A stretch of DNA of 64,000 nucleotides from the NCBI GenBank assembly GCA_020746835.1, contig JAGPNK010000011.1, positions 1,116,001 to 1,180,000 on the forward strand, given 5' to 3'. Position 1 is the stretch's first letter. Every line of letters starts with the position of its first letter. Made by a program: the position numbers and the translations under genes. Shown here piece after piece: positions 1-64,000 of the stretch. The notes beneath the pieces are model-generated. The model did no database searches. It was not told the origin of the DNA and saw nothing but the letters and a program-made list of their open reading frames with translations. The DNA is from Stachybotrys elegans (Eukaryota; Ascomycota; Sordariomycetes; Hypocreales; Stachybotryaceae).

Positions 1-3000
1 GAGATCGGCTTCTCCTGTTTCCAGGAGCATTTTCATAATAACGTGGTTCCCGTGCAAGTAGGCCCAAAGAAGCGGCGTTGTTTGACGAGAGTCCTGGGTG
101 TTGACATTCACCTTTCCCGTATCTAACAGTACCCTCACAACTGACTCGTTGGACTTTTTGGCGGCCAAAAGGAGCGGTGTTTGGCCTTTCTTGTCTTGTG
201 CGTTTATGTCAAGCCTTGTCGTTTGAAGAAGCATCTTCATAACTGCTTGGTTCCCGGCTTTGGCAGCCAACGATAGCAATGTTCGGCCTTTTCGATCTTT
301 CACGTGAATATCAGGCCTCCCTGAATCCAGGAGCATTCTGGTGATAGATTCGTAGCCTTTGCTCACGGCTACACAGAGAGGGGTCCAACTATCCGATCTG
401 CGGGCATCAACAGCGACCCTTTCCATCTGAAGAAGTAACTCCACTATGGGGGCACACTCATAGGATACAGCCATGAGTAGCGGCGATAGACGTGCGCTGG
501 CAACCTCTTGTGAACCAATGTCAACCATTCCTGTATCAATGAACATCTTGAATACGGACGGGCTTCTCCCGATGATGGCCTGGCCAACCGGTGTCACGCC
601 CAAAAAGTCTGTCACAGTCAAGCTCGCGTTGCCCTTGTTGACAAGTAGTTTGGATATGGCCAGGTTTCCGAGTTTAGCGGCTCTTGCAAGTGGCGTTTTC
701 CCCCTATGGTTTTTGGCATCGATATCAATCCCCTCCACGTTGAGAAGAGCATCGACAGCGACAGTCTGCCCTTGTTTGACTGCATATAGCAGTGGTGTGT
801 TGTCATGACTGTCTCTGACATTGACATCGGTCCCAGTAGTTATCAATTGGTGCATCATTCTCACAATGCCAAATGATGCAGCGAGGTGCAGCCCAGTCAC
901 ATTTTTGGGAGCATCTGATGCGGCACACCCCCAATCTTTCCACAGGACTTGACCTGATGCCTCTGTCTGTTCGCTCGACGCCGAAAATGCCCAAACCTCG
1001 TCGGCAATGAATGAGACCTCGCGAGCATGGTGACCCCAGTGACAAGCGGCATATTGAAGGAAGGGATGTAGCTTGATTCGTTCATTATATCCGCTATTGG
1101 TTGTGCAGCCACCAGTGTTGAATGTGTCAAACATCATATATGCCACACAGGTTGTAAGTATTTGAGAGGCTAGGTCGATAAACAACTCATGTCGCATGCC
1201 GTTGAGGTATTCTCGTGCCGTATAGTGAGCGAGATGGACAAGATTGCTCTCCCTGTCCACTGTCACAAGCCCAGCACACGTAGAGACAACATCTTCAATA
1301 GGTATCAGGTCTTTGGTTTCGAGTTTTCGGGTTCCTTTCCTGGTCGCAAGGGCATGACGGAGTTCATCTATGCCTAGTCGACGCTTGGCGTAAGTTACCC
1401 ACAAAAGGACCTCCATCGCGAGCTGCCTACGGCGGCTGCTCTGATTCTTAATCCTCTCGATTGCCTTGTGATAGGCACTCAACAGCAACTTTTCTTTGTC
1501 ACCTGATGTTGCTTCTTTCCGAATCCTCTTCAATGCATGCAGTACTTCATTCTCAGTCATCTGTTCATTGAAAAAGTCGAGATAGATCTGCGCCAAAAGG
1601 AACCTAGAAACTAGATCAGTATAATGCATCTTATAATCTTCATCTCATACTGACATTCCATCTGCAGCGTGTAGAATGCCTTTCCGAATCTTCAGGCGCA
1701 ACCCAGGGCTGTCTGTCACAGTATTTCGTAGGATTTTCACGTATTGCTCAAGATATAGGTCGATATCATTCTCGGTCGCTCGGATGCTTCGGCATAAGGC
1801 GTCGTCCAGTAGATTGGTGGTTTCCATCATGATTGGTCTGGATGTCACAAGGAGGTTGATTGCCGAGTTATCATGTAGATAAGAAATTCCAGCCAAAAAC
1901 TGACTACGGCAGTAGTCTTGAGTCTGGCATTCGTCAAGGGCGTCGATGAGCAAGTATACCTGCGAAAAAGTATCGATCACCTGCTTGAGGGTAGACAAAA
2001 TTTGCTTGAGCAATGGACGTCTTTCTCCTCCCTTGCACTTGAGATGTAGGGACTCGAGTCCTTCCGGTAGGCATGGGCGACTCTGGCTGAGTTGCTTGAG
2101 CAAGGCTGCAAAGACTTCGTCAGGTCCTTGCTCCCCTTCGCGCTGAAACTCAAAGTAGACATATGCCAACCCTATGTTAGAATGAGGCTCGCGGGCAATG
2201 CGTTTTTCGATATCATCGATTATGATTGACGTGAGTATCGTCTTTCCGGCCCCCGGAATCCCTGGGCAGAATAAGGTTTTGCCATTGGAAGCCAACCATT
2301 CCTGATACTCTGGAGAATCAAGGAACCATTGGCCAGTTCCGCTGACTGCTTTCCCAAAGTTATAACTTTGACGATGGCCGTATTCAATGTCTGTTAGCCA
2401 ACGCAGGATACCGTCGCGCCGCTTCTGGTGCTCATGGTCGATAATTGTATCAGCCTTTGAGGATATGGCTGCTATGTCGCTCTGCAGATCTGAAAGTACA
2501 TTAGCCTTTAACTAGAAGGAGATATTGAAGCCGCGAACTCGACAAATAGATCCATGGTTTCATGATGAGAAATGTGACATAGGAACGACTAACCGACGAG
2601 AACCTCTTGAAGCCTTCTCTCGCCTTCAATTTGGGTTGGAGCAATCCGGCAAAGCAAATCTTTAGCATAGACCGCTGCTGTCATTGCTGCATAACCTTGC
2701 CATTCGTCGTTCTTATGTGAATCAGAGTAATCACATATGCCCCGAACGACGAGCACGGGGAAGTGGTTCATCAGTCCAGCCGCTTCCATCTCAAAACACA
2801 GGATATCCTTTTCACCCGCAAGTTTGTCTCGAACCAACGCGTCCTTCATCAGTCGGTTTGCGGAGGCTATCAAACCATAATGAATGGCCGGGTTGTCATC
2901 ATCCTCAGCCCTTTCTTCTCGTATTCTCAGCGCTTCAGGGCCATCCCCACAAGCTGCCGCACACTTAGATTCCTTCGAGTGATGAACCTTATGAGAGTGG

Positions 3001-3575
3001 TATAATCGGTCGGTAGTCGAGTCCGGTTTTGCAAAGACTTTCTTCAGCCGCGGGTTCTCCTCTAGACTGGCTTTGATGGATGCATCGATCTGATGGCCCT
3101 TGCGTGCATACTGTGTCTTGAGGCCATTGACAGCAGCTCGTAGAATCGGAGGTGGCTGGTTCTGGAACCCACTCTCCTGGAACTCTTGACCTTGCATTGC
3201 CGACCCAAAATCATATTGGAAGATTCCCCCGTGACCATTACCAGGAACACTAACCACAACGTCCCCAAGACGAACGTCGTGTTTCAGAGGCACACCGCCA
3301 CCGATCCCTACCATTAGGGCAGTCCGTACATTAGGGAAACTGTGAAGCATATCCTTCACAACACCAGTAGCAGAAGATAGACCATACGTGCCAGCTGGCA
3401 AAACAGCAATGACAACATTATGACGACCTATTTTGCCAAGTGTGTAATCGTTCTGGTCCCCTGTGGTGACATATCGTGGGCCCTCGTGCTCTTCGTCAAG
3501 CTGGAGCTGCGCAGCGAGGTATTCGGGGAAAAGAGCACAAATCCAGCCCACAGTATAATCCGTCGGATCAGACAT
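1..3575 (-). CDS. NLR-like STAND protein: PNP-NACHT-ankyrin (3' end cut by window edge)
   Basis: Predicted fungal NOD-like receptor of the signal-transducing NTPase class; such proteins act in allorecognition, regulated cell death or immunity. Exons are about 3575-2594, 2489-1655 and 1603 to beyond position 1, about 1140 codons visible; the joins keep frame (GT donor TTTCAG acceptor, then GTCAGT donor TTTCTAG acceptor). The N-terminal domain (residues ~8-310) is nucleoside-phosphorylase-like, with MVGIGGGVP and CFEMEAAGL signatures. A NACHT NTPase follows, with P-loop GIPGAGKT near residues 404-411 and Walker B VYLLIDALDEC near 505-515. After a helical linker, at least eight ankyrin-type repeats begin near residue 835 and are still running at the edge. 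The start is the ATG in MSDPTDYTVGWICAL, the usual opening of this domain. No stop or frame break is seen. The bound nucleoside and partner are unknown. Domain calls are firm; function is inferred from the family. Confidence 0.9.
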
Positions 3576-4340
3576 TGCGGGGGCGGTTAGTGTATTCCGA
3601 TGCCAAAAACCTTGCTAGACAGTGGCGGCTTGTCAGATCATTGGAGTCGAGTGGTCAGGCTCTCAGAGCGTTCTTCCCTGCTGAACCCGTCTCCGCGTGA
3701 ACGTTGTGCTTGGTTGAACTGTCAGCTGGGCTCCCCCGCCCCTTTCTTTCTAGGGGTTGGGGGTTACTTATGGGAGCTTTATATGATGGGGACTAGTCAC
3801 ATGATCTCGTATTCGTCTTTGCAGGCTATCCCTCTCCCTTGTATTATACCTTGAAGTTTGGTAATAATGTTGGTTGAAACAAGCGGGGAGCTGTATGTAT
3901 GTGGGGGGGGGAGGGGGTGAGGTGGAGGATACATGTAAGATAAGCCGAGGTAACTTAGTAGACCAGTATAGCAATTAAGACCTGTTATTAAAGCGCACTG
4001 TATTTAAGCATAAAAAGGTATCCTAAAGTAGAGGTGAAGAGTTGTTGAAGCTATTTAGAAGAGGAAGGAGGCCGTAGTCTAGGAATTTACTAGCATGCTA
4101 CCCCACTGAGGCAGTGGATCGGGAGCTAATCCCACATTTATCAGGGTGTAGGGAAATGGGTGCCTTAGGCACACATCACCACCCTACAGCCACAACAGAA
4201 GCAATACAATCCGTTCCAGAAATCATACGGTCCAACAAGAGGTTCCAGCCTAGGCCCCTGCTGCTCAAGGCTCGAGACATACTGTCATCACAGTAGCATT
4301 TATCTATACTCGAGTCTTCTGTAGGACTTTGTTGGCTGTT
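3576..4340. other. Intergenic, shared upstream region of NLR and amidohydrolase
   Basis: Divergent promoters of the NLR (leftward) and the amidohydrolase (rightward). A G-rich purine tract lies near 3903-3925. No convincing coding region or RNA gene was seen. Confidence 0.5.
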
Positions 4341-5732
4341 ATGATGGATATCCACAACGTCATACTTCCCTTTCAAGATGACTCGGCCAGGTGGGATATT
4401 AACGTCGAAGACGGAACAGTCAAATCCATGAAGCGACGTGATGCATCAGCACCTCCCGAGCCAGCCAGCCTCATGCTTCCGTCTCTCTGTCATCCGCACA
4501 TTCATCTCGACAAGGCATATCTGCTTACCTGCAACCATCCGCCCTCACCCAGCCACCCAGACTACTCCGACCTCACCCCCGAGAATGGAACTTTCAAGGA
4601 AGCGCTCGCCAACACTTCCGAGGCAAAGAAACGCTACACGCCAGAAGACTTGTACCTGCGCGGCTCTCAGTTGCTTGCGACGAGTTACGCGCAGGGAGTC
4701 ACCGCCATGAGGGTATTCGTCGAGCTGGACCATGTGACAGGCCATCAGCCGCTGAAGACGGCCATGCAGCTGAAAGCCGACTTCCAGCATCTGGTCGAGA
4801 TGCAAATCTGTGCATTTGCGCAGGATCCCATCTTCTCAACCGGACACGGCAACCAGAACAGGTCCATTCTCATGACTGCTCTCGAGGATTTTGGTGACGT
4901 CATCGACGTTATTGGTACTACGCCTTATGTCGAGAAAGACGGCACAAGCTACCAGAAGAATATTGAGTGGGCAATACAGACAGCGCTGAAACACAAGAAG
5001 CATCTGGATTTTCACATCGAATACAATCTAGAGAACCGCAACGCCAACGCCACGGGTGCCTTTAACGTTCTTCTTGCCATACTGGCTGCCTATAGATGGC
5101 CAACAGAGAAGGGGTCGCCAACGATTGTTCTCGGACATGCTACGAGGATAACCCAGGCATCTCATTCTCAGCTTTCATTCCTTGCCGATGAGATCAGAAC
5201 CACAGGCTTACCAATTCACTTCGTTGGTCTCCCAACAAGTGATCTCTTCATGATGGGCCGACCTGCCTTCGAAGCCGAGGAAACACCTGGCGACCGACCG
5301 CTCGACCGCCCGCGCGGCACATTGAATGTTCCAACGTTAATCCAGAAATACAACATGAATGCCTGCCTCTCGGTAAACAACGTCGGGAACGCCTTTACTC
5401 CCTATGGAACAGGCGACCCGCTCACAATGGCGTCTTGGGGTGTGGGAATTTACCATGCTGGAACAACAGAGGACGCCAAGCTTCTGTACGAAGCAATCAG
5501 CACTCGAGCGAGACGTGCCATTATGCCATTGGCATCTGATGAGCCGGAAGACTCTGCTATAGTGGTTGAAGGGAAACCATTGCCGCCCATGTTGTTGATT
5601 AAGAATGAGGAAACGCTGGAGGTAGGATCTGCAACAGGGAAACCTCTCAGGGTGCAATCCCGGCAGAGACTTGGCATTGCCGATGTCGTTTGGGATCCTC
5701 CGGAAACAAGACTGCGACAAGTCATCCAGTAG
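4341..5732 (+). CDS. Cytosine-deaminase-like metal-dependent amidohydrolase
   Basis: Intronless, 463 codons from tandem ATGs (MMDIHNV); an in-frame TTG 12 bases upstream is not used as the start. The fold is the amidohydrolase TIM barrel of the CodA/cytosine deaminase group. CHPHIHLDKA at residues ~50-59 gives the first metal-binding HxH pair (His53, His55). A later His-containing strand (DFHIEYN) and VLGHATRI supply the expected third and fourth histidine positions. The segment corresponding to the CodA catalytic Asp region reads SVNNVGNAFTPYGTGDPL, with Asn where CodA has Asp, and the CodA glutamate that follows HCD is Tyr here. The substrate is therefore uncertain; a cytosine or creatinine-like cyclic amide hydrolase, or a deviant non-deaminating member, are all possible. 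There is no signal peptide, so it is probably cytosolic. It has no obvious functional link to its neighbours. Confidence 0.8.
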   Translation: MMDIHNVILPFQDDSARWDINVEDGTVKSMKRRDASAPPEPASLMLPSLCHPHIHLDKAYLLTCNHPPSPSHPDYSDLTPENGTFKEALANTSEAKKRYTPEDLYLRGSQLLATSYAQGVTAMRVFVELDHVTGHQPLKTAMQLKADFQHLVEMQICAFAQDPIFSTGHGNQNRSILMTALEDFGDVIDVIGTTPYVEKDGTSYQKNIEWAIQTALKHKKHLDFHIEYNLENRNANATGAFNVLLAILAAYRWPTEKGSPTIVLGHATRITQASHSQLSFLADEIRTTGLPIHFVGLPTSDLFMMGRPAFEAEETPGDRPLDRPRGTLNVPTLIQKYNMNACLSVNNVGNAFTPYGTGDPLTMASWGVGIYHAGTTEDAKLLYEAISTRARRAIMPLASDEPEDSAIVVEGKPLPPMLLIKNEETLEVGSATGKPLRVQSRQRLGIADVVWDPPETRLRQVIQ

Positions 5733-6432
5733 GGAATATATTTCTTGGCGGCGATTGTTAGCGGGAAGATGTTGATAACTTGATCCAACAACATCCTTCT
5801 TAACCTTCAATAAACAACCCAAGTTCAAGACGCAGTCGCCTTATCAAATCGAACCTAATCATCTTTAACTGCACTTCGTGTGGGAGCACACAGGGCCAAC
5901 AGTCATCTGGTTTGAGTGGTAGAGAGACCATAAAAGGTACACATGCATAAGACCACAACTATTTTAATTTTCCTTGTTTGAGTCTGTCGTTGATTCCATT
6001 ACCAAGTTAAGATGAAAAATTCTGTTTATGTTTCCAGATGAATTCTTGGCCCTTGTTAACACTCAAGTTGGCCTTTCTGTGTACTCCCACATGTCATTTT
6101 GGGCCTCCATCGTGTAGTAGACGAAGTCGCTATCTGTTATACACGCACACACCCTAATCTTGAATAAAAGAAACAGAGCTTAAACTGCCACTTATTACAT
6201 TGAGTGTGGGAAAGTAGCAAGCTCGCATTCATTCTATACACGCTGAATCGGTCCTCACCTACACAGAAGCTATATGTATGTATAGTCGAACTAGAGGGCT
6301 CGAAAAGTACGTTGGTTGTATAGGTGACCTGTGAGTGTTTAGATTTGCGCTAATCAGGTATAATTAATATGTGTATCGTATCATTCAAACTTGGCTACCG
6401 GCTAATATCCCTGTATATGACAGCTTGCTGCT
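5733..6432. other. Intergenic, convergent 3' ends
   Basis: AT-rich spacer between the 3' ends of the amidohydrolase and the HET gene. No coding region, RNA gene or repeat is recognised. Confidence 0.5.
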
Positions 6433-8002
6433 TTACCACATCTGAGGGGATGTTTTCCCACCCGCTCTCACGTCAGAACGAAATCGTACTTCGATGCAGA
6501 ACATGTCAAAACTTTGGACCTTCCCGGGCCGTATAACTACAGAAACAGACAGGTTCGAACGATCAAATGAGACAATACGCTCATGGACGACGTCTTTTGG
6601 TCGTTTGAACTGCTCGATAATCGCTTTCACATCTTGTGGGGGGGTAAGTGCCACAGCATAAAAGAACTTGTACAGCGGCGTCCCTGCGATGGGAGCGGCC
6701 CACAGCAATATCAGTATTCTGTTTGTCGTCCATGACACCTTGAGCTCCACGGCAGCCTTGTCCTGTATCCAATGACCCAATTCGAGCAGATGAAGTTTCG
6801 AAGAGTATGTGACTGTAGGCGGGTATACGCCACCAACCTGAACATCTTCAGGCAGGTGACTGATGTAAAAGGCATGCTGACGCTCCAGCTGGGGTGCTCG
6901 TGGTGGCTCAGTCTCATGTGCAGATTTGCTCACGTAAATCGTCTTTTGAGCGCCGCGTGATGACTGTATGAACAGACTGTCAGGATTTGACCTAAGGAAC
7001 CGGTCCCCCTTCACAAACGAGTTTGATGCCAATTGTACTCTTCAAATTGTCTACTCTTAGGCAGTCGAGACCAATAAGAGCCATCTCCCTATCTCCTTCA
7101 CTGAAGTAGTTGATGGTAGATGTCAGAGGTACACCACGGCTGGTAACCGCCATGGGTATCTGGCTGACATTTATATGTCGAAACGGCACGATATCACCAC
7201 AGTTGGCGAATTCGTCCGGTGATGAGGCAAGAATGCCGCGAAAGGGAACTGCTTTTGCCGAATCGGGAGTGGCGCGCCATGCGAATAGAGTCTGGTCCTC
7301 GGAGTCTTTGAGAATCTCCTCTTGAAGCCGAATGAAGGCCTTGGAGCCTTCGCCGTAGAGCATGGGCATGTTGACATTGAAGATTCCCATGAGACAATAA
7401 GCGATGTCTTCCTTGCGTCGAGTCTTCCGATGCGCTGCCCAGGACATGCGCTTCGCTACACTAACCTTGCTCAACGGCCCTCCCTGTAGTATATGTTTGT
7501 CGATCTTAGTAATGCGCTCAAGCTGATCCTGGAGGTCTTTCTTGTCTCCAATCCTATGCCATCCCTCTCCATAGAAGACGATATTGCGGGGGGCGATCAG
7601 CTCCTGGAGCGTCCAACCTCGGGTGAACCAGGAACTCTTGGGAAGCGTTGACTCGGCGGACCAGGGGTCGTCATCCTCCGGAACATCAGGGAGATACGCA
7701 TAGCACCGCTCTGATTCCCGATACCACGTGAACATTGAGTTGATGGCCTCACTCAGCTCAGCACTACTGCTTTTGTCAATACAGCAGGTGTCGACCCAAG
7801 CATAGTCCAGGCCATCCTTTTGGGCTTGTTTGCAAGTCATGGTTATCTTCTCAAAGCCTGCACGAGTGGTCCGGCTTGCTGGGTCTTGGAATTGCTGGAG
7901 AGAAACCTCTTCTTCTCCCCAGGTATGCGACAGGATGGCGTAGGGCGGAGGTTGCCCAGAAAATTCCTCCAACTCAAGAGTGTCGGTCTTGATCAATCGC
8001 AT
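6433..8002 (-). CDS. HET-domain protein (heterokaryon incompatibility) with a frame break
   Basis: Fungal HET proteins trigger vegetative incompatibility or programmed cell death. The ATG at 8002 opens MRLIKTDTLELEEF, and the HET domain follows at once: YAILSHTWGEEEVSL, then DYAWVDTCCIDKSSSAEL, then WFTRGWTLQELIAPRNIVFY, the three classical HET blocks, ending near residue 180. The uninterrupted frame stops at 6992 (336 codons). A second frame, open from about 7032 to 6433, continues with typical HET-protein C-terminal sequence (VRFRSDVRAGGKTSP at the end). The two frames meet at a run of five C on the plus strand (7005-7009), and no acceptable intron spans the junction. Either one base was inserted in the homopolymer, truly or by sequencing error, or the shorter 336-residue form is real. 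The HET domain is intact in both cases. Confidence 0.82.
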
Positions 8003-9006
8003 CTTGTCAGGCCAACAAGTGTTTCAAAGAGAGATACTGAAGCAGGGCCACTCTCCCGGAAGACAAACCAACATTGAATCGTAGTGTTGGACCGTTGAGA
8101 TGTTGATGAGGGGTACAAACAAGGCAGCCAATTACCATTGATTATACGTTGCATTGAAAGACGAGGCCACGCCTATTTTTGGGCCTAGATATACTACATA
8201 TCAGGCAGCAACTGTGCTTTTATTGGTTCATCGATAGTAACCGAGAACCACTCACAGCATAAGAGGTGGTAATGCTGCAAAGCTGAGCTGGGTCAGCCTT
8301 CCTCGGCTTCACAGAATCCCTCGAATCATTACAACCCAACTCACCGTACCATTCTTTCAGAAATCGACCCTCCATAAATGACCATGGAAAGCTCAACATA
8401 TCCGTGACGGGTATTTTCTACAATCATTTGTCACCATTGTGGCTCGAGGCTGCTCTCTCCACCAGTATAGCTTCCACAATTTCTCCGTACTGGGGTCTCT
8501 ACAAGCCCGGCAACGAGCAGGAATGGGAGGAGGATTTCCCCGACTCTGCCGAATCAAGGTCTGGATGAAACACTGCCTGCATTCTACCCACAAGGATCCT
8601 CCAGAAATGAAGGTCATCATGATCGATCCACTTGCAATCAGACTGTCCGCGCCTGCTTGCTCACATTTGATGCCAGCGGCATTGGAGAGTTGTGGAGTGT
8701 CAGCTGGCGCTTCTTGATAGGTATACGTCATTTGCTGCTCCCCCATGTCTTAGACGCATCCCGCGGTGTTGGTGACAAGGTTTACTCGGAAGATTTCCGC
8801 CTTTTCTATGTGTAGGTTGGGCGTTTACTGAGTTGTCTCCTGCCTGAATGGATTGATTGTCAATATGCCCCTTGTCAGACGGCGGGATCTTCGCCAATCA
8901 TTGATAGTACATTGTTGGTGCATATAAGACAACAGCCCCTTTCCTCTCAATGAAAGACACTTGAAGTCACGGTAGCTTCACCCACCGGCAATATCTCAAA
9001 GCAAAG
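8003..9006. other. Intergenic, divergent promoters of HET and GH5 genes
   Basis: About 1 kb between divergent genes. A TATA-like CATATAAG lies at 8931-8938, about 70 bases before the GH5 start codon. Short open frames on both strands around 8400-8750 show no recognisable protein and overlap each other. Confidence 0.5.
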
Positions 9007-10400
9007 ATGCTGCACGGACTCATTCTCACAACCCTCTTGGGTGTCACTGCCGCGTGGACTCCGCGATCAAGAGGTCAGATGACAGCTTTTATCTTGAGAA
9101 TTTCACTCGCTAACAGGAACCAGCCATCGCTCGACAAGGAGGTGAGATTCTTTCGGAACGTTACCTCCCCAACGTCGACAAGATCCGTGGTGTAAACCTC
9201 GGCTGCCAGTTCATTGTTGAGAGGTGGATGGCTGAAGACTCCTGGGCACGGATGGGCTGCCAGAACTACAACGACGAGTGGGCATGCACCGAGGGTATCG
9301 GCCAGGCTGCCGCCGACAAGGCATTCGACACCCACTGGGATACGTGGACCACCGAGGACGACATCAAGGAGATTGCCTGGATTGGCCTCAATACTATTCG
9401 CATCCCCGTGGGTTTCTGGATTTACGAGGATCTCGTCTGGGATAGCGAGTACTACCCCCGCGGCGGACTTCCTTACCTAGATCGTCTGGTTGGATGGTGC
9501 AAGAAGCATGGGATCTACGTCATCATCGACTTGCACGGTGCTCCGGGATCACAGTCTCCGAACGAGCAGTTTACTGGACACGTAAGTGACGCTCCTTGTC
9601 GTTTCGGACTAAGATATGCTATGCTGACACACCGATGCAGTCGATTCCCGTGCCTGAGTTTTATACCGCAGAGAATTATGAACGAGCCCTCAAGTTCTTG
9701 GAGCGGATGACGAACAGGATCCATACCAACGCCAACTACACAACTGTCGGTATGCTGCAGGTGTTGAACGAGCCCGTCCGTACTGCAGCGTTTCGAGACA
9801 AAGCCGCGGATATGATCGAAAATTTCTACCCTCAGGCCTACCAACGCATCACGGACATGGAGGAGAGTCTGAGCGTGGCCAAGGCTGACCGCCTTCACAT
9901 CCAGTTCATGGTACGCTATCCCGTTCTCTGATTTGCACGCGACTAACATGGATAAATAGGGAACGTCCTGGGGCGCGGGGAACCCCCGCGAGTACCTCCC
10001 CAGCACCGAGATGGCCTTTTTCGACGCCCACCGCTACCTCAGCTTCGACAACAGCATCACCCCAATGAACAAGAACGGCTACATCACGACGGCCTGCCAG
10101 GATCACATGGGCCAGGACGTCGTCGTGGGCGAGTGGTCCCTGTCAGTCAACAGCACGCTCAGGAACACAGCCGAGTTCCGGTACCAGGGACAGGAGACGT
10201 GGTATCGCGCGTACTGGGCCGCGCAGGCCGAGGCCTTTGAGCGCTCGGATGGCTGGCTGTTTTGGTCGTGGAAGTGCGATGGCACGGAGGACTGGCGGTG
10301 GTGCTACAAGTCTGCTGTGAGGGCGGGTGTGATTCCGAACGATGCTAGTCTGGCGGCGAGCTTGAGCCCTTGCGACAGGTATCCTCCCCCCGGCAGCTGA
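9007..10400 (+). CDS. Secreted GH5 beta-glucanase (exo-1,3/endo-1,6 type)
   Basis: Extracellular glycoside hydrolase family 5 enzyme, probably acting on fungal wall beta-1,3 or beta-1,6-glucan. Exons: 9007-9073, 9124-9581, 9641-9910 and 9960-10400, giving 411 residues, a normal length. Intron 1 ends at GAACCAG just after a CTAAC branch site; introns 2 and 3 have GTAAGT/GCAG and GTACGC/TAG borders. The signal peptide is MLHGLILTTLLGVTAAW. The body contains GVNLGCQFIVERWM and IIDLHGAPGSQ. The acid/base glutamate is in LNEPV (residue ~219) and the nucleophile in VVVGEWSLS (residue ~323). GWLFWSWK near the end is typical of the exo-beta-1,3-glucanase branch. No GPI signal is present. It lies tail-to-tail with a second GH5 gene, 294 bases away. 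The exact linkage specificity cannot be fixed by eye. Confidence 0.88.
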
Positions 10401-10694
10401 TTCTCTAGCTGTGTACTCCGTATTACCGTCTCTCCTGAATCAGCGCTATTTCTTGGCGTCTGGGGGGTGCTAGGTCACCGTAAGTTCAATAAGACTCAGA
10501 TGTAATGATTAGATATTCATTCATAACCGTAAGTAGGCCCGATCCATATCCCAAGACTATATACAAGTGTGCAATTACTATTATCTGACTATATATGCAA
10601 TTCCGTGAGCCATTTACATGCTTCATGCTGTCATATGTCTAGGGTATTTTTTCTATATCACCGCCTCAACACCGCCCAATGTGCGTATGGGGTA

Positions 10695-12233
10695 TTACAT
10701 AAACGTTATGATCAAGAAAGAAAGCAGGATGGTGAAGAAGCTGACGCCTGCCGAGGCAGCAGCCGAGTCTTCCGTGACCTCCTCGGAGTCACCAGTCTCG
10801 GTGGGCTGTGGCGGGGCAGACGTGATGGTGGACGAGGTGCCCGTGGACGTGGGCTCCGTGGAGGTCGCTTTGGTGGATGTGTGGTGATGGGTGGTCGTCT
10901 TCTTGGTAGTGGTGGGTTTGGCCTGGGCCTTGGCGCCAAAGGGCTTGACGATGCATTCAGTCATGAGCCTGTTGTCGACAAAGGTGCCGTCGCCGTCGCT
11001 CTTGGGCGTCAGGCTGAGGAGGTAGTCCTCGGCAAAGGCGCCAGCTCCCCAGCCAATGAAGCCCTCAAAGACGTCGATGTTTTCGTTGATGAACTCGTTT
11101 TGGCGGCAGAAGCGCTCGAAACACTGTTTGGCCACGTTAGTCCTTGGTCTCTTGGCTGCATGTGTGTCATGCGTTGGGCGTGTGGGTGGGCTGTCTCATA
11201 CTGTCTCATCCATGGTGGCGCCCGACTCAGAGATGATGGCCTTGCGGTCGTGCTCGCGCAGCCAGTCAGCCATGCGGCCGTAGGCCTCGACGTTGTCGGT
11301 GGTGCACGTCTCGTGGGTGCCCGAGTTGTTCTCGTCGAGGTACTTGTGGAAGTCGAAGAAGAGGTTGTCGTGGCTGCCGTCGGGGTTGGTGACCTTGTGG
11401 AGGGCGTCGGCGCTGCCGGTGATGATGAAGGTCTCGACATTGGTGAAGTTGGTGCCGGGGAGGAGGATCATGTGGTCGGTCGTCTCGGCGGCGCGGATGG
11501 CGTTGACGGCGACCTGGCAGGTCTCGCCCCAGCGGTTGATGTCGATGTCGTGGGGCTCGTTCATGAGGCCGAAGGCGACCTTTTCGTTGTCGGGGTACTT
11601 CTTGGTCAGCTGGGTGAGAAGGTCGGCAAAGACCTCGTCGGTTGGGCCGCCCTGGCCGATGATGCCGCCATCGTAGCGGGCAAAGTTGTGGATGTCGATG
11701 ATGCAGTAGGCGCCCGTGTCGAGGCAGGCCTGCATGAGCTCGTCGAAGATGCCAAAGTTCTTCTTATCCAGCTTGCCACCGAGGTTGTCGTTGGTGAGGA
11801 ACTGCCATGTTGAGGCTGGGGGGTGGTCAGCTACAAGTTTGACGAAGCCAAGGAAGCCCGAGGGAGGCTCGAGAGTTGCGACTCACAGAGGCGGAACATG
11901 TTCATGTCGTAGTTCTTGACCCAGTGCTTCATCTGTCCTTCTCCATCGGGGCCTCCATGTGTGCTGAGGGGAATCTGGACGGTGTCCAAGGGACAGGAGC
12001 CCTGTGGTTGGTGTGTGAGCTAATAGCCAGAGGTGAGTGAGGTTGAAAGGATGACACCTACGTCAATATCGCAACCAAAGTCGATGCCTGCAAGAGCAAC
12101 ACCCTGGTGGCTATTAGCAACACAAAATCACCAAATTTCCCAAGACTGAGAGGTTGCATACCAGGTACTTGATTCTTCCCCAGACGGTGGGCGCAAAGGG
12201 CAGAAGCGCCAGAAGCGCAGAGGCGGGACGCAT
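10695..12233 (-). CDS. GPI-anchored GH5 endo-beta-1,4-glucanase-like protein
   Basis: Exons: 12233-12162, 12103-12062, 12001-11887, 11815-11202 and 11123-10695, all joins in frame, 422 residues. Signal peptide MRPASALLALLPFAPTVWG, then GVALAGIDFGCDID, the usual opening of subfamily 5 (Trichoderma Cel5A-like). YLDENNSGTHETCTTDN is diagnostic for that subfamily. Acid/base Glu lies in FGLMNEPHDI (residue ~163) and nucleophile in AIISESGAT (residue ~273). The C-terminal part is a Thr/Ser-rich linker (TTTKKTTTHHH) followed by a Gly/Ser/Ala omega-like site and a hydrophobic tail, which indicates a GPI anchor at the cell surface rather than free secretion. There is no cellulose-binding module. It could serve wall remodelling or plant-polymer attack. 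The first two coding exons are only 72 and 42 bases. Confidence 0.87.
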
Positions 12234-13361
12234 GTTGTGGTAGATTTTGGGAGGAGAAGCTGACGTTACCACAAAAAAGGAGCAAGAAAAAAAGAAAGAT
12301 GACGATGAGACGAAAGAAGAGGATTAAAAAGAAACGGCAATGCAACTGTCAGCAACGAGCGACGATAAGAATTAATAGGTAGCGAGCGACGGGGGCGAAG
12401 AGCAACTGCTGCGTCTGCCAAAGCGAGCGACTAGATTATGCAGACGCAGAAAGATGCAGATGCAAGACAAGCAGTTCTCACGAGGCGGCGGGGAGAAGAC
12501 AGACAAGACAACAAGACAGGCCAGGGGGGGGATAATATGCACATCAGACTCAGACTAGACACACCAATGCCTAGCAATTATTAGCAACAAGAACGGGGAC
12601 CGAACCGAACGAACGAGCCAAGCCCAGGCGACTTTCCCGCTTGTCTGGGCGAGAAGTGGCTCCGACAATACGGGATGACGGATTCGTGGGCTCGGTTAGC
12701 GCCATTTCGTATTCTCGAACCGCGACAGGGCCCATGGAAAGACAGGCCGCAGTGCCAGTCTCATGCGCTGGCCATGTGTGTGCTGACAGCCTGACTTTTT
12801 GCCCGGTGGAAGGTGGAAAGTGGAAAGTGGAAAGACGGCTCGTGTTCATTTCTCGTCAGCCGCGAGGTCCCACTTGGTCCCCTGCGCACAGATCATGCAT
12901 TTTCCATTTTCGCATCGTCATGCCACTGTTTTTTTTCCTTTGTCCGTCCCACGTTTTTAAGGGGTCCATCCTGGTAAAGAAAAGAGGCATTTCTTCCGCC
13001 ACAGCCCTGCCCGACGATGGACCAGGCGATAGACGAACACGATGCACGTATTCACACGAGGAGGCGGGTTCGCATTGCCTGGGGAAAGGCAGGACCCCTG
13101 TCGGTTGTCTGTCTTTGTCTTCGCGAGATCCGCACCAGCTCAGTAGTGCCACTAGGTTTGTCCCTGTATTTTATTTTCTCCGTGGCTGAGCCTCACTCAG
13201 CTCGTTCCCGGGCCTCGCCTTCCTTCCCAAACCACTAACCTGGTTGACTTACTGAGCGCCAAGCAAGCGCACAAGCACACCATCGTTTGCCTGACTCAAC
13301 CACCACCTCCTCCACCACCTCCCTTCCCCTCCCCTCCTCATCTCATCTCCCCCCCGGATTC
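12234..13361. other. Intergenic, GH5 promoter and M28 3' flank
   Basis: 1.1 kb with no supported gene. Open frames on both strands (for example 12641-13189) are low-complexity and unlike known proteins. A C-rich pyrimidine stretch occupies about 13290-13360, next to the peptidase stop codon. The GH5 promoter side (12240-12320) is purine-rich on the plus strand. Confidence 0.5.
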
Positions 13362-14891
13362 TCATGCCGGGAATGGGATTGTCGCGGGGCTCTTGTAGCC
13401 GTTCGTACCGACCGCGCGCACGCCAAATATGACATTGTCAATAGACAGGTTGATGGTGGCCTGCGTCACGTCGCCGACGTACGCCGAGTGCGTCCACTGC
13501 GGCGCGTTGGTCGGCCGCCACACCACCTCGTACCCTTGCAGCCCGCTGTAGCTCGAGCCCGCCCACCGCAGCCGTGTGTCGTTGTCTGCCACCGACCTGT
13601 CCACCCTCACGTTCTGCACCTTGGCCGGCGCGTTGGCCAGCGACCACAGCGCCGCCATGTCCACCTTGGCCACCCGCGCAATGTATTCGTAGTCGAGGAA
13701 CTCCTCCAGGTCTCCGTACTGCTTGCCGTTCTCCACCCGTATGTCCTGGTGCTGGTGGTCGAAGTTCTCGTTGGCCTCGACGAACCGCACCGCCGAGTAT
13801 CCCGCCTCGAGGAACGGACGGTGGTCGCCTCCGCGCCCGAATCGGTCCAGCCGGTAGATGAGGTTGATGTTCATCTCGGTGTACTTGTTGGCGGCTACCT
13901 CGGTGATGAATCGCCCTAGGTTCCGCGAGGGAGAGTCGTTCTCGCCGCCGATGGTCAAGCGTGTGCTGGTGTCGCCAGCCGACTCGGTCAGCGGAGGGCC
14001 TTGGGAGAAGAGGCGCACAGTATACGGCTCCTTCTCGCCTCGAGATCCCGTCGAGCTGCCCACGAGATCCACGTTGATCATGCCGTCAACGTTGACGCTG
14101 GCGTTTCGGTACGTCTGCGCCATGAACTGGGCGCCCAGCAGGCCCTGTTCTTCACCAGCTGCCGCCGCAAAGACAAGTGTCGCAGCATGCTTTCGCTTAC
14201 ACATGATTCGAGCAATCTCCATTGCAACTTGACCTCATCAGCAATAGGGACAGATTGACAAGGCGACAAAATACCTACCAGCTACACCCGAAGCATCGTC
14301 GTTGGCTCCTGGCTGGTCATCCCACCAGTTGAGCACATCCGACACGCGCGTATCGTAGTGTCCCAGCGTCACATAGTGTCTGTCGGGATCCGTCTCGCCC
14401 ACCAGTGTCGCCTGGACGTTGCTGATCCAGGTCGGTACCGGCACTCGCGTGCGCGGCTCCTGGAGGTAGCCCGGCGTCTCGACCTGCATGTTGCTGCCCG
14501 CCTCCTCGGCATATCTGCGATACTCGGACGCGATCCACGCCCTTGCCGCGCCGATGCCTCGAGTCGTGCTGTTTTGCTCCGACAGCGTATGGCGGCTTCC
14601 AAAGCTCACCAGCTTGGCAATTGTCTGCTGGATGCGCTCGGCAGACACCTCGGCGAGGGCGGCCTGGAGCTCGGCATCCGGGAGCTGCGGCTCGAGGAGA
14701 GATCCGACAACCTCCCCAGGTCCAGGCGGGGGCCAATTGGCATTGGCGCAGGACGAATAGATGCAGTTGTTGGCGCCAATGGCAGGAGGGAAGTCATTGG
14801 GGCACGTGGCATTGTCCACACTGCGCAGAGAGAAGGCCGCGCCGTTGACCACCGTCGCGGTGACAAGTGAGAGGAGAAGCTTGGCAGACAT
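13362..14891 (-). CDS. Secreted M28 zinc aminopeptidase
   Basis: Extracellular di-zinc leucyl-aminopeptidase-type enzyme that trims N-terminal residues from peptides. Exons 14891-14279 and 14227-13362 give 492 residues; the intron (14278-14228) joins GVA to VAMEIARIM in frame. Signal peptide MSAKLLLSLVTATVVNGAAF. Peptidase M28 metal ligands are visible in order: His and Asp in LGHYDTRVSD/GANDDASGVA, the catalytic Glu-Glu in AGEEQGLLGAQ, Asp in NVDLVG and His in NFDHQHQD. After the catalytic domain a C-terminal beta-sandwich module follows (WAGSSYSGLQGYEVVWR, fibronectin III-like), as in other fungal secreted M28 enzymes. Several cysteines in the N-terminal part (CPNDFP, CIYSSC) fit an exported protein. 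Substrate preference is not decidable here. Confidence 0.88.
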
Positions 14892-15686
14892 ACTGACGGT
14901 TGCAGGAGTATAACCTCGTCAATCCCCCTCACAGTGAACACTTGCGGTGAGGAGGCTCGCTGTTTATTAAGAGCTCCAAGAACTTTATCGGCTTCCTTGC
15001 ACAAACCCCCAGCGCTCTGTGGAACTGCGGGGGTTTAGGCTATATCCATGGCCTCTATGCCGTCTCGACTTCCTATCAAGTGTTGATGTAGCATCGTCAT
15101 CGTTAGCCACCTGCTCAATTAGGAACTGAGGGCACCGATCAACCCTGACCGATCTTGCTAGCATCCCAGGGGTCAACCGGTGTCGGCATTGGCCATGAAG
15201 CAAGCAACGGCTTTCCCCATGGATGCTAGCTGCGTGACGTGATTTTGAAAGGCCCCAGAGAACGTTGCAAGATGAGGTTTGGCGGCATCCGCCAAGCAGA
15301 GAGGATCAGAGGGGATGGCAGAGGGATGATAGTGGCGGGTCAAGATGGGATGGTTACATCGGAGCCCTGCCAAGTTTACTATCAGAGGGGCTTTGGCAAT
15401 TGAGTCAAAGTTCATCGCCACGTCGAGAGGATGGTCTGTGAAGCAGGTGGTGAGTGCGTATATACCTGATATTACAATTAAGATGCATTGCATTATTGCA
15501 TAAATCGCTTGTATTAGTATGTCTCCAGGTATGGAATGGAGAAGAGCAAGTCGGGAGCTTCCAACCAATTAATCACGTGGCGATAGCTGGTCTTATCCTT
15601 ATCTATGGGAGCTTGACTTGTCTCAATGCCGAGCTCGGCAACCGTCGGACAACCATCAGACAACCAGCATCATAACCTCCGACACA
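14892..15686. other. Intergenic, divergent promoters of M28 peptidase and thioesterase
   Basis: 0.8 kb spacer between divergent genes. Short open frames on both strands show no recognisable product. A CACGTG-like box (ATCACGTGGCG) lies near 15570-15580. Confidence 0.45.
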
Positions 15687-16555
15687 ATGGCCAAGAAACT
15701 GCCTGTCGCCGCCTTTACCAAGGCCGTGAGTAGAATTTCAGGTACCAGACAATTCATCCACTGACCAGGGCTGTCTAGGTGATGCGGTCCTTCATGGCCG
15801 ACTCTGGCCTCGAACCGAGGTATGTTCCCTTGGTCCGAACTTTTGATGATGCGACTGACCGATATCATCCAGACTATTGGGCAAACATGTAGGCCAATTA
15901 TAATAATTTCTAAACTTTTGTCAAGACTGACAATGGGGTGGACCAGTTTCGCATCTCTGATGCTACTCAGGGAAAGGTGCATTTCGAGCTGGACATTCAC
16001 AAGGACCATACGGTTAGTATCAACGCAGGTGACGTGACACCGCTGACTTTTTTCCCTTCTTCTTTTCGTAGAACCGGATGAACACTATTCACGGCGGTAC
16101 TATTGCCAGCCTCGTTGATCTGGGCGGTTCGCTTGCCGTGGCCTCGACTGGTCGCTTCAAGACGGGTGTGTCAACCGACCTGAATGGTATGTGTGATAAT
16201 GCATCCCAATGGCACGCTTGCTTGCTCACATCTTCCAGTTTCATACCTGAACCCTGGAGGCATCCCCGGCGACAAACTTACCGGCGTTGCCACCTGCGAC
16301 AAGAGTAATGGTCCCGCTGCGCGCAAGCAAGGCAGAGTACTAACATTTTACAGTTGGCAAGACACTCGCCTACACCACAATCGTCTTTTACAACGGCAAA
16401 GGACAGCTCGCTGCAAGAGGAAGCCACACAAAGTATGTACTCCAAACAAACACCGTGCGGGATGTCTGTTTACTGTATACAGGTATGTGGCTGGAACGCT
16501 GGGCGAAGAGGGCCCCTTTGTCGCGCCACCCGAATTCAGCGAGGATCTGGATTAA
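15687..16555 (+). CDS. Hot-dog acyl-CoA thioesterase (PaaI/ACOT13 type)
   Basis: Small hot-dog-fold thioesterase that hydrolyses acyl-CoA or aryl-CoA. Eight exons: 15687-15725, 15779-15819, 15873-15888, 15947-16012, 16072-16186, 16239-16304, 16354-16432 and 16483-16555. They total 495 bases, 164 residues, and every join keeps frame with GT-AG borders. The third exon is only 16 bases. The active-site helix carries NTIHGGTIASLVDLGGSLAV, where HGG is the PaaI/thioesterase-13 signature and the nearby Asp is the usual catalytic acid. VSTDLNVSYLNP is the typical second strand. The frame closes with EFSEDLD before TAA. There is no clear targeting signal; homologues are mitochondrial or cytosolic. 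Seven introns in under 900 bases is dense for this window. Confidence 0.87.
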
Positions 16556-16849
16556 ACAGCAAGCATCTAGAACCAGCGGGCCATTTCTATGTTAGAATAG
16601 AGTGACGGAAGCACTAGACATGAAAGACGATGGAATTCCCTGATTTCCACTCCCGCATCATCGCGATGAAGAAGAAGCAGGGGAATAAAGAAATGATGTA
16701 CTTATGATATGCGCCACAAAGCAGCACGCGGAGCGTTTCCTACGGCTGCGGCGGCCTGAAGGAGCCAAGATCTGCGCGGCCTGTGGTTTATCTGGAGCTA
16801 TGGTCGGCTCTCACTCCCTTTGCGTGGTCGAAAATGGGCAAAAGTGGGA
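16556..16849. other. Short spacer, distal promoter of the small membrane protein
   Basis: No coding region is recognised between the thioesterase stop and the CRE-like sites described next. Confidence 0.4.
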
Positions 16850-16980
16850 TGACGTCACTGAATCGCGATTGCATCGAGCATCCATCTCACAACAACGACG
16901 TCACCACTGATGGCAGCCTCACGCAATCTAAAATGTGTGACGGCTGACAATTCTCATAGATTGCCCATGTCTATATAAGC
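16850..16980 (+). promoter_or_regulatory. Two ACGTCA (CRE/bZIP-like) sites and a TATA box
   Basis: A perfect palindromic TGACGTCA lies at 16850-16857 and a second GACGTCAC at 16897-16904. A TATATAAG element follows near 16973-16980, about 115 bases before the start codon of the small membrane protein. TGACGTCA is the known core of CRE-type bZIP (ATF/CREB) sites, often stress-linked in fungi. Regulation by such a factor is an inference. Confidence 0.5.
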
Positions 16981-17091
16981 CACAGGATCATCTCCACAAG
17001 TTAATCTCTTCTTGTCCACATTTCCATCTAGAACATCAGATATACCAAGCATTCACCAGCCACAACGACTCCATCTAACAAACCATCTAAA

Positions 17092-17449
17092 ATGGCCATC
17101 ACCAGCGCTGTCGGCGATATCTTCAACGCCTTCTACGAGCTCATTGCCTCGGTCTTTGGCGCCGTCTACAGCGTCATCCACGCCGCTGTCTCAATCGTTG
17201 TCGGCTTCTTCACCGGCCTGTTCAACCTCGTCTTCGACGTTCTGCAAGGCGCTTTCCATGCCGTCGGCAGCTCGGCGAAGCTTGTCCTCCGTAAGTCAAA
17301 TATTCATCTTCATATTTGTGTGGGATATTGTTCTAATTTGCGTTGTAGACAATGTCGACAAGTTCATTTGGGTTGGCATCGGCGTGACCCTGGCCGTTGT
17401 CGTCGCGCGTCTGTCTACCCAGGGACGACAGGTCAAGTCCAAAGCTTAA
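17092..17449 (+). CDS. Small hydrophobic membrane protein, conserved hypothetical
   Basis: Two exons, 17092-17290 and 17349-17449, encode 99 residues; the intron has a GTAAGT donor and TTGTAG acceptor and joins in frame (LVL to HNVDKFIWVG). The protein is almost entirely hydrophobic: AVYSVIHAAVSIVVGFFTGLF is one likely membrane span, and FIWVGIGVTLAVVVARL near the C-terminus another, with a short basic tail (GRQVKSKA). There is no enzymatic motif. I recognise the general type, as short MAITSAVGD-like proteins occur in many ascomycetes, but no function is known to me. The tidy promoter (TATA box, CRE-like sites) and intron support a real, regulated gene. Confidence 0.72.
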
Positions 17450-17595
17450 GCTATGCGACACGGCTTTTTGTACTACTAGTGTAAAATGAACTGTATCAGG
17501 GATGGATATGATGAATACACGACGAATACCCTCACTGCTGTCTTTCTGTTACGTGCGCCATCGTCTTGTCGTCAATCAAATCTGAATGCCATGCA

Positions 17596-18338
17596 TCAGT
17601 TCCTCTTCTCTCTCTCCCCTGTACCATGAAGCCAGTCCAAGATCCCAATACCCCCAAAATACACATCAAAACGCTCGTGATGCCGATCATGCTTCCGCGC
17701 CGCCCCTGCCAGAAAATCGTAGCCGCTGTGCGTCGTCGCTGTCTCCAAGAGCTGCCAAACCATAAACACCCAGAGCGTCACCACATGGACGTGGAGTGCC
17801 GCCGCTGGGATAGCAATCGGTGCCGCGTTGGACACGAGATGCTCCAGCGGGTGCGCATACTGTGAAGCAAACGACACCGGAGCCGTGAACTTGTGGTGTG
17901 TCTTGTGGATGCGCCGGTACACCGAGGGCATGTGCAGCGCGCGGTGCGAGGAGTAGAAGAGCACTTCGCGGAGGAGGATGCACAGCGTTACGTCGCGTAG
18001 CACCTCTGACATGGCCGGGAGCTTTGCTTCGACGCGGAACACAGGAGGTTTGCCAGCGGTGTGGGCTGCGGACGCAAGGACAGCTTGAATCGCAAGGATC
18101 ATGACCTGGTTCCGGAGCGATACCGCCACGGCGTGCCGGATTTCCTCGGAGGTTGGCTACTTGGAGGCAGGCTGGATCTTGTGCCGTGCAAGGAAGACGG
18201 GTGCCCAATAGTCCAGCGAGGCATACAAGAGCACGGAGCCCACCAAGCCGCGACCTGGACAACCAGGCTGCCCACAATGTCTATGACATGGGGGTTGTGC
18301 GTCGCGACGATCCAGTACCAGATGCTTTCCAGGGACAT
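17596..18338 (-). pseudogene. Sterol desaturase / C-4 methyl oxidase-like gene, broken by a frameshift and a stop
   Basis: The intact protein type is a membrane di-iron hydroxylase of the fatty acid hydroxylase superfamily. The ATG at 18338 opens MSLESIWYWIVATHNPHVID and continues to about 18240. Homologous-looking sequence then continues one frame over (LLYASLDYWAPVFLARHKIQ), so about one base is missing near 18235. In that second frame a TAG at 18159-18157 interrupts a run that otherwise reads straight on into the conserved body. The rest is intact to the stop at 17596 and holds all three histidine clusters: HRALH, HKTHH and HDRHH, plus ETATTHSGYD. A single intron from within the first exon to AAGTAG could bypass both lesions in frame, but would delete clearly coding sequence and uses a weak donor. 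A pseudogene is the better reading. Confidence 0.72.
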
Positions 18339-18976
18339 GATTTCTCGCACAAGGCTGGAGATGACAAGTGCTTGTTACAGAGAGGGCTGAATCGAGAAGC
18401 TGATCTGCCTTCAGCTGATGCCGTCGGCACTACACCAAGGTAGGCAAAGTTGGTGATTGCAGACGCACCCAATTCTACCCAACGCGGAGAGTAACGTCTG
18501 AGTGGTTGAATCCCCTCGACCTTGCCGAAACAGTGGCCGCAACCCACGCACCCACCCCTTCCAAAAGTAGCTAAGCGAATTCGAGGTCGCTGGTTCCAAT
18601 AACACACTGGGGCCATCTCGATATCGCCTTTACCAAGTGTAGCACTTGTGCCAGCCCCCATCTCCATAGCCCTCAGGAGTGTTAGTTTCCTTGAAGTCGA
18701 AAGGATCTCAAGAAAGCATTCCCATGAGAACCGCATAGTAAGATACTTGTCTGGTCCCTCATACTGGGAAAGTATATACCTCGCCACCATTGTACCGCCT
18801 AGAAGTATGGCTGTCATCGTATCTTTTTCGTAGACTGGACACATTGGTCTTGCGGTAAACTTCATCGGCTTCAAGATCATGTTCTACGACGCAATTGGCT
18901 TTGGTACGGGTTCATGGTTGGCTGTATACCTTCTGCCATTATACACGGAAATATCCATCCTATCTCATACCGGTAT
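18339..18976. other. Intergenic, no gene recognised
   Basis: 0.64 kb between the broken desaturase start and the 3' end of the NLR. A minus-strand open frame (18880-18281) has no recognisable domain and overlaps the desaturase gene, so I do not call it. Confidence 0.45.
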
Positions 18977-21900
18977 TTACCGCGATTCTGGCGTCTGTCT
19001 GAACCCCAACCTTTCGCTGTGCTCCACCAGAAGCCTCGAAATATTTCTCGAATACTTATTTTTAAGGGCCTTCTGGAGATCCTCTGACTTGATCTTGGCA
19101 CCTGCTGCCAGCAGTCGATGCACAATTACAAAGTCACCCGTCTGACAGGCCCAATGAAGCACTGTTTCCATTCCAGTGTCCCCTGAAGCCTTCGCATTGA
19201 CATCTGCTCCTGCCTTGATCAAAAGGTCTACGATATTCGTGTGTCGGCCTATACATGCCAGGTGAAGCGCAGTTCGGTTCCACGATAACCTGTCTCGGCC
19301 GGGATGTCGGCCGGGATTTGCCCCTGCCTTGATCAAGAGCTCAGCAATTGGGTGGAAGCCCTCTTGGCATACAAGTTCAAGCGCTGTCTGTAGATTATCT
19401 GGATCCATGATGTTCGGACCAACTCCTGCGTTGAGCAGCACACTGGCAGCATCCAATAGGTTTCGTTCGCACGCTGACATTAGAATTCTTTCTAGCGCGC
19501 GGTTGTCCGCCCCCGCCTTCATCAGCAGCTGCGTGGTTGACAGGTAGTCTTCGCTGTGAACCTCTGCCAGCATATCTCGGCTGACCTCGACTCCTGACCC
19601 AAGCAACCACTGGACAACAGCCAAGTGGTGATGCCGGCATGCTGTAACCAGCAGATGCGGGGGGAATTGCCAGATTGCCGGCAAGGCGAATTCCTTCACT
19701 TGCTGTAAGATTCCAGGATGGCCATACGTACATGCTATCTCGCATGCGCCGTTCAGATAAGAAGCAAGGCGTTTTTCTTGCAAAAGCACCTTGACCACCT
19801 CGCGGTTGCCCGTCTTTGAGACATACAGCAGGAACTCACCAAGCTTTTCTAGAGGTGCGGTCCCCCGGGTACTAATGAGGTCCAGGAAAGCATAGTGATG
19901 CGCTTCGAGAGCCCACCGGAGGAGGCCTACACCGTCAAGAAACAGCTCAGCCGTATCTAGGTTGTCCCAGGGGACGTGTGCCAGAGAGTGGCCGTTCGTT
20001 ATGATGCCCTCCCATATCACCCATGTCTTGGATACGCCTCGAGCGAGGGACTTGGTATGCTCTAGCCAATTCTCAGCCGCATACTCGAGGAAAGGGTATT
20101 CGTGTCCCAGTTTGTTCGGCGAATCCCGATTGTCAGCTCTTTCAAAGCTGGCCATTGGCACGTCGACGTCGACGCAAGTCTCGGGCTTCGGGTCCATCAT
20201 ATTATTTCTTATGAATTTCACCAGTGATTTCCCCAATGGATTTAATCCACCCAAGGCCCCTTCAGCGATCGCTACGGGATTCGGCAAACGCATCCGTGGA
20301 CCGCGCCGAGCAAGACTCGTCACGAAGGCGTTCAAGTGCAGATACGTGACGCAAATCTCTCCAGCATGGTGATCGGCGTCTCTTTGGTCGAAATGGAACT
20401 GGGCAAGGCTAGCCCTAGCCTTGTTGCTGATGATGAAGTCGTATATGCTGGCATGTGCAAACTGAGCAGTTTTGAGTTCTTCGTTCACCTGAACCAAGTT
20501 CTCGCACCGGGTGGCAATATGCTCGACGCCATTGATCCTTCCTCCTAGATTCAATTCGGGGTTTCCAACAATCACAGATCCGACTTCGCAAAGTTGATCC
20601 AAGCGAAGCGGCCGTTTAGCAACGGCGATCCAGGGGAAGACTCGCTGGGCAAACGCAGCGTGTTTCCGGGCCACAATTCTAGACAACGCACGATTGTACG
20701 TATCCTCTAGATCTCTTGGAAGGTCTTTGAGACACGCGCGTATATCGTCATCGCTGCACTGCGCGCAGACCTCGTCGATGAGATACGTGACCCATATGAT
20801 CCTATCCGAAGTCAGGGCCTGCTCCTATGAATAACTTAGATCTTGCACTTACATTCCGTCAGCATGTTTGCTCAAGATTCCCTGAACGTGGTCGAGTAGG
20901 GATGGATCTCCAAGGGACAACTGCCCGCTCTGGACTCGCCTGAATAGCTCGCTCTTGATGATTATATCAACATCATTGCCGGCTTTAGCATTTCCCATAG
21001 ATATGCGCTGCAAGTTCGGGAAATAGCGCCTCAACTCTTGAGACAGACTTTCTCGCCCGGCCACGAAGATCTTCAGACATGGGTACAACTCGATTATAGA
21101 ATTCAGTGCAGCCCAAATCTCAGACCTATCCGTCTGGTCACATTCGTCGACTCCGTCAAGGATCATGTAAAGCGAGCGAAAAAGCTTGGCTTGTTCTTGA
21201 AGAAGAGCGCGACATTCTTCCAAGAAAGGACAGCCGTCTTTCCTTAATCTTTCAAGACGAAGGACGATGTCGTGTGTGAGACTGTTTGGATCAAGTATTT
21301 GTTTGAGAAGCGATCTCAATATGTTTTCGGCTTTCTGGGAGGCTGGCTCGTCCTGACGAACAAATAGATATACTAATCGCTCGCGCTCATCAATCTCATC
21401 AAGGAGATGAGTGATGACATTGGCGCTTCCGGCAGAGGGTCAGTAGCCATCTTCCCTTCAGATAATGTCGACATACGAACCTGAGGACCGTCTTGCCTGC
21501 TCCGACTAAAAATTGTTAGCTGAGTAGAGGTGAAAGAACACCGAGATCATACTTTTACCCGAGCACCAAAGAACTGACGACTGCTTTGACTCACGCCAAC
21601 CAACAAATTCTGCAGTAGAGAATATCCACTCTGCCGTCTCGGGATGTCTCTTCTTGCAGGCTTCATTCAAAGGACTACGATAGTCGTGCGTGGATAATCT
21701 GTCCAGGAGTTGTTGTATGCGTTCCTCTAATACTAATGAGCTATCGGTAAGCCATGATTATCGAAGAAAACCTACTCGTGTGGCGACGTTCTCGTCTGAG
21801 CTCCAGCTCCTTGATGGTATCGAGGCTGTCTGTAGCGGTAGGCAAGATTCTTTCTAGCTTCTTCCGCATCTTCCATGCCGATGTCCTTTCCTTCTGTTGA

Positions 21901-22728
21901 AGAACCTGCTCTTCTCTATCGGCGTTGTATTTGGCAAGCTGGATTTCTTCTTTGACATCGTCACCGAGACTCGTGATGGCCTCGATATCAGATTTGAATT
22001 CTTGATCGATAGACTGCCACATCGAGTTAACGACTTGAGCTGTCCCTGTTGTAAATCATTAGCTCCGCATTCATGGTCATCGCTGTCCAAGATTTTGTCC
22101 AGATTCTTTTTCGGGATGACGAACATGGCCGCTGGATCACCTGCATAACTCGCTTGCAACAGTGAACGATTGCCGCATAAAACCGACATAGTGCATTCTG
22201 CAGCCGTATTGAATCCTGAAATAGAGCTTGGTACTCTGCAAAGCGAGGACAATGCCTGCTAAAGCTCATGAACATATTTGATAGTGGCTCGAAAGATGCC
22301 GTGTAGTTGATGGCAAACTATGTCTTGTTCAGCCGACGGTGAAGCTACTCCTTATCAAGGGACAGGCATAGGAACTCAGTCCTTACCCTCATAGTGAATT
22401 TGATACTTCCCCAGATTAGGGCGGCAATAGTAGGGTTCGACGAGACGAAGGTATCTACTATGCCAGAAAATTCTTGAACAGACTTGAGTACAGCATAGAG
22501 GCGGCTAGCGATGCTGCGGCCCTTTTTCTTCTCGCTGATGGCTCTGTCCAGATTGGCTGTAAAAACAGCCACATCCTGCGCGTTGGGCGCTGCTCCTGAG
22601 TCGCAGGCCGCCCTTAGCCTGTCGCGATGTTCGGGCGAGAGGCCGTTTTGGAAGTCTTGAATAGCGTTCTGCAGCACACCCACCGGGCCAATCGTCTGGG
22701 ACGAAGCGGAAGCGCCTACCAAAGACAT
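18977..22728 (-). CDS. NLR-like STAND protein: DUF7708-NACHT-ankyrin, with a frame break
   Basis: Second NLR of the window, different in architecture from the one at the left edge. Exons: 22728-22387, 22317-22125, 22045-21776, 21726-21553, 21505-21481, 21425-20853 and about 20799-18977. The N-terminal module (VLQNAIQDFQNGLSPEHRDR, FVSSNPTIAALIWGSIKF) is the fungal DUF7708 effector-like region. The NACHT P-loop GKIGAGKT is split by introns (residues ~325-332) and Walker B SLYMILDGVDECD lies near 420-430. After a winged-helix-like linker, ankyrin repeats occupy the last ~300 residues (TALHLACIGRHTNIVDLLIK). In the last exon, frame changes near 20762-20768: WVTYLIDEVC reads in one frame and the conserved DDDIRACLKDLPRDLE in another. 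A two-base loss in a GC repeat (or +1) fits. No intron repairs it, so the product may be truncated, or the indel may be a sequence error. Confidence 0.82.
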
Positions 22729-23061
22729 TCTGCTACTGGTAAGGCAACAGGAATGCGACGAGGGGAGAATAGGGAGTGGGAAATTTGACACAGCCTCGTC
22801 GGTTATTTATGGCACCCGGGACCTCAGCCGCACCCTCACGTTTTTCTGATCCCAGTGAACGTTAATTGGCCAAGTTTATACCTGTAGGACCAGAAAAATG
22901 CGAGTGCACCCGCTATTTGTCAGAGCACTCATTTGGGCTGATATTCTTCCCTACACCTGCGTTCCTTTACTGCTTGTTGCTAAGCACTCATCATTTATTT
23001 TCTCATTGAGTCTTGCTGGCAATTCGCCGCCCGTGAAAGGCCTTCCGCAGTGAATTTCGCG
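22729..23061. promoter_or_regulatory. Bidirectional promoter of NLR and nucleotidyltransferase gene
   Basis: 333 bases separate the divergent starts of the DUF7708-NACHT-ankyrin gene and the MNT-type gene. The arrangement makes shared control possible. No specific factor site stands out. Confidence 0.4.
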
Positions 23062-23695
23062 ATGACGAGACCAAGAGTGGCTGGTGTCTGGTTAGGCTTC
23101 GCCAAGAGCAAGACATTACGTTTCTCACCACACTACATCCACCACATCACCCCGGGGAAGCAGCGGCTCACAATTTATACGACTGTAAAGCCTGCGTCTT
23201 CAATTCAAGAAGTGGAAGATTGCTGTCGTTGTTTCTTCAGCAGGGACGAGACACGGGCAGTTGTCGCTTGGGTTGGCCTCTTCGGTTCCTTTGCGCGCAA
23301 CAAGCAGACACCGAGCAGCGACGTTGACCTGCTTGTAGGGTTCCGGAAAGATGCGTCCGAAGATGAACTTTATTATCTTGGCGACTTGACGCAAGAGCTG
23401 AAACATGTCATGCAGAGGGATGTCGATGTAATACATATGCGATACCTACAAACCCTACTCCAAAGAAGAGGATGCGCAAGGGATGAACGGCTATTTCGAG
23501 CCACTTTACTATTGGACGTTACCAATACCCAAGAAGATCAAGCAATATCGGGCATTAGGGATCGATGGACTGACAGCAGAGGACCGGTCACTTCTTTGGC
23601 ATCTCCTGACACAAATTTTGCCGGACCGCGCCGAGTCATTGAGAAAGATTTACATTCCAATCCTAGAAGAAGAAATGAAGGGAATCGACCGATAG
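23062..23695 (+). pseudogene. MNT-type nucleotidyltransferase, internally decayed
   Basis: Minimal nucleotidyltransferase fold (polymerase-beta superfamily), the type paired with HEPN partners in prokaryotic toxin-antitoxin modules. From the ATG at 23062 the frame carries VAWVGLFGSFARNKQTPSSD followed by VDLLVG, giving the GS-x-x-DxD motif with both metal-binding Asp, and then a matching second half up to about 23460 (DVDVIHMRYLQTLLQ). The frame then loses similarity and ends at 23703. The C-terminal helical module seen in the paralogue at 37.6 kb reappears in another frame at ~23483-23695 (GLTAEDRSLLWHLLTQ, LRKIYIPILEEEM). The middle part present in the paralogue is missing, so an internal deletion of perhaps 200-300 bases plus a frame change fits. 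A shortened functional 213-residue protein cannot be excluded. Confidence 0.68.
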
Positions 23696-23703
23696 CCGGG
23701 TGA

Positions 23704-24103
23704 TCAATGCGTTTTCTCCCATGTGATTTTGGTTTGAGCACAATATCCACGTTGCATTCTTAACTCACTCTCACGGCCTATCCTTTTCCTTTGTTCGCCG
23801 AACGTTTGCTTTGTCACGTCTCGCAATGCCTCACTTCATGGCGGATATATATCTATATACCGAGTCTCCAGATTATCCAAGCTTGCCTATGGTACATAGT
23901 TTTCCATATTACCTTACTTATTTACCTAGTCGAGCACAGCAGTCTAGCTAAGCATAAGATAGGGTCTTATATTCCACATACCACGCGCTTGTGCTAGTTC
24001 GATTCGCTGCATCTGCACTTTGGCAGCGCCATCAGTGAACACAGCACTCGGCAAACGGCTTTGAAGGGGAACGCCGAAGTCCACGAGCCGCTCCACTTTC
24101 GCC
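23704..24103. other. Intergenic, AT-rich
   Basis: 400 bases upstream of the ankyrin-ZZ gene, AT-rich up to ~23970 and then abruptly GC-rich. No gene or repeat is recognised. Confidence 0.45.
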
Positions 24104-26114
24104 ATGGCGCTACCTCGCCGGAGCATGCCCCGGAGTCGCTCCCGCAGCCGGGGCACCAGCTCCAGCTTGGCTACGCCCCGGGCCGATGCGACCGGCAGCG
24201 AGGACAAGGACTCGGACACGGCATCGTCAGACAGCCAGGGCGGCTGGTCGCTGTCGCTGCCCACATCGACCGGATACACCACCGAGTCGTCCGAGTCGTC
24301 CGACTCGTCCGACTCGCGCTCCAGCTCAGTGTTGGCTTTCGCGACCCAACGCATGCTGTCTTTACAGTACCTCTACCTGCTCGGCGCCTTCCTCGAGGGC
24401 CGGGCGCCAGAGGAGGAGGTGCAAGTGACGGGGGCAATGCAGTTCCAGCACACGGCCGCCCAGGTGCTCCAGAACAAGGAACACGCCGGCCTCCGGTCGT
24501 TCCTGGATGCTGGGCGGCGCGGCATCAATGAGCACCTCGTCCTACGCCTGCCGCCGCCGCTGCACCACCGGCTCTTCATCCAGGCCGTGTTTGGCGGCGT
24601 GGAGGGGGCGCTCCAAGGTGCAAAACAGTGGGCGATCCCCGTCATGGCGCCCCCAGCGACGCACTGGCCGAGCCAGGCTGCGCGGCGCGCCGAGCACCTG
24701 CTGGCGGGGCTGTGCTACTTTGTCTACACGCGCTGCCAAATCCCCGGCAGCTACTTCCCACCGGAGCTGGCCGAGGACCTCGATCGAGCGGCCAGCGGGT
24801 TCGATGACAAGTTCCGGCGGGCGACCCTGTGGGCGATGCTGCGCACGATGCTGATCAGCGACGCGGGGCCGTACAGCGAGCACGACCATTTCATCATGGT
24901 GGGCTTCTGCGCCCCGCCGACGGACGCGGAGCTGGAGGTGCTGCGGGATGTGGTGGGCTTCCTGCATCGCACAGAACGGCCGCTCAAGCTCATGTTGATC
25001 GTGGGCGAGGACATAGCGCTCCCGTTCGACGCGCCCCTCTCAGTGTGCGCGACATTGGAGGACAATCCGTCGCTCGTCACGCTCGGGCTTGAGGCGGACC
25101 TGTTGCAGTGGTACTCCAGCGTGGCCGAGGAGCGGCCGTGGTTGAACATGGGCGGGGTGAAGCAGACGCTCCTCCCCGTGCTGAAGAGGGTCCTCACCGC
25201 CGATCCGCTCCTAGCCATCTCCTACCTTAGCTTCACCGCGGCACAGGCCTGGACGTCGGGCACGGGGCTGAAACGCGACCCTCAGCTGTGCGCGACCCGG
25301 CTAGACTTAATCCGGAAGGTGCTCGAAGCGGTGCACCACGCCCACCGGCCGCTCGCCGATCACATCCTCGGGACCACAGCCTTCGCCCGGGTTCCGCCGC
25401 TGACTAGAATGGTGAACGCCCGTATGTTACTGGACGGCGGCGACGGCCAGGACGCCATCGACAAGCTCGACCTGCTAACGGGCTATGCCGGCGGGGCGGC
25501 CCTGCTCGGCGCGCTGGACCACATCGGCCGTCGGCCGCTGCACCTCGCGGCAGCCAGGGCGGACGGCCGTGGTGCTGTACTTGCTCGAGCGCGGCCAAGA
25601 CAGCCACGTCAACGACAGCGACAACGACGGCTGGACCCCGCTCCACTGGGCCTGCCGCCAGTGGGACGCCGAGGTTGTGCGCTTGCTCGTTCACCGCGGC
25701 GCCGACCGGTCGATGCGCACCAGCCAGGGCTGGCTGCCGTGGCACGTGGCCATCTACCACAAGGGAATGCACCTTGAGGACGCGCTCATGGCCACCGGTA
25801 TGCCCGCCGAGCCAGGCAAGCCGAGTGTGCCGGCTTTCATGACACAGTACTGGTGCTCGAGCTGCTTTGTTGTGAGTGCTTTACCTTTTTCTCCTGTGCT
25901 ATTGTGTTGTGGTTTGGCAAGGTTTGCTTCATGGAACCGGGAAGTGGAATAACAGGCGACGGTTGCTGACGTGCTAATCATCTCCATCTGGCAGGGAATC
26001 TTCGGCGAGCACTGGAACTGTAACCAATGCACCAACTTTGACCACTGCTTCAAATGCCACGGCAGAGCGGCCAAGATCCACGAACCGGACCACACCTTCA
26101 CGTGCTACGCCTGA
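24104..26114 (+). CDS. Ankyrin-repeat protein with C-terminal ZZ zinc finger, frame break inside
   Basis: N-terminal ~75 residues are Ser/Arg- and Ser/Asp-rich and disordered. A long alpha-helical region of unknown family follows (~80-440). Then ankyrin repeats: RRPLHLAAAR in the first frame and WTPLHWACRQWDAEVVRLLV, GWLPWHVAIYHKG in another. The frames meet at a GGG run near 25557-25566 where two bases appear to be missing (or one is extra); no intron explains it. In the downstream frame the gene continues to 25871, has an intron (25872-25994, GTGAGT...GGCAG) and finishes with a ZZ-type finger: YWCSSCF, WNCNQCTNFDHCFKCH and two later His, ending at TGA 26112-26114. ANK-ZZ tails are common at the C-terminus of fungal NLR-like proteins. 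There is no NTPase domain here. It is markedly GC-rich compared with flanking DNA. Function is unknown; protein-protein interaction is likely. Confidence 0.7.
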
Positions 26115-26350
26115 GGACTGATGAGTGATGGCCACAAACACGGCTAGATGGCCGGGAGCGGACGGGACTGATGAATGTTATGCCAGGCTACTTCTATATG
26201 TCGTTTACGAACTCATTCCAGGTTAAAGATGTATTGCAGTTGTTTCCATGGCTTAGAGTTGCTAGGGATAACTCGATGTCATCCGACAATCACATCTTGA
26301 TTCCCAGAAATTGAAACTCTCCGTAGTCTCATTCGAACAGATATCTAGAC

Positions 26351-28132
26351 TCAGTGTAGCTCTTCCTTTATGAGGCTAGCACCCAGTTCAGCAATGCCAT
26401 AAACGACGGCCTGGGTGTTCGCCGTTGGTTCCAGAGGCAAAATACTCGCATCCAAGACGCGAAGATTGGAGGTCCCGTATACGCGAAGCCTATTGTCAAC
26501 GACGCCACCGAGCTCACGCGACATCATGGCGCACGTGCCCGTATAGTGATGCGCGCCCTCTGCTGTACGGCCAACGTAGGCCTTGGCCGTGTCCAGGTCC
26601 GTGAACCGCTTCGTGTAAGGCTTGAGATTGCGGGCAATGGGCTCTGCACGGGTGACCAGGTCCTCCACAAAACGGACCTGGCGTGCCATGACCTCGAGAT
26701 CGAGGGGGTTTGAGAGGAAGCGACAGTCAACGACGACGCCTTCGCTCGTCCCAGCATTCTTGGCAGCATCAGCGCTGGTTATGTGCGTAGAGCCTTGGGA
26801 GAATGGATGCGACAGCTCGATGGCCACCGAGATGTACTTGCCCGGCGCACGATAGGTTGGACTGGGACCATCGAATGGCGCGTACGCTTGACCGAAGACG
26901 TAATTGCCTAGCGCATCAGAGGGGTCTGTAAAGAGCGTGCGCATGAACTCCTTGTGCGCGGCGAGATATGCTGGTGAAGTTGTTTGTGTCTTGGCGTCGG
27001 TGTCCAGAGCGCCAAACAGCTGGTCGAGTTCCTTGCGTCCCTCTTCAGTGTTGAACTCGGGCAAAGGCAGTTGAGCCATGGTGATCATGTTGCTCGTGCT
27101 CATGGGCCCAGTTCCCTGGGTGGCGTAGGCTTGCATGGCAGCGTTGACAGCCTCAGGCTCTTGTCGGAAGAAATCATCAATGGTCTTCACGTCTTCGAGT
27201 ACTTCAAAGGCGATTCCCGTGAAGACGTGGTTCTGGAGGTTCTCGCCAACATGAGGGTTGTCCACGATAACATCGATTCCCAGGCGCTGGAGCAACTCGG
27301 AACCGCCAACTCCGGAAAGTTCGAGGAGTCGAGGGGAATTGATGGCGCCAGCCGAGATGATGACCTCCTTGCGAGCTTCAATGCTTTGGAGAGATCCATC
27401 CTTGGAGATGATTTGAACGCCCTTGGCTACGGCCTTGCCACCGTCTGAGGAAGCTCGCTCAAGGAGTACCTTGGCTACAGTCGTCTCAGGCAGGACTGTC
27501 AGATTTGGCCTGCTTCGAATCGGGTCGAGGTAGGCATTTGCAGCATAGCTTCTCTGTTTGGTCTTGGGATCAATGCTCTCGGCAGCGATGTTTGGTCCAC
27601 CGAGACGACCAGAGAGCGGGTCTGTTCTTGCAAACCCCAAGGACTCAAGTCCCTCTATCCAGGCCTTTTCCAAAGGACCCTCGGCGGAATGGAGCGTGAG
27701 CTGAAGCGGACCGCTGCCTTCAGTCACACCACCAGGCTTGTGCAGGGTATATGACTTCTTGAGCGCCTTCTCATACGCCTCGTAGTTCCAGCCCACATTG
27801 CCCAACTTCTCCCAGAAGTCCACGGTCGACTTGGAGGTGGAGGTGAAGATGAAGCTGTTGATAGCACTGGAGCCACCGAGGGCTCTTCCCTGGGGAATTG
27901 CTACGTGCTTCGCCAGTTCCTGCTGCGGAAGCGCCTGGAACGTCCATTCTGATGGGGAGTGGGTTAGCAGCGGCCAAGCACCGGGTGTCAAGGTGTTTGG
28001 GTCTCCGCTGCGGTCTTGGCCACTCTCAAGAACGGCGACTTGCAAGTTTGGATCCTCGGAGAGGCGATTCGCCAGGACAAGCCCCGCGACGCCGCCACCA
28101 ACGATGACAACATCGTAGGATTCGGAAGACAT
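26351..28132 (-). CDS. GMC-family FAD oxidoreductase
   Basis: Intronless, 593 residues from the ATG of MSSESYDVVIVGGG; an in-frame TTG 36 bases upstream is not taken. Glucose-methanol-choline oxidoreductases oxidise alcohols, sugars or related substrates with FAD. The Rossmann motif VIVGGGVAGLVLANRL with ADP-ribose-contacting Glu (VAVLESG) is at residues ~7-36. The GMC signatures PQGRALGGSSAINSF and GAINSPRLLELSGVG are both present. The active-site His is in AHHYTGTCAM, and the partner position in the C-terminal motif (PTANTQAVVYGIAE) is Asn, a known alternative to the second His. There is no signal peptide, so it is intracellular, unlike secreted aryl-alcohol oxidases. A broken MFS transporter follows upstream in the same orientation, which could point to an old metabolic cluster. 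Substrate unknown. Confidence 0.9.
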   Translation of the reverse strand: MSSESYDVVIVGGGVAGLVLANRLSEDPNLQVAVLESGQDRSGDPNTLTPGAWPLLTHSPSEWTFQALPQQELAKHVAIPQGRALGGSSAINSFIFTSTSKSTVDFWEKLGNVGWNYEAYEKALKKSYTLHKPGGVTEGSGPLQLTLHSAEGPLEKAWIEGLESLGFARTDPLSGRLGGPNIAAESIDPKTKQRSYAANAYLDPIRSRPNLTVLPETTVAKVLLERASSDGGKAVAKGVQIISKDGSLQSIEARKEVIISAGAINSPRLLELSGVGGSELLQRLGIDVIVDNPHVGENLQNHVFTGIAFEVLEDVKTIDDFFRQEPEAVNAAMQAYATQGTGPMSTSNMITMAQLPLPEFNTEEGRKELDQLFGALDTDAKTQTTSPAYLAAHKEFMRTLFTDPSDALGNYVFGQAYAPFDGPSPTYRAPGKYISVAIELSHPFSQGSTHITSADAAKNAGTSEGVVVDCRFLSNPLDLEVMARQVRFVEDLVTRAEPIARNLKPYTKRFTDLDTAKAYVGRTAEGAHHYTGTCAMMSRELGGVVDNRLRVYGTSNLRVLDASILPLEPTANTQAVVYGIAELGASLIKEELH

Positions 28133-28738
28133 GGCTTCAAGGTGATGTCTTGACAGACGAAAGGGCAAGGTGCTCGAATAGAGACAAATTTTGATGCTTG
28201 CTTGATCGGCTCTCCTGTTTAAGTCTTCGAGGCTTTGCAGGGAAGCTGAGAAGAAGAATGTAGATGGAACCAGGAGCCAGCCATCAGGTGGAAATGGATA
28301 TGCTTAAGTACCCCTTCTACAATCCAGCAGGTCTCATGCCAGAGGTTGTTTCTCGGACCGACTCCTGAACAGGATTTCTCGTTACACCACTGCTTATGAA
28401 TCCCCGCCTTCGCGCAGTGTTGGTTGTTGGTTGTTGGTTTCATTCCATCATCGTCAGCCCGCAGCTTACGAGTCACATGCATCATGCATATTACGCAAGT
28501 TCCTCAAGCATTAAAATTGTGCTAATGCGAGATTGTGGCGTTGGTTTATATATTTGTTGGCTGCTATCATGCAGTTGGTAGTGAGGCATGTAGGGATACA
28601 TTGCAGGCTTTATAGGCGGCCTGAGCAACAGCCGGCGAAACGAGGCGGCTTCCGGAGATACCAAGAGGGTCATTAGGAACTGTGAGGGTTACATTGGAGT
28701 AGGACTGAGCATTTTAGTATTGTGTCCGAGATAAAAAC
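28133..28738. other. Intergenic, upstream of GMC gene
   Basis: 0.6 kb, no gene recognised. It holds the GMC promoter and the 3' flank of the MFS remnant. Confidence 0.45.
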
Positions 28739-29531
28739 TCAAGCTTCATCACTGGTCTTTTCCTCCTTGTCTTCGAGACCATACTCGGTATCGAGAGTTT
28801 CCCGCAACTTCACCTCCCGCTCGATAAACGATAGGGTCAATGCGAGCGCGGGAAATGCAATGCCAACCAAGAAGACCCTGGTCAAGGATCTCTCAAAGAC
28901 GTTAATGATCTGGCCTCGGGTTGGCTCCGCAAATGACAGCACGAAGTCCCGTGTGGCACTTGCGTAGGCGTCGCCATTCTGGAGGTGCGATCGCACTGCC
29001 GCATCACTGATCACTTCAGTGGCATACTGGTCGCTGTACACATTGAGGACAGCGCCTGGGACTGCAACGCCCCATATGTTGCCAAAACTGCGTATAAATG
29101 ACCAGCTTGCCACCGCAGCGGCCGAGTCCTTCTCCCCGACGCCCGCTTGGAAGGCCGGCAAGAGGGTATCGAGCACCATTCCCGCGCCGATAGACGGGAC
29201 GATTTGGAGACACACCCACTCTGCTGTGCTAGACTCTGCAGAAAGCGCAGCCAAGGAGCCGATGCCAGCCGTAAGAAAGCTGAAGCCGATGATATGGAGT
29301 AGCTTGTACTTGCCCCATTTAGCAAGAGCGACGCCTCCAATGGCCGCGCCAGGAACCGCGATCAGAGTGATTGGGAGGATCTGCACACCCGAGCGAGTAG
29401 GTGACGATAACTGGACGGCTTGGAAATAAATGGGCAGGAAGAAGAAGATCCAGTAGTTGAGCATGGAAACGATTATGTATTCACGTAGATGACGGCCGAT
29501 GTGCAGTTGGCGAAGAGGCGGAGTGGTCTGG
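28739..29531 (-). pseudogene. MFS drug/toxin-efflux-type transporter, C-terminal remnant
   Basis: The clean frame 29464-28739 (about 241 codons, no ATG at its head) encodes the last half of a 14-span major facilitator: YWIFFFLPIYFQAVQ, ILPITLIAVPGAAIGG and a final cytoplasmic tail ending EEKTSDEA. Directly upstream the expected preceding segment is readable (PLRLFANCTSAVIYVN, about 29531-29476), but one base is missing near 29474, so it stops. Beyond it only scattered traces with in-frame stops remain up to ~29640, and the N-terminal six or more spans are absent. I therefore call a pseudogene. The subfamily resembles DHA exporters found beside secondary-metabolite genes; this is a family impression, not a proven substrate. 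Confidence 0.75.
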
Positions 29532-30233
29532 TAGTTTCATCAAAGTTAGTTCCGAACTGCGCATGCTCGCATGCATCCTGCCATGCTGGGGAAAGGGCCT
29601 ACTCAGGCGAGCTGAATTGTGAGCCTTTGAGTGTCCACCCTGGCCACATACTACGTATCATATGTAGTAAGCCCAGAGCAGGATCCAAGCAACTGGGCGT
29701 GATCAAGACCAACAACCATGAGCGCATTCTCTCTCGAAGTTTGATCACGCACTCCACTCTTTAACCCCAGCACATTTCTAGGGTGGCTTGCGGGTCGCTC
29801 GGCAAGGACAAGGATCCAAATACCTCGTCCGATGATGCTACGCATGGTTTCTGTGAGGGTTGCTTGCGAGCTTCTGTTTCCAGTGCCCAGAACCTGGAAT
29901 GCGAATATCTGAATAGTAGAGCATACGCCTAAGGGTTAGATTCATACCTACAAACACTGCAGCAACGCCGATTATAATACCGAAAAGTTAGTAAGTACAG
30001 CCTTCAAGACCGGAACATGCAGACAAAGGCCACCTTGCTGTTATTGAAGTAGAACCTTATCCTGCTTTCTTGTTGTGGTCTAGTCCACGCTGCTACGAGT
30101 GGTTCATGACGGGTACAGTCTGGTCTGAGGCAGTCTATGAATAGATTCTATAGCTATAAGCCATCGAGCTAGCCAGGACAGTGAGGACCTAAATAAAGCT
30201 CTCCCAAGTCAACTTTAGTTAAACAATACAAAG
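29532..30233. other. Intergenic with possible decayed MFS sequence
   Basis: The left part (to ~29900) may contain scrambled remains of the transporter N-terminal half; the rest has nothing recognisable. Confidence 0.4.
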
Positions 30234-31172
30234 CTACATCTTGATGGGCAAGCCGCTACTGCATGAAAAGGCTCGATCAGGCGTTTCTTCAAGCTCATTA
30301 ATGATCATGTCCCAAACAGTCTGGTCGGTAGCCAGACCGCCATGGCCAACCTTATCATCAGGGCAGATATCCTGAACAATGAGGTTACGAACACCCACTT
30401 CCTGAATCATGCTGACTTCGGGAGCAACGAGTGTATCAAAGGTAGACACGATGATGGTGGCCTTGTTTCCAGGCTGGACAATTCGCTCAGCGTTCTTGAA
30501 GTCGCTGAAGATGTTGCCGCCCGTAGCCATGTCATCGCAGGCAGGGCAGCCAAGGACACGCAGAGCCAGACTGGCGAGTCTTCGCGTCGCCTCACCACCA
30601 GCGTAGAACAAGTCGGTCACACCGTAGTACTGGGCACCGTGGATAGCCGGGCCAAGAGCAATGTTGTGGTCAACAATATCCGCGATACCTGGTTGCGTCA
30701 TGGGTACGTAGATTGCCTGGACACCGCCCTCGCTATGGCCGATCAGATCGACTTTAGCGGCGCCCGTCTTCTCCTTGACTTCGCGGATGAAGTCGGCAAT
30801 CTCCACGGCAGTATCGCGCATGGCTCGCACGCCCCCGACCCAGCTGGGTATACGGTGAGCACCATACGTGAAGCTGTAGGTGCAGTAGCCGGCGTTGTTT
30901 AGCTTGTGCTGCAGCTGGCTCAGGAAGATGTGGCGGCTGAGGGAGAGTCCGTGGAGCATGACGACGGGGTTGGGATGAGACTCGCTACGGCAGGAAAAGT
31001 CGTTGTCCGGGGCGCCGAATAGGGGATCTCGGGACAACTCATCAGGTAGAGACCAGTTGATATCCAGACTGGAGGGAAGTGCGACGGCCGAAGCCGCAAG
31101 GAATGGAAGCAGCCCTGTAGAAGAGAGCATCGTGAAGTAAAATGAGCGTATGGTAGTTGGTAGTTGAGGCAT
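30234..31172 (-). CDS. Secreted alpha/beta-hydrolase lipase (class 2 / EstA-LipA type)
   Basis: Intronless, 312 residues from the ATG at 31172, or 298 from the internal ATG at 31130, which gives the better signal peptide (MLSSTGLLPFLAASAVALPS). The alpha/beta-hydrolase fold shows VVMLHGLSLSRHIFLSQL, where the HG forms part of the oxyanion hole. The nucleophile elbow is LIGHSEGGVQA. A late Asp (STFDTLVAPE) and His in KVGHGGLATD complete the likely triad. The Pfam-type match by eye is lipase class 2, the triacylglycerol lipases of Bacillus LipA and Streptomyces type, which in fungi are secreted. Cys residues (FSCRSES, LGCPACDD) suggest disulfides. Confidence 0.85.
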   Translation of the reverse strand: MPQLPTTIRSFYFTMLSSTGLLPFLAASAVALPSSLDINWSLPDELSRDPLFGAPDNDFSCRSESHPNPVVMLHGLSLSRHIFLSQLQHKLNNAGYCTYSFTYGAHRIPSWVGGVRAMRDTAVEIADFIREVKEKTGAAKVDLIGHSEGGVQAIYVPMTQPGIADIVDHNIALGPAIHGAQYYGVTDLFYAGGEATRRLASLALRVLGCPACDDMATGGNIFSDFKNAERIVQPGNKATIIVSTFDTLVAPEVSMIQEVGVRNLIVQDICPDDKVGHGGLATDQTVWDMIINELEETPDRAFSCSSGLPIKM

Positions 31173-31700
31173 GAGTTGTCAAGAATGCGAGCGTGATGGC
31201 TTGGGGACTTTATAACCCGGCATCAAGTATGAACAGGGGGTGAAAACACTGTGCCGCTGGGTTCGTCCGATCAATGCGACGATGGATCAACAGTCGCACT
31301 CCAACCTATCAACCAGCGGATTTGGTCAATGCCCAGGGTTTTGTTAGTCAAATTAGGAAACTTGCTGGTCGTTTAGTAGCGTCAATCCATTCGTGTAACA
31401 AGCTAAACGCGCCGTATATAGAAGTCGGCCACAGATAACCCTGGGTCGGAGACATCCACCTGGCTCTGAATCCATGCCGCAAAGTGGCTCTTTTCAGGGT
31501 TTGGCAGAACAGGGGAATTCATTGCGAACATATCGACGTCATAATAAGCAGTATTAACCTGGACAGTCCGAATATCAATACCTCTCAACTGGAATAAGGG
31601 CACAAGGACAAAAAGTGATTGGTGTCATAAGTTGATTAAGGTACGACACTTGCACAGAATGGAATCAGTCTGACTTGACAAGATAGGTCTTGCCAATTGT

Positions 31701-31800
31701 TATCTATTGAATTAATGTTGTCTTTATTATCAGAGGGGGCCCTCTTGAAGTTACTGGCCTGTATCCCATTGGGACATATGAACAGGAAATCCCACATTAT
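31701..31800 (+). repeat. Dispersed repeat B, copy 1
   Basis: The segment from TATCTATTGAATTAATG to GAAATCCCACATTAT resembles 44379-44457: TATCTATT, CTTTATyrTCAGAGG, CTGTATCC-ATTGGG and AGGAAATC blocks recur in the same order, with a short insertion in this copy. Both appear to be decayed non-coding relics of one element. Similarity was judged by eye. Confidence 0.5.
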
Positions 31801-32060
31801 GTCTATCCATACTGATCCGATCATATACACTCTGCCCTTTAACTAGCATCCTCCTCCTCCTCCCTAACCCCAGGAGGGCTAAGCCTAGAGACAAGACCAA
31901 CTACCCAGCTCTTACCAACAAGGAGATAGCCCATCGCCATGCCATCCAAGGTACCCTATGCAAGAATAACCCTTCTCCATTACGTCCGAGAGATAGGAGA
32001 AATGCTAATGATCTTGTGAGGCCGAACTAATTCCATCACTAGTGCTTCTTAGGGTCTACC

Positions 32061-32171
32061 CTTTATCTCTTCTTCTCCTTCTTCTTCTCCTTATTTTTCT
32101 TTTTCTCCTCCTTCTACTCCTTCTTCTCCTTTTTCTCCTTCTCTTTCTTCTTCTCCTTCTTCTCCTTCTTT
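32061..32171 (+). repeat. Imperfect (TTCTCC/TTC)n polypyrimidine microsatellite
   Basis: About 110 bases made almost only of T and C, in irregular CTTCTC and CTCCTT units. It lies ~100 bases downstream of the DUF7770 stop codon. Confidence 0.85.
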
Positions 32172-32268
32172 AATAAGGCCTATAGGGTTAGAAAGGGCCC
32201 TTAAATTCATTAATCTCTATCCCGCTGGCGTATAGAATAGGGAATTCTCACAGTATCCTGCTTCCTTG

Positions 32269-32853
32269 CTACTCAGAGGCGCGAAAAGTCCCTTGCCTCA
32301 GCACCCGTACCTCATAGCCTGATGGGTTGACATAGTAGTAGGATACAGCGCTCCAAACAGCCGCCGCACTCCCGGGCTGGATAATACGCTGGGCTTCGAG
32401 ATCCGAGCTCAAGGTGTAGACCCAATACCTGCAGCCTTCCCACTCTGGCGTGAAATTGTATCTCTGACGTCCATTTCTAGTGATCAGATCAACAATATTT
32501 TGAACTGTTAGTCTGCCGTTAAGTTCGAATGACAGACTGTGGATAGTCTCATTGGTTTGGACGGTTTGATCGGCATGGGTGGCCTGGCCGTTATGGTCGT
32601 ATCTCTGAGTCCACACCTCGATTTTTCCTCTCTGACCGTCAGAGCCATACCCCGGCGCCATATCCAATATGACCGCGTGGTCCTCAGAAATTTCCAAGGA
32701 TGTGACCCAATGGTTGGTAGGCGGGTTCCCGTCCTCATCCCCTTCGTTGTGCTCGTTTCTATAGGCACAGAAGTGAATATGATTCAGCCTCCTCTCGAGG
32801 TCTTCGTTATCGAAGCGATCCGTGTCCCAGTTGCGATCCATATGAGATGTCAT
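32269..32853 (-). CDS. DUF7770-family protein
   Basis: Intronless, 194 residues from the ATG at 32853. The body shows the layout of the fungal DUF7770 family as I remember it: NHWVTSLEI near residue 48, ILDMAPGYGSDGQRG near 63, then the conserved LTVQNIVDLITRNGRQRYNF and GCRYWVYTL near 145, followed by an amphipathic tail with YYVNPSG. There is no signal peptide, membrane span or catalytic motif. No biochemical role is known to me; members are common beside NLR and accessory genes in filamentous fungi. It is divergently paired with an APH-like kinase across ~475 bases. Confidence 0.7.
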   Translation of the reverse strand: MTSHMDRNWDTDRFDNEDLERRLNHIHFCAYRNEHNEGDEDGNPPTNHWVTSLEISEDHAVILDMAPGYGSDGQRGKIEVWTQRYDHNGQATHADQTVQTNETIHSLSFELNGRLTVQNIVDLITRNGRQRYNFTPEWEGCRYWVYTLSSDLEAQRIIQPGSAAAVWSAVSYYYVNPSGYEVRVLRQGTFRASE

Positions 32854-33329
32854 AATGTACCCTAAGGGGATAGAGATCCCGATGAGGCGATATCAATGCT
32901 TCGATTGTGTGAAGAGTCGTCAAGCTTCCTGTCTGACAATCTGTTGGGGCTTCGCTGCCAAGGACCAGAAGATTCAGAGGAGGAGTATAAGAGACAGGGA
33001 AGGTATGAAAATTAAAGAACCTAGATGAGAAGAAATTATCTGGAGTCGAAGCGCAGCATGCTTTTTGTAGCAGCCACAGCAACAGGCTCAGCGCTTACGG
33101 CAAGTATCGGTGAATCAGACACTGCTGCCTGGGCCGATATGCAATCCCTGACATGACTCACTGACAGCTCGCATGGAAGTCTGTATTAAAATACGACCTA
33201 GACCTGTACCGCGATCAAGGTTGGGCCTAGGCAGTAAATTACCCTCCGGCGAGCATGAGCCACCACAAGGGCGTTTGGGATGATTCGCATCCCATGGGTA
33301 GTGAGATGTGACCTGACCTTACAAGGAAG
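32854..33329. promoter_or_regulatory. Divergent intergenic region of DUF7770 and APH genes
   Basis: 476 bases between divergent starts, so they may share control. No defined binding motif was picked out. Confidence 0.4.
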
Positions 33330-34301
33330 ATGAAAGGGCTATGTTTCGGAAGAAACTTAGCTCAGCTTTTTAAGTTGTTCCTTCATGACCTCAGGATGGA
33401 TTCGACTTTCGACGACGAGCAGGTATTAAGCTATACCGATGCTCAGATCGTTCATTATTTTGAGATCCTCCCCCGCCTACCTGAGTCCCCGAGAATCACT
33501 TCACTTTCTGCCAAGTATGTGGCCAAGCACTATCATGAGGAGGAGGCAGAAGATGCCATCAGAGCGATGGAGTTTGCTTCTCGACTCGGGGTTCGTGTTC
33601 CACGCATCAAGCGGATCGTACACGCCAACGGTGCCGTCATCTGCATAATGGACCGGATCCAAGGAGCGCCATTAGACACGGAATGGTTAAAACTTGGCTG
33701 GATTGCTAGCATTCGACTCGCCTTCCAGCTTCGCCGCACTATCCGCCGATTGAGATCAGTCCAGTCATCTACAGCCGGGTCGCTAGCGACGGGCGAATGC
33801 AGGTCATTTTACCTCGACGATACCTTTGGCCTGCCTCACAGAGCAAGTTTAGACCAGGTCAACGCATTCATAAATTTCTGGGTAAACTTTGTCTCGATCG
33901 GTCACGAGGTGAAAAAAACCCCAGCTCACCACTCGACCTGCTCAAACCCGGCGTTTTCGACCAACCAGCCCTTTGTATTCACACACCACGACCTAGCGCC
34001 TCGAAATATCATACTTGATCCCGCCGGCCAGCTGTGGCTGATCGACTGGGATTACGGTGGCTTTTATCCCAAGTTCTTTGAGTACGCTGGCATGCACAAT
34101 TTCATCACCACAGGCTGGAGCAAGTCCGCATTGAGGCGATGGAAGTTGTTTACCTGGGTTTCGGGCGGGGCATACGATAGGCAAAACCACTGGCTAAGGA
34201 TTATAAGATCCAGGATTACGAGATTCCGCCCTGCGCGTCGATTTAACATGATGGCAAATGGCTATGCTGCTGCTGCTCGCAGACCATGCAAGGACTCTTG
34301 A
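33330..34301 (+). CDS. APH-type phosphotransferase (aminoglycoside/choline kinase-like fold)
   Basis: Intronless, 323 residues from the ATG at 33330; an in-frame ATG 66 bases later (MDSTFDDEQVL) is the more usual family start. The fold is the eukaryotic-protein-kinase-like APH family (PF01636 type). SAKYVAKHYHEEEAEDAI holds the N-lobe Lys and following acidic helix. The catalytic loop FTHHDLAPRNIILD (HxD...N) and the metal-binding LIDWDYGGFYP are intact. Fungal paralogues are numerous and their small-molecule or protein substrates are mostly unknown; antibiotic resistance should not be assumed. It lies 359 bases upstream of the candidate RiPP precursor in the same orientation, but APH kinases are frequent everywhere, so a pathway link is weak inference. 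Confidence 0.82.
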   Translation: MKGLCFGRNLAQLFKLFLHDLRMDSTFDDEQVLSYTDAQIVHYFEILPRLPESPRITSLSAKYVAKHYHEEEAEDAIRAMEFASRLGVRVPRIKRIVHANGAVICIMDRIQGAPLDTEWLKLGWIASIRLAFQLRRTIRRLRSVQSSTAGSLATGECRSFYLDDTFGLPHRASLDQVNAFINFWVNFVSIGHEVKKTPAHHSTCSNPAFSTNQPFVFTHHDLAPRNIILDPAGQLWLIDWDYGGFYPKFFEYAGMHNFITTGWSKSALRRWKLFTWVSGGAYDRQNHWLRIIRSRITRFRPARRFNMMANGYAAAARRPCKDS

Positions 34302-34659
34302 TGGAGGTGGTATGACGAATCTGTTTTACCAACAACAGGAATTAGTACCCAATGAAGTTGGTTGCTGGCTTTTCTCCTTCTACCCACAGCGTTACAACGG
34401 GCCGGAAGCTATATGGTGCAAAGAAGAAGAAGACTGGGAAACGAAGAGTATGGTAATCCAGTATGTAGTGGTGTGATGATCTCGACACTACTGCTCGGAG
34501 GTGGGGTGTCAGCCTACCGATTCCCTATCGCCAACTATCAGTGGACCTCGTGAGGAATACAGATATAAATGGAATGGTTTACACACCTACGTTGCCGGTA
34601 TTGCTTTATTCTACACATGTTCATCGTCCAAACCACTACTCTATAGCGCACTCCTCAAA
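34302..34659. promoter_or_regulatory. Upstream region of the candidate RiPP precursor
   Basis: 358 bases between the APH stop and the precursor ATG. No gene is recognised; it presumably holds the precursor promoter. Confidence 0.4.
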
Positions 34660-34966
34660 ATGGCCAGCTTTAAGCAAACTGCCGTTGCTATTCTTTTGGT
34701 AGTAAATGTCATGGCAAAGCCCATTACTTCGGGTATGTATTCACATCATGACTTATTTCCCAGTATATTAGGCACTGGCTGACCAATTTATTCAAGGATT
34801 CGGAGAAGCAAGTGTCCAAATCTTGGATCGAGAGCCTCACTCCGATATCAACATGAATCTTGGAGAAAAGGAGAGACGCGATGGGTCAACTGGGGCTGAC
34901 CCTCACTTTTCGTTCAGGGGGAGACGTGACGGGTCAACCGAGTCTGATCCTGATTTTTCATTCTAG
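34660..34966 (+). CDS. Candidate RiPP precursor peptide (dikaritin/UstA-like) with two core repeats
   Basis: Two exons, 34660-34732 and 34797-34966, encode 80 residues; the GTATGT donor and TTCAAG acceptor with a CTGAC branch join in frame. Residues 1-21 are a signal peptide (MASFKQTAVAILLVVNVMAK). A leader follows to residue ~50. Then comes Arg51-Arg52, a 12-residue segment DGSTGADPHFSF (53-64), RGRR (65-68), a second DGSTESDPDFSF (69-80) and the stop. Secretory leader, dibasic kexin-type sites and near-identical short repeats are the known pattern of fungal dikaritin precursors (ustiloxin, phomopsin, asperipin). The convergent neighbour is a UstYa/DUF3328 gene, the hallmark modifying oxidase of that class. 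There is no tyrosine in the repeats; Phe, His and Ser are the likely modified residues, if any. A decayed third repeat follows the stop codon. It could alternatively be a pheromone- or effector-like secreted peptide. Confidence 0.72.
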
Positions 34967-34993
34967 TGAAGACGCAATAGGTCAACTAGTTTC
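34880..34993 (+). repeat. Tandem core-peptide repeats, third copy decayed past the stop
   Basis: Repeat unit ~48 bases including the basic spacer. Core 1 is at 34880-34915 and core 2 at 34928-34963. The TAG (34964-34966) and following bases to ~34993 align with the spacer and start of another unit, with changes at the spacer codons and G-to-A changes at the Asp-Gly codons. Confidence 0.65.
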
Positions 34994-35573
34994 GAAAATT
35001 GATAGTTTATGACAGCAGCCCTGGTTTGGGGAAGTTTCGCATATTCACAACATACACGAAACCGAATACGGGTATCTCCCATTTCCAAGGATAGTGAAAT
35101 GGTTTACTTGAAAAACCTACCATGCAACGTTATGGGCAGGAGCATCGGTCTTTCTCACAGCTGCGTCTTAGAATTAATGGGTGGTGCTGCTCTCCGACAG
35201 CTCCATGGTACAGCTTGGGTGTCAGACAGCTCTCCCCACATGTCTTGGCTTTCAATATTGCCGTCATCATGCTGTCGTAGATAACAGCAGCCTAGCGGGC
35301 TAACCGGTAGAACTGCAGGGTATTATGAGGTATGGTTGTGTTCTTTTGGGTATGTGCTCCGCCTGCACGTCAATAGCCGTGCTGATTCGGAAAGACTACC
35401 TGGAAGAGATTAAGCAAGGAAGTTGTCGCATATCACACATTGCCCACACCAAATGCTACATGGTTTTGCAACCCATTATTCTTAGCTAGAGTAAAGGTTG
35501 GCATTTGGTCCGTCTGGGTAATCCATGTCTGTGGCAAGTTTGATCGTGTTCCAGACTCAATGACTTCAGCTTT
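34967..35573. other. Convergent spacer between precursor and UstYa gene
   Basis: About 0.6 kb. It starts with the fossil core repeat. A plus-strand open frame 35009-35284 resembles no known protein and has no signal peptide or repeats. No further RiPP gene is seen. Confidence 0.5.
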
Positions 35574-36585
35574 CTATACCGTTACTGAGCTATCCTCCTG
35601 ATAGACTAATGACGATAGGAATATCTCCTTGTTCTCAAAATCCAGCGACCTGTCATCCAACCATTGTTGAACCAGGCTCCAGTCAGTGCATCTCCGGTGT
35701 CCGTGTCGGTTGCCTTTGATTTCATCAGGGGACTTCCAAAAGTATGTGTTGACCGTCACGTCGGCATTGCACATGATTCCTTGGCGCAGAACCTCGAGAC
35801 AATGGTCTGCACGGGGTTAATGGTGGAATAGATCAGCAGATCCAGACATGTTTCTACTTACTCCAGTGACCGGGAGAAAACGCATCCATATCTTGGGGCT
35901 TTGCGTAATACTCTTGATATTGTGATTGATATATTCGTTTCTTTGGTCGCGTGAGCTTGTACGCCTCTCATACCCAGAAGAGGATCTTTACCACACAGTG
36001 AAGCATGTGGATAGACTCGAGATATCCAATGTAGCCGCTTCCATCCCGTATTTCGATGGACGATTTGTTCATTCGATTCATTTCGTCATTCGAAATTTTG
36101 ATATTTGATGCTAGGAGACCTGTCAGTCATCGTTCTGGTTGGGCCGTAGGAAGGAGCCTACATCTCAGGAGATCTGACCAAGCCTGATCAAGCTCCTTGC
36201 TAGGTTCACCTACAAAAGGACTCGGGCCTGTCTCGAAATCCTGGACCACGTAGCGCAGAGCAGTTCTCGCCGGGGCTTGAATAACGTTACTAAAATGGCC
36301 TTAAAGGCTATATCATGGTTCGGGCCGTGGCTTACAGAACGCTGCTTCATTCACTTCATCACCGGGGCAAACAGTCTCAACCGGATTTGAAGAAGTGATA
36401 TTCCAAAGGAACAGCACAAGGTTCAAGCAAACAAAAACCGAATGGAACAGATATGGTGCGTAGAAGTTTCTGAAGGATCTGGTAGCTGGGCGATGCTCTT
36501 CTCCGCTGCAATCGCAATTGACAGGGGAACCGCATTCATCGGTGCCTAGAAAGTGCTTCGTCTCTGGGATTGATAGTGAAGCCAT
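35574..36585 (-). CDS. UstYa-family (DUF3328) RiPP-modifying oxidase
   Basis: Five exons: 36585-36336, 36275-36162, 36110-35992, 35940-35862 and 35806-35574; all joins keep frame and give 264 residues. Residues ~45-63 (YLFHSVFVCLNLVLFLW) form the single membrane span typical of the family. It is followed by the conserved SPARTALRYVVQDFE (84-98), FVGEPSKELDQAWSDLL (104-120) and NDEMNRMNKSSIEIRDGSG. Both HxxHC motifs are present: HMLHC (156-160) and HWNHC (186-190), then LEVLRQGIMCNADVTVNTY and TDWSLVQQW. UstYa/UstYb proteins catalyse oxidative cyclisation of the core peptide in ustiloxin and asperipin biosynthesis, probably in the secretory pathway. The intron between HCV and KRIYQ (35991-35941, 51 bases) is inferred from family alignment. 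The gene is complete, and convergent with the precursor 607 bases away. Confidence 0.88.
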
Positions 36586-37586
36586 TGCGCGAACTAAGAA
36601 GACCAGGCAAACAAAGTACTCAGCTGTTACCGTGGGGTGAGCTCACAAATGAGTTGTGGAAGTGAAGGGGCGGACTCTCGAAGTACTCGTAACGAACCAA
36701 GCCTATGGTTGCCGGACACTATGAGTTCGCTCTAACATATGAGGTCTTTTCGCCAACTCCCTTCCCTCCTCTTTGTAATCCGGATGCTAGTCAAGGTCTC
36801 TCTTGGTTCCCAACGTGCAGGATAGTCTCTAATCCGCAATGGGCAAGTTATCCGCTGCAGTCATGTCTGATGCAACCCCATGCTGCAGGTTCATGAGCAT
36901 CCCCTCAAAGTAAGCCGGCATTCGGCCTTGACCTGCGACCTTTCCAAGTACAGGAATTGGTTCCCCCAGTTTCCCTCTCCCAGTGTGTGATGGAGCTTTT
37001 CTTTGCCAGTCCCAGCAAGAAGACACCCACAGCGTGTGCAAGCAGTGCAACCGTATGAGTTTGCCCTGCAAAGGTCTAGGGCAAGCATTGCCATCAACAT
37101 GTCGTACGCTGATACAAACAGCATCGCCACGGCCACCGATCCAGCATATCTTGACCGTGTACATGGTCTTGCAGTAAAGGGGGCAAAAAAAATAGATCTT
37201 CAAGCAAAAAACATACAACAGCCGGTGTTCGCTGGTCGTCACCGACCCAACTACTAATCTGCCCCTTACCAGTTTGACTAGGGGGGAGCGGACGGGACCC
37301 CGTATTTTCTGGTAGGTATGGTCGTATGTGAAGGAAGAAAGCCTAACAATATCTTAAGTATGGGATAGATATCTTACCTAGGCAGGAGTTGGTGAACTGA
37401 TGAAATTTTGCGCGAGTCGCACCTCAGGCTGCCATTTTCAACCACATGCCATGAGTTTACAGCACACAGGAAGTTCTCTGAATGCGTTTCTGTCTCCGGT
37501 ACAGTCGCCAGGCGCTTTTGCCATCGGCTGAACTCTCACGCCATCTTCATTCCAGCTCCAGGCCAAGGCACCCCATCCTATCATCT
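36586..37586. other. Intergenic, upstream of UstYa and MNT genes
   Basis: 1 kb between divergent genes. Open frames on both strands around 36830-37257 show no recognised domain. In-frame ATG codons at 37482 could extend the nucleotidyltransferase N-terminus by 35 residues. Confidence 0.45.
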
Positions 37587-38495
37587 ATGTCCAGTTCCAC
37601 CCCCGTCAGCACGGTCAACGAGATCAAGGAGCGCACCCAGCATGTGTTTCGTCTTTCCGAGTTTCAGCATATTGCGTGGGTGGGGGTGTTTGGATCCTTT
37701 TCTCGCGGCAAGCAGAATCCTGAGAGTGATGTCGACCTGCTTGTTGGGCTAAAGGAGGGCACCAGCTCAAACGACTTTTGGTATATTCCAGCAAGTCTAC
37801 AAGAAAAGTTGCAAGAGTCTTTACGGCGTGAAGTCGATCTCCTGTACTTGCATCACGGGCAGGTTCTTAGCTTCATCAAGGCTCAAGCTCTTGTGGCTGC
37901 CCAGACAATATATGATGCAGACATGGCATGGGTATCAGCTCAGCAGTCCCAGTCTAAGACAATACTTGTTGATGCCTACGTCAGGTTCACAGAGGCTCTT
38001 CGGTTAGAGAAGCAGGTATCAGAAATGCTGGATACAGCGCATAAACAGGCAGGTTTATTTTATCCTAATCTAACACTACTCCTGCATTAGAGTGTCTAGC
38101 TAACACTAAAGAGCTCTGATGCCTATATCTAGACCTACCTTGAGTGCCCTTTTATGGACAGTTTGATCCCGGTTGTTCAGGATATTATTCGTAACTTGCA
38201 CTCAGAAAATGTAGATGGCAAAGGGATTGACGAATATGCTGGCTGCTACAGCTGGGAAACACCCACTACTGAGCTTTTTGCGCGATTTCAATCGAGCGGT
38301 GTTCTAGTAGCTGAGGATAGCGAATGGCTGTGGAAGCTGTTAAAGGAAGACATACCGCGCGAGATGAGATATCTCAAGGTTATTTACATACCTATGATAG
38401 AAGATGCACTCGAAACCGCTGGGATTAGCATAGGAACCGGCATTTCAGGAGAGTCTACACAGGACGCGACGGTCAGCATGTTAATGCATTACTAA
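37587..38495 (+). CDS. MNT-type nucleotidyltransferase with C-terminal helical (HepT-like?) region
   Basis: Paralogue of the decayed gene at 23.1 kb. From the ATG of MSSSTPVSTVNEIKE, the polymerase-beta-type nucleotidyltransferase domain shows HIAWVGVFGSFSRGKQNPES followed by DVDLLVG, with GSFxRG and both metal Asp, and REVDLLYLHHGQVL as the third carboxylate strand. A helical segment follows (DAYVRFTEALRLEKQ) up to HKQ. A likely intron (about 38049-38132, unusual GC-AG borders) joins to TYLECPFMDSLIPVVQDI and the C-terminal helices (EDSEWLWKLLKEDIPREM, LKVIYIPMIEDAL). The arrangement recalls prokaryotic MNT-HepT toxin-antitoxin pairs fused into one chain, but the HEPN RNxxxH catalytic motif is not visible. 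If the intron is not spliced, the protein stops at 38090. Function in fungi is unknown to me. A longer start at 37482 would add 35 residues. Confidence 0.72.
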
Positions 38496-38833
38496 GTCGG
38501 CTGTACTGGCCCAATACGATGCCGATGCCCAATGAGATAGACGACAAGATATCCCAATGCCCAACCGATCGTCATACCTAAGATTGAGAGGGTAGTAGAT
38601 AACACTGATCAGGCCTAGGATACCCTAAAAAGGCTGATATTCGAACAAGATTTAGAATCTGAGAAATGGGGTTGATAACCGTGAGATAAGGTTAAATCCA
38701 TTCAGGTTTATCTAGAAAGAACGATGCGGTTCTTGGGTTATGTAATTGGTTGCGGTATTTAGAAGATTGGATTTTACCCTCCGTTCGTTGTCATGATCTG
38801 TTATACGACCCTGATAGAGCATAATATAGTATA
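38496..38833. other. Intergenic, convergent 3' ends
   Basis: AT-rich 340 bases between convergent genes. Nothing is recognised. Confidence 0.45.
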
Positions 38834-40313
<1,480 letters not shown>

Positions 40314-40518
40314 CTAGTTGAATTTATATTGGAGGATAACCTCTGAGCAGAGAGAAATGAGCTCTGCTTGGGCATTTAACGTGGAACGCGGCAGCAGGCT
40401 GTGAGAAGGATGTGTTGGCCTGATCCAGCATGCAAAAATTTTTTATCCAGGCACGTGCGGGGTGTGTATTACCCTATCGCGTTGGGTTTCAGTACGAATA
40501 TGTTCTTCTTTACATCTG

Positions 40519-40664
40519 ACAGCTTGACCATAGGCTGCATCGTCTTGAGCTATTATAAGAGTAGGTGCGTGCAGTGAGGAAAAAAGAACAATGGTGTATA
40601 CGAGCAATGAATGGATCGTCAGGTAATACCACCCGTTGGCCGGAGCCAGAGAACAATGAGGGGG
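40519..40664 (+). repeat. Dispersed repeat A, copy 1
   Basis: Shared with 44052-44252 in the same orientation: GAGTAGGTGyGTGCAGTGAG, AAAAAGAACAAT, GGATCGTCAG, TTGGC-GGAGCCAGAGAACAAT and GGGG blocks occur in order. Copy 2 carries ~40 extra bases. Differences between copies are mostly C-to-T and G-to-A toward copy 2. Confidence 0.6.
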
Positions 40665-40943
40665 CAGCGGCAGCGGCAGCAACCACATACAAGCGTATGT
40701 TGTCACCGGGACCTGCGGTTAGTAGACTCGATGTGTGTATATACCGTTCATCGGCTCAAGCTCGTACGTGTGTGCTGATGAGGTGAAGGTGCTGTCGTAC
40801 GTACCAAAAGCGATGCTCCGAGGATAGATACGGAATAATACCAATAAGTCTATTGATAGCATTGGCGTATTATTGGGTGACAGTTTCCCCTATTAGCTTC
40901 CTGTTCTACGACATGCCCGGACTTTCTCCAGTTTCAGATAGTG

Positions 40944-41397
40944 TTAATCAGATACCCCCAAAGCCTCCTCCATGCCACGTAGCCTTCCCACAATCAGGTC
41001 GTCGAGAACAGAAAGCAAGCGTTGACTCCTGTCCTTGGAAGACTCGCCCTTGTACGCCGGCTTCTCGATCTCATCTGCTGCAAGACAAGTCTCGACGATG
41101 GCACGGAACGCGTCACCTCCTTTTCTTCCGGCCTTTGCTAGGTACACTCCGCCAATGAGCTACAGAGCGAAATCCGGACCGATAATGATGGTTTCGGCCG
41201 TTGACCTAGTATCTAGCGTAAGCTTAGGATATGTTCATAGGGGCCGGGAAATGCTGAGGGCAGTTGGAAGACCAGGCCGAGTTTCAGGTCTTACCAGAGA
41301 GTCGTCAGTCAGTAATGCTGCATCAATTGTGATTGACACAGAATTCTCAGAAATGGCGAAGGTGCTGACAGTTCCTGGAGCCTAAGCTGCGCCTCTC
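40944..41397 (-). pseudogene. Unidentified decayed coding region
   Basis: A protein-like run (LIGGVYLAKAGRKGGDAFRA, then ADEIEKPAYKG, then LDDLIVGRLRGMEEALGVSD before a stop at 40944) is preceded in the same frame by a TAG and then ETIIIGPDFAL. Further upstream another protein-like stretch (TFAISENSVSITIDAALLTDD) ends at a plausible GTAAGA donor. No ATG is in place, so the gene looks truncated and broken. I do not recognise the family. Confidence 0.35.
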
Positions 41398-41890
41398 GTT
41401 AGGCTGCAATTCTGCCGGCTGGCACACCCACCTCGCCGCATTGTGGCAGGACAGTGGGATGGATGGAGGGTCGATGAAATGTGCAAATGAGGTGGCTCAC
41501 CGCCACATGCCCACCAGTACATACAGTGAGCGTCGAGAGCGCTGGGTCGCGGGCTACGAGATTCTGGACCGCATTGTTGCCTTATATCGGGCAGCATGAT
41601 TGGGCTTCAATCCAGAGATCGGAGGCTGAAGGCATGACGGGAAAGTGATCTAGTAGGAGCGGCATAAAGTGGAGATAAAAAGCGTCCTTTGCCGCCCGGC
41701 CCATGCTTCGCTATCATTGATCAGCACTTTCACCCTCCATCATCTTGAAACTTGCTGTTGACTGCTCCTTGTCAGTGCCAATAGACACACAAGTGTCGCG
41801 TTTCACAGCAGCACGTATTTATTGCTGCCCCCACCACTTCTATCCATTACCTAGGTCATCAAGCAGCCAATCGCCAGTGGCAGCACTGCA

Positions 41891-43570
41891 ATGGCCCAAA
41901 GCTATGGCAGCTTCAGCAATCTACCTGCGACCCGGTTGACGCAGGCTCAGATCTCGGAAAGGTTCCGCGAGCTGGTCGCACAACTCCCTGACCTCGAGAA
42001 GCACACGCAGGCGCAGCGTGTCGCCGTCCTCTGGAAGGAGATCGGCTGTCAAGAAGACGTCCTGAAACATATAAATTTGGGTATGCACGACATCTGGCTA
42101 CCCGTCAACGAGAGATTGACGCGTGGAATGCTTTCGCCGTCAGCGTTCCTTCGTCTCAAAACTGTACAGCCTTTCTTTCTTTCGGATAGTTTTACCATCA
42201 AGGAGCCGTCGGGCGAGCATGCCAACTTGTGCAGGGCTGCCATAGATTGGAAGCAGGTCCCGCGTGGGGTCGAGGCGATGCGAACCCTGGGGAAAGGAGG
42301 GGCGGGGGTTGTGTTGGAGGTCAAGTGCGAGAGGAGCCAGCAGGTCTATGCTCTCAAGAGGATAGCGCGCAAGACGGACCCAAGGGACGCACGGGAGCAA
42401 ATGAAATATGTTAGCGGGGAGCTGGCTGTGTTGAGAAGAATCAGCCACTGCCACTGCATTCGGTTTGTGGGTAGCTATACGGAGCCCAATCACATTGGAA
42501 TCCTGATGCACCCTGTGGCGGATTGCAACCTGAAGCAATTCCTCGAGGAGTTCCAGGCGAGCCCTCGCGATGAGTCGCTCCTGGCGGGCTTCTTTGGGTG
42601 TCTGGCCACGGCCCTGATGCACCTGCACTTCCGATGGCGCATCCGGCACAAGGACATCAAGCCGCAGAATATCCTGGTGGATAGGGCTCGGGGCAACGTG
42701 CTCCTGACAGATTTCGGCATGGCGCTTGACTGGAGTGAGACTGGAAATACGACAACCAACGAGGAGAAGTTGCGCAGCCCAATCTACTGCGCGCCAGAGG
42801 TGGCGAGGAATAAGAAGCGCAACTCGATGAGCGACATTTGGTCCCTAGGATGTGTTTTTCTTGAGATGGCCGCGGTGCTTATGGGCAGACCACTAGGCTT
42901 TGTGCAGGAGACGATGGAGAGTTGCGGATCGCGCCTGTACCATGACTGCGAGATGGGAATCCAGATAGTCATCCATGAGCTTCTGGTTAAGGAAACAAGG
43001 TGGGGCATTGAGCCCCTTCGGTGGGTTCAGAAGATGCTGGTAATGGAGAAGGAGAAGAGACCAACTTCGGGAGGCCTCAGGGACATGATACTGGAAGCAA
43101 AGGGATACCGTGGCCAGCCTTTCTGCGGGTGCTGCTGCACGACGGATACGTTCCCAGAGGAGGAGGAGGAGGAGGAGGAAGTACAAGGAGATGAGGATGA
43201 TTTTGGATCATCGACAATGAAGCTGTCTGAGGGCAGCGCCGAAAGGTTAGGCGCCAAGGTATACGACCCGTTGGCCCGTGTATGGGGTGACGTGCAGCTG
43301 CTACAGTTCCCTGCATCCCGCAGCAACTGGATAGCTGCAGGCACAGCAGCCAAGTTCAACCTTGACAGCCGCAACGTGGGGGAAACCAAGACGGCTGCCT
43401 TTGGATCGCATCAGCTGGAGTCGAACAGGAGTGTCATGGTCACGTGGCAGACTGTAGGGGAGACCAACACTCAGTGTGCTGAGTTCTTTGTGGCCCAGGT
43501 TGAGACAAGCGTGTTCCAGTTGCTTCTGGGAGCATCTTCAGGGTCTCTCTCGATGGCTGTCACTATCTAA
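41891..43570 (+). CDS. Serine/threonine protein kinase, fungal orphan type
   Basis: Intronless, 559 residues. The N-terminal ~130 residues (ISERFRELVAQLPDLE...) are helical and unassigned. The kinase domain spans residues ~135-400: LGKGGAGVVLEV glycine loop, YALKRIARK with the ATP Lys, catalytic loop RHKDIKPQNILVD (Lys in place of Arg in HRD), LLTDFGMALDW with intact DFG, PIYCAPEVARN in the activation segment and SDIWSLGCVFLEMAAVLMG. An acidic run of eight to nine Glu near residue 425 separates it from a C-terminal domain of ~120 residues (VQLLQFPASRSNWIAAGTAA...) of unknown fold. This N-extension, kinase and tail layout is common in fungal effector-like kinase families associated with NLR genes, but the role is unknown. 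All key catalytic residues are present. Confidence 0.87.
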   Translation: MAQSYGSFSNLPATRLTQAQISERFRELVAQLPDLEKHTQAQRVAVLWKEIGCQEDVLKHINLGMHDIWLPVNERLTRGMLSPSAFLRLKTVQPFFLSDSFTIKEPSGEHANLCRAAIDWKQVPRGVEAMRTLGKGGAGVVLEVKCERSQQVYALKRIARKTDPRDAREQMKYVSGELAVLRRISHCHCIRFVGSYTEPNHIGILMHPVADCNLKQFLEEFQASPRDESLLAGFFGCLATALMHLHFRWRIRHKDIKPQNILVDRARGNVLLTDFGMALDWSETGNTTTNEEKLRSPIYCAPEVARNKKRNSMSDIWSLGCVFLEMAAVLMGRPLGFVQETMESCGSRLYHDCEMGIQIVIHELLVKETRWGIEPLRWVQKMLVMEKEKRPTSGGLRDMILEAKGYRGQPFCGCCCTTDTFPEEEEEEEEVQGDEDDFGSSTMKLSEGSAERLGAKVYDPLARVWGDVQLLQFPASRSNWIAAGTAAKFNLDSRNVGETKTAAFGSHQLESNRSVMVTWQTVGETNTQCAEFFVAQVETSVFQLLLGASSGSLSMAVTI

Positions 43571-44051
43571 AGCGATAAGATTTAATTCTGCTGGCCAAAC
43601 TCAACTGGTCCCCCGTCAGCCCTTACATTCTCGGGGAGGTTGCGAGGCCCTGTGATAGGTAACGTCTGGTTGATCTTTGGAGAAGAAGGGGGATAATAGG
43701 TTAGCTCTTTGCGAATATTTATTCTGCTTTACCGCCTGCCACGCGATTCCGATAAGATACTTATGCCAGGGGCCCGGCCAAGACAGATTTGCGACAGTCG
43801 GCTGATTTAGGCCTCAAGGAAGTACGGTTTTGGCCAACTCCCCCACTAGTGATGATCTGTGATGCATTTCTTCATCATATTAAACCGGAAATAGAGCAAG
43901 AGACCCGAGGGCATACTCCAATTAAATGGGCGCAACCGTACGGAAAAGTTTACGAAGAATCGGGTCGGGGTGGTGAGAAACGGTGATCTTTAGCAAGGTG
44001 TATCAAGGGGATCCTCTGTTTATGAAAAGAAGCAGCAAAAATAGTGTATTT

Positions 44052-44252
44052 CACAGCCAGCTAGCTTGCGATGCTGATGTACTTGGAATATATGATGGAG
44101 TAGGTGTGTGCAGTGAGAGAAAAAGAACAATAGTGAATATATACAATGGTAGCCTTGCTACGCGCAGGACCAAAGAATAGAGTCAAACAATGAAGGGATC
44201 GTCAGACTGTAGCTGACATCACCCTTGGCTAGAGCCAGAGAACAATAAGGGG
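44052..44252 (+). repeat. Dispersed repeat A, copy 2 (more AT-rich)
   Basis: Second copy of the element at 40519-40664. It has GTGTGC for GCGTGC, GCTAGAGCC for GCCGGAGCC and AATAAGG for AATGAGG, i.e. transitions of the RIP type, and an extra ~40-base segment in the middle. Confidence 0.6.
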
Positions 44253-44378
44253 TACTGGAGTGTTATCAATAAAGAGATAATTCTGTCCCCAGAGAAAGAG
44301 CGTATCTTATAGACAACAACGCCCCAATAGATTCAAAGCTCAATGGCTCCCAACAAAATTTTCTCTCACAGTGGCGTC

Positions 44379-44457
44379 TATCTATTTGATGCCATCTTTA
44401 TCGTCAGAGGATTCTGTATCCTATTGGGGCACACGATGAGGAAATCTCAAAATAATC
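44379..44457 (+). repeat. Dispersed repeat B, copy 2
   Basis: Matches 31701-31800 in order and orientation (TATCTATT, TCAGAGG, CTGTATCC-ATTGGG, AGGAAATC). It lies ~130 bases downstream of repeat A copy 2, so A and B may be parts of one larger relic. Confidence 0.5.
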
Positions 44458-45993
44458 TTGGGAGAATGCCTTGCCAGAATGCCTCATATGCGAATCTGGC
44501 TTGACTGCCATTTTCGATGATACCTAATATTATCAATGTTAGACTGCCCAATTATGCCTAAGAACCCTCGGGTCACTCTGAGAATAATTTTAGCAACATT
44601 TCGCCCAACTGGAGGCGCTATGTAACATGTCTTTCTCAGTCTTGTGCGCCTCAACGTCTTCCATCCTCGACTCACACTCCAACATGTCTTCATTGCAGCA
44701 ATCATCCAACGACGCTAGCGGCGTTAAGCACGCTGGCATGAACCGTAACACCAGTGAACTCTGCACAAGATGTTCTTCGTCCTTCGAAGAAGCCCAAGAA
44801 TACTACGATATGATACAGTGTTCAGATAGCTCCTTGGCTATCCATATCAACCACTGCACTCTACGACTGAGAGAATACGACGAGCGTTTAATTCACTCAG
44901 AGTACCGGCTAACGAAGTCCACTCGCCCAGCATACATCTCAGAGAAAGGACAGTCCTCTTACAGGAATGGAGAAACAATCGCCTAGTTTTCGTCGCCCCC
45001 TCTACGGCAGGGGCGAGCTCTTTGTCGGTGACCATCACATTGGAATTCATTCATTCAGCCAAGAGAAAAAAACGGCTTGACTGACAGACAACGGTGTCTA
45101 CTACTTAAGACACGCCCAGGAGACGAAAAAACACGCCGCTCATCGAGACTTATCGACCTTCCAGAGACGTCTCCAGACGTGATGCTATATTGATCCTTGG
45201 CATGACAGAGGCTGGAATTGAGATGGAAAAGCGGCTTCGCCACAGACAGCCACTGGGAGTGTGGCTGGCAGGGCTGATGGGTAAGCATTTTATACATGTT
45301 GGTTCTCGATCGAGCTTACCGAAAAGGGAGGAGGAGGATCAGAAGGATTAGTTTCAGCGCTGCAGGCGGCCAACCAGAGGCGGCCACACCCACCAGCAGG
45401 ACTCCATTTCTGTAGGGCAGATTACCACTTGGACTCTTCTGGGAAAGCGCCGTAATTTCCCTGCCTCTGCCCATGTCCCTCCGTAACCTCATCCCACGGC
45501 TCTCCTCCAGCCGTCGGGTCGCTTCTCATGGGCTTCAAGGGGGCGACATAGTTGTAAGTAGGCAACAAACTATCGTGAGGCTTGGTGCTCTGGCGAGAGG
45601 ATAGCCTGCACGCCAGCGCACCGCACGATTCATGGAGCTTGGCAGGCAATGGCCAATAAGGTGGGCTGTGTAGCCGCTGATGCTACTAACCGCGCGGATC
45701 AGGGATGCCCCTTGTTCGATAACCCAAATGGGTCAAAGTTGAGCTTGATCAGGCTCATCAGCGTCTTGATCTCACTTCTCGCTCTCCCGCCCCCAAGAGG
45801 TGCTACCTGCCATTAGCTCCTTTTCCTCCCCTCCTCGGTGGCAGGCTGATCAGAGCAATCTTTTTACATTTTATCCGCGCAGCGTCGTTCCATCTCCTCG
45901 CGGCGATTGCAACACCGAAAGGACTCGCTGGGAAGTCCGCGGACGATCGCTTCTCCCGGACACGCAGTCGGCAGCCCTACCGTGCTAGCCAAG

Positions 45994-47919
45994 ATGGACG
46001 TGTTTTGGGCTCGCGTGGTGCTGGTCCTACTGGCTGCCCCGAGCGCGGTTTTTTCCCAGAGAGACGTGCCTAACGTCGATGATTTCATGCGCCGTGGAAG
46101 CTCAAGGAGTACGTCTTCCCTCCATTCCCCGTGGGGGAATTTGCAATGAGCCTGGAGAACGTTTGTTGACCTAATCTGCCTCGCAGTCAGCGTAATTGGG
46201 GACTACATTTATTTTGAGGGCGGCGAGGTATCGCAGGGAACCGCCAACTACCGCATGAATGATCCAGGTACCTTCGAATCTTCTTGGCTTCTCATCTCTC
46301 GGTCTGACTCTTGTACGCACAGTAAATTCCACACTCTCCATCGACCTGAGCCGCTCGTGGCGACCATCCGATGTCGAGATACAAGAGATCCCCAAGCCGA
46401 GGGAGATGATTCGCATGACGAAGCAATCCATCATCACTAACACGTCATCTGGGTCCTTCTACTCGTGGGGAGGCCACTCAAGCTGGTTTGCCGACATTGA
46501 GGCCCCCGTGCTGTGGCGATTTGATACCGACGGCGAAGGCGGCGGCAGCTGGAGCCTCGAATCCGCCGGCTCCAGGTCCTCAAGCTTCGTGGACATTGAA
46601 CGTACGCACAGTGCCGCCTACGCGAGCACGCCCGACGCGGGTTTCGTATTCGGAGGACAATCGACCACGTTGACGTCTCTGGAGCCCCGCGGCTACGTTG
46701 CCGGATACTCGTACTGGAACCTCACGACGGGGGAGTGGAATGTGGATTCAAGCGGCCCTTATACCGATGATGGCACCCTGTATGGTGGTACGGCCACGTA
46801 TGTGCCGACGTTTGGCCCCAACGGGATCATTGTGGTGCTCGGAGGTGTCAACAACTTTGAGGCGGAGGCGTCTGACACCGAGTATGTCGATTTCCGCACG
46901 GTGCATTTCATCGACCCTGTGACCAGGAGGTGGTATTCTCAACCTACAACTGGCGGAGCACCCTCGGCTCGACATTATCACTGCGCTGCCGGTGCCGAAA
47001 GCACAAACGGTACTTTTGAGATGTAAGCAGCTTCTTGGCCCTGCTTGAGATGTGTAACCACTGACATTCGGCCACAGCTTTATTTATGGCGGCGCAAACC
47101 GCCTTCTCGACACCGACTACCGGGACATTTATGTGCTGAGCCTCCCGGGCTTCGTGTGGTCGCAACCGGCAAACATCAACTCGGTGCCACGATCGGAGCA
47201 CACCTGCGCGGTGGTAGGAAACCGACAGCTTCTCAGCTGGGGCGGTCTCGACTTCAACGATGACGATGGGTGGCGGTCGCATGACCCCTTTCCGCAGGGC
47301 CTCGGAATTTTCGACATGTCGGCCTTGGAGTGGAGTAATGAGTACGACGCCGAGGCAAGGCCGTACGAAGCGCACCAAAGGATAAGGTCGTGGTACGATG
47401 ACGGGTAAGATAAAAGGGACTTGCTTGTGCCATGTCTGCGGTTACTGATCGTTTTGCAGGGGAATGGATAACGTGCAATGGTCATCATCGGACGTCGAGC
47501 AGCTATTCGCCGTGCGCCAGGAAGATAACGGCAACCAGGATAACCAAGACAACCCGGACGACAGGCAAGATGGCGGAGACAACCAGGGCAACCCCCCTCC
47601 CGACAACAGTGGAGGTAGCGGCGAATCATCATCAGTCCCCGTCGGAGCCATTGCCGGAGGAGCCGTCGGCGGCGTCGTGGTCCTGGCCCTGCTTGCCTTT
47701 GGTGTCTGGTTCTTCCTGCGACGACGGCGGCGCGCCCAGCAGCAGCAGCAGCAGCAGGGCCCGCAGGGCTACAAACCGCCGCCATACTACTCGGGACACC
47801 CGGAGGCAGAGGCCGGCAAGCCTTCGGAGCTGCCCGCGGCACATGCAATAAGCGAGCTGCCCGCCAACACGTACCCCGTCGAGCTGGGGGACGGCAGTGA
47901 TGGCAGGCGTTGGGCATGA
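45994..47919 (+). CDS. Kelch-repeat single-pass membrane protein
   Basis: Exons 45994-46108, 46187-46267, 46323-47022, 47078-47404 and 47460-47919 give 560 residues, all joins in frame. Signal peptide MDVFWARVVLVLLAAPSAVF, then an extracellular kelch beta-propeller (~35-400): DYIYFEGGEV, FYSWGGHSSW, GFVFGGQS, IIVVLGGVNNF, IFIYGGANR and LLSWGGLD mark at least six blades. After an Asn/Asp/Gly-rich linker comes one membrane span (VGAIAGGAVGGVVVLALLAF, residues ~467-493), a stop-transfer run of five Arg, a run of seven Gln and a ~70-residue cytosolic tail. Fungal members of this layout are plasma-membrane or wall-sensor-like proteins without assigned ligands. There is no galactose-oxidase copper site. 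Confidence 0.86.
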
Positions 47920-48624
47920 TGTCGAATATAGGATTTTTACTTGGATATATTCGTATACGTACGGCGTTGCTTGGATACTTATGCTGGGGATGGAGTTTGG
48001 GGGACAGAAATCTCGTAGCGTCGGTGTTGTTTGCCCTTGTTGAATCAGTTAATAGCTATACCCAATGGAAAAGATGATAGATTCGGAAGACGACCAAGCC
48101 TTCCCATGTCAAAAGAGAAGAGTCGATGCCGCGTGGAAACGTGAGAATGCCGAAGAAGCCGTCGCCAGTCCGCGTCAACACTCCCTTCACGCCCAACATC
48201 CGAACCTCCCGTCCATTAAACGATCCACGAGTCCTCCTCCGTCATTCTACCCACAAGAGGACCAAACAAGAAAAACCGGCAGCCCCCACGCTCCCATACA
48301 CATCGTCCCCGACATCTCTTGCCGAGCGATCGCCATCCGTCGCGCAACGTGGAGCAAAGAGGAGCCCAGCGTGGCCATAGCCTCTCTAGCTTCCCCCTTC
48401 TCTGACGCACCACGACTCCGCCCCCAAAGTGCCGAGCCGACCAGCCGATCTCCCTCGTGCGCGTCGCTCGGCAGGAAAGGGGGGGGGGGGCTCCTCCATG
48501 TTTTACCCCAACTTGCCGAAATCCGGGGAAGCGAGGCGGCGCCGCAATCAGGTGCTTACCTATATCAATCCACGATTCCTCCTCGAGCAGCTTGCTTCCT
48601 CATACCATCCCGCCTGCTCGCACC
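47920..48624. other. Intergenic, CYP53 promoter
   Basis: 0.7 kb upstream of the P450, C-rich with a run of ten or more G near 48480. Open frames here (for example 48065-48634) are pyrimidine-driven and not gene-like. Confidence 0.5.
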
Positions 48625-50209
48625 ATGGCCCTGATCAGCTTCCTCGTCTCGCCGTGGGCCGTCCTCGCCGCCCTCGGGCTCCTGGGCTCATCCTACGTCT
48701 ACGCCCACCTCGTCACGCACCGGCACCTGCGCGGCCTCCCCGCGCCCTTCCCCGCCCAGTTCACCAGCCTGTGGCTCTTCTCCGTCTGCCGCCGCGGCCA
48801 GCGCTTCGCCATTGTCCACGACGTCCACGTCCGCCTCGGCAAGGTCGTCCGCCTGCAGCCCAACCACGTCAGCATCGCCGACGACTCGGCCATCCAGGAA
48901 ATCTACGGCCACGGCAATGGCTTCCTCAAGGCGTAAGAACCCAACAACCCCCCCTCGACTCCTGGCCGGTTGAGCTGATGCTGTGAGTAGTGACTTCTAC
49001 GACGCCTTCGTCTCCATCCGCCGCGGCCTCTTCAACACTCGCGACCGCGCCGAGCACACGCGCAAGCGCAAGCTCGTCTCGCACACCTTTGCCGCCCGCT
49101 CCATCACCCAGTTCGAGCCCTTCATCCACCACAACCTCGAGCTCTTTGTCCAGCGCCTCGACGAGCTGATCCGCGAGAGCGCCACCGGCACCGCCGCCCG
49201 CCTCGACTGCCTCCCCTGGTTCAACTTCCTCGCCTTCGACATCATCGGCGACCTCGCTTTCGGCGCCCCCTTTGGCATGCTGCGCAACGCCGCCGACATC
49301 GCCGAGGTCCGCGCCTCCCCCGACAGCCCTCCCATCTACGCCTCCGCCATCGAGATCCTCAACCGCCGCGGCGACGTCAGCGCCACCCTCGGCATCATGC
49401 CCTGGCTCAAGCCCTACGCCCGCTACCTCCCGGACCCCTTCTTCTCCCGCGGCCTCCACGCCGTCCAGAATCTCGCCGGCATCGCCATCGCCCGCGTCAA
49501 GAGCCGGCTGGAGAACCCCCCGCCCGAGGAGCGCAAGGACCTCCTCGCCCGCCTCATGGAGGGCAGGGACGAAAAGGGCGACCCCCTCGGCCAGGAGGAG
49601 TTGACGGCCGAGGCCCTGACGCAGCTCATCGCCGGCAGCGACACCACCTCCAACTCCTCCTGCGCCCTGCTCTACCACGCCGTCCGCACCCCAGGGGTCA
49701 TGGCCAAGCTCCAGGCCGAGCTCGACGCCGCCATCCCCGCCGACGTCGCCATCCCCAGCTACGCCCACGTCCGCGACCTCCCCTACCTCGCCAACGTCAT
49801 CAACGAGGCCCTCCGCCACCACAGCACCTCGGGCATCGGCCTCCCGCGCCAGATCCCCGCTGACTCCCCAGGCATCACCATCCTCGGCCGCTACTACCCG
49901 CCGGGCACGGTGCTGAGCGTGCCGACGTACACGATCCACCACGACAAGGACATTTGGGGTCCCGACGCCGACGAGTTCCGCCCGGAACGCTGGGAGAACG
50001 CTACCCCTAGGCAGAAGAATGCGTTCCTGCCCTTCAGCTATGGTCCTCGTGCCTGTGTGGGGAGAAACGTGGCCGAAATGGAGATGAAGCTCATTGCAGC
50101 TACGTGGGCAAGGCGGTACTCGGTGGAATTACTACAACAGGTCATGGAGACGAGGGAGGGCTTCCTACGCAAGCCCCTGGGCCTGGAAATCAGTCTTTCG
50201 ATGAGGTGA
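48625..50209 (+). CDS. bphA: Benzoate 4-monooxygenase cytochrome P450 (CYP53)
   Basis: Exons 48625-48932 and 48991-50209 give 508 residues. CYP53 hydroxylates benzoate at the para position, the entry to the 4-hydroxybenzoate/protocatechuate branch of aromatic catabolism and a detoxification step for plant benzoates. The N-terminal ER anchor (MALISFLVSPWAVLAALGLL) is followed by a Thr-His-Arg-His stop. Diagnostic CYP53 text is RIQPNHVS-like (VRLQPNHVSIADD), YGHGNGFLK, then FVSIRRGLFNTRDRAEHTRK. The I-helix is LTQLIAGSDTTSNSSCALLY, the K-helix ExxR is in NEALR, and the heme loop is FSYGPRACVGRN with the Cys ligand. It needs a NADPH-P450 reductase. Codons are strongly GC-rich at the third position, typical of a well-expressed gene. 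The intron acceptor GTGAGTAG restores KADFYDAF. Confidence 0.93.
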
Positions 50210-50612
50210 TGTATATTAAGACATTGTAAATAAAAAAAGGATGAAATGTAAAACAACGCAAATGCCAATCCATCATATCCAAGAGCAATCTTGTTTAGTT
50301 AGTTTCTCTGTAGTGGTCATAACATCGTCATATCAAACAACGCCTTCTAGGCTCCCATAGGACCAAGAAATCCCCAGAAACAGCAATCCAATATCCTCGC
50401 CTATAACGACTCGTCCCTTTCTGTTCTTCGACAATGCCTTCCACTCGGCTCCACTTCTTCATCTTACACAACAATCCGACATTCGAGCGTATTCGAGTAC
50501 CGTCACTTAGGTCAGGGTGCTCAACATGGCTCTCATGAGCGCCGGAGGAGGTCCTGCGCGACACCAGTCAGCCACTGTAAAAGCAAAGCCGACGCAAAAA
50601 GAATGCGCACCT
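50210..50612. other. Convergent spacer
   Basis: 400 bases between the 3' ends of CYP53 and the DUF8035 gene. Nothing is recognised. Confidence 0.45.
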
Positions 50613-52222
50613 TTAACGGTATTTTGGTACGCTGATGGACATCCTACCTTTCTTGTCCTTCTCAATTCGCGGAGGCTTGGGGTGCGATACCACCTTCTCC
50701 ACCGACTCCTGGTACACCACGAGCTCGCCGTTGGGCAGCCTCTCGGTGCGCACAATCTCGCGCTCGCTGGTTCCATGCTTGGGCCTGTGAGCCAGCTCTC
50801 GCTCGAGGGCGCGGATCTCGGCACGAATCTCTCGGCCTGTGCGAGAGCGAGAGCGGGGGCGGTGGACAAGGGCAACAGGCCCGACGCTTTCGGAATCCCA
50901 GCTGCTGGTCGAGGTGGTGTAAGTTCGTGCCGGAGACACGTCCCGGATGACGGTCTTGGTGACCACCTCTTCAACGGGAGGTGGAGGAGGAGCTGCCTCG
51001 ATAATGACGGGGGCGGGGGCCGGAGGAGGAGGAGGAACGACGACCTCAACCGGTGGCGGAGGCGGGGCAGCGGGAGCAGTGATGACGGTGGGTGCCTTGG
51101 TTGGGGGTGGCATGATGGCTCCTGCCGGGACAAAGATCTCCCTGCGATCCTCGAGGTCTCCAGCCGAAGAGCGGGCAGCCAAAATCTCCATTTCGCCTAT
51201 ACCATGTAAGTGATTGTGGGATATATCAGCATCAAGTGTACTTACTCTTCTTGTACTCCTCGCTCAATCGGAGAAGCTCATCAATGTTCTCCTGTCCAAG
51301 TGCCTTTTGAATAATGATGATATTGCCCTATCTAAAGTTAGCAGTGGCGATGGAAGTAATACACAACTTGACCTACCTCCTCGATGAAGGGATAGCCGAT
51401 GTCGATGATGGCTCGCTTCGAAACCAGACGAGCAGGGATTCTAGTCTTGCCCTTCTTGGGGTACTCGCTGCGGATAGTGGTTCCTCCGCTGCTGCTGGAT
51501 GACCGGCTCGTCGTGGTGGATGAGCGCGAGCTGCTGCGGTGGGTGTGGGTACGGGTGGTGGCGGAGCCATGGCTGTCTCGCCTCTTGCGAGTGCGGACAT
51601 ATTCCCTCTCGTGAACGCGAGGGGGCATAGGCCGGTACTCGTCATCGCCGTAGTGGTCTGGATCGGCTACATCGATCTCGTCGTAGAAGCCGCGGTCGCC
51701 GTGTCTCCTGGGAGGGGGTAGGCCACGGCTCTTGGGCAGCGGTGCAGGTGGGTAGGGGGCGCGGTAATCATCGCGATAGATGTCCTCACGGCGGGCAGGG
51801 GGAGGGTACTCCTCTCGCTCGTTGAAGATGCGAAGGGGCCGACGGTCGTAGGTGTCGAGAGATGACTGGCGACGGAGGAAGGTAGGACGGCGGGTGGAGG
51901 GGTCACGGTAGTACTCGCGATCACGGTCCTTCTCCATGACTACACGACGATCGTAGTCGTCGCGGGGGTCGCGGGGATCGCGGGGAGGCAGCCTGGCAGA
52001 GCGAGGCTCGTCCTCGTAGTATCTTCGGTCACGGACATAGTCGTCGTCGTCGAACGGACGGGCAGGTCTGCGTTCATGGCGCTCGTCGGAGTGGTCTCTG
52101 CCTCCTCGGCCGCCTCGCATGTAATACCTGTCGTCGTCGTAGCGGTCGCGATCGCGATCGTAGTCGCGGTCTCGGTCGTAAGCGAAACGCTCACGATCGA
52201 AGCGGTCTCCTCGGGTGGACAT
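50613..52222 (-). CDS. Arg/Asp-rich DUF8035-type protein
   Basis: Exons 52222-51377, 51327-51246 and 51196-50613 give 503 residues. The first ~230 residues are extremely rich in Arg, Asp and Tyr (DRDRDYDRDRDRYDDDRYY), a low-complexity RD/RY region of the kind found in RNA-binding or condensate-forming proteins. The only folded-looking block is around the first two introns: YPKKGKTRIPARLVSKRAI, IDIGYPFIEEGNIIIIQKAL and DELLRLSEEYKK, matching what I recall as fungal DUF8035. The C-terminal half alternates Pro-rich tracts (PPPPPVEVVVPPPPPAPAP) with a short helical block (RTGREIRAEIRALERELAHR). There is no signal peptide. No function is known to me; nuclear or cytosolic location is likely. Confidence 0.82.
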
Positions 52223-54803
52223 GATGGTATGAGGTCAAACGTATGATTTGGTTGTAAGAGAGATGGGTGATGAAGAGAAGCAGCTCGCTTCTTAAACGTC
52301 AGACAGCCACAGAAATCCTGGCTGCAAATGTTTCAGAGAAGAGGTAATAATAGGCAATCCAGATTCCAGGGACGGGGATCAGCCAGGGATCGAGTTGGAA
52401 AGGGGATGAGCTGGCGTGGGAAAAGAGAGGAATGCCGTATGTGAGTGAGTCCAAGTGTCCAGGAAACGAGGAATCCAGAGTCCAGAGTCCAGACGGAGGA
52501 AGGGAAATAGAGAGGAAGGAGGGGTGGGGGGAGAAGGGCGATGACGTTTGAATTTCCAAAGCCCCGCACAAAACCGCTGGACTGACCGAGACCTGGAGTG
52601 GATCTCAAGGTCGGCAGAGGATGGTGATAGTAGGGGTAGTAAGATGGTAGGTAGGGACAGGGTGACTATGCCAGATGGATGATGGATGGGTGTCCTGGAT
52701 AAACGGAAGAAAGTCTGTGTCCTCCGGCGGTGTCTTTGCTTGAGTGGGCGTGCGAAAGTGAGGCGGATGTCCTGCTGGGATCCGGGATTGGTTCGTATGC
52801 CAGTACCGTACCTGTATGGATGGTTCCAAGTTTCTAGTGGAGGGAGCAGCTGAACGGGCCAGGCCAGCGCGTGATGCAAAGCTGCAGCAAGGGCGCCAGT
52901 CAGTTTCTTTTGCTGGTGCTGGCACCAGACGGGCAAGACACTGCACAAAAGGCAGATGGACAGCGGAGAGAAACCCTAGGGGAGAGGGGGCGAGGTCACC
53001 ACACCAGGCGATGAAGTGACACGAGGTCAGGCTTTTTTGAATCTTCAAGCTCAGCTTGGGGAGAGAAGAAGGACAAGAAGAAGAGAGTGTCTTGGGGCGC
53101 GCGGGCTTCCACCTTTTAATAATTACGAACAGACCAAGTCCCATCTCGGCGACGCGTTCGAGCCCAACCTCCTCCATCGCACGTTTCATTAAATACAAAC
53201 GCGTCCATTTCCTTCCAGGCAAGATTCCATGATCCGTGCGTGTTGAGGAGATCAGGTTCCAGGTGAGGGGGATCAAGATGGTGGTGGGGTCGCTGGCAGA
53301 AGCAGAAGCAGGCGAGAGAGAGAAGAGAAAAAAAAATGGGCTCTCGGGATGGATGGGACACGCGGCAGGGATGCAGGGATGCAGGGATGCCGCCGACGTC
53401 AACTGAGCATCAGCACGAGCCCGCCTGGCCCAGGTCCAGGTCCCTGCTGTGAGACATGAGAGTCAGCACAGCAAGCACAAGCAAGAGTCTAACCTCGACG
53501 CTGTGGCTTGGCCGCCGCAGCAGCAATGCCGCAATGGAAATGACAAGCCCTTCTACACTTGTGCACTTCTCACCGCAATCCCCCTCCCTCTATCCATCTC
53601 CCTCGCACGAGCTAACTAGATGCTAGGCTGACAGGGAAGCCCTCGCCATTTTCCAACTCCCATGATCCCAGACAACCTCTCGATCCCCGCGCCACTTGGG
53701 CAGCCAACGCGATTCCACAGCCTTCGTCGGGCTCCTGGGATCGCTGGCCCTATCTGTTCCGAGTTCGATTGCGATGCCGGTTTTCGCATGTGTTGTGCCT
53801 ATCAATGGGACCTGGGGACAGAGGAAGCGGCTGGTCCCGATCTTGTGAGAGGGCGGCGCGCTCAGATCCATCCAATTTGGAAATGCCACATTTTTATTCT
53901 ATTTACTTCACTTTGACAAGTGGTTGGAAATCGTCCCCTAGGGTCCTCCGGCCCGCTATATCCTAGCCATCCGGCAAATGTCTTTTCTTCCTTTTCCTCT
54001 TCCCTCCAGTCGTTTTGCTGTCTCGGAAACATGGCCTGGCCCGGGTTTTGGTGCGTCGGGATCGGAACACGCATACATCATCTGCATGTGCGATGACGTC
54101 GCGCCCTGACTCTCCTCTTTCTGTCATTGGCGCCCGAGGCTGGACCTTGCAATTAATCGCTGCCCTCCCGCTACGCCATACCGAGCCAAGTCTCACCCTC
54201 TCCTCGAGTCCGGCCTTCTTTCTCACCACCAAACCTGGGCAACCCGCAGAACCCGCTCTTGGGCCTCAAAGGATCATCCATGCTCTCGCAGCCGCACAGG
54301 CTGCCTTTGCGCTGCCCACTCCATTCGCATGCAGCTGCTAGCGAGCCAAACTCCGCCTGGGGTGAGGATTTGTGCCGAGGCCAACGGTTGCTGGCCTCGT
54401 TCAGCCCTGGTTTCACCATCTTGGTGCAATGGTAGCGTCTTGGAGTGTCGTGGCGCCATCTGCCAATGCCACGCCTTCGTCTGCCAGCTATCACCAACCC
54501 CTCAACCCCTCAATATGGGGGCATAGCATCCGCCTTCCAATGTCCATTTGGCCAATTTCCCTACGTTTTAGTGCTGTGCCTAGATTATTTGCAGGCCAAT
54601 CCTTGGAGTGCGTGGCTGGTATGCTTCTAGCTCTCCACGTAGGATGAGGCACGCGCGGACAACTATTGCACCAGATATTGGTTTCATTACATCAATCATC
54701 TATCGAGTATATGCTGCCACGTGTATTTGCAATATCCTATGGACAATGGCTGGCTGTAGTCATACTACCCCTATCCAACGCCAACCTCACTACCCTGTTA
54801 ACC
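52223..54803. other. Long non-coding stretch upstream of the DUF8035 gene
   Basis: 2.6 kb with no supported gene. Open frames are many but pyrimidine-driven, mutually overlapping and without domains (for example minus 53402-52605). Several short direct repeats occur (GATGCAGGGATGCAGGGATG near 53370). A long 5' untranslated leader of the DUF8035 gene is likely. Confidence 0.5.
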
Positions 54804-55908
54804 TTAGCAGCCGGCATAGATGGCGTTGGCAAACAGAGCGTAGGTATCCGCATGGTTGAGGTTCTGCGCAGCGGTCAAGCTACGAACGTAGTTGTACCCG
54901 TATCCGCTGTAGTCGCTCGTGCCCCTGATCTGGGTCAGATGGGTCATCTCGTGAACGTTAGTGCCAGCCTGGTCCTGCGCATGGCATGTGCGAGTCAGAG
55001 CCGGGAGGTTGTTGAAGTACAGGTTGCAGTACGCCGTGATGCTGGCGCTGGGCACCGTGTAGGCCAGGACGTTGCTGCTGCAGGCTCCGTACGGGTCGCT
55101 GCAGTAGTAGCGGGACATGCCCGAGGTACGCGAGCCGCACTCCGAAGCCACGCGAGAGAAGACGGTCGACACGGTGCTGCGGGTGCTGCTGCTCGAGGAC
55201 TTGAAGTACTCCTCTATCTTGGCCGCCGAGCCGGAGGAGGCTGCGGTAGATGCCGCCCGGGCGAGGCTGGCACAGTTGGACAGCGCCGTCGTGGTCACGG
55301 TGCCGCGGGTGCCGGTGCAGTCCTGGACGATGACGCGCTTCTGGTGGAAGGCGATGCGGGCGAAGGACGCCTCCTCGCCGTTGACATCGGCCTCGACCTC
55401 GTTGGACCAGTACGGCACGGACTTAACCAGCTTGGTATCGTCCTCTTCGGCTGCAGAAATGACGCCTGAGCTGGCAATCTTGAAGATGCCGCCCTGGGAC
55501 AGATCATAGACCTCGGCAACGTCAAACGTCACCTCGATAGACTCGGATGCTCCAATGCGTTGGAAAGAATCCTCGGTGAGGCTATCGATGGCGATGCGAA
55601 GCTTGATTCCATCAAAATCCAGCTTCTTGGCTTGAAGGACGTTAACTTTCCACACCGCCAACAGGTCAGGAGAGGGGGGAACAAGAAGACATACCATCAG
55701 AGGTAACCGTAACCCTCTCGACAGCGCTGGTATCAAGAAAGGTACCAGTCTTGAGAAGCTTAAGGCTGTTCTTGCCGACGTTTGTGACAGTAGCCTTGAC
55801 GGCCGAATTGCCAACCATCTCGAGCTTGATGTCGAGAGGCGTGGGGGCGCGCGAAGGCGCAGCCAGGGCCACGGAGACGAGAGCGGCAAGACCAGCAATA
55901 AACTTCAT
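54804..55908 (-). CDS. Deuterolysin, secreted M35 metalloprotease
   Basis: Secreted zinc endopeptidase of the aspzincin clan, active on basic proteins and in nutrient release. Exons 55908-55695 and 55644-54804 give about 351 residues; the intron ends at GGAAAG. Signal peptide MKFIAGLAALVSVALAAP. A propeptide beta-sandwich follows (IKLEMVGNSAVKATVTNVG, LKTGTFLDTSAVERV, LDFDGIKLRIAIDSL) and ends near FHQKR. The mature part has paired Cys (DCTGT, NCASL, ECGSR, YYCSDP, ACSSN, AYCNLYF, TCHAQ), the zinc motif HEMTH (residues ~303-307), then GTSDYSGYGYNYV and the third ligand Asp in NLNHADTYALFANAIY. The C-terminal Cys (AGC) is typical. All catalytic residues are intact. Confidence 0.92.
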
Positions 55909-57687
55909 GTTGAGATATGGAGAGATGTGGTTGAGTGGTGAAGCATCATTTTGAAGGGATGATATGCTGCTTTATAGATAGAAACCTAGAGCTTCAGAGG
56001 AGGTTGTCATTGTGTTGGCCATGATAACACCTTACGAAGGCATTCCATGCATCCTGGAAAGCCGTCCGAGCCGTTCTCCTGATGAAAGGGTAGCATTGAG
56101 GATAACAACATTCCTTCTTGGGCATAGCCATCATGTAGCATATCGTGGGATATCATGGGGCCTGCAGGTGAAGTTGGACTCGTGTATATGTGCTCTAGTA
56201 TCAGGCGTTGAATTCACCAGACCTGCCTACCTCATTTGGTCTGAGCAACAGCTTGTCAGATTCTCTCAACGTCGGGGATGGGAGAGATATTGACGTCTCC
56301 AATACCATATCCGTATATTGCCCACATGTTTGGGAGTTCGTTACCGTAGTATGTACGATTTTGCTGCTCTGAGGAGCAGCTCATAGTGTCTGGTCAATCG
56401 CATGACTGCGGACAGAAAGCGCCCCGTCACGTATGTCAAGACACACACTTCAACGTTCTGATCGTTTTGGCATGTCGTTTTATCCCGCCGGTGTCCCAAA
56501 TGGCAGGTGGAAGTAGACAAGAGCAATCACACTGGGAATAGAGATTGAAATCATCCCGTCGCTCAGCTCATGCAAGGTTGTTGCGAGCCAATACGGTGCC
56601 GGCAGACATATCTGATAGGAATGCAAAACGTCGAGTGGAGGCGCAACATGTGTGATTGCAAGGTCTGACGGCAATCGTGTGCCGTTTGTGCCGTGGTAGG
56701 AGTGATTGCTCCGATGATCAGCGATCTTTGTTCGGGCGTTAGGGTTGAAGATGTTGCAGCTTCTCCAAGATACTGACTGAACCCTTCATATTGCTAGTTT
56801 ACGGTCGACCCGTTGAGATTGATACATCGTGTCTTGGCATCCCCGAGATGCTCGTGCCAAGGCTAGAGCCGCTGAGCCTCAGAACCCGCGTGGCAGGCGA
56901 CAGGCATCAGGCACGGTTTCTGAGCGCTGGGCACTGGCGCATGCCGATATGGCAAAGACTGGTGATGAATTGCCGGCGATATCGAAGAGGGACCTTTTGG
57001 GCGCGGCCGGCTCCGACATGTGTGCGGCTATACACCTTCCTTTCCTGTCCAAATGTGGCTTGTGGGCTTTGCTCCAGCTATTGCAAGGTGGCTATATCGG
57101 AGGCATGCCAAACAAGGAAGCTCAATGGTTGTTATGGCGGGGAGCAGACGAGTGGCTGCGCTCAGCGACAATTGTGCTGATGCCTCGCGACCGTCCGGCA
57201 TCACGGCAAACGGGCTCGCGCAGGCGTACGTGTCGGGAGAGCTGGAGGAGCGAAGAGGTATCCGGATCAGGAAGCTCGCTCATGGGCAATCAAGAGGGCT
57301 GCCCGCCGTCATGGTTTAAAATGTCGTTGCCTGCCTCATCAGCGGTCTTGCGTCCTGGAGCCTGGAAGTTGCAGCTCGAGCAGGTGAGGTTTCTAGCTGC
57401 CTATCGATAAGGCGCGGGCCAGGCCGTGGCTCAGAGCTTCCGTCATGGCTACCTACTGGTGGCGTGAAACACCATGACAGAATAGGCAGCAGGTAAAGAA
57501 GACAACTCGGCACGGCTACCTTTAGGTAGGTCAATAACATATCTGGCAGCCTATCCATATGGTTCCACTGTATTGTACTTATGTATACAATCGAGGTCCC
57601 TTGTTCCCACTTCTCCAATTCACCAACGTTCATCTGCAACCTTCCTCCAACCTATAGCCAACTACACGCATCCTACTCTTTGCTTCA
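55909..57687. other. Divergent intergenic region, no gene recognised
   Basis: 1.8 kb between deuterolysin and the propeptide-like gene. A plus-strand open frame (56829-57410) and overlapping ones show no known domain or signal peptide. A single unproven small gene here cannot be ruled out. Confidence 0.45.
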
Positions 57688-58296
57688 ATGAGTGCTTCTC
57701 GCGGTTCGTCGAGCTCGCGCATCATCGTCGGGGTCCTCGCCACTCTCGGCGCCATCTGGTTCTTCGGCTACCCCTCCACCTCCAGCACAAACCCCGCCAT
57801 CAAATCGCCAGCCATGGCCACGGATCCCATCTCCAATCTGCACCTCTCGCTATCGCAGACCAGCACATCTCCCCCCACAATCCAGGTCGCCGTCACCAAC
57901 AAGAATGACGGCCCCATCACTGTCACCACGTACGACACGCCGCTCGACCCGTTGGCGGCCCAGCTAGGTCTGCTGTCCATCACCCCCGCCGGCGCTGCTG
58001 CACCACTGGAGCTGAACACAATCTATGTCCGTCGCCAATGGCCACCTCCGGAGGATTGCTTCATCACTATTGAGCCCGGAAAAACTGCGACTAACGACCT
58101 CGTCCTGAAGGAGCCTGTCATCCCCCTCGACACGATAGGCGATAAGGCGACTGTCAAATTGGCAGGTCGGTGGGAGGCTGTATGGCAGGCAACCAAGGAG
58201 GCTGTCAATGTCCCAGCCAGGCATGATCTCGCAACTCTCTCAGAAGTATCCTCGGGTGACTTTGCTTCGGATAGCCTGGAGGTCAAGCTTGTATAG
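57688..58296 (+). CDS. Deuterolysin-propeptide-like stand-alone protein
   Basis: Intronless, 202 residues. The N-terminal segment RIIVGVLATLGAIWFFGY is a signal anchor or uncleaved signal. The rest reads as a single beta-sandwich: LHLSLSQTSTSPPTIQVAVT, NDGPITVTTYDTPLDPLAA, LNTIYVRRQW, CFITIEPGKTATNDLVL and ATVKLAGRWEAVW. This order of strands (VTN, then T-x-LD, then pG, then a G-rich final strand) resembles the propeptide of M35 deuterolysins, including the one 1.8 kb away, but no protease domain follows. No catalytic motif is present. It may be a fold-chaperone or inhibitor of the neighbouring protease, or simply share a common fold. The similarity is by eye and should be treated as a hypothesis. 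Confidence 0.7.
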   Translation: MSASRGSSSSRIIVGVLATLGAIWFFGYPSTSSTNPAIKSPAMATDPISNLHLSLSQTSTSPPTIQVAVTNKNDGPITVTTYDTPLDPLAAQLGLLSITPAGAAAPLELNTIYVRRQWPPPEDCFITIEPGKTATNDLVLKEPVIPLDTIGDKATVKLAGRWEAVWQATKEAVNVPARHDLATLSEVSSGDFASDSLEVKLV

Positions 58297-58810
58297 TACA
58301 CTTGTGTGGTAGCGCAACGAAGGAACAGAGAAAGGAAACAAATGTCTACAGAATTCTGTCCAAGGCTTGTGAAGACCGTCACCGAATAGCAACGTGGCAG
58401 TTCATGGGCTCTCTCAAATTGACGGGCCAGCCCTCGGGATAGGATGCTTCACAACTCCAAGTTGAAAGGTGGGTCGTGTAACCATGGAAGCTTGAATTCC
58501 TCCTAAGCAGACAGCCTTGGGTCATGTATCGTAGATCAGCCAGTCAATAAACAATCTCCATTTGACCCCTCAATACGTTCAAGGGGAGACACTATACTAG
58601 TAGTATCCTGCCAAGACATTACGATAAGCTTGGTACTGCTTTAACAAACCCACTAGCATACTCCGTAACGTTGGCGCTGACAGGTGGACAGGGTCCGTAA
58701 CCAAATGTCAATGGAAATCGCCTTTATTAGCAGCTCTCCCTCTCCCTTTCTCGCCCAACTATAGAATCGCAAAAGTATTTTATTACTGCAACTTCCAGAC
58801 CCCAATCGCA
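58297..58810. other. Intergenic, acyltransferase promoter
   Basis: 0.5 kb, nothing recognised beyond the presumed promoter. Confidence 0.45.
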
Positions 58811-60298
58811 ATGTTAGCTACGCTCCTCAGTCTCCTCGGCCTCGGCCGCCCGGCCGCCTTTCCCACAGTGACATCGGATGACATCTACCCCCTACATCTG
58901 ATGGACAGCACCGCCGACGTCCTGGAGCACACGCCGCTAGTGCTGATGCGTTTCAACGACGTGCTGGACGCGGACAAGCTGCACGCGGCGCTCGCAAAAC
59001 TCCTGAGCACGGGGGACTGGCGCAAGATGACGGGCCGACTCCGCAGGAACGGAGCGGGCGAGCTGGAGCTCCACGTTCCTCGCGTCTTCACCCCGGAGCG
59101 GCCGGCCGTGCGGTACAGCCATGTCGCCTTTGACGTGGACATCTGCGAGCACCCGCTCGGGAAGCAGCTGCCGTCGGCGACGCCGAAAATCTCCATGCAG
59201 CACAGCGGCAACAGATTCCCTGAATTCTGCTTTGAGCCCGGCACGGCGGGGAGCATGGCCGATTATCTGAACGGCGATCAGCCTCCCGTCGCGCTCCGCA
59301 TCACGTCCTTTCGGGACGCGACCCTCGTGGCCGTCAGCTGGTCCCACGGCCTGTCTGATGCGATAGGGTTCCGAGACATGATCTCCGCGTGGTGTCAGGT
59401 CCTTGCTAGCCGCGAAAGTGAAGTACCTCCAGTCCTCGGTGCCTACAAGGACACCGCGCTGGAAATCCTAGAAGACGAAGCACCTGGAAGGGAGCCCTAC
59501 ATATGGCAGTCCAAGATTCTCTCGGGATTCGGATTCTTTTGGTTTGCTCTGCGCTTTGTTTGGCAGGTTCTGCGCCATCGCGAAGTCGGAGCCCGTACGC
59601 TCTTCGTCCCCGCGATCGCCATTGCCCAGCTCCGAAAGGAGGCATCTGCAGACCTGCCCGAGGGAAGTTTTGTCAGTGACGGCGATGTTCTCTGCAGCTG
59701 GCTTCTTCGCCTTGCAGTTTCGGCGAATCAATGGAGTGGTGCTGTCACGTTCCTGAACGTCGTCGACCTCCGAAGCCGCGTCCCCTCGGTATTCGACAAG
59801 GCGGGCGTCTACTTGCAGAACCTGTCAGCGCTATCGCTTACTTTCCTCAATGCATCGGCCATCTTCAGAGACCCCTTGGGGAGTGTGGCTACTGCGATTC
59901 GGCAGTCGGTTGCCGCACAGGCGACCGAGGCGCAAGCCCGTGCGGTATACCGGCTAGCGATCCCTTTGGTCAAGCGAAACAAGAGGGCGCCGCTGATAAG
60001 TGATGCCGACGCTGACCTGTTCATCGTCACCAATTGGTCCAAAGCCAAGTTTATCGAGCTTGTTGACTTCAGCCCTGCTGTTATTCGCCAGGGCCAGGGG
60101 GAGTTTGAGAGGAACAATCCTGTTGGCACAATGGTATACCAGCTGGCCTCTCAGGTCAAGCAGGCATATATGATTCGCAACATGGCTGTCATCATAGCCA
60201 AGGACCGCTCCGGAAACTATTGGGTCAACCTCTACATGGCCGAGGCAGTATTTGGGAGAATCGCAGAATACGTGGCTCGATATGGGGATTCCTCGTGA
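58811..60298 (+). CDS. BAHD-type acyltransferase (PF02458 transferase family)
   Basis: Intronless, 495 residues from the ATG of MLATLLSLLGLGRPAAFPTV. BAHD-like enzymes move an acyl group from acyl-CoA to an alcohol or amine, often in secondary metabolism. The early IYPLHLMDS and FNDVLDADKLHAALAKLL are characteristic of the family's first half. The catalytic HxxxD is SHGLSDAIGF, with His179 and Asp183. In the second half, DGDVLCSWLLRLAV and NVVDLRSRVPS are typical. The structural DFGWG motif near the C-terminus is not intact; NWSKAKFIELVDFS occupies its place, as in several fungal members. There is no signal peptide. The product cannot be predicted, and no polyketide or peptide synthase is nearby. 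Confidence 0.85.
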   Translation: MLATLLSLLGLGRPAAFPTVTSDDIYPLHLMDSTADVLEHTPLVLMRFNDVLDADKLHAALAKLLSTGDWRKMTGRLRRNGAGELELHVPRVFTPERPAVRYSHVAFDVDICEHPLGKQLPSATPKISMQHSGNRFPEFCFEPGTAGSMADYLNGDQPPVALRITSFRDATLVAVSWSHGLSDAIGFRDMISAWCQVLASRESEVPPVLGAYKDTALEILEDEAPGREPYIWQSKILSGFGFFWFALRFVWQVLRHREVGARTLFVPAIAIAQLRKEASADLPEGSFVSDGDVLCSWLLRLAVSANQWSGAVTFLNVVDLRSRVPSVFDKAGVYLQNLSALSLTFLNASAIFRDPLGSVATAIRQSVAAQATEAQARAVYRLAIPLVKRNKRAPLISDADADLFIVTNWSKAKFIELVDFSPAVIRQGQGEFERNNPVGTMVYQLASQVKQAYMIRNMAVIIAKDRSGNYWVNLYMAEAVFGRIAEYVARYGDSS

Positions 60299-61877
60299 TT
60301 TGACACAGATAAGGATGATGGGTTCCCCCGCATTCGTTTCGGCCATGAAGGATCCCAGGAGTCCATTTAGGAAGAGCTTGCGGCATTTGACTGCTGAATC
60401 CTCCGATGCTCCATGAAACGAGATTGTGTGACACGGCCCGGCCTGGAAATGGCTGTGAGAAATGTCCGCGATATTTTGGTAGGTCAGCCCTGGCCGCGGC
60501 CTTGCCGCAACATCAAACATGTACGTAGTAGTTGTAGACGGGCAACTTGTCTGTGCGCGTGCGCGTGCGCAATGCAGCTTTCCGAGCCCGAGGGGAGACG
60601 GGAAGCAAGCCACATGGCGATGCATGTATAGCAGCCATGATATAACACAAACCACAGACACGGACCATGACAACCGCCTGTTTGGTCCAGGCCATGTGAG
60701 AAGAGGATACGGAGATGGCAACCCCAATCAGGGACGGGAGAACTATTGTTTCATGAGCAAAGCAACCGTGAGCACCGCGGGAGTGGTCAGTGGTCGAGCG
60801 CAGCGTCCCTGTGTGGGTTGACAGCAATGGATGAAACCGCCATGGTAATTAATCTCGCGCGGGTGAGATCACCAGTGGAGCAAACCGTGGCCAGGGGACC
60901 ATGCGAGCTAAATTGTACATACATTACATGTGCATTCGTGTGCATCATGGCATGTCTGTATCCATCCCAACGCGTGGGGAAGAGCCAACTACCGTGCGCT
61001 CTCTCGCAAGCAACACCGAAATGTCAATGTCTGTGTGTGAGGAACGAACCGCTGCACCAAACATCTGTCACATCCCCTTGCATTGTGGTTTGTGATTTGT
61101 GATTTGTGATTTGTGATTTGTGATTTGTGATTTGTGATTTGTGATGCATGTGATGGCCAGGGTCACCAACCTGCTGCCCTGCATCCGCCGCGTACCTGGA
61201 TTGGTGGCCCTGAAGGATCCGGCGGTTGTCGCGATTTGGCGGCGGCGAAGGAGGAACCAGCAGGAACCAGCAGGAGCCCGGCAAGGGGGAAAGAAGGAGA
61301 AGGGGAAAGGGAAAGTGCAAATGTGCGCTAGGAGGGATGTGGGTGTAGTGGGTGTAGGTCTCCACACGGGTCTGTTTTTTCTCGGTGGGGCACCTGCCAG
61401 CCTCTGGGCCCTCTAGCCTCTAGCCTCCAGCCTCCAGGCCATTCAATTCATTGTGTTTGCCAGTTGGTCTGGTACCGACCGATTCGGATCAACATACAGA
61501 GACCAGACTCGAAGCAAACTCGACCTCCATGTCAGCCGCCCTGCTCTCCTTTTGTGACGACGCCGTAACGTCCCCGGCAGCCCCTTGCATCATTTCGTCT
61601 TCCTCTTCAGCCCTGCCTGGGTTTTTTGGTTTTTTGTTTCTCCTCTTCCTCCACCGAGTAGGCTCCTCGAAGTGGCTGCAGCCGTTGCCGTCGACACCCT
61701 CCTCCATTTCGTCCCTTAGCTCATGCAAGTGCGCCTCCTAGAGCCCCTTAGCCTCGACAGCACAGCTCTCGGTCTGGAGACGTAATTACCACTCCCGTCG
61801 GACTGTTGAGACTATCGACCTCCCTCCCGTCCTCCGTCTACAGTATTCTGGGGACGTAATTTCCATCTCCCTCCGCC
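60299..61877. other. Intergenic with heptamer repeat
   Basis: 1.6 kb with no supported gene. It holds the TGTGATT tandem repeat (61084-61146) and a short degenerate AGCCTCT/AGCCTCC tandem tract near 61413-61440. The last ~300 bases are the 5' region of the LRR gene. Confidence 0.5.
61084..61146 (+). repeat. Heptanucleotide tandem repeat (TGTGATT)x9
   Basis: Nine consecutive 7-base units. The first has TGTGGTT and the last TGTGATG; the seven in between are perfect. Non-coding. Confidence 0.9.
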
Positions 61878-64000
61878 ATGGATGACTCGCAGAGACGCAG
61901 CTCCACGGCGATTCCTCGCCTGTCTCGACTGCCAGTCTCGAGACCAGCTTCCGCACTGCCCAAGCCGACCTCTGCGCTGCCTCGACCGACCTCGCTGCGT
62001 CCCTCGCCTTCCAAGGAAGCTCTGAACCGAACCCCTGCGACGACCAAACCTACAACCCCAACTACATCCGCCCCCAGGCTTCGTAACTCGACGTCATACA
62101 GCCAGCTGCGACCAGGCTCGGCTGCTAGTCAAGATGGCCGCTCCTCCCGCCTTCGAGCCTCAGCTTCACGGGAGCAGCTCAGTGGAAGCTACGTTCGAAG
62201 CAGCTCAGTCAAGCCCAAGTCACAGCCCCCGGTAGCCATGCCAACTGGCCTCAGAGCAGCCCCGAGTCCACGGAGACGACCCAGCCTCGCCTCCCTACCC
62301 CAATCGCAGCCAGAGTCCCCCGAAGAGCCTAGCAACGACGACTCTCAGTCTCCAGATGCGGATCAACATATCTTCAAGCGGCGCCTCACCCTTACAAGGC
62401 GCCCATCCGAGAGCTTCACGTTGCCCCCCTTTCAGGAGTTTGGGTATGGTCTCGCCACCGAACTCGGTACCGATGCACGCCCACCCTCAAGCTCTACAGA
62501 AAATAGTACCGGTGCATATGACACGATCAGGGCACGGCCAGGAAATTCTCGACCTTCTCTCTCCGAGCGCACCATCGAGACGCTGTCGCAGCTTCCATCA
62601 TCCCCTGCCTTGAAATCCAAGTCCTCAACCCACTTCGATCCTCCCAGGAAGGCCCGCTCCAACTCGCGGCCGGGCTCAAGCTATGCTTCGGACAGCTCGC
62701 GCCTGTCGTCCAGACCAGGCAGCCGAGATGGCGGGATGGCTGAGAGCCTCGAGTCGAGATTTTCCACCATGAGAGCTTCAACAAACTCCTTCATGACTCC
62801 TCTATCCGAGACGGGACACACCCCACGGAGAATAGCCAGCACAAATACCAGGAACCAAGTCCCGCGAGCAAGCAACAGTCGACCTTCTCTCATCTCACCC
62901 TCAAGATCGGTCATGTCACCTCCACTCCAGGAAAGGTCGGAAAGTCCAGCAGGAATGGAAAAGTCGTATGGGTCGCTATCGAGGTCTGCCTCCCAGACGG
63001 CTGGACCATTGAAGTCGAGGAAGTCCATCAACGGCATGTTCAAAAAACCATCTCTTCCCACATTGGACCATGCAGCCATCAATGCAGACTCTCGAGGCCA
63101 CGCGTCGCTCAACTCGGCCAAATCTTCCAATGCCTCCTGGGACGGCAGCATTCCTTCCAATGATTCAGCAACTTCGGCCACTACGCTCGACTCAGCAGAG
63201 CCTGGAACCCCCACCAGCCGTAAGACGTCCGCGGCACTGCGAGAGCAGATTGCCAAGGCCAAGGCAGCGAAGCGAGCTGCGGCGCGCCAACCGTCCATTG
63301 TGCCTTCTCCCGAAGAAATGGAAGCACCCATCATACCATCGGACGATGGTTTCGACTTTGGAATGGCTTACAGTGACCCATTTAACCTGAACAAAGGTCA
63401 AGACCCCAAGAAGAAGGTGATGAACCAGCGGGTCAGCGCTGCGAGGACATCAGGTCGGCTCAATATTGCCGCTCTGGGCCTGAAGGAGATCCCGATAGAG
63501 GTCATGAAGATGTACGACCTGGAAAGCCTGGGCACAGGCGACGGGAGCTGGGCAGAAAGCGTCGATCTCACTCGCTTGGTCGCTGCCGACAACGAGCTGG
63601 AGAACCTCGACGACTTTATGTTTCCAGACTCGAGCCCTGAGAGTTTTGCAGAGGAGGACGATAGCCAGGGGAGCATATTCGCCGGCCTGGAGACGTTGGA
63701 TATGCACAATAATCTCCTGGTGACGGTACCTCTCGGGTTCCGCCGCTTGGCTCATATCACATCCCTTAACTTGGTGAGTCGCATGTTGAACCACAAGATA
63801 TTACAGGCTAACCAGCGCAGTCTTCCAACCGGCTCAGCAATAACAGCCTGGACACAATCGCACAGATGACGAGCTTGCGTGATCTGAAACTGGCCAAAAA
63901 CCTTCTTTACGGCCCGCTGAGTGAATCCATGGCTAACCTCACGTCCCTCGAGATTTTGGATATACACGGAAATAACGTGTCTGCAATGCCATCCAAAGCT
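61878..64000 (+). CDS. Leucine-rich-repeat protein with long disordered N-terminus (3' end cut by window edge)
   Basis: Exon 1 runs 61878-63773 and exon 2 from 63821 past the window end; the intron has GTGAGT and CAGCGCAG borders and joins LNL to SSNRLSNNSL in frame, a natural leucine-rich-repeat continuation. About 530 N-terminal residues are Ser/Pro/Arg-rich and disordered (SRLPVSRPASALPKPTSALP and many RPGS/RPSL motifs, probable phosphorylation sites), with a basic helix AALREQIAKAKAAKRAAARQ near 455. From SGRLNIAALGLKEIPIEV on, leucine-rich repeats follow: LETLDMHNNLLVTVPLGF, TSLNL, LRDLKLAKNLL and LEILDIHGNNV. The layout resembles fungal LRR40/cell-shape LRR proteins. The C-terminus is beyond the window. 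Confidence 0.86.

Follow-up and report, generated by a model that had tools for sequence, protein, structure and literature searches.

Dikaritins in the broad sense of Ding 2016, as told in PMC10512285, are products of KEPs, precursors with repeats between Kex2 sites, that are cyclized by UstYa homologues. The original five-gene definition, as given in PMC12048977, named a tyrosinase, a methyltransferase, several DUF3328 genes and a transporter or peptidase; a later one goes by the DUF3328 protein. Ustiloxin and phomopsin share the UstYa family and a Kex2 repeat precursor with the locus described here, but they come with two and five DUF3328 proteins, respectively, a tyrosinase and a tyrosine cross-link, none of which applies to this locus (PMC7329392, PMC9233826). 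Closer in gene content is the AprY pathway to asperipin-2a in Aspergillus flavus, described with a Kex2-site repeat precursor and one DUF3328 protein (PMC7329392); a single UstYa, which the original prediction for this locus took as the sign of a minimal pathway, therefore has a precedent. AprY is reported to be copper- and dioxygen-dependent (PMC12435403). Asperipin carries two links from internal tyrosines (PMC9233826), whereas the core at our locus lacks tyrosine and has a phenylalanine end. The latter feature recalls victorin from Cochliobolus victoriae, the multi-core precursor of which is likely cut by Kex2 and which is closed between the side chain of a C-terminal phenylalanine and a leucine, although its pathway also includes a chlorination step and cluster-encoded peptidases (PMC9233826). 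With victorin grouped among the dikaritins (PMC10512285), the term in its broad sense does not depend on a tyrosine link.

The survey of Umemura 2020 (PMC7329392) reported 7,878 KEPs, 22% of them with a DUF3328 gene within 15 genes. DUF3328 genes were enriched beside KEPs across fungi, with counts peaking at the next gene, and tyrosine was found in 65.6% of the repeats of DUF3328-linked KEPs and absent from 34.4%. Given this tyrosine-free share and the 2,560 KEPs listed without a homologue, an orphan tyrosine-free precursor beside a UstYa gene is of an expected kind. Both KEP surveys (Umemura 2020 and Le Marquer 2019) set a minimum of three Kex2-bounded repeats. Stachybotrys elegans parasitizes Rhizoctonia (PMC4413796); judged by title or abstract start, none of the publications listed for Stachybotrys and RiPPs dealt with Stachybotrys RiPPs.

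We analyzed a 64-kb stretch of the 43.4-Mb genome of S. elegans (G000:C3:1116001-1180000, hereafter the window). The putative precursor gene lies at 34660-34966 on the plus strand, with its ATG at 34660 and a TAG stop at 34964-34966. Two exons (34660-34732 and 34797-34966) are separated by a 64-nt intron (34733-34796, GTATGT..TTCAAG), which agrees with the public annotation; a CTGAC within it is, we assume, a branch-point-like site. The spliced product of 80 aa is letter-for-letter the annotated protein B0I35DRAFT_438459. It consists of a hydrophobic N-terminus (hydrophobic stretch at residues 8-19), likely a signal peptide, an acidic spacer and two repeats after Arg-Arg. Among 5.8 billion proteins, no homologue at E<=10 came up in a word-based search, which requires shared 5-residue words. 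Paralogue searches in the genome recovered the locus itself and, besides it, a single weak match at C60:48856 (E 0.14); the 3,063 bases of the latter locus gave no match to our repeat criterion. The precursor matched no Pfam family at E<=0.1 and hence showed no MF_alpha-type (alpha-pheromone) domain, although a pheromone lacking a Pfam domain would escape this search.

Both repeats are in frame with a 48-nt period and read RR-DGSTGADPHFSF-RG and RR-DGSTESDPDFSF-stop. Unit 1 (34874-34921, plus strand) encodes RRDGSTGADPHFSFRG; unit 2 (34922-34969, plus strand) encodes RRDGSTESDPDFSF, followed by TAG TGA. In the first repeat FSF is followed by RG and then by the next RR, and the second repeat ends in phenylalanine. 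Neither DGSTGADPHFSF nor DGSTESDPDFSF contains a tyrosine. The two near-identical repeats claimed from the sequence alone are thus present in the annotated protein, and their 48-nt units could be located. With two full units, the gene stays below the three-repeat minimum of the KEP surveys, neither of which would have picked it up.

Tandem Repeats Finder reported 2.4 copies of the 48-nt period (34874-34986). Exactly 48 nt past the start of unit 2, and behind the stop codon, begins an untranslated remnant of a third unit (34970-34990, plus strand, 21 nt), which shares 17 of its 21 nucleotides with unit 1 and 13 with unit 2. Beyond it, 19 of the next 27 positions are unlike both units, which is chance level. 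This remnant behind the precursor stop suggests an array that used to have more units. A decaying dikaritin pair, in which a longer array was cut by a stop codon and what is left makes little or no product, would account for both the remnant and the low repeat number; a review names repeat number as the driver of the yield of ustiloxin and of the transcript level of its precursor (PMC10512285). However, the precursor frame and the splice sites are intact, as are the RR sites and the motifs of the UstYa protein, and the changes between the units lean synonymous. Across the 12 core codons the units differ at eight nucleotides (two, one and five at codon positions 1, 2 and 3), resulting in three amino-acid changes, with RR and nine of the 12 core residues kept. 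When eight changes were placed at random in a neutral simulation, a mean of 5.1 amino-acid changes was obtained, and three or fewer occurred with P about 0.06. The differences between repeats are therefore suggestive of selection on the peptide; of the purifying selection on which the original prediction had depended, the lean toward synonymous change was found and statistical significance was not. Taken together, we consider decay an unlikely explanation.

The partner gene, encoding a UstYa/DUF3328 oxidase of 264 aa, lies at 36585-35574 on the minus strand. Its five exons (36585-36336, 36275-36162, 36110-35992, 35940-35862 and 35806-35574) are separated by four GT..AG introns of 51-60 nt, and the product equals the annotated protein B0I35DRAFT_438461 letter-for-letter. 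The Pfam match to PF11807 (E 1.1e-38, 133.7 bits), like the homologue search, was obtained with a splice model that differs from the annotated protein at introns 1 and 3. That model is corrected by the annotated protein and by the homologue alignment, in which the annotated stretches FSPARTALRY and HCVKRIYQ fit the family consensus. A hydrophobic stretch (residues 46-64) falls within a membrane helix (about 39-65) predicted by a low-confidence model, and both HxxHC motifs, HMLHC (156-160) and HWNHC (186-190), are intact, as had been predicted along with the membrane anchor and the five exons. In an alignment of 29 of the 40 proteins from the homologue search, H156, H159, C160 and H186 are invariant and H189 and C190 are at least 90% conserved. 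Each motif sits on a predicted helix in an AlphaFold2 model that is itself poor (pLDDT 58.5), and a sequence search for solved structures found no match. In CctR, the HxxHC motifs are reported to form a binuclear copper site, and activity was lost when His and Cys were mutated to Ala (PMC12435403).

At E<=0.001, the homologue search recovered the annotated protein itself and 39 others, 30 of which carry an organism name. Hosts include Xylaria, Nemania, Hypoxylon, Paecilomyces, Aspergillus, Cytospora, Podospora, Viridothelium and Colletotrichum; no other Stachybotrys is among the 30. The paralogues within the S. elegans genome are less closely related, with 23-40% identity over the matched stretches. 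Because homologues occur in scattered fungi, no other Stachybotrys is named and the own paralogues are more remote, the enzyme looks like a member of a patchily spread lineage and not like a recent duplicate. Viral and prokaryotic collections yielded no relative.

The two genes are convergent, with the predicted gap of 607 bases between them, and consequently share no promoter. Pfam analysis of the window covered 42 frames, of which 40 belong to the 77 that reach 150 aa and two are shorter; genes made up of small exons could escape it. Besides the single UstYa gene of the window, families found were an APH-type kinase, nucleotidyltransferases, protein kinases, a GMC oxidoreductase and a P450, the latter at 48974-50206, 12.4 kb from the pair. 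No tyrosinase or methyltransferase was detected in the 42 frames, which agrees with the claim that neither these nor a P450 adjoin the pair. Likewise, no peptidase or full transporter was found directly beside it; the nearest sign of a transporter is an MFS frame just below the cut-off, about 5 kb off. Elsewhere in the window, two Polbeta/NTP_transf_2 nucleotidyltransferase frames (37482-38090 and 22984-23700, both plus strand) presumably resemble bacterial MNT-type enzymes, and NPHP3_N (NACHT-like), HET and ankyrin frames (1645-2511, 20849-21439, 6992-8023 and 18977-20824, all minus strand) represent fungal NLR-type or incompatibility genes.

The genome contains 28 Pfam UstYa matches, tallied exon by exon. 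We surveyed 15 UstYa regions (14 and the window), amounting to 314,000 bases with 23 merged places of UstYa fragments, some of them weak. Flanks measured roughly 8-10 kb in eight regions, five 10-kb stretches had about 3-5 kb and the C9 region had its left half only; the UstYa locus on C17 lay outside the survey. A Kex2-bounded repeat frame was present in nine of the 15 regions, the window included. The distance from frame to UstYa fragment ranged from 449 to 1861 nt, which puts all nine frames inside a 2-kb zone around such fragments. This zone makes up 28.7% of the scanned DNA, and random placement would give the observed arrangement with P 1.3e-5, a value that takes positions as independent in regions picked for their UstYa. 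At C23:464500 and C61:1737600 a second reading frame covers the same DNA, and each stretch was counted once. In order, the repeats of the nine pairs are ARHHQGGRAKGNGRGRNN; AYGRHTDDVS; DPDEILNIS..SSYDV; QYQLVVSQHGIEDG; IDVADAF; ENLLDKKIGLSTDWI; VIYPDY; ASVLPPLVDAGIE; and the window's DGST..DP.FSF; the eight besides that of the window are plain reading frames and not curated gene models. No repeat frame was found in the remaining six regions (C12:494k, C34:464k, C9, C21, C60:2.04M and C1:5.80M). A C12 frame (region position 17045) that appeared in a rescan at looser settings was unconvincing, and an array at C34:454300 (region position 16737; 134-nt, 1.9 copies) lies more than 6 kb from UstYa; neither was counted.

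The dikaritin-type pairing that had been proposed for a single locus therefore recurs across the genome. Tyrosine is absent from the repeats of five of the nine pairs (the first, fifth, sixth, eighth and ninth). The claim that the product of a core without tyrosine would belong to a new chemical group did not hold up as stated, given these five pairs, the 34.4% share in PMC7329392 and the closure of victorin via phenylalanine.

Two of the other repeats deserve mention. At G000:C23:471685-472374, a frame 1.9 kb from UstYa repeats ARHHQGGRAKGNGRGRNN between KR sites; this is a di-histidine repeat, and di-histidine is a feature noted for two abundant KEP types (PMC7329392). At G000:C45:185539-185901, a frame beside UstYa has three near-identical copies of ASVLPPLVDAG(I/T)E between KR sites, and this repeat is devoid of aromatic residues.

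Alternatively, the precursor could give rise to linear secreted peptides, acting as a signal or effector, while the UstYa protein serves another pathway. Such a division of labor would fit the 6,120 of 7,878 KEPs that lack a DUF3328 gene in their 15-gene surroundings (PMC7329392), the contrast between 39 homologues for the enzyme and none detected for the precursor, and the report that DUF3328 enzymes also modify a non-ribosomal peptide (PMC12435403). It is difficult to reconcile with nine UstYa-precursor pairs in one genome, for which coincidence is unlikely; moreover, the precursor showed no mating-factor domain, and none of the 42 frames scanned in the window had an NRPS or PKS domain. We regard linear peptides as improbable. 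That the repeat frame is a chance product or a structural secreted protein, as its orphan status and mere two units might suggest, is very improbable, as the repeat criterion found nothing in five sets of 297,063 bases each that were simulated with a first-order Markov model, against a single match, the precursor, in the 64-kb window, and the full precursor anatomy is present, with a hydrophobic start, an intron, a spacer and dibasic-bounded repeats.

We therefore favor, with reasonable though not high confidence, a small dikaritin-type RiPP locus as predicted from the genes. This reading is supported by two intact and annotated genes, the Pfam UstYa match, the conservation of the HxxHC motifs and the genome-wide pairing. 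Weighing against it are the presence of two repeats only, the orphan precursor, the convergent orientation, the six regions without a precursor, the non-significant selection signal, the lack of an adjacent peptidase or full transporter and the poor structure model. With respect to class, a PF11807 enzyme with HMLHC and HWNHC and a Kex2-repeat precursor, its secretion predicted from the N-terminus, make the locus a candidate dikaritin in the broad sense, and the later definition by DUF3328 protein includes it as well. The original five-gene set is incomplete here, with one UstYa and neither tyrosinase nor methyltransferase in the frames analyzed, and the core lacks the tyrosine of the best-known dikaritins. 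The arrangement of the pair is already known; the peptide sequence is unusual. The two-gene locus is real and, as a RiPP locus whose core is unusual, probably functional; it probably yields a small modified peptide.

We propose that the N-terminal signal would take the precursor into the secretory pathway and that Kex2 cleavage after Arg-Arg would free two peptides, DGSTGADPHFSF(RG) and DGSTESDPDFSF. By analogy with CctR, the UstYa protein would be a membrane-anchored copper oxidase that oxidizes the freed peptides, most likely at the FSF end common to both, and the outcome could be a Phe-centered cross-link, a desaturation or a hydroxylation. FSF would then be the modified part and DGST..DP a spacer, a division that differs from the 12-residue core originally envisaged. 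The core sequence of victorin is presumably unrelated to that of the window.

A second tyrosine-free Kex2-repeat precursor was observed at G000:C23:1885208-1885585, with five IDVADAF repeats and 449 nt from a UstYa fragment. This locus (C23, about 1.884-1.886 Mb) resembles the window in belonging to the same genome, in having an acidic repeat without tyrosine and an adjoining UstYa, and in the phenylalanine end of the repeat before a dibasic site. It differs in its five repeats and in having homologues in other fungi; the UstYa proteins of the two loci are 33% identical over residues 148-237. A search at E<=1 found eight homologues of the IDVADAF precursor, every one of them below 1e-7; they come from Monosporascus, Parahypoxylon, Nemania, Anthostomella, two Xylaria, Apiospora and one more source and have DVADAF-type cores mostly preceding KR. 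None of the papers searched contains the string DVADAF. This conserved tyrosine-free precursor is at least as interesting as the window pair. One may speculate, though we think it rather doubtful, that one UstYa copper oxidase alone makes a new Phe-centered cyclic scaffold from a tyrosine-free, Asp-rich Phe-Ser-Phe peptide and that, with IDVADAF, a wider acidic, Phe-terminated class with an undescribed cross-link exists.

The window pair offers a two-gene, easily tested case of UstYa acting on a core without tyrosine. The most useful yield of this work, however, is the tally of pairs in the genome together with the IDVADAF precursor and its homologues, and this wider result, namely nine or more pairings of UstYa and precursor that differ widely in their repeats, matters more than the window pair. 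Because at least nine pairs with differing repeats, five of them tyrosine-free, occur in one fungus, the chemistry of the UstYa family is likely broader than its best-known tyrosine-linked products.
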